A stretch of 37,052 nucleotides of DNA, taken from assembly GCA_026388735.1 (NCBI GenBank), contig JAPLJG010000030.1:1-37052 (forward strand). The letters run 5' to 3'. A model generated the notes under the pieces. It was not told the DNA's origin and ran no database searches. It saw nothing but the letters and a program-made list of their open reading frames with translations. The position numbers were made by a program, and so were the translations under genes. How positions within the stretch are numbered: position 1 is the stretch's first letter; each line of letters starts with the position of its first letter. This DNA comes from Deltaproteobacteria bacterium. GTDB taxonomy: Bacteria > Desulfobacterota > Desulfobulbia > Desulfobulbales > Desulfurivibrionaceae. Below, piece after piece: positions 1 through 37,052 of this stretch.

Positions 1-99
1 AACCCCGACCAGAACCGCAGTTGTGCGTGCTGTTGTCCCAGCAACAAAGTGTTCGATCAGTCGGTCTTGTTTGGTTTTACTCAGTCTACTTTTTCTCAT
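1..99 (-). CDS. IS1595-family transposase, N-terminal fragment at window edge
   Basis: Read on the minus strand from the ATG at 99, the frame stays open to the left edge and gives 33 residues beginning MRKSRLSKTKQDRLIEHF. This matches my memory of the N-terminus of IS1595-family transposases, which open with a short helix-turn-helix-like segment followed by a region on resistance to exhaustion of targets such as AGTTARTA. The rest of the gene, including the DDE-like catalytic domain, lies outside the window. The transposase would cut and paste the element at its inverted repeats. The family assignment rests on recognition of this short segment only; the position just inside an inverted-repeat-like end supports it. 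Confidence 0.72.
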   Translation of the reverse strand, partial: MRKSRLSKTKQDRLIEHFVAGTTARTTAVLVGV

Positions 100-139
100 C
101 CGGCCATCCTAAATAATTTTCATTATCTAGGACAGCCCC
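1..139 (-). mobile_element. right end of an IS1595-like insertion sequence
   Basis: Read on the minus strand, an end-like sequence GGGGCTGTCCTAGATAATG starts at 139 and leads through a short leader into the transposase start at 99. The sequence to the right changes to unrelated reading frames. IS1595 elements commonly duplicate 8 bp of target, so 140-147 (TTAAAACT) is the expected duplicated site, but the other end is not in the window and cannot be checked. The element sits just upstream of the phage head genes and appears to have cut a small gene in two. Confidence 0.6.
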
Positions 140-343
140 TTAAAACTTATCTTTGTTGTAACTTGCTGCTGGATAACACTTCCGATCCTCGCTGTTTGGT
201 TGATGCTGACACACCCAGGAAAATGCGCGTTGATATGGAAAAAAGAATTAAATGGCTCGTGGTGGCCGAAGGCCAATGCAGAGGAGTCGGACCCAATATA
301 CGCCGTACAGTTTAAGAATGGAAAACCAGTCACTCACCAGTGA
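140..343 (+). pseudogene. truncated small membrane protein, 5' end lost at the IS boundary
   Basis: From 140 to the TGA at 341-343 one plus-strand frame encodes a hydrophobic helix (LIFVVTCCWITLPILAVWLM) followed by a short polar tail ending in KNGKPVTHQ. The frame has a stop at 128-130, inside the IS end. The only ATG (203) lies inside the hydrophobic helix, so the natural start is probably beyond the IS insertion. I do not recognise the family. It could be a small phage accessory (moron) gene. A competing frame (49-315) is also open, but it runs through the IS end and has no protein-like character. A 6-bp inverted repeat (GTCACT/AGTGAC, 329-344) covers the stop codon. Confidence 0.4.
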
Positions 344-481
344 CATCACCCCCAACATCTAGTGGTATTTTTTAACTCACCCACAACATTGTGTGCAAAT
401 GCCAGCAAATACCGGCAAATGCCCCCTTTTTAATATCGCCCAACCCTGCAACAATATCGACCATAGACACAGGAGAAGTCA
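344..481. other. non-coding leader of the head-gene operon
   Basis: This stretch between the truncated gene and the first head gene is richer in A/T than the phage genes. It contains three tandem 10-bp repeats (395-424) and a good ribosome binding site, AGGAG, near 471-475 ahead of the ATG at 482. I see no convincing sigma-70 promoter. Confidence 0.45.
395..424. repeat. three tandem 10-bp iteron-like repeats
   Basis: Three consecutive 10-mers read GCAAATGCCA, GCAAATACCG and GCAAATGCCC, so the core GCAAATRCC occurs three times at one helical turn. The phasing is that of a protein-binding array such as an operator or packaging (cos/pac) site, but no function can be assigned from sequence alone. 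Confidence 0.55.
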
Positions 482-700
482 ATGGCCGGTATCACCCTCG
501 CACAAGCTGAATCTCGCCTGACCGAATACCTCACCGCCGAGGAGTCCATCCTCCTGAGCCAGCGGGTGGTCATGAACGGCAAGGAGCTGACCCGCGCCGA
601 CCTCGCCTCCGTGCAAAAAGGCGTTGAGATCTGGCAGGCCAGAGTCACCCGCCTTTCACGCGTCGGCGGCCTCCGAGTCCGGGAGGTGATCCCGCGATGA
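482..700 (+). CDS. small head-tail connector protein (gpW / DUF6148-like)
   Basis: This 72-residue protein begins MAGITLAQAESRLTEYLTA and contains a central SRADL-like turn (ELTRADLASVQKGVEIW) followed by a basic C-terminus. Its size, helix pattern and place directly before the portal gene match the lambda gpW position and the DUF6148 group of phage connector proteins. In lambda, gpW fills the portal channel after packaging and allows tail joining. A strong ribosome binding site (AGGAG) precedes the ATG, and the end overlaps the portal start by four bases (ATGA), so translation is coupled. The terminase genes expected further upstream are not visible. The position is certain; the exact family is moderately sure. 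Confidence 0.72.
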   Translation: MAGITLAQAESRLTEYLTAEESILLSQRVVMNGKELTRADLASVQKGVEIWQARVTRLSRVGGLRVREVIPR

Positions 701-2358
701 GCCTAGCCCGCACCGTCACCCTCGGAAATAAAACTATTGATGTGCCTGTCACCGCCGTCGACCAGTTGGTCAACTTTTTCTCCCCGTCATTGGGGGCAGA
801 CCGTTTCCAATCCCGACTTCGCATGGCCATCACCGGCGGCTACGGATACACCGGAGCCGACCGCACCCGCCGCGCCAATCAGTCTGGCTCTCGCCGCGAG
901 ATGGACGCCGACTCCGCCATCCTCCGCGATCTGCGCATCCTGCGCCAGGAGTCCCAGCACCTGGTACGCAACAACGCCATTGCCGGGGGAGCCATCAAGA
1001 CCAACGTCACCAAGGTGGTTGGCACCGGCCTCAAGGTAAAATCCCAGCTTGACAGGGAGGTGCTCAACCTCACCGACGAACAGGCCGACACCTGGGAGCG
1101 CAGCGCAGAGCGGGAGTACCGGTTGGCCACCGAGACCAGGGAGATCGATTCCGAGCGCCAGCTGCCTTTTTCGCTCTTGCAGGGGTTGGCCTTTCTCAAG
1201 GTTCTGGAGGATGGCGATGTCCTGGTCAACCTGCCAAGGTTCAAGCGTCCTGGTTCTCCCTATTCCCTGAAAATCCAGCTCATCGAGTCCGCCCGGCTCT
1301 GCAACAAGGACAACCTGCCGGATACCCCCCACCTTTCCGGCGGAGTGGAGAAAGATGATACCGGCGCTCCTGTTGCCTATCAGGTGCTGAACCAGCACCC
1401 CGGCAACTTCCGGGTCTACGATCCGAAGAACTTTTCCTGGACCACCCTGCCCGCCTTTGGCAAGAACACCGGTTCCCCCCTGGCCATGCTTCTGCTCGAC
1501 AAGGCCCGGCCAGGGCAGACCCGAGGGGTGCCATACCTGGCCCCGGTGGTGGAGCTGATCAAGCAGCTGGGCCGCTACACCGACGCCGAGGTCATGGCTG
1601 CGGTGGTTTCCGGGATGCTGACCGTGTTCGTCACCAACGAAACCGGCGACCCGGTCATCGGCCCGTCCACCACCATGACCAACCCCACCGGCGACCCATC
1701 CACACAGGTGGACACCACCGGCCTGGAGCTTGGCTATGGCTCGGTGGTGGGGTTGATGCCTGGGGAGAAGGTGGAAACCGTCAACCCTGGCCGCCCCAAC
1801 ACCGCCTTTGATCCCTTTGTCCAGGCGATCCTGCGCCAGATCGGCGTGGCCCTGGAGCTGCCCTTCGAGTTGCTGATCAAGCATTTCACCGCCAGCTACT
1901 CCGCCGCCCGCGCCGCCCTGGAGGAGGCATGGGATTATTTCAACCGCCGCCGCCACTGGCTGGTGACCGTACTCTGCCAGCCAGTCTACGAGGCAGTGAT
2001 CACCGAGGCCGTTGCCACCGGCAGGCTCAAGGCCCCAGGATTTTTCTCCGACCCGCTCATCCGCCGCGCCTGGCTCTCCACCTCCTGGACCGGTGACGCA
2101 CCCAGCCAGCTTGATCCAAAGAAGGAAATCGACGCAGCCAAGGCACGGGTTGAGTTGGGAATCTCCACCCGCTCGGAAGAATGCGCCCGCCTCACCGGCG
2201 GAGACTGGGAGGCCAAGCAGCCCCAAATAGAAAAAGAGGTGACGTTCATGCGAAAAATCGGGCCAACGGTAGAGCGGTTCCCGGCCACAGTCCCGGCCCC
2301 ACCCCCGGACAATACCGGCGGATCGGACTTGGAGGGAACAGACAATGCGACTGATTGA
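697..2358 (+). CDS. phage portal protein (lambda gpB family)
   Basis: This 553-residue protein is of the usual length for lambda-type portals. It begins with a basic region (residues about 40-70, rich in R) and an N-terminal ILRDLRILRQESQHLVRNN segment followed by AGGAIKTNVTKVVGTG, a pattern typical of the family. Later come a KEIDAAKARVELGISTRSEE segment and a proline-rich tail, also common in these portals. The portal forms the dodecameric ring at the capsid vertex through which DNA is packaged and ejected. The start is set by the GGGAGGTGAT ribosome site and the ATGA overlap with the preceding gene. The protease gene starts 14 bases before this gene ends. Confidence 0.93.
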   Translation: MSLARTVTLGNKTIDVPVTAVDQLVNFFSPSLGADRFQSRLRMAITGGYGYTGADRTRRANQSGSRREMDADSAILRDLRILRQESQHLVRNNAIAGGAIKTNVTKVVGTGLKVKSQLDREVLNLTDEQADTWERSAEREYRLATETREIDSERQLPFSLLQGLAFLKVLEDGDVLVNLPRFKRPGSPYSLKIQLIESARLCNKDNLPDTPHLSGGVEKDDTGAPVAYQVLNQHPGNFRVYDPKNFSWTTLPAFGKNTGSPLAMLLLDKARPGQTRGVPYLAPVVELIKQLGRYTDAEVMAAVVSGMLTVFVTNETGDPVIGPSTTMTNPTGDPSTQVDTTGLELGYGSVVGLMPGEKVETVNPGRPNTAFDPFVQAILRQIGVALELPFELLIKHFTASYSAARAALEEAWDYFNRRRHWLVTVLCQPVYEAVITEAVATGRLKAPGFFSDPLIRRAWLSTSWTGDAPSQLDPKKEIDAAKARVELGISTRSEECARLTGGDWEAKQPQIEKEVTFMRKIGPTVERFPATVPAPPPDNTGGSDLEGTDNATD

Positions 2359-3670
2359 CATCATCAATGCCCCGTGGGCCATCACCCCGGACATGCTCTC
2401 CGAGGTGCAGTCCATCTATGCCCGCCATCTGCGCGGGGAAAAGATCGACCTGGACTCCCTCTCCGCCTCCACCGGCATCAACTTTGCCTCGGAGCCCAAG
2501 GGCTACACGGTGCAGGATGGTGTGGCCGTATTGCCCATTGACGGGGTGATCGCCAAGCGGATGAACCTCTTTTCCAAGATCTCCGGCGGGGTGTCCTCCG
2601 AGCTGGTGGGCCGTGATTTTCAGGCCGCCATGGCCGACCGCAGCGTGGAGGCCATTGTCCTGGCCATCGACTCCCCTGGCGGCACGGTGGACGGCACCCC
2701 GGAGCTGGCCCAGATTATCCATGATGCGCGGGGCACCAAACCTATCCTCGCCTGCACCGACGGAATGATGTGCTCTGCCGCCTACTGGATCGGCTGCGCT
2801 GCCGACCAGGTGTTTATTTCTTCCGAGGTGGCCATGGTCGGCTCCATCGGCGTGGTGGCAAAGCACCTGGACGTTTCCAAGGCCGAGGAAAAGCAGGGCA
2901 TCAAGACCACTGAGATCACGGCGGGCAAGTACAAGCGGGCCGCCAGCCAGTATGGCCCACTCACCGACGAAGGCAAGGCCCAGATCCAGGAGGCCATCGA
3001 TCATGTCTACGCGGTTTTCGTGGAGGATGTTGCCAAGCAGCGCGGCACCGATGTGGCCCAGGTCCTGACCGCCATGGCGGATGGCCGGGTGTTCCACGGC
3101 TCTCAAGCAATCAACGCTGGCCTGGTGGACGGTGTTTCCACCCTGGCCGCGACTATCAACAAAGCGCGGGAATTGGCCCGCGCAGGAAAGCAGCAAAAGC
3201 GCGGGGCCGGTGTTGCCCTGGCAACGAACCAAAAGGAGCACAGCATGGATATCAAAACCTTGAAAGAGGAGCATCCTGACCTGGTCGCGGCCATCGTGGC
3301 AGAGGCCCAGACAGGGATAAGCGAAGCATTGGCCACGGCCAAACAGGAAGGGGCAGCAGGCGAGCGGCAACGGATCTCCGATGTCCGCGCCCAGATCATC
3401 CCCGGCCATGAGGCGCTCATCGAGCAACTGGCCTTTGATGGCAAGTCCACCGGCGCGGAAGCGGCCATGGCCATGGTCGGTGCGGAGAAGTCCCTGCGGG
3501 AGAGGGCAAAAGCCGACATCCTTGCCGAGGGCAACGCCCTGGTGCCTGCAGCCGATAGTGGCGATGGTGGAAATGGCGGCCCCCAGACCATGAAGCGGGC
3601 AGACTTCAACACGTTGACCCCGGACGCACAACGCCAAACGCTTGCCGCTGGCACCAAACTCATCGACTAA
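2345..3670 (+). CDS. S49-family prohead protease with C-terminal scaffold region (lambda gpC-like)
   Basis: The 441-residue product has an SppA/ClpP-fold protease domain in about the first 270 residues. It contains the AIDSPGGTVDG motif, a serine-containing MMCSAAYWIGCAADQ segment corresponding to the SppA nucleophile region, and a TAGKYKRAASQYGPLTDEG segment carrying the likely catalytic lysine. The final 140 residues are charged and helical and end in LTPDAQRQTLAAGTKLID, as in scaffold proteins. In lambda, gpC degrades the scaffold during prohead maturation. An internal in-frame ATG at 3245 has its own strong ribosome site and would yield the scaffold alone. The gene overlaps the portal by 14 bases and lies just before the coat gene. 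Confidence 0.9.
   Translation: MRLIDIINAPWAITPDMLSEVQSIYARHLRGEKIDLDSLSASTGINFASEPKGYTVQDGVAVLPIDGVIAKRMNLFSKISGGVSSELVGRDFQAAMADRSVEAIVLAIDSPGGTVDGTPELAQIIHDARGTKPILACTDGMMCSAAYWIGCAADQVFISSEVAMVGSIGVVAKHLDVSKAEEKQGIKTTEITAGKYKRAASQYGPLTDEGKAQIQEAIDHVYAVFVEDVAKQRGTDVAQVLTAMADGRVFHGSQAINAGLVDGVSTLAATINKARELARAGKQQKRGAGVALATNQKEHSMDIKTLKEEHPDLVAAIVAEAQTGISEALATAKQEGAAGERQRISDVRAQIIPGHEALIEQLAFDGKSTGAEAAMAMVGAEKSLRERAKADILAEGNALVPAADSGDGGNGGPQTMKRADFNTLTPDAQRQTLAAGTKLID
3245..3670 (+). CDS. nested capsid scaffold protein (Nu3-like), in-frame internal start
   Basis: Within the protease gene the ATG at 3245 (codon 301) is preceded by AAGGAG at 3233-3238 with a six-base spacer, an unusually good ribosome site for the middle of a gene. 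Translation from here gives 141 residues starting MDIKTLKEEHPDLVAAIVAE, which are acidic, helical and free of protease motifs. Lambda makes its scaffold Nu3 from an internal start in gene C in exactly this way. That this start is used is inference from the ribosome site and the analogy. Confidence 0.62.
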   Translation: MDIKTLKEEHPDLVAAIVAEAQTGISEALATAKQEGAAGERQRISDVRAQIIPGHEALIEQLAFDGKSTGAEAAMAMVGAEKSLRERAKADILAEGNALVPAADSGDGGNGGPQTMKRADFNTLTPDAQRQTLAAGTKLID

Positions 3671-3727
3671 AATCACAGACCGGTGACGACCCGGGAAACT
3701 GAGAACAAAATTTAAGGAGCAATTACC

Positions 3728-4861
3728 ATGGGAAATACACTCACAGGACTCATCCAGTACATCAACGATTCCGCCGACATCGTCAGCCGCGAGCTGGTCG
3801 GCATGATCCCCTCCGTTTACCTAAACCCGAAGGCAGAAATGGCCGCTCTCAACCAGGATATCACCTATCCGGTTGTGCCGACCATGGCCGCAGAGGACAC
3901 CACCCCCGGCGCAACCCCGCCAGCCCTGGGTGACCAGACTGTCGGCGCAGGCACCATGCGGATAACCAAGAGCCGTACCGTCCGCTTCTATTGGTCCGGA
4001 GAAGATGAAACTGCCATGGGCGCGACCATGCGAACGATGATTGAAAACAACAAATTCGCCCAGGCCTTCCGCACCCTGACCAACGAGATGGAGTCCGACC
4101 TGGCTGGGCTGTACGTTAGCGCCTCCCGCGCCTATGGCACTGCAGGCACCACGCCCTTTGCCACCGCAGGCGACTTCTCCGACGCTGCCGAGATCGTGAG
4201 AATCCTCAAGGATAACGGCGCACCGACCACCGACCTGCAGCTGGTAATCAACACCGCTGCCGGGGCCAAGATCATCGGTAAGCAGGCCCAGGCTCAGATC
4301 ACCGGCTCTGACAATATTCAGCGCCAAGGAATTCTGCTGGATATCGCAGGCTGCAAGATCCGCGAGTCCGCCGCCATCAAAAATACCACCAAGGGCACTG
4401 GTGCATCCTATGTAACCAACGGCTCCACCGCCCCAGGGGTTGCCGATATCGCCCTGATCACCGGCAGTGGCACGGTGGTGGCAGGTGACATCGCGACCTT
4501 CGCCGCCGATGCCGTCAACAAGTATGTGGTCAAAACCGGCGTTGCCGCTCCAGGCACCATCAGCCTGGGTGCCCCTGGCGCCCGCATGACCATCCCCACC
4601 GGCAATGCCCTGACCATTGGCAATGGCTACGCAGCCAATATGGCCTTTGACCGCTCGGCCATCCACCTGCTGGCCCGGCTCCCCAAGCTCCCGAGCGAGG
4701 GGGATATCGCCGCCGACGAATACATCATGATTGACCCGGTGTCCGGCCTTCCCTTCCGGATCGCGCTCTATAAGGGCTACCAGGCCAACCAGATCGCCAT
4801 CAGCATCGCCTGGGGCGTTAAGGCGGTGAAGTCCGAAAACATCGCCCTGCTGCTGGGCTAA
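3728..4861 (+). CDS. major capsid protein (P22 coat-like, HK97 fold)
   Basis: The 377-residue protein starts MGNTLTGLIQYINDSADIVS after a strong ribosome site (TAAGGAG). It ends AISIAWGVKAVKSENIALLL, a typical end for P22-like coat proteins. Residues about 235-300 (GVADIALITGSGTVVAGDIA and following) form a beta-rich insertion between HK97-fold segments, comparable with the P22 I-domain. The position after protease/scaffold and before small connector genes fits the main shell protein. Combining a P22-like coat with a lambda-type portal and S49 protease is a mosaic arrangement. The capsid role is strongly supported; the P22-like label is from recognition of sequence style. Confidence 0.87.
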   Translation: MGNTLTGLIQYINDSADIVSRELVGMIPSVYLNPKAEMAALNQDITYPVVPTMAAEDTTPGATPPALGDQTVGAGTMRITKSRTVRFYWSGEDETAMGATMRTMIENNKFAQAFRTLTNEMESDLAGLYVSASRAYGTAGTTPFATAGDFSDAAEIVRILKDNGAPTTDLQLVINTAAGAKIIGKQAQAQITGSDNIQRQGILLDIAGCKIRESAAIKNTTKGTGASYVTNGSTAPGVADIALITGSGTVVAGDIATFAADAVNKYVVKTGVAAPGTISLGAPGARMTIPTGNALTIGNGYAANMAFDRSAIHLLARLPKLPSEGDIAADEYIMIDPVSGLPFRIALYKGYQANQIAISIAWGVKAVKSENIALLLG

Positions 4862-4868
4862 TAACCTT

Positions 4869-4903
4869 ACTTACGGAGCCGGGTTAGTGGCGGCCCCGTA
4901 AGT
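4869..4903 (+). promoter_or_regulatory. intercistronic hairpin after the coat gene
   Basis: ACTTACGG (4869-4876) pairs with CCGTAAGT (4896-4903), and inside it GCCG (4878-4881) can pair with CGGC (4891-4894), leaving a short loop. No run of T follows, so it is not a classical terminator. It may stabilise the 3' end of the highly expressed coat message or partly attenuate downstream expression. The next gene has its own ribosome site (AAGGAG) after the hairpin. Confidence 0.5.
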
Positions 4904-4923
4904 CTATCAAGGAGATACTGACC

Positions 4924-5130
4924 ATGGCAAAAGATAATACGAAAGATCCAGCAACCGAGGCAGCCGAGAAAGAAGCGGCAGAAAAAGCAGCAGCAGAGGC
5001 AGCCGAGAAGGAAGCGGCAGAGTCTGGCCTGGTGGCCATGGCGAAGGAAGGGGAAACCTTGGAAGTGCATCCAACCTGTGTTGACGCCCACCTGGCCGCA
5101 GGCTGGGATGTGGTCGAGGTAGCCGAGTAA
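4924..5130 (+). CDS. small acidic alanine/glutamate-rich head protein of unknown function
   Basis: The 68-residue product has a repeated AAEKEAAEK-type helical first half (residues 12-32) and a compact second half, EGETLEVHPTCVDAHLAAGW. The C-terminal part resembles short phage proteins found between capsid and connector genes in other phages, whose role is not established. A good ribosome site (AAGGAGATACTGACC) precedes the ATG. The next gene begins directly after its stop codon, so the two are translated together. Confidence 0.7.
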   Translation: MAKDNTKDPATEAAEKEAAEKAAAEAAEKEAAESGLVAMAKEGETLEVHPTCVDAHLAAGWDVVEVAE

Positions 5131-5421
5131 ATGAAATTCTCCACCTCCGATACCGCCGCCATGCTCTCCGCCATGGGTGGACCAGTGACCATCGGAGGGG
5201 TGGATTACACCGGCGACTTCGCCGACCCTGGCAAGCCGGTTTTCCGCAACGGGGAAACCATCATCACCGATTCTCCTACCCTGCTGCTCTCCGAAGCGGT
5301 TGCCGCCCTGGTCACCAAGGACTCCACCGTGCTGACCATCGGCGGGGTCAACTACCAGGCCTACGGAAAAACTCCGGATGGCGTCGGGTTCGTGGACCTT
5401 GACCTTACGAGGGATTTCTGA
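5131..5421 (+). CDS. probable head-tail joining protein (gpFII-like position)
   Basis: The 96-residue protein is beta-rich (GPVTIGGVDYTGDFADPG, STVLTIGGVNYQAYGKTPDG) and sits between the capsid and tail-terminator genes. In many lambda-like and related phages this place is taken by a small beta-barrel head-completion or tail-joining protein of about this size. The two VTIGGVDY and LTIGGVNY segments look like related strands. Start is immediately after the preceding stop (TAAATG). The role comes from position and size; the family is not proven. Confidence 0.6.
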   Translation: MKFSTSDTAAMLSAMGGPVTIGGVDYTGDFADPGKPVFRNGETIITDSPTLLLSEAVAALVTKDSTVLTIGGVNYQAYGKTPDGVGFVDLDLTRDF

Positions 5422-5843
5422 TGCCAGCGCAGCGCCCGGTAATTTTGGAAGCCCTTAAAACCCTGCTCAAGGCAGGTGTGGCGGCGGTGTCCAACCGGGT
5501 CTATCTGCCCTGGGAGGCTCTGCCGGAACACGATGCCGGGGCGATGCTCCAGATCGCCATTGATGATTCGACCACCGACGCTGGTGTGGTCATCGGCCTG
5601 TGGGAGCATACAGTGCCGGTGAAGATCGGTGCGATCAAGGCCGGAAAGTTCGATTACCAGGCGGTGTGGGATATTTTAAACGCTGCCGCTGCTGCGATCC
5701 AGGCCAATTACACCCTGGCAGGATCGGTGGAGAGCATTGAGATTACCGGGCAGGCGGATCATCTGATCCAGGGCGGAGATAGAATTCTCTGGCCGCACCT
5801 GGCCGCCACGATAACCTACAGAACCCAGCGCGGTGCGCTGTAA
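5421..5843 (+). CDS. probable tail terminator / minor tail protein (gpU-like)
   Basis: The 140-residue protein starts in a TGATG overlap with the upstream gene. It has an N-terminal helix (PVILEALKTLLKAGVAAVSN), a central region of strands, and the C-terminal strands HLAATITYRTQRGAL. Size and location just before the tail tube gene match the tail terminator of siphoviruses, which caps the tail tube and fixes the end that meets the head connector. The assignment depends mainly on gene order. Confidence 0.62.
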   Translation: MPAQRPVILEALKTLLKAGVAAVSNRVYLPWEALPEHDAGAMLQIAIDDSTTDAGVVIGLWEHTVPVKIGAIKAGKFDYQAVWDILNAAAAAIQANYTLAGSVESIEITGQADHLIQGGDRILWPHLAATITYRTQRGAL

Positions 5844-5867
5844 CGAACACTAGCAAGGAGACCCACC

Positions 5868-7112
5868 ATGCCCCAGGCAAAAGGATCAAACGCATATCTG
5901 GCATTCCAGCAGGAGGGTGCGGCCTATGCTGTTGACCCCACCACTCCGCAAACCACAAAAATCTATTTCGAGTCAGAATCCATCAGTAAGTCGTTGGGCC
6001 TGAATGATTCTGCCATCATCCGGGGAAATCGCAACGCCGCCGCCCCAACCCGTGGCACCATCGATGTGACTGGTGGCTTCACCACCGAATTGATGGCCGG
6101 GCATGGATTGCCTCTCTACGGCGTATTGGGCAGCGTGGCCACCACGGCCAACAGCGGCACCGGCGAGATTTTAGGCACGGCCCTGACCACACCCACGGCG
6201 GTGATCGACACCATTAACCAGATCATGACCGTGACCTGCACCGCGCACGGCATCGCCATTGGCGATGTGATCCAGCTTGCCGGGCTGACCGCGCCAACGG
6301 CCCTGAATAATCTGTACTGCAAGTGTATTGCCGTCACCTCGGTAAACATCTTTGTCCTGCGCATCCCGGTGGGGATCAGCGCCACCTTCACCCTGGGCAC
6401 CGGCACCCTCAAAAAGGTAACCACTCCGGCCACGACCTATACGCACACCTTCAAGGTCGGCACCTGCCTGCCCTCATTCATGGCGGAAAAGGGGTTCCCC
6501 GATATCGGCCAGTATTTCAAATACAACGGGGAAAAAATTGGGAAAATGAGCCTGGATATTTCCTCCTCCGGCCCGCAGAAGATGAGCTTTGACCTGATGG
6601 GCGCCAAGGAGACCGTGGGAACCACCCCGTTTGCCACACCCATTGATCTCGGCAAGGCATCTTTTGACGGCCTGGCCCTCGGCACCATCGAAGAGGGCGG
6701 CACCGCCATCGCCATTGTCTCCGCCATATCCGGCCTGAGCTTTGAGAACAACCTGGACGGAGATACCTTCCTGCTCGCCGGAGGAGGTACACGGGGAGCG
6801 ATCAACGAAGGGCTGGTCAAGGTCTCCGCCACCATCAAGGCCTTGTTCCAGGATGTAGTCCTCTACAACAAGGCCTTGAACAGCACCGAGTCGAGCTTGC
6901 GGATGGTGTACAACCGGGGCACCGGCGCGGGCACCGTGGGCAATGAGTCCATTGAATTCAAGCTGCCGGAGCTGATCTACAGCGTCAAGACCCCGGTGGT
7001 GGACAAGCCAGGTGGCCTGTGGGTGGAACTCGGAATCATCGCCTACTACAACGATTCCACCGAGGCCTCCACCCTACAGGTCATCCTCAAAAACACCCAG
7101 TCGGCAGTCTAA
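5868..7112 (+). CDS. major tail tube protein with an inserted FCCH-like beta module
   Basis: The 414-residue protein follows a strong ribosome site (AAGGAGACCCACC). Residues 1-100 and 190-414 look like a large phage tube protein (SESISKSLGLNDSAIIRGNR, then KFKLPELIYSVKTPV-like late strands), a family whose members build the hollow tail tube. Residues about 107-185 form a separate module (INQIMTVTCTAHGIAIGDVI and following), closely similar in layout to modules in two other tail proteins of this phage. Such modules are often surface-exposed. The tube role is supported by length, position before the chaperone and tape-measure genes, and sequence style. Confidence 0.8.
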   Translation: MPQAKGSNAYLAFQQEGAAYAVDPTTPQTTKIYFESESISKSLGLNDSAIIRGNRNAAAPTRGTIDVTGGFTTELMAGHGLPLYGVLGSVATTANSGTGEILGTALTTPTAVIDTINQIMTVTCTAHGIAIGDVIQLAGLTAPTALNNLYCKCIAVTSVNIFVLRIPVGISATFTLGTGTLKKVTTPATTYTHTFKVGTCLPSFMAEKGFPDIGQYFKYNGEKIGKMSLDISSSGPQKMSFDLMGAKETVGTTPFATPIDLGKASFDGLALGTIEEGGTAIAIVSAISGLSFENNLDGDTFLLAGGGTRGAINEGLVKVSATIKALFQDVVLYNKALNSTESSLRMVYNRGTGAGTVGNESIEFKLPELIYSVKTPVVDKPGGLWVELGIIAYYNDSTEASTLQVILKNTQSAV

Positions 7113-7120
7113 GGAGCCCC

Positions 7121-7453
7121 ATGAAAACGACCTATCCCATCAACGCGCAACAATACCACCAGCACCTCTCTCCCCTGGGGCTGATCTCCTCATTCGGGGA
7201 AAAGCTGCCCCGGCTCCTGGCCTGCGTGCTGCTGCCCGATGGCAAAAGCCCGCAGGAAGTGGAGCTGGACGGGTTGGAAAAGGAGTTGTTTGAAGTGAGT
7301 CTTGACCAGGCCATGGAGGTGATCGCAGATTTTTTGTCCATGACGGATCTGGGATCACTTTTGGAGAAGGTCGCCAAGATGATAGCCGGGGCCTTACCAC
7401 CGCAGACTGGTCCGAAGCAGTCTGCGTCGCCCTCTCCGGAGGTTGTCCACTAA
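7121..7453 (+). CDS. tail assembly chaperone, short form (gpG-like)
   Basis: The ATG at 7121 follows TAAGGAGCCCC and gives 110 residues, MKTTYPINAQQYHQHLSPLG to SPSPEVVH. The gene lies between the tube and tape-measure genes, where nearly all long-tailed phages encode a pair of chaperone proteins made by programmed frameshifting, which coat the tape measure during tail assembly. Frame-0 codons at 7331-7336 form a canonical slippery heptamer T TTT TTG (7330-7336), and a second open frame continues downstream. The protein family itself is not recognised; the role comes from position and frameshift architecture. Confidence 0.7.
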   Translation: MKTTYPINAQQYHQHLSPLGLISSFGEKLPRLLACVLLPDGKSPQEVELDGLEKELFEVSLDQAMEVIADFLSMTDLGSLLEKVAKMIAGALPPQTGPKQSASPSPEVVH

Positions 7454-7647
7454 AAGGCCGTGAGATTCGCTGGTCCGTTACCCTGGCCGAGGCCAAGCCG
7501 TACCTTGATTATCGGCAACGGGAGGTTCGTTTCCGGGAGGGGGTGCTTTCCTTCCTCGGGGTAAGGGAGCAGGAAGCAGAGCAGCAGCGGGACGCAGAGG
7601 CCTACGAGGCCGCGCTGAAGATGCAGGAGAAGACTCATGGCGGATAA
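7336..7647 (+). CDS. -1 frame extension of the tail assembly chaperone (gpGT-like)
   Basis: A frame one base back from the preceding gene is open from about 7306 to the TAA at 7645-7647. It reads TADWSEAVCVALSGGCPLKG, then LAEAKPYLDYRQREVRFREG and a charged end, which looks protein-coding. It has no ATG start in its early part. A -1 shift at 7330-7336 would fuse residues 1-72 of the short form to 103 new residues (175 in all). It overlaps the tape-measure start by 11 bases. The slip site could be elsewhere in 7306-7453, since the codons right after the heptamer look less protein-like than those from about 7400. Confidence 0.6.
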   Translation, partial: VHDGSGITFGEGRQDDSRGLTTADWSEAVCVALSGGCPLKGREIRWSVTLAEAKPYLDYRQREVRFREGVLSFLGVREQEAEQQRDAEAYEAALKMQEKTHGG

Positions 7648-10543
7648 TAAAGAAATCAAGGTCATAATCGGCGGGAACGCCGACCGGCTGGCGGCTGAAC
7701 TTGAAAAGGCAAAGGTAGCCTTATCTAGTTTTCACCAGTCAACGCAGAAATCAGGATTGGATATTACCAATGCCCTTGATGGGGTTCACGGCGCTCTTTC
7801 GAATATCTCCACGGTAGCCATCGCGCTTGCCGCCGGAGCCGGGTTAAAGCACCTGGTCGACGATGCGGTCAACTGGAATAACGAGGCCAGAATTCTGTCA
7901 AACAACCTCGGACTTTCCTCGGAGCAGGCTTCTGTTTTCGCGGTTGCCCTGCACGGTCTGGGCATTGAAAACGAATCCGCAGTCGGTGCCGCGCTGAAGC
8001 TCTCCTTGGTTCTTTCCAAGGGCACTGATAAATTCGACCAGTTTGGGATTGCGGTAAAGGATGCGAATGGCCAGTTGTTGTCTATTCCTGAGATCATGGC
8101 TAACGTCAATAAAAAACTGTTGGAAACCGAGGGTGACACTGACAGAAATATTATTGCCATGACGATCTATGGAAGGAAGTGGAAAGAGGTGCAGGAGATC
8201 CGGCGCCTGACCCCGGAAGAGCTGCACGAAGCAGAAGAACTGGCCAATAAGCTGCACTTGATCGTCACTCCGGAGGATATTGCCCGGACAATGGCCTACA
8301 AGAAGTCGATGAACGAATTGCATCTAGTTTCCGAGGCATATGGGAAACAGATCGGAGAAGTTCTTATCCCGTTTCTGACTAAACTATCGAATTCGTTTAT
8401 CCAGGCAGGGGTATCTGGTATTGATGTTTTTTCCGACGACATAAATGTCGCGGTTACCTCCGTTAAAGCCCTTTTAGACGTCATCCCTGGGTGGATGTTT
8501 GAGGCAGGCGGTGTATTCGGCGCCATAATGTATGGCAAACCAGGGGTGGCGATCGCAGCAGGGGGGCTGCTAATCGCCGACTGGGTAAAGGATATGAGCC
8601 GCCTGGCAGCGCTTGCCAATGCTGGGGTGGTGAAGTGGACGGATGTCGTTACTGCTGGGCATGATGACCGTAAAAAAATGCTGGCTGATTTCGAGGCCAA
8701 GATGCGGGGAGGCAATGATAAGCCAAAAAATCCCCCGGACAACAAAAATAAACTTGACCTCGACTCCGAAGATTCCAACCGCCTCCGCGCCGCCCGCGAA
8801 AAACACCTGGAGTACCTGAAGGCCTCCCAGGAGGCAGGGGCAGCGGTGGTCAAGGCCTCCGCCCAGGAGCGGCTGGAGATCAACAAGAACGAATACAGTT
8901 GGGGCCTGCTCGATCTTAAAACCTATCTGGCGGAGAAACACGCCCTCACCGAAAAAGAACTGTCCTCGGAACTGGCGGCCAAACAAAAAGAACTTGCCAA
9001 CCGCCAGGCCGATGTTGCCGACTTCAAGCCGGACAAGGGAAAGGCCGACAGCGAAAACGCCAAATTCCACAGCGAGGCGCTGCTCAAGGTCGAGGTGGCC
9101 CAAAAGGCGGTCACCGAGGCAGAGAGCAAACTGACCATTGCCAAAACCCAGGGTCGAGAAGAAACCAAGAAGTTGACCTTTGACACCCAACGCGGCTACC
9201 AGGAAATGCAGGCCGCTCTCCTGGATCTGACGGGAGACTATGTAGGTGCAGCTGCAATCCGCACAAAACTTGACGAAGAAAGCGTTGCCCGGCAAAAGCT
9301 GATCACCGAGGCCAGTGCCGGAGATGCCGAGGCCCAGAAGGCCCTCTGGGCCACCGAAGAGATGGCCCAGATAAAATCATCCGAGGCAGCCAACAAACTC
9401 CTGCGGGAATACAAGGAAATCCAGGCCTCCCTCCTGGATCTGACAGGCGACTATGTGGGGGCGGCCGCCATCCGCACAAAACTTGACGAAGAGAGCCTCC
9501 CCCGCCAAAATTTGATCAAAGCGGCCATGGCTGGCAATGCCGAGGCCCAGAAGGCCTTTTGGGCCGCCGAAGAGATGGACGCCAAAAAAGCCAGCGACGC
9601 GGCCAAAAAAGCAGCCAGCGAAAAAGCGCAGATTCTGCTGGGCCAGATCTCTTCCCAGATGCAACTGGTCAACGCGGCGGAGAAGTTTTACGCCATCACC
9701 ACCGGTGAAGCGGCGGAGAAGCGAATCTCCCTGTTGCAGCAGGAGCTGGCCGCGCATCAGTCTGTCCAGGATTCCATCATCGGCAACGAGCCCACCGCAA
9801 TTCTGGCCCGGCAGCAGGAGCAGGCCGCCATTGATGGAATCAACGAAAAGCTCCTGGACCAAAGAAAGATCATCGCGGATATGACGGCGGAAGGCGGGGC
9901 AATCAAGGGGTTGCAGGAGTATGGCCGCGAGGCCCTGAACCTGGGCGCCCAAATAACCTCTGCGGTCACCGATGTCATGAAAGGCATGGAAGATTCCATG
10001 GTGACCTTTGTCCGCACAGGCAAGCTCTCGTTCAGCTCCCTGGCCGATTCCATCATCAACGATTTTATCCGCATCCAGGTGCGGCAGAATATCACCGGTC
10101 CCATGGCTGCGGGCGGCGGAGGACTTTTTTCTTCGTTGGCCGGGTTCCTCGGCCTGGGCGGCACGTCTTCCGCCACGCAAAATCCAGCGGAAGCAGGAGC
10201 CGGAGCCTATGCGGATGCTTCCGAGTGGTTTGCCGGGGTGCATCATTTGGGCGGCACGGTTGGAGATTCGGGGCCGAAACGGGCGGTATCCCCGGCCTTG
10301 TTTGTCCAAGCCCCCCGTTTGCATTCCGGCCTGGCCCCGGATGAGTTCCCCGCCATTTTGCAGCGCGGGGAACAGGTGCTGTCCCGTAAGCAGGTTGCCC
10401 AGAACGCCGCCGAGCAGAATCCTCAAAACATAACCATCAACGTCAGCGTCGCCAGCGGCACCCCGGATGATGTCCGCCGCGCCGCCGCTTCCGGGGCGCG
10501 CTCCGCCCTGTCCGTCCTGTCCGGCGCCCAGAGGTTTGCCTGA
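7637..10543 (+). CDS. tail tape measure protein
   Basis: At 968 residues this is one of the two longest phage products. Residues about 40-190 resemble the start of siphovirus tape measures. A hydrophobic stretch follows near 285-310 (AIMYGKPGVAIAAGGLLIAD), then a long charged coiled-coil region. The C-terminus has the lambda gpH-like VTFVRTGKLSFSSLADSIIN and PAILQRGEQVLSRKQVAQ motifs. Two near-identical segments of about 70 residues, each with LDLTGDYVGAAAIRTKLDEE, lie in tandem at nucleotides about 9196-9408 and 9418-9630. The protein sets tail length and enters the host membrane at ejection. Its stop overlaps the next start (TGATG). Confidence 0.92.
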   Translation: MADNKEIKVIIGGNADRLAAELEKAKVALSSFHQSTQKSGLDITNALDGVHGALSNISTVAIALAAGAGLKHLVDDAVNWNNEARILSNNLGLSSEQASVFAVALHGLGIENESAVGAALKLSLVLSKGTDKFDQFGIAVKDANGQLLSIPEIMANVNKKLLETEGDTDRNIIAMTIYGRKWKEVQEIRRLTPEELHEAEELANKLHLIVTPEDIARTMAYKKSMNELHLVSEAYGKQIGEVLIPFLTKLSNSFIQAGVSGIDVFSDDINVAVTSVKALLDVIPGWMFEAGGVFGAIMYGKPGVAIAAGGLLIADWVKDMSRLAALANAGVVKWTDVVTAGHDDRKKMLADFEAKMRGGNDKPKNPPDNKNKLDLDSEDSNRLRAAREKHLEYLKASQEAGAAVVKASAQERLEINKNEYSWGLLDLKTYLAEKHALTEKELSSELAAKQKELANRQADVADFKPDKGKADSENAKFHSEALLKVEVAQKAVTEAESKLTIAKTQGREETKKLTFDTQRGYQEMQAALLDLTGDYVGAAAIRTKLDEESVARQKLITEASAGDAEAQKALWATEEMAQIKSSEAANKLLREYKEIQASLLDLTGDYVGAAAIRTKLDEESLPRQNLIKAAMAGNAEAQKAFWAAEEMDAKKASDAAKKAASEKAQILLGQISSQMQLVNAAEKFYAITTGEAAEKRISLLQQELAAHQSVQDSIIGNEPTAILARQQEQAAIDGINEKLLDQRKIIADMTAEGGAIKGLQEYGREALNLGAQITSAVTDVMKGMEDSMVTFVRTGKLSFSSLADSIINDFIRIQVRQNITGPMAAGGGGLFSSLAGFLGLGGTSSATQNPAEAGAGAYADASEWFAGVHHLGGTVGDSGPKRAVSPALFVQAPRLHSGLAPDEFPAILQRGEQVLSRKQVAQNAAEQNPQNITINVSVASGTPDDVRRAAASGARSALSVLSGAQRFA
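9196..9630 (+). repeat. tandem duplication inside the tape measure gene
   Basis: Two copies of a roughly 70-codon unit lie next to each other in frame. Both contain LDLTGDYVGAAAIRTKLDEE and a later EAQKA(L/F)WA(T/A)EEM. The flanking residues differ (VARQKLITEASAGD versus LPRQNLIKAAMAGN), so the duplication is not very recent. Because tape-measure length sets tail length, gain or loss of one unit would change tail length by a fixed step. Confidence 0.8.
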
Positions 10544-11400
10544 TGTTTCTGGAAGAGCGCATATCGGTGGACATCAAATTCGGGGCAACCTATGCCGATG
10601 ACTACGAGGTGGATATCACCACCACCAGCGGGGGCGCGGAATACCGCAGGCTGGTGCATCCCTATCCGACCAGGAAATTCAAAACCGCCTATGTCAAGCC
10701 CACCTCCACGCTCTACGCCGATATTCTGAATCTCTACCACCGGGCCTATGGAAAATATGCGGGGTTTAGGGCCAAGGCCCTGGATGATTTTACCACCAAC
10801 GGGCTGACCACGGCGCCCACCTCGCTGGACCAGACCCTGACCCTGGTGTCCTCCGGGGTGTACCAGCTGCTCAAAAAATACGGCACCGATAAAACAGCTC
10901 TGTCAATCGGACATCCGAAGCGAATCATTTACAAGCCAGTGGCTGGCACGGTTTTAACTGCGGTTGGGGGGATTGACGCCCCGGCAAGCATGTGGTCGGT
11001 GGACACCACCACGGGCAAGATCACCTTTGGGGCGAAATCTGCGACAATCACCGGGATTAGCAAGGCGGCTGCCGCAGTGGTGTCCTTTACCTCCCACCCC
11101 TTTCTGGTCGGGGAATCGGTCTATTTCTCAGGCGTTGTCGGGATGACGCAGATCAATGCTCTGCGTGGACTGATTACCGCCACCACTTCCACCACCATCA
11201 CCGTGGCCATAAATTCAACCGCTTTTTCCGTCTGGACCAGCGGCGGCACGGCGGTAACAACTCCTCAAGCGGCGGAGGTAGTCACAGGCGGCTGTGAATT
11301 TGATATCCCGGTACGGTTTGACGTGGCCGTGGACGTGCTGCAATCCTTGCCGTTTACCCGTGAGATATCCGTTGATCTAGTGGAGCTGTTGAACCCATGA
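10543..11400 (+). CDS. tail tip protein, DUF2460/TIGR02217 family, with inserted FCCH-like module
   Basis: The 285-residue protein starts MFLEERISVDIKFGATYADD and ends FDIPVRFDVAVDVLQSLPFT plus a short acidic tail, both characteristic of DUF2460 proteins. These form the distal-tail ring, equivalent to gene transfer agent tail components. Residues about 166-240 (AVVSFTSHPFLVGESVYFSG, TTITVAINSTAFSVWTSGGT) are an extra module absent from simple family members and related to ones in the tube and fibre-like proteins. The gene overlaps its neighbours on both sides (TGATG, ATGA), so it belongs to a translationally coupled tail-tip set. Confidence 0.87.
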   Translation: MFLEERISVDIKFGATYADDYEVDITTTSGGAEYRRLVHPYPTRKFKTAYVKPTSTLYADILNLYHRAYGKYAGFRAKALDDFTTNGLTTAPTSLDQTLTLVSSGVYQLLKKYGTDKTALSIGHPKRIIYKPVAGTVLTAVGGIDAPASMWSVDTTTGKITFGAKSATITGISKAAAAVVSFTSHPFLVGESVYFSGVVGMTQINALRGLITATTSTTITVAINSTAFSVWTSGGTAVTTPQAAEVVTGGCEFDIPVRFDVAVDVLQSLPFTREISVDLVELLNP

Positions 11401-12221
11401 AGCCAGCCGTAGCCGATTACCGATACCGGGTGTACTGCATCCGCATCGTGCCGAAGTGGGGGCCTCCGGTGTACCTCACCGATTACCCGCATGATCTGGT
11501 TATCGGCGGCACGACCTATCACACGGACAGCGGGTATTCGTTCAGCGGCATTGCCTCCGAGGCGAACATGGCCCCCGGCATGCTGGACCTGTCCGGCATT
11601 TCGGACATTGCCGGGATTGCCCAGGACAAGATCCAGGCCGGGGTGTTTGACAACGCCAGGGTGTATGCCTTCGCCACCACCTGGACCGCGCCGGTGGTGG
11701 ATGAGGAGCCGCTGGGCGTGGCGATCTGCGGCAAGACTACGCTGATGGACGGGCGGTACACTATTCAACTGATGATGCTGGGCGATGCCCTGGGCCAGTC
11801 GGTGGGTAAAACCTACACGGCGCCCTGCCCCAAGAAGTTTGGCGGCACGGAGTTTGCCGGGTGCAAGGTCGTTATCTCTCCGGCGTATGGGGTGCTCACC
11901 GGCGTTACCAGCAACAGTATTTTCCGCGACTCTGCCCGCACCGAGGCGGTTGATTATTTCGGCCTGGGCACCGTGGCTTTTACCAGCGGTCAAAACTCCG
12001 GACTGAAACCCATTGAGATCAAGAGTTACGCCCTGGATGGCACCATCGAGACCTACGAGCCGTTTTACTACCCCGTGGCGGTGGGCGACTCCTACACCCT
12101 GATCCCTGGTTGCCGGAAGAGGCTGGAGGACTGCACGACCAAGTACAACAACATAGCCAATTTTGGCGGTTTTTCCTTTATCCCGACCCAATCCACCTAC
12201 GAGCAGATAGGCACGAAATGA
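11397..12221 (+). CDS. tail tip hub protein, DUF2163 / BR0599 family
   Basis: The 274-residue protein has the family's N-terminal pattern (YCIRIVPKWGPPVYLTDYPH) and the C-terminal CRKRLEDCTTKYNNIANFGG followed by FSFIP. The cysteine pairs (CPKKFGGTEFAGCKV; CRKRLEDC) are conserved features of this group, whose gene transfer agent member is an iron-sulfur-binding hub protein; whether a cluster binds here is inference. It sits between DUF2460 and the NlpC/P60 peptidase, the standard order in GTA-like tails. The start overlaps the previous stop by four bases. Confidence 0.88.
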   Translation: MKPAVADYRYRVYCIRIVPKWGPPVYLTDYPHDLVIGGTTYHTDSGYSFSGIASEANMAPGMLDLSGISDIAGIAQDKIQAGVFDNARVYAFATTWTAPVVDEEPLGVAICGKTTLMDGRYTIQLMMLGDALGQSVGKTYTAPCPKKFGGTEFAGCKVVISPAYGVLTGVTSNSIFRDSARTEAVDYFGLGTVAFTSGQNSGLKPIEIKSYALDGTIETYEPFYYPVAVGDSYTLIPGCRKRLEDCTTKYNNIANFGGFSFIPTQSTYEQIGTK

Positions 12222-12628
12222 CCCCTGACGAAATCATCGGCTACGCCAGGGAGTGCATCGACACCCCGTTCCAGCACCAAGGCCGCATCTGCGGCGTGGC
12301 CCTGGACTGTGCTGGGGTGGTGTGCCATGTTGCCAATCAACTTGGATTCGAGCCGATTGAGACGCCGGGGTATGGCCGCTCCCCTGGCCTGGGCCTGCTT
12401 GAGGCGGCGGCGGATGCCCAGCCGTACCTTGTCCGGGTGTTCGACCGGCAACCCGGTGACGTGCTGATGATGCGTTTCGAGGGAGACCCGCAGCATGTCG
12501 GCATCTTCACCGGTGAGACCATTATCCACGCGTTGTTTGCCAACCGAAAGGTGGTGGAGCATCGGCTTGACGATGTGTGGGAGGGGCGGATCGTCCGGGT
12601 CTACCGCTTTGCAGGGGTGGCCCCATGA
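12218..12628 (+). CDS. NlpC/P60 family peptidase of the tail tip
   Basis: The ATG at 12218 overlaps the preceding stop (ATGA) and gives 136 residues. The catalytic cysteine is in GVALDCAGVVCHVAN (Cys31). The likely histidine is His93 in GDPQHVGIFTGE, with His104 in TIIHALF as the third polar residue. These enzymes cut peptide cross-links of peptidoglycan, here locally during DNA injection. A longer upstream frame exists but lies inside the previous gene and is not needed. Position between DUF2163 and the big tip protein is the same as in gene transfer agents and many siphoviruses. Confidence 0.92.
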   Translation: MTPDEIIGYARECIDTPFQHQGRICGVALDCAGVVCHVANQLGFEPIETPGYGRSPGLGLLEAAADAQPYLVRVFDRQPGDVLMMRFEGDPQHVGIFTGETIIHALFANRKVVEHRLDDVWEGRIVRVYRFAGVAP

Positions 12629-15600
12629 GTTCCGTAGGGCAGATAGTTGGCGGGATTGTCGGGGCCATTGTCGGCTTTTATGCCGGTGGACAGGTCTACT
12701 CAGGGGCGATGTATGGCGCTTCCCTTGGCATGGCTCTCGGTGGGGCGCTTGACCCGCCAAAAGGGCCACACTCCAACATGGTCGGCCCGCGCCTCAGTGA
12801 CCTCACCGTGCAGACCAGCTCCTACGGGGTGGCAATCCCCAGGGTACGCGGAAAAATCGCCACCTTCGGTAATGTGATCTGGTTACAGGGCAATCAACTG
12901 ACCGAGGTGGCCACCACTACGGAATCAAGCGGCGGCAAGGGCGGCGGCGGAGCAACACAGACCAGCACCACCTTTGAGTATTTCGCCACCTTCGCCGTGG
13001 GGTTGTGCGAGGGGCTAAATGACGGCACCAGCCTGGAGCCGGCCACCATCTCCGCAGGTCTGACCACCAGCCAGTTTTGCTTTTACCCCGGCTCTGACAC
13101 CCAACTGCCAGACCCCACCATTCAGGCGGACCGGGGAATTGCCAGTACCCCCGCATACCGTGGGTTGGCATACCTTGTTTTCCATAATTTCCCGCTCAAG
13201 GATTACGGCAATTCGCTGATGGGGGCGCAGGTCAAGGTGGAGGTGATTGCCAATGGGGGGAGTACTCATATTTTATCAAATCAAGCTACAGTGGTCTCTC
13301 CGGGAACTTATCCGGGCCGTGTTGTAGTAACGGGGGACTATGCTTATGTATGTAATATCAATGGTTCTAGCCTTCAAGTATTTAATATCTCCGACCCTGC
13401 CGCGCCTTTTTCTGTTTTTACGTTTGCCTTTCCGGGGGGGATTCCTTACGGTATAGACATGTCAGGTTCCTATGCCTACGTGTGCTGCTCTAATACGAAT
13501 AAGATGTATACGTTTGATATTTCTAATCCTGCTTCCCCTCAGTTGGTCTCAAGTTATACAATTGGGATAGATTTATCATATATTGTGATATCTGGCGACT
13601 ATGCCTATGTGTGCAGTTCTTACCGTGGGGTTTTTTGGGTTCTCAATATTTCCAACCCAGCGGCCCCTTATTATGTGGCTACATTTTATCCAAACGGTAA
13701 TCCAGAAGGCATGACTATTGTAGGCAATTATGCCTATGTGTGCTGCTCTAATACGAATAAACTCCAGGTACTCGACATCTCTAACCCGGCCGTCCCCGTA
13801 TCCGTGGCTGTGGTGTCCGCTGGCTCCTCTCCCTACTCAGTAGCAATATCAGGTTCCTATGCCTATGTGGGCAACTGGACATCTGCCACCCTTCAGGTGT
13901 TCGACATCTCTAACCCGCTGGCACCTTTTTCCGTGGCTGTGGTGTCCGCTGGCGTCAATGTCCGAGATTTAGCAATATCAGGGTCCTATGTATATGTTGC
14001 TGCTGGCTCTTCCCTCTGGGTGGTCAACATCTCTAATCCGTTGGCCCCTTTTTCCGTGGCTGTGTTGTCAGCTGGATCAAATGTTCGAGGGGTTGCAGCA
14101 TCCGGCCATTACGCCTATGTGAGTTGTTGTGATACTAGTTCCTTTAAATCTTTTTTCTTCGCGGACAATATCTTCACTACAACCACCCCGACCCTTGGCT
14201 CAATCGTCAGCACGGAATGCCTGTCCAGCAAGCTCCTTACCACCGGGGACATCGACGTAACAGACCTCACCGACATCGTCACCGGCTACCGGGTTTCCTC
14301 TGTCGGCTCGATCCGGGCGGCAATCGAGCCGTTGCGGGCATCATGGCCGTTTGACGTGGTGCAATCGGGGTACAGGATCAAATTCAAAAAGCGCGGATCC
14401 GCCTCCGTGGTCACCATCCCGTGGGATCAGTTGGACGCGAGAAAATCCGGAGATAAGCCCGGCGTGCGGGTCACAAACAGCCGGGAAATGGACTCTATCC
14501 TGCCCTGCAAGGTCACACTCAAGCATTTCGACACGGGCCGGGAATATGACGTGGGCGAGCAGTATGCCGAGCGGATCAACACCGATGCGATAAATGTGAC
14601 CAGCGTTGACCTGCCCCTGGCCATGACCGCCACCGAGGCCGCGCAGAAAGCCGATGCCCTGCTCTATCTCTACTGGCTGGAGCGGTATGATCTGTCGTTT
14701 GTGCTGCCGCCAGTATATGACAATCTGGAGCCGGGCGATTCTTTGACCATCACCACGGATGACATGACCTACAACCTCCGGCTGGTGTCAGTGCATTACC
14801 TGCCGGACGGGCGGTTGGAGTGCGCGGCCAAGTACAGCTACCCGGCGGTGTATGTCTCGCAGGCGGTGGGCAGCAACGGCCAGGCAACCAGCCAAGTGCT
14901 TTCCCCCGCTGGCTCCACCGTGTATGAGCTGTTGGATATCCCCTGCCTACAAGACGCCTATAATCTGGCCGGGTTTCCCCTGGCCATGGGCGGATTTCTG
15001 GCCGGATGGCCGGGCGGCTCATTGATCCGCACCCAAGACCTGCTGACCTGGACCACCATTCAGGGGGTTTCCGCTCCGGGCGCACGGCAGGGGTTCGCCA
15101 CCAACACCCTTGCCGCGCACCCCGGCACCATGATCGACAAGTCCACCACTCTGGCGGCCCGGATATACCAGGGCACCCTCTCCAGCATCACGGAAGGGGC
15201 CATGCTAAACGGGGGAAACCATTTTGCCTACGGCCTTGATGGCCGGTGGGAGATCATCGCCGCGCAAAACTGCGTGTTGCAGGCGGACGGCACCTATATC
15301 CTATCTGATTTTCTCCGGGGAAGGTTCGGCACGGAATGGGCCACCGGCCAGCACGCAGTGGGCGACCACCTTGTTTTGCTCGATAGCACCGGCCTCAAGT
15401 TTATCGGCATGGATGTCAACGCCATCGGCCTGTCCCGCACCTATCGCGGCATCACCCTGGGCAAAGACATCACCACGGACCAGGACCGGAATTTTGCCTA
15501 CAAGGGCGTGAACCTGGAATGCCTGAGCCCGGTGTATCTCAACGGAAACCGCACGGCGAACGACTGGAACCTGACATGGGTGCGCCGGACACGGGTGGGC

Positions 15601-15849
15601 GGAGAATGGCGCGATTTCGTGGATGCCACCCTGGGCGAGACCACAGAAGCCTATGACGTTGAGATTTACGACTCAGCCTACACCACAGTGAAGCGCACGA
15701 TTTCGGTGACCACCCCGGCGGCGACCTACACCAGCGCCCAGCAGGTAACGGATTTCGGGGCCAATCAAGCCACGCTGTACCTGCGGATTTATCAAAAAAG
15801 CGCCACCGTGGGCCGGGGTTATTACTTGCAAACATCCATCACGAGGTAA
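12625..15849 (+). CDS. large tail tip protein (GTA/gpJ-like) with inserted LVIVD-type beta-propeller
   Basis: The 1,074-residue protein starts at 12625, overlapping the peptidase stop (ATGA). Residues 1-45 are glycine-rich and hydrophobic (GGIVGAIVGFYAGGQ). Residues 45-210 and about 530-760 form the tail-protein core, with a segment like the phage tail_3 type (LEPGDSLTITTDDMTYNLRL). Residues about 790-1,000 resemble the C-terminal domain of the GTA protein Rcc01698 (RGRFGTEWATGQHAVGDHLV). Residues about 213-515 are a foreign insert of seven repeats built on SGSYAYV and (F/L)DISNP motifs. This protein is expected at the tail tip and in host recognition. The insert is richer in A/T and contains exact DNA repeats. 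Confidence 0.87.
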   Translation: MSSVGQIVGGIVGAIVGFYAGGQVYSGAMYGASLGMALGGALDPPKGPHSNMVGPRLSDLTVQTSSYGVAIPRVRGKIATFGNVIWLQGNQLTEVATTTESSGGKGGGGATQTSTTFEYFATFAVGLCEGLNDGTSLEPATISAGLTTSQFCFYPGSDTQLPDPTIQADRGIASTPAYRGLAYLVFHNFPLKDYGNSLMGAQVKVEVIANGGSTHILSNQATVVSPGTYPGRVVVTGDYAYVCNINGSSLQVFNISDPAAPFSVFTFAFPGGIPYGIDMSGSYAYVCCSNTNKMYTFDISNPASPQLVSSYTIGIDLSYIVISGDYAYVCSSYRGVFWVLNISNPAAPYYVATFYPNGNPEGMTIVGNYAYVCCSNTNKLQVLDISNPAVPVSVAVVSAGSSPYSVAISGSYAYVGNWTSATLQVFDISNPLAPFSVAVVSAGVNVRDLAISGSYVYVAAGSSLWVVNISNPLAPFSVAVLSAGSNVRGVAASGHYAYVSCCDTSSFKSFFFADNIFTTTTPTLGSIVSTECLSSKLLTTGDIDVTDLTDIVTGYRVSSVGSIRAAIEPLRASWPFDVVQSGYRIKFKKRGSASVVTIPWDQLDARKSGDKPGVRVTNSREMDSILPCKVTLKHFDTGREYDVGEQYAERINTDAINVTSVDLPLAMTATEAAQKADALLYLYWLERYDLSFVLPPVYDNLEPGDSLTITTDDMTYNLRLVSVHYLPDGRLECAAKYSYPAVYVSQAVGSNGQATSQVLSPAGSTVYELLDIPCLQDAYNLAGFPLAMGGFLAGWPGGSLIRTQDLLTWTTIQGVSAPGARQGFATNTLAAHPGTMIDKSTTLAARIYQGTLSSITEGAMLNGGNHFAYGLDGRWEIIAAQNCVLQADGTYILSDFLRGRFGTEWATGQHAVGDHLVLLDSTGLKFIGMDVNAIGLSRTYRGITLGKDITTDQDRNFAYKGVNLECLSPVYLNGNRTANDWNLTWVRRTRVGGEWRDFVDATLGETTEAYDVEIYDSAYTTVKRTISVTTPAATYTSAQQVTDFGANQATLYLRIYQKSATVGRGYYLQTSITR
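13261..14160 (+). repeat. seven LVIVD-like propeller repeats inside the tail tip gene
   Basis: Seven units of about 40 residues each carry G(S/D/N)YAYV and, about 12 residues later, (N/D)ISNP(A/L)AP or close variants, ending in SAG. The units start near VVTGDYAYV, DMSGSYAYV, VISGDYAYV, TIVGNYAYV, AISGSYAYV, AISGSYVYV and AASGHYAYV. Seven is the usual blade number for such propellers. At DNA level a 22-base string beginning TGTGCTGCTCTAATACG is identical at 13481-13502 and 13739-13760, and a 24-base string beginning TCCGTGGCTGTGGTG is identical at 13801-13824 and 13930-13953. Confidence 0.88.
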
Positions 15850-15852
15850 ACC

Positions 15853-17154
15853 ATGGCATCGAGCACCAGCAACCTTGACCTGTTGGTCCAATCCCAGGCC
15901 GGTAAGGAGATCACGGCAAACGCCCTGTTTGACGCGGCCAGCCCGGCGACTCTTTTAGGACGGCGGCAGTCCACCACCAGCGGGTTGACCTGGGGATATT
16001 ACGGCGGGACGCTGCCCATTGCCGGGACACCGACTGCCGTGGCAAATGGAACGCTTTCCCTGGTTGCCTCGCGCACCCAGCAGATAGAGGCCGGGTTAGT
16101 TTCCACCACGACCACGGCGATAACCGGTCTGACCTTGGCCAACCCCTGCGTGGTCACCGTGGCTTCGCATCCATATGGCGTCGGGGATGTGTTGTGGATA
16201 GACGGCCTGGTTGGGACTGTGGAGCTCAACAAATCGTTTGCCCTGGTCACCGCCGTGACGGCAACCACCATCACCCTATCGCTATCAAGCGTTGGGCTCA
16301 CCGCCAGGACCAGCGGCGGAACTCTGGCGCGGGTAACAAGCGGCGGTGCGGTAGCATTGCAGATAGGCAAAGGGTTGGGACCGGCATTTGTCGCTCCAAT
16401 TTCCCTGTATCAGGTTGTAACCGCAGCCACCACCATATCCAGCTACACGGATTATCGGGTCAACCCCGCAGGCAGCGACAGTCAGGTTTCCCTCAGTATT
16501 GCCGGCGCCGCAAATATCGTGCTCTCGACACCGGTAAGGCAAACCGAAAGAATAGAGTTTACTGGGGCCATTACGGCCAATATCGCTGTAATAGTCCCTC
16601 CGGTGGTGGGTCACGCTCAGGTAATCAATAACACCACGGGCGCGTTTACTGTGACCGTAAAGACCCCGGCTGGAACAGGGGTGACTATCCCGGTTGGCGT
16701 TCCGGTGGATCTGTCCTGTGACGGAACCAACATCTTGAGTTCCGTTGACGCTCTCCTGAAGGACACCAGCGGCGGGGTTGTTGGGCTGACGCTGTTCAAA
16801 ATAAATTTCAAAAATGCGCTCAACACCTTTACCTCATTTTTCACCAACGCCAATACCGCAGCCAGAACCTATACCTTCCAGGATCGGGATGGGACGGTGG
16901 CCGACAATACGGACTTGGCCGGGAAAGCCGCACTGGCTGGAGCATCGGGGCAGGATTTTGCCGTGAATTCCCTGGCCGCGACCGCCACGGTGAAAACGGG
17001 CGGGTACACCGTGGCCACGTTGCCTGCTGGCACGGCAGGCATGCGGGCCTATGTGACGGATGCGACCACCCCGGCGTATCTCGCCGCAGTGGTCGGGGGC
17101 GGTGCGGTTGTTACCCCGGTGTTCTACAATGGGACGGGGTGGGTTTGTGGTTGA
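15853..17154 (+). CDS. tail fibre-like structural protein with FCCH-like module
   Basis: The 433-residue protein opens with SSTSNLDLLVQSQAGKEITA, typical of structural proteins placed at the start of a tail fibre region. Residues about 88-160 are another copy of the beta module seen in the tube and DUF2460 proteins (NPCVVTVASHPYGVGDVLWI). The middle (TERIEFTGAITANIAVIVPP) and the C-terminus (TVATLPAGTAGMRAYVTDAT, ending FYNGTGWVCG) are shared with many phage fibre tips. It probably attaches to or forms part of the host-contacting end. It begins three bases after the tip protein stop. Receptor specificity cannot be read from the sequence. Confidence 0.72.
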   Translation: MASSTSNLDLLVQSQAGKEITANALFDAASPATLLGRRQSTTSGLTWGYYGGTLPIAGTPTAVANGTLSLVASRTQQIEAGLVSTTTTAITGLTLANPCVVTVASHPYGVGDVLWIDGLVGTVELNKSFALVTAVTATTITLSLSSVGLTARTSGGTLARVTSGGAVALQIGKGLGPAFVAPISLYQVVTAATTISSYTDYRVNPAGSDSQVSLSIAGAANIVLSTPVRQTERIEFTGAITANIAVIVPPVVGHAQVINNTTGAFTVTVKTPAGTGVTIPVGVPVDLSCDGTNILSSVDALLKDTSGGVVGLTLFKINFKNALNTFTSFFTNANTAARTYTFQDRDGTVADNTDLAGKAALAGASGQDFAVNSLAATATVKTGGYTVATLPAGTAGMRAYVTDATTPAYLAAVVGGGAVVTPVFYNGTGWVCG

Positions 17155-17187
17155 GGATGGGGAATAGCAAGGAAAACCGCTTGGGGG

Positions 17188-17460
17188 ATGATGAAAATGG
17201 CTGATTGCAAAAACAAAGAAGATGCCGACAACTGCCCCGCTGCCCGAGGTGCGGCAAAGAGTGCGGTCAAGGATGTTTTCGCCATTCTGGGCGTGAATGT
17301 GGACGACCCCGCAGCGGTGGAAGAATTCAGAAAATCGCTCCGCTTTGGCGATGCCCTAAGAAAAGCAGCGGACAAGAGCTTCATCGCTTTTGCGATCGCC
17401 GTGGCCGGGATGGTTATTGCCGCCCTAGTTGCTGGCGTCAAAGTCAAGTTGGGGGGCTGA
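17188..17460 (+). CDS. small membrane protein, holin candidate
   Basis: Up to 90 residues (alternative start at 17197, [10 protein letters not shown]). The N-terminal two thirds are polar and helical, with [20 protein letters not shown], and a single hydrophobic helix ([20 protein letters not shown]) lies at residues about 64-83, ending in a basic KVKLGG. Such a small one-helix protein directly before cell-wall lysis genes is a holin candidate, but other small phage membrane proteins look the same. Neither start has a strong ribosome site. The next gene begins two bases after its stop. Confidence 0.6.
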
Positions 17461-17462
17461 CC

Positions 17463-18023
17463 ATGAGAAATAATGTCAAACAATACCTGAAGCACATCTT
17501 GAAAGAGCACCGCCCATATGTCTTGTGGGGTGGATCCGTCGCCGTTGTTGCATGGTTCTATTTCACAGAAAAAGGCCCCTCCCAAGGAGAAGAGACCCAT
17601 TTAAGGCTTCAACTTCTATTCTGGGGGCTGGTGCTCGGTCTGCCTGTATACCTTATGCGTAAGGCATTGATGCCTGGAGATAGCCGCGCTCTTTTGAAAG
17701 AGGCCCGAGAAGGTAATGTTGGCTCTGCGATAGTCTGGGCTGCCATGGCCCTGCTCACTGGGATACTATTTTTGGCCTTTGCCATGACCGCTCATGCCGA
17801 ACCTCCCCCGGCATCCCTGCAACACCTGCCAGTTCTCCGGGCAGAAGCAACCAGCGCATGGCCGGATGTTCCTGGCGTATCGAACCTGGCCGGGCAAATC
17901 GAGCAGGAGACGTGCCCCGCGCTGACCAGCAAAAAATGCTGGAACCCGCATACTGAACTAAAGACAGACCGTGAGTATGGGTTTGGCCTGGGGCAAATCA
18001 CCGTCACCAGCCTGTTTCAATGA
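17463..18023 (+). CDS. membrane-anchored lytic transglycosylase, N-terminal part of a split gene
   Basis: The ATG at 17463 gives 186 residues. Three hydrophobic helices (about 19-34, 50-67 and 87-110) precede a periplasmic segment with an SLT-like catalytic region, [20 protein letters not shown] (likely catalytic Glu149) and GFGLGQIT (175-180). The product ends soon after at SLFQ. The rest of the enzyme, including the AYNGG motif, is in the next gene in a different frame, joined by an ATGA overlap. Compared with undivided relatives I recall, about 10-20 residues between GQIT and the RDW segment are missing, so a deletion with frameshift probably split the endolysin. Confidence 0.7.
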
Positions 18024-18382
18024 GGGACTGGCGATGGGAAGACCGATTCAACGCGCGGTATCAACTCCGCACTTTGATTCTGACCGACCGAGGAAATTAC
18101 CACCGGCTTTCCTTCGTTGAGAATCCCCTCGAGAGGCTTGCTATGGCGTTGGTCGCCTACAACGGGGGGTTGGGTGGCCTGCTCTCGGATCGTCGCCTGT
18201 GTGCGGCCACGAAGGGCTGTGATCCCAATGTATGGTTCGGCAATGTAGAGCGCACCTCCTTGAAGGCCAAGACCGCGGCGAGGGGGTACGGTAAGAGCTT
18301 TTTCGAGATCAATCGGGAATACCCCCGGAACATCTTGGGGTTTCGTCGTGAGCACTACGCGACGTGGTTTGGGGAGGTCTGA
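18020..18382 (+). CDS. lytic transglycosylase, C-terminal part of a split gene
   Basis: The 120-residue product starts [20 protein letters not shown] and includes [20 protein letters not shown], the YNGG motif expected in the second half of an SLT lysozyme-like domain. A cysteine pair follows ([17 protein letters not shown]). The start at 18020 overlaps the stop of the first half (ATGA), which could allow coupled translation of a two-part enzyme, but no good ribosome site is present. The more economical reading is that an ancestral continuous endolysin was broken. The next gene starts one base after its stop. Confidence 0.65.
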
Positions 18383-18383
18383 G

Positions 18384-18923
18384 ATGGATTTTTTACCATG
18401 GCAAGTAAAGGTTGGCGCTGGGGTGATTTTGGCCGTAGCCTTAATCGGTGGATATTTTGCCTGGGCCAATCACCAGCAGGGGATCGGTGAAGACAGGGCG
18501 ACAGCAGCGTGTAATTTGAAGATCGACACCCAAAAAAAAGAAGCCGCCACCACTTTAGCCAAGGAGACCGCCCGGGTGGTGGCGACCGAGCGGGCCTTGC
18601 AGGATTTTAAAAATCACCAGGAGGTAAAAGATGCAGACAATAAATCAAGGGTGGCAAGCCTCACTGCTCGCCTGCGTGATCTTGCTGTTAATGGCAGGCT
18701 GCTCGACCCCCACGCAGATCCAGGATGTGGGGGCAGTGGTAGTGGCTCCAGCGGTACAGCTCCAGCCGGTCCCGGCAATCGTCCAGATAACGGAGCCGAT
18801 GCCGGTGGGTTACTTTCAGCAGACCTTAGCCGATTACTTCAGCGCCTCACGGTAGAGGCGGACACGATCAACAACGCCTATATATCCTGCCGGGCCGACG
18901 CCGAGGCAGTGAGGGTCAAATGA
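18384..18923 (+). CDS. inner-membrane spanin (Rz-like)
   Basis: The 179-residue protein has one N-terminal membrane helix (about residues 9-27, VKVGAGVILAVALIGGYFAW) followed by a long periplasmic region, including the helix TLAKETARVVATERALQDFK, and a short glycine-rich linker. This is the plan of an i-spanin, which spans the periplasm and meets an outer-membrane lipoprotein to fuse the membranes at lysis. A second gene with a lipobox lies entirely inside this one in another frame, the classical Rz/Rz1 layout. A spanin pair implies a host with an outer membrane. The end overlaps the next gene by four bases (ATGA). Confidence 0.85.
   Translation: MDFLPWQVKVGAGVILAVALIGGYFAWANHQQGIGEDRATAACNLKIDTQKKEAATTLAKETARVVATERALQDFKNHQEVKDADNKSRVASLTARLRDLAVNGRLLDPHADPGCGGSGSGSSGTAPAGPGNRPDNGADAGGLLSADLSRLLQRLTVEADTINNAYISCRADAEAVRVK
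18631..18855 (+). CDS. outer-membrane spanin lipoprotein (Rz1-like), nested in the spanin gene
   Basis: In the +1 frame relative to the surrounding i-spanin gene, the ATG at 18631 follows a perfect AGGAGG (18619-18624) with six bases between. The 74-residue product has a signal helix ending in a lipobox, LLLMAGCS, with the lipidated cysteine at residue 24. It continues with a proline- and valine-rich mature part (APAVQLQPVPAIVQITEPMP), as in Rz1 proteins. It would sit in the outer membrane and bind the C-terminus of the i-spanin. The lipobox, ribosome site and nested position together make a strong case. Confidence 0.88.
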   Translation: MQTINQGWQASLLACVILLLMAGCSTPTQIQDVGAVVVAPAVQLQPVPAIVQITEPMPVGYFQQTLADYFSASR

Positions 18924-19102
18924 CCACCCTCAATATCCCCCAGCCAGACCACCTCCGCGACGCAGTCATGCATGCCCACGCGGACATGACGGTGGGAATC
19001 AAGATGCTGCGAAAGTGGCGCTTGATTATGGCCTGGAGAAAACTCCACCAGGGATATAAGCGGTTGGGAAATGCCCTGGACACGGGGAGTCCTACGGCAT
19101 GA
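18920..19102 (+). CDS. small hypothetical phage protein
   Basis: The 60-residue basic product (MTTLNIPQPDHLRDAVMHAH, then LRKWRLIMAWRKLHQGYKRL) starts in an ATGA overlap with the spanin stop, which supports coupled translation. It resembles no family I can name. A further 19-codon frame (19099-19158, MKKNKWGQPCGDEEGTDDD) bridges it to the next gene by overlaps and may also be translated. Confidence 0.55.
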   Translation: MTTLNIPQPDHLRDAVMHAHADMTVGIKMLRKWRLIMAWRKLHQGYKRLGNALDTGSPTA

Positions 19103-19150
19103 AGAAAAACAAATGGGGCCAGCCTTGCGGCGACGAAGAGGGAACAGACG

Positions 19151-19375
19151 ATGACTGATGAAGCCGATCTGGCCTCTAAGTATGAATCACTGGAGCGGAT
19201 AAACGGGATATCCCTGGCCGCCAGGAATATGCACAAGCGCAGCCTTATCTCCCTCACCCATTGCCTGGAGTGCGGCGCCGAGATCCCGGAAAAACGCCGC
19301 CAGGCAGAGCCAGGGTGTGAGCTGTGCGTGGAGTGCAAGTCGTGGCAGGAAAAAGGAGGGGGTTTTTGGCCGTAG
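19151..19375 (+). CDS. DksA/TraR-type C4 zinc-finger protein
   Basis: The 74-residue protein carries the four-cysteine finger CLECGAEIPEKRRQAEPGCE followed by LCVECK, the pattern of small phage members of the DksA/TraR family (C..CG.PIPE.RR...G..LC..C). Members bind the secondary channel of RNA polymerase and alter promoter choice; this is known for DksA and TraR and inferred here. The N-terminal helix includes ASKYESLERINGISLAARNM. It is the last phage gene before the tRNA, and the first CGTAGACAC repeat overlaps its stop codon (TAG at 19373-19375). Confidence 0.83.
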   Translation: MTDEADLASKYESLERINGISLAARNMHKRSLISLTHCLECGAEIPEKRRQAEPGCELCVECKSWQEKGGGFWP

Positions 19376-19410
19376 ACACCCCCCAGAAAGCGTAGACACT
19401 TCGTAGACAC
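19371..19410. repeat. three CGTAGACAC direct repeats at the phage-chromosome junction
   Basis: The nine-base sequence CGTAGACAC occurs at 19371-19379, 19391-19399 and 19402-19410, followed immediately by the terminator of tRNA-Thr. Short direct repeats at a phage end next to a tRNA gene could be recombinase arm sites or part of an attachment site. The opposite phage end is not in the window, so no att pair can be shown. Confidence 0.5.
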
Positions 19411-19418
19411 TTTTCGTC

Positions 19419-19450
19419 AAAAAAAGGGTTTCCGAATCGACCGGAAACCC
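19419..19450 (-). terminator. rho-independent terminator of tRNA-Thr
   Basis: On the minus strand GGGTTTCCG and CGGAAACCC form a nine-base-pair stem around a seven-base loop (arms at 19442-19450 and 19426-19434), followed by seven T. It starts nine bases past the end of the tRNA gene, as expected for a one-gene tRNA transcript. Confidence 0.85.
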
Positions 19451-19459
19451 TTGCCACAC

Positions 19460-19535
<76 letters not shown>

Positions 19536-19585
19536 GTTATACCTTGCAGGATAACGATATTTTTCGTATTTTAAACGATGTTCTG

Positions 19586-19614
19586 CATCTATCAACTTTA
19601 CCCAAAAGTGTCAA
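19586..19614 (-). promoter_or_regulatory. promoter for tRNA-Thr
   Basis: On the minus strand TTGACA (19609-19614) is followed after 17 bases by TAGATG (19586-19591), a perfect -35 box with a fair -10 box. Transcription would begin around 19579, giving a leader of about 44 bases before the tRNA. Confidence 0.55.
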
Positions 19615-19675
19615 GCCCTTCCCGTACACCAAACGGCAAAATATCTAAAATTTTACCCCAGGCCTGCTGGCAGCA

Positions 19676-21046
19676 ATGAAAAAAAACCGCCCAATTTCCA
19701 TTCTTGTCGTCGATGATGACAAAACCCATCGCATCATGCTGAAAACCATGCTGAAGCAATGGGGCTGGCAGATAGAAGAGGCAGATGACGGAACAACCGC
19801 CATCGAGGCTGTCCACAGCACGCCTTTTGATGCCATCCTCATGGATGTCCGCATGACCAAGCTGGACGGCATTGAAGCCCTGCGGCAGATTCACGCATAC
19901 AATCCAGCCATTCCCGTGGTCATCATGACCGCCTACTCTTCGGTGAATGCCGCCGTTGAGGCCATCAAGATCGGAGCCCACGACTACCTGACCAAACCCC
20001 TTGATTTCGACCGACTCAAACTCACCCTGACCCATGCCTTGGAGCACCGGCAAGTTCAAGAAAACAAGGATTCCCCCCGCACCAATAAAGCCCCGGCCAT
20101 GAACGCCATGGGAATTATCGGCAGCTCAGGGCCGATGCGTGAACTTATGGAAATGGTGTCCTATGTCGCGCCAACCGAGGCAACCGTTCTTATCTCAGGA
20201 GAATCGGGCACGGGCAAGGAATTGATCGCCGCAGCCCTGCACCACAATAGCGCTCGAAAAAATGGCCCCTTTGTCAAGGTCAACTGTGCGGCCCTAGTTG
20301 AGAATCTCCTGGAATCGGAACTGTTCGGCCATGAAAAAGGCGCCTTTACCGGGGCTGACCGGCGGCGGGAGGGAAGATTCGTCCAGGCCAATGGCGGCAC
20401 CATCTTCCTTGATGAAATAAGCGAAACCTCACCGGGCATGCAGGCAAAACTCCTTCGAGTCTTGCAGGAACATGAGGTCCAACGGGTTGGCGGGCAGGAT
20501 ACCCTTGCCGTTGACGTGCGCGTCCTGGCGGCCAGCAACCGTAAACTTGAGGAAGAGGTAGCCCAAGGCACTTTCCGGGAGGATTTGTACTACAGACTCA
20601 ACGTAGTGCCCTTGCACGTCCCCCCACTCAAGGATCGCAAAGAGGATATCCCGGCCCTAGCAGAATACTTTGTGGAAAAATTTGCCAAGAAAAACAACCG
20701 GCAGGTCTCAGGTATTACCCCACGCTGCATGGCTCTGCTGCTCAACTACCCCTGGCCCGGAAACGTGCGGGAACTTGAAAACGCCATTGAGCGCGGCATC
20801 ATCCTCATGCGTGGCGACTACCTCGATGAGGAGTCTCTGCCCATCCCGGTGCGGCGTTTTTCCACGAAAAACGAGGACTCACTTGCCTCTGCCGTTACTC
20901 CCCCTGGCTCACTTGAAGAGGCGGAAAAGATCGTCATCAAAAACATCCTGACGGAAACGGGGGGCAACAAAAGTGAAGCATCCCGTCGCCTGAACATCAC
21001 CCGCAAAACCCTACTCAGCAAAATGCACAAGTACGGCCTGCCCTGA
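19676..21046 (+). CDS. sigma-54-dependent response regulator (NtrC/ZraR type)
   Basis: The 456-residue protein has three domains. The receiver (residues about 8-122) has the acidic pocket DDD at 13-15, phosphoacceptor Asp57 (FDAILMD) and KPLD near 107. The AAA+ domain (about 148-380) has Walker A GESGTGKE at 175-182, the sigma-54 contact loop GAFTGA at 222-227 and Walker B GTIFLDE at 241-247. The C-terminal Fis-type helix-turn-helix (about 415-456) reads GGNKSEASRRLNITRKTLLS. It activates sigma-54 RNA polymerase after phosphorylation. No sensor kinase gene is adjacent, so its signal is unknown. The ribosome site before the ATG is weak. Confidence 0.95.
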   Translation: MKKNRPISILVVDDDKTHRIMLKTMLKQWGWQIEEADDGTTAIEAVHSTPFDAILMDVRMTKLDGIEALRQIHAYNPAIPVVIMTAYSSVNAAVEAIKIGAHDYLTKPLDFDRLKLTLTHALEHRQVQENKDSPRTNKAPAMNAMGIIGSSGPMRELMEMVSYVAPTEATVLISGESGTGKELIAAALHHNSARKNGPFVKVNCAALVENLLESELFGHEKGAFTGADRRREGRFVQANGGTIFLDEISETSPGMQAKLLRVLQEHEVQRVGGQDTLAVDVRVLAASNRKLEEEVAQGTFREDLYYRLNVVPLHVPPLKDRKEDIPALAEYFVEKFAKKNNRQVSGITPRCMALLLNYPWPGNVRELENAIERGIILMRGDYLDEESLPIPVRRFSTKNEDSLASAVTPPGSLEEAEKIVIKNILTETGGNKSEASRRLNITRKTLLSKMHKYGLP

Positions 21047-21057
21047 AGCCCCTCCGC

Positions 21058-22056
21058 TTACAGAGCCCACCCCTGAAAAAGTTCATCAGCAAGAGGCTCC
21101 GCTACCAGACGGCGCTCTTCTCCCCCAGAGGCAAACAGCACCGTTGCCGCAGCTGACTCCCCAACCGTTTTTTTCCCGAAGCGCACCACCAGCCCGGCTG
21201 CCGCAGCAAAATCATCCGGGTGCCCAGAATGCAAAACCCCCATTGGCCCGGACCGCTCCGGCATGTGCACCAGAAAATCACCCGGATCATGCAGCGCCTC
21301 AAGCCGGACATTCTCCGCTTCATCACGCCCCAGGACAAGCCAGCCGCCATGGGGCAGCTGGAAATGACGGCCAAAGAGGAGCAACCGAATATCATTAAGC
21401 CTGACCTGGGGATAATGGGAATAATACCAGGCGATCCTTTTTGCTTGGTCCGGTTCGGTAAGGACACAGCCTCCAGCAGGGCGAGGATAGTCCTTGATGC
21501 CAAATTGTTCGGCCAGCTGTATCTGGGGCTGCCTCCCCCTGCCGTTGAAATCAAGGAGAAGCTCCCGATCCACCACCCCCTCTCGCTCAGCAAAAGTCGG
21601 CTCCTGTGTTTTGGCGCACAATGGCCGCAGGAGAATGCCAGTACAGCCGCTGTCCCGTTCAATAATCCGCAGGGTATCACGGCGCTGGGACATTGGCCGT
21701 TGCCCGATCACCTCGCCGGTAATCAGAAAAGAGGCGGAGAATTCCGGCATCAGCATTTTTGCCGCCCGGAGCAGGAGGATCTTGCAATCGATGCAGGGGT
21801 TGAAATTCTTGCCGTAGCCATGGGGAGGATTACGCAGCATGGTAAAGTAGGACTCGCTCACATCCCGAAGAACAACTTCAATACCGTAACTATCCCTGAC
21901 CATCTGGGCATATTCCTGCTCTCGGGCCAGGAGTTCATAGCCGAAAAAGGGAGTAACAAACTTGACCGCCTGCACCGCAATCCCCTGCGCCGCCACCACC
22001 CGACAGGCAAGAATACTGTCCAGCCCGCCGGAAAAAAGAGCCAGAGCACGGGTCAT
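21058..22056 (-). CDS. PP-loop tRNA thiolation-like enzyme with C-terminal DUF814/NFACT-R-like domain
   Basis: The 332-residue protein begins with a PP-loop, FSGGLDS (residues 8-14), which binds and activates ATP. It has a CIDC pair (Cys88, Cys91) and a later GGC (Cys197), the cysteine layout of thiouridine-forming enzymes related to MnmA/ThiI. Residues about 225-330 (FQLPHGGWLVLGRDEAENVR) resemble the DUF814/NFACT-R RNA-binding fold. The likely job is sulfur insertion into tRNA, but the substrate base cannot be told. It overlaps recN by four bases (ATGA) and is co-transcribed with it. It ends 11 bases from the convergent response regulator gene. Confidence 0.8.
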   Translation of the reverse strand: MTRALALFSGGLDSILACRVVAAQGIAVQAVKFVTPFFGYELLAREQEYAQMVRDSYGIEVVLRDVSESYFTMLRNPPHGYGKNFNPCIDCKILLLRAAKMLMPEFSASFLITGEVIGQRPMSQRRDTLRIIERDSGCTGILLRPLCAKTQEPTFAEREGVVDRELLLDFNGRGRQPQIQLAEQFGIKDYPRPAGGCVLTEPDQAKRIAWYYSHYPQVRLNDIRLLLFGRHFQLPHGGWLVLGRDEAENVRLEALHDPGDFLVHMPERSGPMGVLHSGHPDDFAAAAGLVVRFGKKTVGESAAATVLFASGGEERRLVAEPLADELFQGWAL

Positions 22057-23729
22057 AAGGCTGCCTTGCGCTCCATGAGCGTGCGCACATAGGCCAGGGT
22101 CTGTTCGCTGACCGAATCTCCATCCAGCATCCGGGCAAGTTCCTGCTCTCGTTTTTCGACGGACAGCGGGATAATAGCGGTTTGGGTGCGAGCATCGACC
22201 ACGGATTTTTGCACCAAAAAATGCTCATCAGCCAGGCAGGCAATCTGCGGGAGATGGGTGATGCAAAAAACCTGGTGATGCCCGGCCAGCTCCCGGATCT
22301 TCCTGGCCACCGCCTCGGCCGCTTTGCCGCTGATCCCGGCATCGATCTCATCAAAAATAACCGTATCCACCTGATCCTTCTCGGCCAGGAGTGTTTTTAA
22401 GGCCAGCATCAACCGCGACAGCTCGCCGCCCGAGGCAACCTTGGCCAGGGATTTTGGCTCCTCGCCCTGATTGGCGGAAAACATGAATTCCGGACGATCC
22501 CAACCAAGTCTGGAGATGGCCCCCAGTTCCTGGCCCGGCTCCCCCTTAAAACATATCTCAAAAACCGCCTGCTCAAAACAGAGAGAGGTCAGCGATGCAC
22601 GAATCTTGGCGACCAGCTCCTGAGCCGCGGCCAGACGGGCCTTGGAAAGCAAGGCCGCCGCCTCGCCCAGAGCAACTTCGCTTTGATGCACTTCTTTCTC
22701 TAGGGAGGCCAGCCGCTCATCCAGCGCCTCGATTTCGGCAAGCTCCTGCTTCGCCTCCTGGCCAAAGGCAATGACCGCGTCAAGCTCCCCGCCATATTTT
22801 CTTTTGAGCCGCTGCAACAGATCAAGACGCGCCGTCACCACATCGAGACGCGCCGGATCACTGGCAAGGGTCTCCACGTAATTGCGGATTGCTTGAACAT
22901 GGTCTTCCAGCTGAAAGCAATTCCCGGCCACCTCTTCGGCAAGCCCCGCCAGGCTGGGATCGAAAGCGGCCATCTGGACCAGATTTTTGCGCACCAGAGA
23001 AAGCGGGGTATTGACCGCCTCCGCCAAAAGATGCCAACTTTTTTTCCCAAGGCCGATCAAGTCATCGGAGGCCCGCAGCTTGTCACGCTCAAAAACCAGG
23101 GCCACGTCTTCCCCTGGGCTGGGTGCAGCCTCCTCGATCTCCCTGGCCTGAAAGGAGAGAAAATCACGACGCTGCTCCTTGTCCCGCTCCTTGGCCACAA
23201 GCGCCTGGTATAATTCCTTGGATTCCCGCCACTTGTCATAGCACTGGGAAACGATGAGCCGCTGCGGCCAGAGACCGCCGACCGCATCAATGCAATCAAG
23301 ATGGCTGCGGGGCTGCAACAGTTGCTGGTGATCGTGCTGACTGGCAACGCTGAGCAGATTTTCCATCACCTCGCCCACCGCCTTGGCCGTGGCCAGACTG
23401 CCGTTCATGAAATACCGGCTGGAACCTTTCAGGGAAATAACCCGCTTGACCACCAGCTCGGCCTCTGCTTCACATCCCATTTCCGCCAGTTTTTCCAGGA
23501 TGAGTCCATGTTGGGGATCAAGTTCAAAAAGGGCCTCAACCGTTGCCGTCTCCGCCCCGCCTCTGATCCAGGTGGCAGCAGCCTTTCCGCCCCCCAGCAG
23601 ATGAATGGCCTGCAAGATGATGGATTTCCCAGCCCCGGTCTCTCCGGTAAGAACCGTGAGCCCCTCGGCAAAAGAAACATGCAGTTTCTCGATGAGGGCA
23701 AGATTGGTGATGATGAGTTCCTTCAGCAT
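22053..23729 (-). CDS. recN: DNA repair protein RecN
   Basis: The 558-residue product is of full RecN length. Walker A is GETGAGKS at residues 29-36 after the MLKELIITNLALIEKLHVSF start. A coiled-coil middle follows, then the ABC signature SGGELSRLMLALK, Walker B TVIFDEIDAGISG and the THLPQIACLAD switch region. RecN is an SMC-like ATPase that holds broken DNA ends for recombinational repair. On the minus strand AGAGAG lies a short distance before the ATG as ribosome site. No clear LexA operator is visible upstream. The downstream overlapping gene encodes the PP-loop protein. Confidence 0.97.
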   Translation of the reverse strand: MLKELIITNLALIEKLHVSFAEGLTVLTGETGAGKSIILQAIHLLGGGKAAATWIRGGAETATVEALFELDPQHGLILEKLAEMGCEAEAELVVKRVISLKGSSRYFMNGSLATAKAVGEVMENLLSVASQHDHQQLLQPRSHLDCIDAVGGLWPQRLIVSQCYDKWRESKELYQALVAKERDKEQRRDFLSFQAREIEEAAPSPGEDVALVFERDKLRASDDLIGLGKKSWHLLAEAVNTPLSLVRKNLVQMAAFDPSLAGLAEEVAGNCFQLEDHVQAIRNYVETLASDPARLDVVTARLDLLQRLKRKYGGELDAVIAFGQEAKQELAEIEALDERLASLEKEVHQSEVALGEAAALLSKARLAAAQELVAKIRASLTSLCFEQAVFEICFKGEPGQELGAISRLGWDRPEFMFSANQGEEPKSLAKVASGGELSRLMLALKTLLAEKDQVDTVIFDEIDAGISGKAAEAVARKIRELAGHHQVFCITHLPQIACLADEHFLVQKSVVDARTQTAIIPLSVEKREQELARMLDGDSVSEQTLAYVRTLMERKAAL

Positions 23730-23894
23730 ATGGCTCTCTATACAAGATTATCTGGAGATTGCAATGGTTGACCTGCCCCGCAAGGAAGAGCAGAACAAAT
23801 GGTGGCGTAAATAACCGATCATCATTATATTAAAACAATTACGTGAAGATGGAAGCAAAGAACTCCCCTATCGTAGGTTATCCAAATATTTTCC

Positions 23895-25325
23895 ATGAAT
23901 CATAACAAAACCTGCCAACGCCTCACCGCATACATCCTCTGCGTTGTATTTTTGCTCGGCAATCTGCCCATGGCAAGTTTTTCTCCGCCACCGGCCCAAG
24001 CTTTCAGCGTTGGCGAGGAGCGAGAGGTCGGCGAAAAACTCCTATCTATTATCCGCAAAGAATTTCCCCTGCTTGATGATCCAGATCTTACCGAATATGT
24101 AACAAATCTCGGGCGTCAGACCCTTATGCTCGCCGGACCACAGTTCTTTGATTATCATTTTTTCATCATCGACAACAAGGAATTCAATGCCTTCGCAGCC
24201 CCTTCCGGCCTGATTTTTATCCATTCAGGCCTCATTGATCTGTGCGATACCGAGGGAGAACTGGTCAGCGTTCTCGCCCACGAAATCGGCCACGCCGCTA
24301 GTCGTCATATCGCGGATCGGATCAGCAAATCAGGCAAACTCAATGCTGGCACCACCGCCCTGATGCTGGCAGGACTGCTCCTCGGCGGAGGGGGGGCTCT
24401 TGGCCAGGCCGTTGCTACCGGCTCCATGGCTGGTGGCATGACCGCAAACCTTAAATTCAGCCGTGAAGACGAAGAGGAAGCTGATCGTTTGTCCTACAAA
24501 TGGATGAGAGAAGAAAAGCGCGACCCAGCGGACATGGTGAGCATGCTCAAAAAAATGCGCCGGGTCAGCCGTTATCAAAGAAAACAGGTTCCCACCTATC
24601 TCGTCACCCATCCAGAGCCAGAAAACAGGATCAGCTACATAGAAGATCTTATCCAGCAGGATCAACAGAGAAAAATCCAAACTCAGGATGAATTCGCCTA
24701 CCAGCGGTTCAAATACCGGGTGCAGGCTCTCACCCGGGACACGCAGTCGATTCTACCGATTCTGAAAAACAAGGCAGAGGAACCAGGCATCCTCCAAAGT
24801 GATCCCATGGTTTTCTTCGGCCTCTCGCAATTCTATCTGGCAAATCGTGATTACCAGAAGGCTGAAGAGTCTCTCCAAAAAGTCATAACCCGTTTCCCAG
24901 ATAAGCTCATCCTCAAAACAGATCTCGGCAGAATAAAATTTGAGGCGGGAGAAACGAAAAAAGCCCTGGAAATCTTCCAAGAAATAAAAAAACAGGCCCC
25001 CGATGAGGCATATAACGCTTACTATCTGGCTAAAGCTTTACAGCAGGCCGGGGAACCGGCGCAAGCGGTTCTCATCTATGAAAATCTAACCGAACGCATG
25101 CCAACCTATGCAAAACTCTATCAGGAAATCGGGAAAATCCGAGCCGCCCTTGGCAACAAGGCTCTCGGACACTACAATCTCGCTCTGTATCAATATTATG
25201 AAGGATCAAGTCTCCAAGCGCGCTACCACATCGAACAGGCGCTTAAAGGCCTCTCCGAGAAAGACCCCCTCTTCGCCAAGATACAAGAGCTAAGAAATAA
25301 AATCGTCCGAATCGACAAGATGTAA
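23895..25325 (+). CDS. periplasmic M48 metalloprotease with TPR repeats (BepA/YfgC-like)
   Basis: The 476-residue protein has an N-terminal signal segment (about residues 8-37, AYILCVVFLLGNLPM, ending AQAFS). The zinc site is VLAHEIGHAASRH (HEIGH at 129-133) with the third ligand in SREDEEEADR. A hydrophobic glycine-rich loop (LMLAGLLLGGGGALG) lies between them. Residues about 300-470 are TPR-like helices (ANRDYQKAEESLQKVITRFP). BepA-type proteins act in outer-membrane protein quality control; that role is inferred from the family. It is divergent from recN and shares a 165-base upstream region with it. Confidence 0.92.
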   Translation: MNHNKTCQRLTAYILCVVFLLGNLPMASFSPPPAQAFSVGEEREVGEKLLSIIRKEFPLLDDPDLTEYVTNLGRQTLMLAGPQFFDYHFFIIDNKEFNAFAAPSGLIFIHSGLIDLCDTEGELVSVLAHEIGHAASRHIADRISKSGKLNAGTTALMLAGLLLGGGGALGQAVATGSMAGGMTANLKFSREDEEEADRLSYKWMREEKRDPADMVSMLKKMRRVSRYQRKQVPTYLVTHPEPENRISYIEDLIQQDQQRKIQTQDEFAYQRFKYRVQALTRDTQSILPILKNKAEEPGILQSDPMVFFGLSQFYLANRDYQKAEESLQKVITRFPDKLILKTDLGRIKFEAGETKKALEIFQEIKKQAPDEAYNAYYLAKALQQAGEPAQAVLIYENLTERMPTYAKLYQEIGKIRAALGNKALGHYNLALYQYYEGSSLQARYHIEQALKGLSEKDPLFAKIQELRNKIVRIDKM

Positions 25326-25377
25326 GACCGAAAAAACAGACCTGCTGGGCGCTGAGAAATGGAAAAACGACGCGATG

Positions 25378-26121
25378 CTATTGCTTGCGGCTGCGGAGTT
25401 TACGGATCGCCATCACCGCGAAATCTCGGAACAATCGGGTCGCCTTAATCCGGTTTGAATCAAGTTTCGGCCTGCCCTTTTTTCGATCAAGATATATCAT
25501 ACCGATGGGCTTATCATCAAGGCAGATCGGGAAAAGATACACGGTCCGGTCTTTCACAAAGAATTTAAGGCTTTCGGGAAAGGCGTCCAGAGTGTTGGGA
25601 GGGATGGCCATGTCCTTGCATGCTTTGAGAGCCTTGGGAATAATATAACCACTCGGGGCGAGATCGTGCTCGAATCGAGCGATGCCGGCTGGGTCAATAT
25701 CGCCCAAACCAAACCGGCCGACCAACACCCGGCGGGTTGGTTGCACGCTGATCACGGCGAGAAGTACCCTGTCGAAGCCAATACCCCGATAAAGACCCTC
25801 CAACAGATTGATATAAAAATCATTGAGGTTGAATGGCCCCATGAGCGTTTCGGTAATATCATGGATAAAGTCGTTAATGGATTTATCCTGACTGATCGGC
25901 AGCTCATCTAGCTCCTGAATACCATCCTCTGCCTCCTCAGTTTCTTTTCCCCTTTCGCCTGAATCACCCTTTGACTCCGTCTCCTGAACCTTTTTCTTCT
26001 TCTTTTTCGCGGCCGACTCAGGATCCTTAATAGCCTCTTCAATGCCCCGCAGACGGCTGCGAATCTTCAATTTGGAAAGCCCATATCGGATGGATTCGGA
26101 AATGTCTTCGGAGGCCTCCAC
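25378..26121 (-). CDS. GAF-like C-terminal half of a frameshifted HDOD-GAF protein
   Basis: The frame reads ISESIRYGLSKLKIRSRLRG, a lysine-rich linker (AAKKKKKKVQETESKG), then a GAF-like domain (FDRVLLAVISVQPTRRVLVG; TVYLFPICLDDKPIGMIYLD). The start given here is a GTG at 26119-26121 without a ribosome site. The segment ISESIRYGL normally continues directly from the end of an HDOD domain, and the HDOD gene immediately upstream ends in the wrong frame. The two are one gene broken by one missing base near 26128-26130. GAF domains sense small ligands; the ligand here is unknown. Confidence 0.75.
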   Translation of the reverse strand: MEASEDISESIRYGLSKLKIRSRLRGIEEAIKDPESAAKKKKKKVQETESKGDSGERGKETEEAEDGIQELDELPISQDKSINDFIHDITETLMGPFNLNDFYINLLEGLYRGIGFDRVLLAVISVQPTRRVLVGRFGLGDIDPAGIARFEHDLAPSGYIIPKALKACKDMAIPPNTLDAFPESLKFFVKDRTVYLFPICLDDKPIGMIYLDRKKGRPKLDSNRIKATRLFRDFAVMAIRKLRSRKQ

Positions 26122-26735
26122 ACTCTGAAAGTGGCGACCTCTGCCCCTATCCTGTCAAAGGTCAAATCCTCAAGCACCTGCCGGGTGGCTGAATCTTCGG
26201 CCATGCCGCCAGCCACCTTCTGTTCGATTTCCCGATAGACTTCCGGCAGGTAGATACAGACAATAATCTTGCCGAGATCATGGAGAAGAGCGCAGATAAA
26301 GGCCTCCTCGGGCACGATATTGATGTTTTTCTCGACAGCCAGGTCGCGGGCCTGCATGGCGCTTAAAAAAGACCGGGTCAGTATCTTGCTGATCCCTTCT
26401 TTTTCAACGCCGGTTTTAAGAAAATCCTCAAACAGGGCAATGGCAGTGGCAAGATCACGGACAGCATCAAAACCAAGAATAGTGACCGCCTTGGATATGG
26501 AATTAACCGGACGGCCGAGGGAGTAATAGGCCGAGTTGACCACCTGGAGAACTTTATTGGTGAGGGAATAATCTTTCAGGATAACCTTGGAGAGCTCGTA
26601 CGCGGCGCTGCGACTGCTGTGGGTGAGGGAAATCAGCTCCTGGACATTATGGGACATGGCCGGGAGCTCGCCCATGTTCATTTTTGTAAATATTTCAGCA
26701 AGTTTTCCGCTTGACGGCGGTGAGGTCTCAGTCAT
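26067..26735 (-). CDS. HDOD-domain protein, N-terminal half of a frameshifted HDOD-GAF gene
   Basis: Residues about 12-200 form an HDOD domain: MGELPAMSHNVQELISLTHS, ILKDYSLTNKVLQVVNSAYY, AVTILGFDAVRDLATAIALF and ICALLHDLGKI. HDOD proteins are HD-superfamily signalling proteins that often lack phosphodiesterase activity and act in regulatory networks. After IGAEVATF the frame changes to an unlikely tail (RVWRPPKTFPNPSDMGFPN). One extra T in the run at 26128-26130 (A on the plus strand) would restore IGAEVATFQSVEASEDISES and join the GAF half. Whether this is real or a base-calling error is open. Confidence 0.85.
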   Translation of the reverse strand: MTETSPPSSGKLAEIFTKMNMGELPAMSHNVQELISLTHSSRSAAYELSKVILKDYSLTNKVLQVVNSAYYSLGRPVNSISKAVTILGFDAVRDLATAIALFEDFLKTGVEKEGISKILTRSFLSAMQARDLAVEKNINIVPEEAFICALLHDLGKIIVCIYLPEVYREIEQKVAGGMAEDSATRQVLEDLTFDRIGAEVATFRVWRPPKTFPNPSDMGFPN

Positions 26736-27044
26736 ATGTTTCTATAACCACCCATAATTCGAACAACCCATCCCCCCGCATCACTAACTCTTAAGGTACC
26801 ACTATAATTATACAATATTTATAAAAAAATTCTAAAGGTGTAACGTTTTTTTATTACACCCTTATGTGATATATGATACGTTCATAACAGGCAAGTTAAT
26901 TTCATGCAACTTTCTGATATAGTGTAACAAATAGTTTTTTAAAAACGTTTTGCCAGACATAGAGAACATCTCTTTGTCATCTTTCTGCACATGCAGATTC
27001 AGGCAAACGACTGACAATAAAATGAAGTCCCCCGGAAAAGGACA
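26736..27044. promoter_or_regulatory. A/T-rich divergent promoter region
   Basis: This 309-base region separates the HDOD-GAF gene (minus) from the FHA gene (plus) and holds no gene. It contains an inverted repeat GGTGTAA/TTACACC (26837-26843 and 26854-26860, ten-base spacer) and a further direct copy of GTGTAAC at 26922-26928, which look like sites for one regulator. A TATAAT on the minus strand lies near 26801-26820 without a good -35 box. The FHA gene has a GGAAAAGGA ribosome site. Confidence 0.5.
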
Positions 27045-27794
27045 ATGATGCAGGACGGAACGATCAATCTTGAGGATTACACCAAATCAGATTGGACCAT
27101 TATGCTCAATGACCGGGTTATCACCACTTTTACCACCCATGAAGGCAGTAAGCTCATTATTGGCCGCAGCCCCGATGCAGATGTGGTCATCGACAACACC
27201 GCCATATCCAGACACCACTCATCTATTGAACTCCGCGATGGCCGCCATTATCTGGCAGATATGAAAAGTACCAACGGCACCACCGTAAATGGAAAAAAAA
27301 TTGTTTCCAAGGTTCCGGTAACAGAAAAAGACGTTATTTTCATCGGGAAATTTCGCTTGATCCAGGCGGCAGCGAATGAACAACATGCTTCGTCATCCTA
27401 CGCCACGGCCATGGATATTGATGACGAAGCAACTGTTTTTGTCAGTTCACCCCGACAACAGGTCGCAGCCCAACCCAGCCAGTCCAAATCTCCTTCCACA
27501 AATGAGATTTACCGACTCACCGTACTTGAAGGCAACGCCTTGCCAACCATGCTCTCTCTTGACGGGAAGAGCAGTGTGAAACTCGGCAAAGACCCTTCCT
27601 GCGACATGATCATTCCCGGCTGGCTGGTCGGCAAAACCCAGTGCTACGTGGTGAGCAAAAAAGATAGATATTACATCGTGCCCCAGCGTTCGTGGACAAA
27701 CACCCGCCTCAACGATGTCATCATCAAAGAAGAACGCCTCTTACGCAAAGGCGATATGATTCAGATCAAGAGCGTAAAAATCAGGTTCAATTAA
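27045..27794 (+). CDS. FHA-domain protein with two FHA-like domains
   Basis: The 249-residue protein has an N-terminal FHA domain (about residues 20-108) with the phosphothreonine-binding pattern IGRSPDADVVIDNTAISRHH and STNGT (75-79). A second domain of similar outline (about 155-249, VKLGKDPSCDMIIPGWLVGK, SWTNTRLNDV) lacks the SRHH and STNGT residues and may not bind phosphate. FHA domains read phosphothreonine made by Ser/Thr kinases, and such a kinase gene follows eight bases later. The two ATG codons at 27045 and 27048 are equivalent. It heads a plus-strand operon. Confidence 0.92.
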   Translation: MMQDGTINLEDYTKSDWTIMLNDRVITTFTTHEGSKLIIGRSPDADVVIDNTAISRHHSSIELRDGRHYLADMKSTNGTTVNGKKIVSKVPVTEKDVIFIGKFRLIQAAANEQHASSSYATAMDIDDEATVFVSSPRQQVAAQPSQSKSPSTNEIYRLTVLEGNALPTMLSLDGKSSVKLGKDPSCDMIIPGWLVGKTQCYVVSKKDRYYIVPQRSWTNTRLNDVIIKEERLLRKGDMIQIKSVKIRFN

Positions 27795-27802
27795 TCACCC
27801 GG

Positions 27803-29101
27803 ATGCTTTCCAAACTCTTTGATCAAATAGACAAGTGGAAAAAAGGCGCCTCCCCCGGCATCCCAGGTGAAGCATCCACCAAAGCCCGCCAGCCTTCCCT
27901 CTCTCCTGAAATTCCTCAGGTACCTACCTGGGCTCCTGGAGATACCATTCTTAACCGTTATCATATCGAACAGGTTATGTCGGGATCCATGGGGAACGTT
28001 TACATCTCCGAGCATCTCGGTTGGAAAATAAAGGTCGCGATCAAAGCTCCCCGGCCTGAAGTCCTTGCCGACCGTGAAGGCATGCGCCGGATACTCAAAG
28101 AAGCCAACAGCTGGGTCAGGATGGGCATGCATCCCAACGTCGCTTCCTGTTTTTATGTTCTTGGCATCAACAAGATCCCCCATCTTTTCATCGAATTTGT
28201 CGATGGCGGGAATCTTTCCGACTGGATCAAGGCCGGTCGCTGCAGAAACCTCCGCACCGCCCTCTCTCTTGCCATTCAATTCTGTCACGGCATGGAATTT
28301 ACCCACCAACGGGGCATTATCCATCGCGATATCAAACCCCAAAATATTCTGATCACCAAAAACTCCTTGTTAAAAATAACCGATTTCGGCATTCTCCTTG
28401 CCCATGGGGATACAGAAAAAGGCGACGGCCAGGTTCCTGATGTTGACCCGACAGATCATGAAGCCACCATCGGTTTTCGGGGAACCCTCGGCTACGCATC
28501 CCCAGAACAACTACGCAACGCCCACACGGTTGACCTGCGGACGGATATCTTCTCATTTGGCCTGTGTCTCTGGGTTATGCTCTGCGGCAAGAAGCCATTT
28601 ACCAACAATACCTTAGAACATAAAATACCCGCCCCGACTCCGGCTGCACCGGACATCAAATTTTCCGCAGGGCTCAAAGCTATTTTACGCAAAAGCGTTG
28701 CCTACAATCCCGACGACCGCTATCAAAATTTTGCCGAGATGCGGGAAGCCCTGAACGGGGCTTACACTGCGGCCTTTAACACCTCCTGCCCCTACGCGGA
28801 GCTCAGCAATATCGATCTCAGGGCAGACGGCCTTAACAACAGAGCTGTCTCCCTCTTTGAACTGGGAGAAAGCAAAGAGGCTGCCGCCTGTCTTAACAAG
28901 ACACTTGACGTCAATGAAATGCTCCCCGAAGCGGCTTATAATATGATTCTGCTCAACTGGCGCTCGGGAACAAAAGCAGGGAAAATTATCCGGCAGATTG
29001 AAACAGCCAAAAAACGTGGCGCCACAACCCAAAAAACGTGGCGCCACAACGCCTTGGCTCACCGAGATGGAGGCTGCGGTCAAACGCAGCATGGTGGCTG
29101 A
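27803..29101 (+). CDS. Ser/Thr protein kinase with TPR-like region, N-terminal part of a frameshifted kinase-WD40 gene
   Basis: From the ATG at 27803 the product has a complete Hanks-type kinase domain: glycine loop MSGSMGNVY (59-67), Lys81 in VAIKAPRP, Glu100, catalytic HRDIKPQN (174-181), DFG (194-196) and GTLGYASPEQL. A TPR-like segment follows (NNRAVSLFELGESKEAAACL; LPEAAYNMILLNW). After KKRGATT the frame is wrong (QKTWRHNALAHRDGG) because of a perfect 22-bp tandem duplication at 29007-29050. Removing one copy joins it to the WD40 part. The kinase should still be active in the short form. Ribosome site is weak; coupling to the FHA gene is likely. Confidence 0.9.
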   Translation: MLSKLFDQIDKWKKGASPGIPGEASTKARQPSLSPEIPQVPTWAPGDTILNRYHIEQVMSGSMGNVYISEHLGWKIKVAIKAPRPEVLADREGMRRILKEANSWVRMGMHPNVASCFYVLGINKIPHLFIEFVDGGNLSDWIKAGRCRNLRTALSLAIQFCHGMEFTHQRGIIHRDIKPQNILITKNSLLKITDFGILLAHGDTEKGDGQVPDVDPTDHEATIGFRGTLGYASPEQLRNAHTVDLRTDIFSFGLCLWVMLCGKKPFTNNTLEHKIPAPTPAAPDIKFSAGLKAILRKSVAYNPDDRYQNFAEMREALNGAYTAAFNTSCPYAELSNIDLRADGLNNRAVSLFELGESKEAAACLNKTLDVNEMLPEAAYNMILLNWRSGTKAGKIIRQIETAKKRGATTQKTWRHNALAHRDGGCGQTQHGG

Positions 29102-30263
29102 CAACGTCGAGCTTGAAAAGCAGCAATTTCCAGAATTCCGCCTGTGTACCCCAAAAAACTCCCTGGAAATTTTCCGCGAAGGGCAACTCCATTTCTCTGT
29201 GCAGCGCAACATCCTCGACCACTTGGACAATAAACGCTATGGCCCATGCCATGACATCCTGATGACGGCATGGAAAAACAGCAGCTACAAAAAAGACAAA
29301 GTTTTCAATATGGTCTATCATCGACTGTTGTTGGTCGGCAAAAAAAAGAAAGTGCTGGGAGTCCAGCGTTTTCTGACTTTGAACGGTGATGAAGGGCCGA
29401 CAACACATCTGGCCCATATCCCGAATACAAAGAAATTTGTTGCCGCCGGCCCCAAGGGAAAAATAATCCTTCACGACCTGGGTGCCTCCTCACAGCATGG
29501 CCTTGTCTTGGGGAAAGACGGCAGTGCTATTTCCGCGCTGGCTATCTGTCCCCGGAGTAATTTTATCGCCGTAGGCGCACAGGATGGAACCGTCTGCCTT
29601 TTTTCCACAAAAACCGGTACCCTGGAATCAAGGGAGCCTGCCCATAATGGCCCGGTGCATGCTTTAGCCTTCAACGAAGATGGCCGCTACCTTGCATCCG
29701 GCGGCGCAGACGGCATCATGAAAATACGCAAACTCGGCACCGGCCCGGAAATGTCCACCTCAATCAAGGAAGGCGGCTCTGTCCGCGCCATTACCTATAC
29801 GACTAGTGGTTTAAATCTGGTAACCGGGAGCGAAGACGGCTCTGTCCGCTTCTGGGACACAAACGGCAAAGAATGCACGCGAATCATTGAAGCCCATGCC
29901 ATGCCGGTTATCGCCCTGGCAAATTCATCTGATGGCCAGCGCTTTGTTTCCGCTGGCACCGACCGTCACCTCAAAGTATGGGAGCACAAGACCGGACGCT
30001 GCCTCAAATCGATCAAAGCCCATGATGAAACCATTTCTTCCGCTTTGTTTCTCCAGGACAACCAAACCCTGATCTCCGGCTGCGAAGATGACATCATCAA
30101 ACTTTGGGACAGTAACAGTGGGGAATGCCTTGCCATTCTTGACGGCAGAGGCGATGGCATTTACAGCCTTGCCCATGGACCAAAGCCCCACACCTTTCTT
30201 GCCGGGAGAAAAGACGGGGCTATTGTTTTTTGGATGGTAATCTACCAACTTGATTTTGAGTAA
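28998..30263 (+). CDS. WD40-repeat C-terminal part of the frameshifted kinase-WD40 gene
   Basis: After the duplicated site the frame reads TTPWLTEMEAAVKRSMVADN and leads, through a helical region, into about six or seven WD40-type repeats: GPVHALAFNEDGRYLASGGA, SVRAITYTTSGLNLVTGSED, GSVRFWD, RHLKVWEHKTGRCLKSIKAH and IIKLWDSNSGECLAILDG. The nominal start is a TTG at 28998 inside the kinase gene and is not credible. WD40 propellers bind proteins, and kinase-WD40 fusions are known in bacteria. If the duplication is real, this half is not translated or needs frameshifting. Confidence 0.85.
   Translation: MKQPKNVAPQPKKRGATTPWLTEMEAAVKRSMVADNVELEKQQFPEFRLCTPKNSLEIFREGQLHFSVQRNILDHLDNKRYGPCHDILMTAWKNSSYKKDKVFNMVYHRLLLVGKKKKVLGVQRFLTLNGDEGPTTHLAHIPNTKKFVAAGPKGKIILHDLGASSQHGLVLGKDGSAISALAICPRSNFIAVGAQDGTVCLFSTKTGTLESREPAHNGPVHALAFNEDGRYLASGGADGIMKIRKLGTGPEMSTSIKEGGSVRAITYTTSGLNLVTGSEDGSVRFWDTNGKECTRIIEAHAMPVIALANSSDGQRFVSAGTDRHLKVWEHKTGRCLKSIKAHDETISSALFLQDNQTLISGCEDDIIKLWDSNSGECLAILDGRGDGIYSLAHGPKPHTFLAGRKDGAIVFWMVIYQLDFE
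29007..29050 (+). repeat. perfect 22-bp tandem duplication causing a frameshift
   Basis: Two identical 22-base copies (29007-29028 and 29029-29050), each beginning CCAAAAAACGTGGCG and ending CCACAAC, lie head to tail. Each contains the ten-base palindrome GTGGCGCCAC. Twenty-two is not a multiple of three, so the second copy shifts the frame. Deleting one copy restores one continuous reading frame, AKKRGATTPWLTEME. Confidence 0.95.
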
Positions 30264-30294
30264 TTTCCCCGGCCGGGAATGCAACAGGACATTC

Positions 30295-31062
30295 ATGATG
30301 TTCAGTTTTTTCAAAAAAATCTGCAAAAGCAAGCCCAGAGCCATTTCTTTTTATGGACGCACGGACACCGGAATGGTCCGCGACCATAACGAAGACAGCT
30401 TTTGCTCTCTGCGCAACCGGCGTCTTTTCGTAGTTGCCGATGGCATGGGTGGCCATAATGCGGGCGAGGTCGCCAGCAGCCTGGCCATCGAATCCCTGCT
30501 CGAATTCCTCTCGGAAGAAAAAATCAAGGAAATCCACGGCAACGACGCTGAAATCCACCAGAGTATGCTGGCGGCCTTCAGCCATGCCAATCAGGCCGTA
30601 ATGGCCAAAGCCGCCAGTGACGAGACCATGCTGGGCATGGGCTGCACCATGGTCGCCTGCCTTCTTGACGAAAATCGCCTCCACACCTGCCACGTCGGGG
30701 ATGCGCGCTGTTACCTCGCCGAAAAAGGCAGCCTGGAACAGATCACCACCGATCATACCACGGTAGCATACATCCACAGAACCGATGCCAACAACAAGGA
30801 TATCCAGGTCCCGCGCCATGTGGTAACGAGAGCCATCGGCTTCCATACCCTTGAGGGGCCGGAATACCACAAAAATATTTTGCGGCCCGGAAGCAGGGTG
30901 CTTCTCTGTTCCGACGGCCTATGGAACATGGTTGACCACACCCGGATTGAGCAAATCCTCCTCAATTCTTCCACCCCGGAAAAAGCCAGCGAAACTCTGG
31001 TCACGGCAGCCAATGAGCAAGGCGGGCGCGACAACATCACTGCCCTGGTAATCTTTTATTAA
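30295..31062 (+). CDS. PP2C-family protein phosphatase (Stp/PrpC-like)
   Basis: Starting at 30295 (MMFSFFKKICKSK, with AGGAC just before), the 255-residue protein has all PP2C motifs: RDHNED (29-34), VADGMGGHNAGEVAS (47-61), HVGDARCYL, VTRAIG, LLCSDGLWNMV and GGRDNIT. These bind the metal ions used to hydrolyse phosphoserine and phosphothreonine. It follows the kinase-WD40 gene and FHA gene in one operon, so it is the natural antagonist of the kinase. A longer start at 30250 is unlikely. Confidence 0.93.
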   Translation: MMFSFFKKICKSKPRAISFYGRTDTGMVRDHNEDSFCSLRNRRLFVVADGMGGHNAGEVASSLAIESLLEFLSEEKIKEIHGNDAEIHQSMLAAFSHANQAVMAKAASDETMLGMGCTMVACLLDENRLHTCHVGDARCYLAEKGSLEQITTDHTTVAYIHRTDANNKDIQVPRHVVTRAIGFHTLEGPEYHKNILRPGSRVLLCSDGLWNMVDHTRIEQILLNSSTPEKASETLVTAANEQGGRDNITALVIFY

Positions 31063-31073
31063 CGCGAGAGACA

Positions 31074-31664
31074 ATGTCTGCCCAGCACAACAACCAGAAT
31101 ACCCTTGAAAACATCGCCGCCGACCTCACGGCCCTGGCCAATGATCTTGCCCAGGGAAAACTCCGGGTTGGCAATCGACTTGTCGCCATAGGAAACCCAC
31201 TGTTCATCAAAACCAAGCAGAAGATCACGGGCGACACCGCATATTTCACCCTGTCTTTTCAAGTGCCTCTCAGGGATTCGGATAGGGAGGACTTGCTGAC
31301 GGCCAGCCAGAAAGATATCCCGGAAAAACCGTACCAGGACAAGCATGACAAGGGGTTGCGATTGCAGGGGCGACCACCGGAGGGGAAAAAAATAAAAAAA
31401 GAGATTACCCGCCTCTGGAAAAGCGTTTTCAAAAATCTTGAACAGGGCCAGGCTCCCACTCCTGCCGAAGAAAAATCCCTTATTTCCGCCTTTGAGAACT
31501 ATACCGCCTTCACAGAACCGGCCTGGCATGAAGACTGGCTTACATGTTTCACGATCCTGCGGGAGGCCTTGATCTGTGCCCGCAATGGCGATATGTCCAA
31601 AGCTCTGGAACATGCCGCCGAAGTGAACGCCCTCACCAAGACCTGCCACAAAAAACATAAATAG
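31074..31664 (+). CDS. amphi-Trp/XXXCH-like protein of unknown function
   Basis: The 196-residue protein starts with a helix rich in leucine and alanine and a strand region (LTALANDLAQGKLRVGNRLV; TAYFTLSFQVPL) that resembles the amphi-Trp domain. It ends in a charged helix with a terminal CH motif, EVNALTKTCHKKHK, as in proteins of the XXXCH type often found in Desulfobacterota. Both are seen in the so-called GAK gene sets, whose function is not established. The other GAK genes are not near. It lies 11 bases after the phosphatase gene and is probably in the same operon. Family resemblance is from memory and moderate. Confidence 0.55.
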   Translation: MSAQHNNQNTLENIAADLTALANDLAQGKLRVGNRLVAIGNPLFIKTKQKITGDTAYFTLSFQVPLRDSDREDLLTASQKDIPEKPYQDKHDKGLRLQGRPPEGKKIKKEITRLWKSVFKNLEQGQAPTPAEEKSLISAFENYTAFTEPAWHEDWLTCFTILREALICARNGDMSKALEHAAEVNALTKTCHKKHK

Positions 31665-31672
31665 CCGTTTCC

Positions 31673-32476
31673 ATGAACCCCTACGAGATTGTCAAACGAA
31701 CCCCAAAGACCAACTGCGCCCAATGCGGCTACCCAACCTGCCTTGCCTTTTCCGCGGCTGTCGCCAAAAGTGGCGAGGACTTTGGCAAATGCCCTTATCT
31801 CGACACCTCCGGCCTGGATGTTGCACAAAAACAAGGCCCTGCTGCTCTTGAGGAACTTTCCGGTCAACGCGATCTTACCCTTATAGAACACCTTAAAGAG
31901 AAAATCTCCGCCCTAGATTTCACCCGTATTGCCGCCCCCTTGGGCGCCACCCTCTGTGGCGAAGACGACCAAACCCTGTCGTTTCCGTTTCTTGCCCAGG
32001 AAGTGCTCCTGAGCAAGCAAGGAATTCTCCTGAACGGCTGTACACCCGATGACCCTAGGGACCAAATCCTGATCTACAATTACATCCACTCCCAAGGCGG
32101 TGCCGATCCTGCCTTGGACTGGATCGGGCTGGAAACCCTACCCAACTCGATTTCGAAAGTAATAACCCTTGCCACCTATTGCGAAAACCGATTGGCGGAA
32201 CTCTTCACGCATCTTCCTGTCGAAACCATCAGCTCGGCGTGCAACCGGTTAGGAGGCATTGCGCGCCCAACGCCATCCGCCACGCTCGGCTGCATCATCC
32301 CGGTCCTGCCCAAGATTCCGCAATATCTTGTCTACTGGCAGGAAGAACCCGAAGACGGGTTTCCCGCCAAGGTCAAGATCCTGTTTGATCGCCAGGTTAT
32401 GAATTTTCTCGACCTGGAATCCCTGATCTTTTCGGCGGAACGTTTGACAGAACGCCTTGCCGTCCTGCTGGCCTAA
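31673..32476 (+). CDS. 4Fe-4S-binding DUF3786 protein
   Basis: The 267-residue protein begins with a cluster-binding motif TNCAQCGYPTCLAFSAAVAK, with a fourth cysteine in FGKCPYL, as in the small Fe-S domain of corrinoid/CO-dehydrogenase-associated proteins. The remainder, including SFPFLAQEVLLSKQGILLNG and YNYIHSQGGA, is the DUF3786 region. DUF3786 proteins occur mainly in strict anaerobes; their reaction is unknown. It starts eight bases after the preceding gene and ends the plus-strand operon. Confidence 0.85.
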   Translation: MNPYEIVKRTPKTNCAQCGYPTCLAFSAAVAKSGEDFGKCPYLDTSGLDVAQKQGPAALEELSGQRDLTLIEHLKEKISALDFTRIAAPLGATLCGEDDQTLSFPFLAQEVLLSKQGILLNGCTPDDPRDQILIYNYIHSQGGADPALDWIGLETLPNSISKVITLATYCENRLAELFTHLPVETISSACNRLGGIARPTPSATLGCIIPVLPKIPQYLVYWQEEPEDGFPAKVKILFDRQVMNFLDLESLIFSAERLTERLAVLLA

Positions 32477-32599
32477 AAAGCCGGAGCGTTTGCACCCTAC
32501 TTGGCCGCATGATCTGCTGATGACTTTCCTGTAAATTCCTGGCATACTATTTTCTTGAAATCGATTTTCCCATCCTCTCCACCAGCCAGATAAAGAATC

Positions 32600-33928
32600 A
32601 TGGCCCGACAACCCGCCACCCACACCGCCCCCTTGGCAGAACGCCTGCGTCCGCAAACGATAGATGATTTTGTCGGGCAAAAACAGCTGCTGGGCGAGGA
32701 CAAGCTCCTTAGTCGGCTCATCCACCAGAGATACCTGCCCTCCCTTGTCCTCTGGGGCCCGCCCGGCACCGGTAAAACCACCCTGGCCCGGATTCTTGCC
32801 CAAACAACCGGGGCTGATTTTTCTTTCTTTTCCGCAGTTCTGTCCGGGGTCAAGGAGATTCGGGAAATAGTGGCCCAGGCCCAGGCGGCCAAGGAAGAAC
32901 GCAACACCGCCACCATTGTCTTTGTAGATGAAATCCATCGCTTCAACAAAAGCCAGCAGGACGCCTTTCTCCCCCACGTGGAAAGCGGCCTGTTGACCCT
33001 GATCGGCGCGACCACCGAGAATCCCTCGTTCCACGTTATCGCGCCCCTTCTCTCCCGCTGCCGGGTTCTGGTCCTTGACCCCTTGAGCCCGGACGACTTA
33101 CAGACCATTCTCCAACGGGCCATCACCGACAAGGACCAGGGGCTGGGCTCCTGGCAGATATCTCTTGCGCCGGAGGCTGCCGCCCACCTGGCCAGGATTG
33201 CCGACGGCGACGCGCGCAGCCTGCTGAACAGCTTGGAAATCGCCGCCAATCTCGCCGAACCGGATGCCACGGGCACGCGGCAGATAACCCTGGCCACGGT
33301 GGAAGAAGCCATCCAGCGCAAAAGCCTGCGCTATGATGCGGATGGCGAGGAGCATTACAATCTGATTTCGGCCTTGCACAAAAGCCTGCGGGACAGCGAT
33401 CCAGACGGAGCCCTGTACTGGCTGTGCCGGATGCTCGCCGCCGGGGAGGAACCCCTGTATGTGCTCCGCCGCCTGATCCGTTTTGCCTCGGAGGACATCG
33501 GCAACGCGGACCCGCAGGCCCTCATGGTTGCCATAAACGCCAGGAACTCGTATCAGACCCTAGGCAGCCCGGAGGGAGAACTGGCCCTTGCCCAGGCCGT
33601 CACCTATCTTGCCACCGCCCCCAAGAGCAATGCCGTCTATGCCGCCTACAACACCGTGATGCAGGAGATCAGACGCACAGGCAGCCTGCCGGTGCCGCTC
33701 CATCTCCGCAACGCGCCAACTGCGTTGATGAAGGACCTCGGCTATGGCCAGGGCTATCAGTATGCCCACGATGATTCCCATGCCCTGGTGGATCAGCACC
33801 ATTTACCGGCTGAACTTAAGGGAAAAACCTATTATCAGCCAACCAATCGAGGATATGAAGCGGTTATCCGGGATCGGCTGGGCAAATGGCGACAGCTGCT
33901 GCGGGATCGCAAAAAACAATCCGCCTGA
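32600..33928 (+). CDS. rarA: replication-associated recombination protein A (MgsA/RarA)
   Basis: The 442-residue product is of full RarA length. It has Walker A GPPGTGKT (53-60), Walker B FVDEIHRFNKSQQDAF (108-123), sensor TTENPSF and a helical C-terminal half with GSLPVPLHLRNAP and the conserved KDLGYGQGYQYAHD. RarA is an AAA+ ATPase related to clamp loaders that acts at stalled replication forks. It follows a 123-base gap after DUF3786. The selenoprotein gene starts 34 bases after its stop. Confidence 0.96.
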   Translation: MARQPATHTAPLAERLRPQTIDDFVGQKQLLGEDKLLSRLIHQRYLPSLVLWGPPGTGKTTLARILAQTTGADFSFFSAVLSGVKEIREIVAQAQAAKEERNTATIVFVDEIHRFNKSQQDAFLPHVESGLLTLIGATTENPSFHVIAPLLSRCRVLVLDPLSPDDLQTILQRAITDKDQGLGSWQISLAPEAAAHLARIADGDARSLLNSLEIAANLAEPDATGTRQITLATVEEAIQRKSLRYDADGEEHYNLISALHKSLRDSDPDGALYWLCRMLAAGEEPLYVLRRLIRFASEDIGNADPQALMVAINARNSYQTLGSPEGELALAQAVTYLATAPKSNAVYAAYNTVMQEIRRTGSLPVPLHLRNAPTALMKDLGYGQGYQYAHDDSHALVDQHHLPAELKGKTYYQPTNRGYEAVIRDRLGKWRQLLRDRKKQSA

Positions 33929-33962
33929 TCCTTTTTCAGGCAACTATTTAGATCAGGAGCAC

Positions 33963-35615
33963 ATGACCACCATGAACAAACAGGCCACCTTTCTGCTGCT
34001 TTCCTTTCTTGCCCTGTTCAGCATAACCGCACCCGCATCAGGGGCCTTGGAAAAAGGGAAGGGCAACGCCAGCCAACCCACAGAAGCGCTGCACGATCTA
34101 ACCATCTTTTTTTCCAATGATGTAAGGGGAGAAACCGAGCCCTGCGGCTGAAAAAGCAATCAGTTGGGCGGTCTGCCCAAGAAAGCAGAGCAGCTTGAAG
34201 CCGTCCGGGGAAAAAAATCCGCAGTGCTTGCCCTTGACAGCGGGGCCCTGCTTTTTAAGGATGAAAAGTTGCCGCAAGATCAACGCGAGCAGCTCACTGT
34301 TACGGCGCAGGGAATCACCGCAGCATACAGTAAGATGTCCTTTGCCGCCGTTGGCTTGGCCAGACAGGATCTCGCGGCAGGCCTGCCATTCCTCCTTGCT
34401 GTCCAGAAAAAATCAAACTTCCCCTGGCTGAGCGCCAACCTGCTCAACCGCACCGAACGAAAAACCTGGTTCAAACCACACACCCTGATCACGGCAGGAG
34501 GTATGCGCATCGCGATCATCGGCCTCACCGGCCAAGGCCCCGACTCTCTCCTTACCGAAAAAGATAACGCGGTCATTGCCCCCTGGGAAGAGGTGTTACC
34601 CAAGGAAATCGCCCAGCTGCGTAGCCGGGCCGAGATGATTATTCTACTTTCCAGCTTTCCTGCGGCAATAAACCGGAAAATTGCGGAGACCCATCCGGAG
34701 ATCCACCTGATTCTCCAAGGCGGGAGCAACCAAGGCAACATCCCCCCGGAGCGGGTCAACAACACCCTGATCACCCAGGTGGAAGGTCAGGGCAAATCAG
34801 TGGGTATTCTGGAAGTACATTGGAGCGCACAGAGCAAGAGATGGGAAGACCCCGGCTCGGAAAATCTGCTGGCAGACAAAAAAAACGAAATGGACCGCCT
34901 GGGATGGCAGATCAACCGGTACCGTCGACAAGGCGAGCCGGAACAGGCTTTCAAAAACCAACCCGAGGTTCTTGAAGTCTATAACGATATGCTGGCAAGA
35001 CAACGACTGTTGGAAGAAGAGATTGTCCGTCTCACCGCCACGCAGAACGCACGGGAGGCGAGCCGCAAACGACTCTCCTCATACCGCAACCAATTTGAGG
35101 CCATGCGTAAGGACCTTCCGGACAACCCGGCGGTCCGGGCCATTGTCGATGCAACCACCAGCGAGGTGAACCGGATCGGCAAGGCTGCGGTAAAAGCGAG
35201 AATTTCAGGGATTACCGGCCAGCCCCAAGAAGGGCCCACAGGAAATTACGCCGGCAGCACCGCCTGCACCAGCTGTCATGCCCCGCAGTTTGCAAAATGG
35301 CGCGGCACCCAGCATGCCACGGCCTATGACACCTTGGAGGCAAAGGGGCAGCAGTTCAATGTGCAGTGTCTTCCCTGCCACATCACCGGACCTGCCGCCC
35401 AGACAGGACAGGAAATGCTCGCCCTGGCCCATGATCTGCGCCAGGTTGGCTGCGAATCCTGCCATGGCCCGGGCCGGGCCCACACCATCCAGCCAGCAGC
35501 CGCCAAAGCTGGTCAGCCGACCATGGCCACCTGTCTGCGCTGCCACAGCGGCGAGCATGACGACAGATTCAACTTTTCCGAGGCTCTCTCCCGCCTTCGC
35601 TGCGGCGCCGACTGA
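33963..35615 (+). CDS. selenocysteine-containing 5'-nucleotidase-like protein fused to tetrahaem cytochrome c
   Basis: From the ATG at 33963 (ribosome site AGGAG at 33956-33960), an in-frame TGA at 34149-34151 is codon 63, in the motif GETEPCG(U)KSNQLGG. Homologues of this family carry PCGC there, so TGA replaces a conserved cysteine. A SECIS-type hairpin follows. Decoded as Sec, the product is 550 residues. It has a signal peptide (about 1-28, FLLLSFLALFSITAPASGA), a metallophosphatase-like domain (TIFFSNDVRGE, IAIIGLTG) and four haem sites (CTSCH, CLPCH, CESCH, CLRCH) near residues 425-550. It is exported and probably redox-active in the periplasm. Confidence 0.88.
34152..34180 (+). promoter_or_regulatory. 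bacterial SECIS element
   Basis: TTGGGC (34164-34169) pairs with GCCCAA (34175-34180) around the five-base loop GGTCT, whose first base is 18 bases past the TGA. A G among the first loop bases and this distance fit bacterial SECIS rules, and the GGTCT loop is the same as in the E. coli fdhF SECIS. It would recruit SelB with Sec-tRNA. Confidence 0.85.
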
Positions 35616-35625
35616 GCACCGGGCA

Positions 35626-35658
35626 TAAAAAAGGCCAGGAGACATGTGTCTCCTGGCC
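35626..35658 (-). terminator. rho-independent terminator of dnaK
   Basis: A twelve-base-pair stem (arms 35633-35644 and 35647-35658) with almost no spacer is followed on the minus strand by six T (35627-35632). It begins 24 bases past the dnaK stop. On the plus strand no T run follows, so it serves mainly dnaK. Confidence 0.88.
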
Positions 35659-35682
35659 GAAAATCACTGCACTCCGCGGTGG

Positions 35683-37052
35683 TTATTTCACTTCTTCAAA
35701 ATCCGCATCCACCACGTCATCATCATCCTTCTTTGCCCCTCCAGCCTTTCCAGCACCGCCTTCAGCGCCTTCACCTGCCTTCTCCTTGGTCGCCTGGGCA
35801 TACATCATCTCAGCCAACTTATGGGAGGCCTGAGTCAAGGACTCAAGCCCCTTCTTGATCGCCTCCACATCGTCGGACTCCATGAGCTTCTTGAGGCTGT
35901 CGATCTCGACCTGCACCTTGTTCTTGGTCTCGCTGTCAACCTTGTCGCCCAAGTCCTTCATGCTCTTTTCCGTGGCGTAGATCATGGAATCGGCCTGATT
36001 CTTGGTTTCGACCAGCTCCTTGCGCTTGCGGTCCTCGTCGGCATGAGCCTCGGCGTCCTTCTGCATCCGCTTGATCTCTTCTTCCGAAAGCCCACTGGAA
36101 GCAGTGATCCGGATGGATTGCTCCTTGCCGGTGCCCATATCCTTGGCAGACACATGGAGAATCCCGTTGGCGTCAAGATCAAAGGTAACCTCGATCTGCG
36201 GCACCCCACGAGGGGCAGGAGGGAGATCGGTCAATTCAAACCGGCCGATGGTCTTGTTATTTGCCGCCATCTCACGCTCACCTTGGAGCACATGGATGGA
36301 AACCGCAGGCTGACTGTCCGCCGCAGTGGAGAACACCTGGCTCTTCTTGGTGGGGATGGTGGTGTTCTTCTCGATGAGCTTGGTCATCACCCCGCCCAAG
36401 GTCTCGATGCCCAGAGACAACGGAGTAACGTCGAGGAGCAACACATCCTTGACATCGCCCTTGAGCACCCCGCCCTGCACGGCAGCGCCGATGGCCACAA
36501 CCTCATCCGGGTTCACGCCCTTATGAGGATCCTTACCAAAGATCTCCTTGACCTTTTCCTGCACCTTGGGCATCCGGGTCATACCGCCGACCAAGATCAC
36601 CTCATCGATGTCCGCTGCACTGATCCCAGCATCCTTCAAGGCAATCCGACAAGGGTTTACCGTGCGTTCGATCAAATCTTCCACCAGGCTTTCCAGCTTG
36701 GCGCGGGAGAGCTTCATCTGCAGATGCTTGGGACCGGAGGCGTCTGCCGTAATAAAGGGCAGGTTGATGTCGGTCTCCATGGTGGTGGAAAGCTCCATCT
36801 TCGCCTTTTCCGCCTCTTCCCGCAACCGTTGCAAGGCCATATTGTCGGTGCGCAGATCAATGCCCTGATCCCGCTTGAACTCGTCGGCAATCCAGTTGAC
36901 GATGCGCATGTCGAAATCTTCGCCGCCGAGGAAGGTGTCGCCGTTGGTGGATTTCACCTCGAACACGCCATCGCCGATCTCCAGCACCGAGACATCAAAG
37001 GTGCCGCCGCCCAGGTCGAACACGGCGATCTTTTCCTCGCCCTTCTTGTCCA
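35683..37052 (-). CDS. dnaK: molecular chaperone DnaK, C-terminal part
   Basis: The frame enters from the right edge ([20 protein letters not shown]) and gives about 455 residues to the stop at 35683-35685. It includes the second phosphate loop [13 protein letters not shown], the ATPase hinge [20 protein letters not shown], the linker [19 protein letters not shown] and the substrate-binding domain, then an acidic tail ending [13 protein letters not shown]. About 180 N-terminal residues are missing at the edge. DnaK is the general Hsp70 that binds unfolded peptides with DnaJ and GrpE. Confidence 0.97.

Follow-up and report, generated by a model that had tools for sequence, protein, structure and literature searches.

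A stretch of 37,052 nucleotides from a deltaproteobacterium of the Desulfurivibrionaceae (GenBank assembly GCA_026388735.1, contig JAPLJG010000030.1; the whole stretch is here called the window) raises the question of whether two adjacent frames on its plus strand are one gene, and of what a protein made from both would do. Under translation table 11, two in-phase ORFs are seen, one at 33744-34151 that ends in PCG and another at 34164-35615 (483 amino acids), and the frame 33963-35615 is open apart from a single TGA at 34149-34151. The open-frame check bears out the proposal of the initial annotation that the two are one gene split by this in-frame codon. When the TGA is read as selenocysteine (Sec), a protein of 550 residues with Sec63 is obtained; the translation across the codon runs ...NDVRGETEPCG-U-KSNQLGGL..., and the motif NDVRGETEPCGU ends at residue 63. 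An ATG at 33972 is an alternative possible start.

The gene is intact and belongs to a selenoprotein family already known. Residues 37-539 of its product match positions 15-519 of the 519-position NCBIfam model NF041198 (UshA_like_PCGU) with 624.2 bits, the curated cut-off being 275, so that the same PCGU motif is found within a near full-length match; no feature separating the window protein from this family was found. The family is not new, since a UshA-like CxU family has been in print since 2008, in a table and one sentence of an ocean survey (PMC2398784), and again in tables of two reviews (PMC9312934, PMC13188914). In these tables and that sentence it appears as list entries and a single statement free of function, and a literature search, mostly without subscription journals, found no function paper on the UshA-like PCGU family. 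A related family, NF049981 (UshA-like (seleno)protein family 2), listed with a CxxU motif (PMC13188914), shares the nucleotidase-like domain; the window protein reaches 40 bits with its model, under the cut-off of 140. As a curated model covers this selenoprotein, the initial view of a gene that is hidden and would be split by automatic annotation is outdated for NCBI annotation.

The best explanation of the protein, to which a probability of about 0.65 may be given, is that it is a periplasmic redox protein whose Cys-Gly-Sec pair exchanges electrons with its own four haems. A redox rather than a hydrolytic role is, taken by itself, likely because of the worn metal site, the conserved Cys/Sec pair, the fused haems, and the respiratory neighbours found elsewhere. 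The predicted structure (mean pLDDT 87.8, pTM 0.81) gives the layout of the chain. It begins with a hydrophobic stretch (33963-34043, predicted helix 6-21) that, judged from the sequence, is probably an export signal; a 5'-nucleotidase-like metallophosphoesterase fold with a degenerate metal site follows at residues 43-288 (34089-34826), then long helices and one strand at residues 297-417 (34851-35213), and finally a cytochrome at residues 430-545 (35250-35597).

The last of these parts is a tetrahaem domain of the cytochrome c554 kind, with four CxxCH haem motifs near the C-terminus and a match to the cytochrome c554 family PF13435 (50.9 bits, cut-off 20.8, E 3.2e-13). Cytochrome c554 (1bvb) has this domain too; here it makes up only the C-terminal portion of a longer chain. 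Of 57 aligned rows, 45 have all four haem motifs, and an additional Cys at 547 is kept in 37 of the 45. Since 12 of the 57 rows are without four motifs (one of them, L096, is cut by a contig end), the cytochrome is not obligatory in the family. Three loci (L086, L088, and L089) carry tandem UshA-like Sec genes, one with PCAU and no haems and one with PCGU and four haems. The pair near the N-terminus is conserved more widely: Cys stands at residue 61 in 54 of the 57 rows and Cys or Sec at residue 63 in 56, and G69 and G70 are invariant in the alignment. In one relative (L041), the Cys of residue 61 and the Sec of residue 63 are lost together, which was counted toward the redox role.

Respiratory partners come into view in other families of the phylum, where the UshA-like gene adjoins genes for a 16-haem protein with a NapC/NirT-type start and for a 9-haem protein with a cytochrome b561 domain. 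In a search of 30 genomes picked for having UshA-like genes, 19 proved to have a particular 16-haem cytochrome of the NapC type and 11 to lack it. It is encoded on the same contig as the UshA-like gene in 15 of the 19 genomes and on another contig in four; in 14 it lies within 1.3 kb of the UshA-like relative, and in a further genome (G081) at about 7 kb. Of these 14 linked loci, 13, from five families, were read, and the 9-haem protein is present in 10 of them; because nine of the 13 had been fetched for being linked, the unselected figure for linkage is that of the 30-genome search. Among the three loci without the 9-haem gene, two fill entire contigs shorter than 6 kb and the third starts at the first base of its contig. 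The recurring cluster of a UshA-like tetrahaem selenoprotein and a 16-haem NapC-type cytochrome, with the 9-haem b561 cytochrome in 10 of 13 cases, is thus seen at L086, L088, L089, L110, and L116-L124. At L119, genes for NADH dehydrogenase (nuo) and ATP synthase (atp) and a hemL gene are close by; L120 has a DsrP gene and a DsrO-like one that falls slightly short of its cut-off. In two genomes the 16-haem match spans one TGA (G237:C126:53550-55676 and G215:C142:32567-34696); the one in G237, at the frame end, is probably an ordinary stop.

This arrangement is not that of the window. Its selenoprotein gene follows, after 34 bases, a rarA-like gene for an AAA ATPase (32600-33928, plus strand), and rarA-like genes are retained beside relatives; a manganese-type pyrophosphatase gene is nearby in 8 of 24 compared loci. 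The other neighbours in the window are a dnaK-like gene, judged from its sequence alone, and genes without a haem or respiratory name. Farther upstream, at 28998-32476, lie genes for a WD40-like protein, a PP2C-type phosphatase, an XXXCH-domain protein, and an Fe-S motif protein. The first was named through the related L107 and the last through Pfam in the relative L086; the other two score slightly short of their cut-offs. The order of these genes is partly kept in relatives. The only Rfam match of the window at gathering score is a tRNA at 19463-19535 on the minus strand. The 16-haem protein was found in none of the 27 genomes of the window's taxonomic family, while the same query matched 19 of the 30 other genomes; with the 9-haem query, 6 of the 27 gave matches, most of them partial, and the window's own genome gave none. 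The same electron partners are therefore unlikely in the window's genome, as they were not found there. For the families in which the genes are linked, quinone-linked respiration stands at about an even chance.

Some neighbourhoods point elsewhere, toward a Cys-Gly-Sec site, fed by the haems, whose role would be to bind a metal or metalloid or to reduce it (arsenic, mercury, or selenium species). A CxxU relative at L085 is near a gene for an ACR3 arsenite transporter, and another, at L087, is near genes for an ArsP_1/SaoE-like permease (below the SaoE cut-off) and thioredoxin-domain proteins. However, these are two loci only, of which L085 is without the CGU form and L087 has CGU beside CxxU, and no metal-resistance gene occurs among the named neighbours of the 16-haem loci, many neighbours being unnamed. 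Such a role for the Cys-Gly-Sec site is thus improbable, and metal detoxification as the general role of the family was rejected, being confined to the two loci.

The nucleotidase-like part brings in another possibility, namely that the protein is an active Sec-containing metallophosphatase, a nucleotidase or SoxB-like hydrolase, in which Sec would bind metal near the active site. Residues 43-288 have the 5'-nucleotidase fold (Foldseek matches to 3ivd, E 1.5e-18, and 1hp1, E 3.1e-18), which together with the four CxxCH motifs agrees with the original description of a 5'-nucleotidase-like protein fused to a tetrahaem cytochrome. The same N-terminal fold, with distant sequence similarity, is found in the 5'-nucleotidases, E. 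coli UshA among them (1ush, 3ivd, 2z1a). The thiosulfohydrolase SoxB (2wdc, 4uwq) belongs to the same superfamily and was also found by profile (2wdc, E 1.5e-20), but the window protein misses the SoxB cut-off, with 31.7 of 550 bits. SoxB is not known to have haems or Sec. The loop that follows the first strand contains Sec63, and in UshA the first metal ligands are found there, which could also be taken in favour of a working phosphatase. The seven metal-ligand positions of UshA and its catalytic His, listed below, were mapped by alignment.

The ligands themselves speak against hydrolysis. The window protein retains one of the seven positions, and its catalytic His is replaced by Gln. Across the 57 rows, Asp53 is retained in 40, His55 in 1, Asp95 in 16, Asn134 in 0, His231 in 11, His254 in 13, and His256 in 1, and the catalytic His at 135 in 1. 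No row retains more than four of the seven positions; four are kept in 4 rows, and three or four in 10, which by the alignment may still bind metal. In addition, the second, C-terminal substrate-binding domain of UshA is absent from the predicted structure, where its place is taken by the long helices and then the cytochrome, so that compared with the 5'-nucleotidases the window protein is without most ligand positions, has the C-terminal domain replaced, and has gained Sec and haems. As the metal-ligand positions are mostly lost, the N-terminal domain is probably no longer a phosphatase, the loss of activity being read from the alignment. This goes against a working metal site beside the Cys/Sec pair, and the idea put forward at the outset, that the pair lies next to the phosphatase metal site, is not supported. 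An active phosphatase was rejected on the lost ligand positions and, even with the four relatives that keep four of them, is a quite improbable reading of the family.

The redox pair itself calls for UGA at 34149 to be decoded as Sec, which is almost certain on the comparative evidence. The genome of the window contains selB (367 bits, cut-off 242), tRNA-Sec (72.5 bits, gathering score 47), and selD (379 bits, cut-off 125), and selA is present as well, split over two contig ends; the machinery that the initial annotation had proposed to look for is thus in place. The selD gene of this genome (L019, G000:C73:42505-43428) carries one in-frame TGA and probably encodes a selenoprotein itself. Across the taxonomic family, 27 genomes were searched; 22 of them, that of the window among these, gave a match above the family cut-off. 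Each of the 22 matches has exactly one TGA, which rules out a base error of one assembly.

A phylum-level search took in 297 genomes. Among 49 loci formed by the best matches of this search and of the family search, at most 30 from each (L029-L077, the window's own being L030), TGA directly follows Cys-Gly in 47, or in 46 of 48 when the window is left out. The exceptions are L077, a distant nucleotidase-like protein, and L041 (G111:C168), which reads PSGR; in the latter, Cys and Sec have gone together and the hairpin is eroded, while its genome retains selB and another TGA-bearing relative. Among weaker matches of the phylum-level search, forms without TGA are commoner. Twelve non-Sec relatives were inspected, excluding L104, which resembles an ordinary nucleotidase, and 8 of them have CGC: in much the same setting in L094, L095, L096, L100, and L102, whereas in L097, L099, and L103 the form is EGCGC or GGCGC and GG is preceded by fewer residues. 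Selenocysteine at residue 63 and its pairing with Cys, as first proposed, are supported by the Sec machinery and by the TGA at the same site in relatives. The accompanying statement that relatives have PCGC is to be corrected: the closest relatives have PCGU, and among the 12 non-Sec forms PCGC as such was found only in L100.

Among the genomes with Cys forms, G014, G274, and G185 have selB over the cut-off, and G208 has both a Cys form (L100) and a Sec form (L114). Among 40 genomes chosen for UshA-like genes, selB is over the cut-off in 34; three have weaker matches only, possibly to another elongation factor, and in three no selB match was found at 1e-40. All six genomes without a firm selB have TGA forms, and since tRNA-Sec is present in all six and selA in five, the missing selB is likely a matter of gaps in draft genomes.

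A SECIS-like hairpin (34164-34180) begins 12 bases after the TGA. Its strands TTGGGC (34164-34169) and GCCCAA (34175-34180) enclose the loop GGTCT (34170-34174), which starts 18 bases after the TGA. In the E. coli K-12 fdhF SECIS, as read from the fdhF record, GGTCT also stands 18 bases after the TGA, which supports the likeness in loop and spacing seen in the initial annotation, although the stem and the protein differ from those of the window. Folding energy does not make the hairpin stand out, either in the window (z -1.02) or over 55 Sec forms (mean z -0.31, p below 0.05 in 3 of 55), and an Rfam search of the window at gathering scores found no SECIS match. Not being significant, folding energy was rejected as proof of a SECIS, and pairing was instead counted against synonymous shuffles. 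The set comprised 54 of the 55 distinct Sec forms, window included, one with a different spacing being excluded; the Sec form of L114 is absent from the set.

When the loop may have 5 or 6 bases, 49 of the 54 Sec forms make 5 or more of the 6 pairs. A register with a 7-base loop was added after five of the 54 had fallen under 5 pairs, and was applied equally to the shuffles and the non-Sec forms; with loops of 5, 6, or 7 bases the count is 53 of 54, these being related sequences and not independent events. Under the same rule, 1000 synonymous shuffles averaged 17.4 of 54 and never exceeded 29, and the non-Sec relatives gave 2 of 12. Because 53 of 54 pair against at most 29 in the shuffles, the hairpin behind the TGA is, to judge from these comparisons, held by selection on RNA. 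The codons show a matching pattern. For the second Gly, 51 of the 54 Sec forms have the codon GGT, which stands there in 16% of shuffles and in 4 of 12 non-Sec relatives; in the extracted genes as a whole, 319 of 2064 Gly codons are GGT. In the 25 sequences with Pro or Ser after GGL, the loop has 5 bases, and all 25 have G as the last base of the Leu codon preceding GG. In the 29 with Ala after GGL, the loop has 6 bases in most stems; when the residue preceding GG is Leu, the last base of its codon is T or C in 17 of 18. That the register of the hairpin shifts through synonymous codons shows clearly how codon choice serves the insertion of Sec.

That the TGA is a true stop, leaving a broken gene or two products as the two ORFs of table 11 would have it, is scarcely credible given the same TGA in relatives, an intact frame downstream that carries the four haem motifs, the genome's Sec machinery, and a hairpin under selection.

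With the redox reading, the following course may be proposed. An exported selenoprotein of the UshA-like PCGU family would be made from 33963-35615, UGA at 34149 being read as Sec with the help of the downstream hairpin, as conservation suggests. Cys61 and Sec63 would most likely form a selenenylsulfide/selenol redox pair, and electrons would pass between this pair and the chain's own four c-type haems. In the other families, electrons would probably pass to or from the quinone pool through the 16-haem NapC-type and the 9-haem b561-type cytochromes; here the gene linkage is observed, and the direction of the electrons and the substrate are inferred. For the substrate, one may guess at a small compound of sulfur, selenium, or a metalloid.

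A wider proposal is more tentative, and its likelihood is somewhat less than even. In it, a quinone-linked respiratory module so far undescribed would have this family as its catalytic end. The worn phosphatase fold would have become an oxidoreductase that works with Sec, connected through its own four haems to the NapC-type 16-haem cytochrome and to the 9-haem cytochrome with its b561-type membrane domain, and kept together with them in several families of the phylum; the lineage of the window would have kept the selenoprotein and have other electron partners. The selenoprotein as such had already been catalogued, and the useful part of the present analysis is the worn phosphatase site and the many relatives beside respiratory haem proteins, which together point to electron transfer and not to phosphate removal. 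If this is true, the loss of the phosphatase site and the linkage to haem proteins would give an orphan selenoprotein a testable job in anaerobic respiration.
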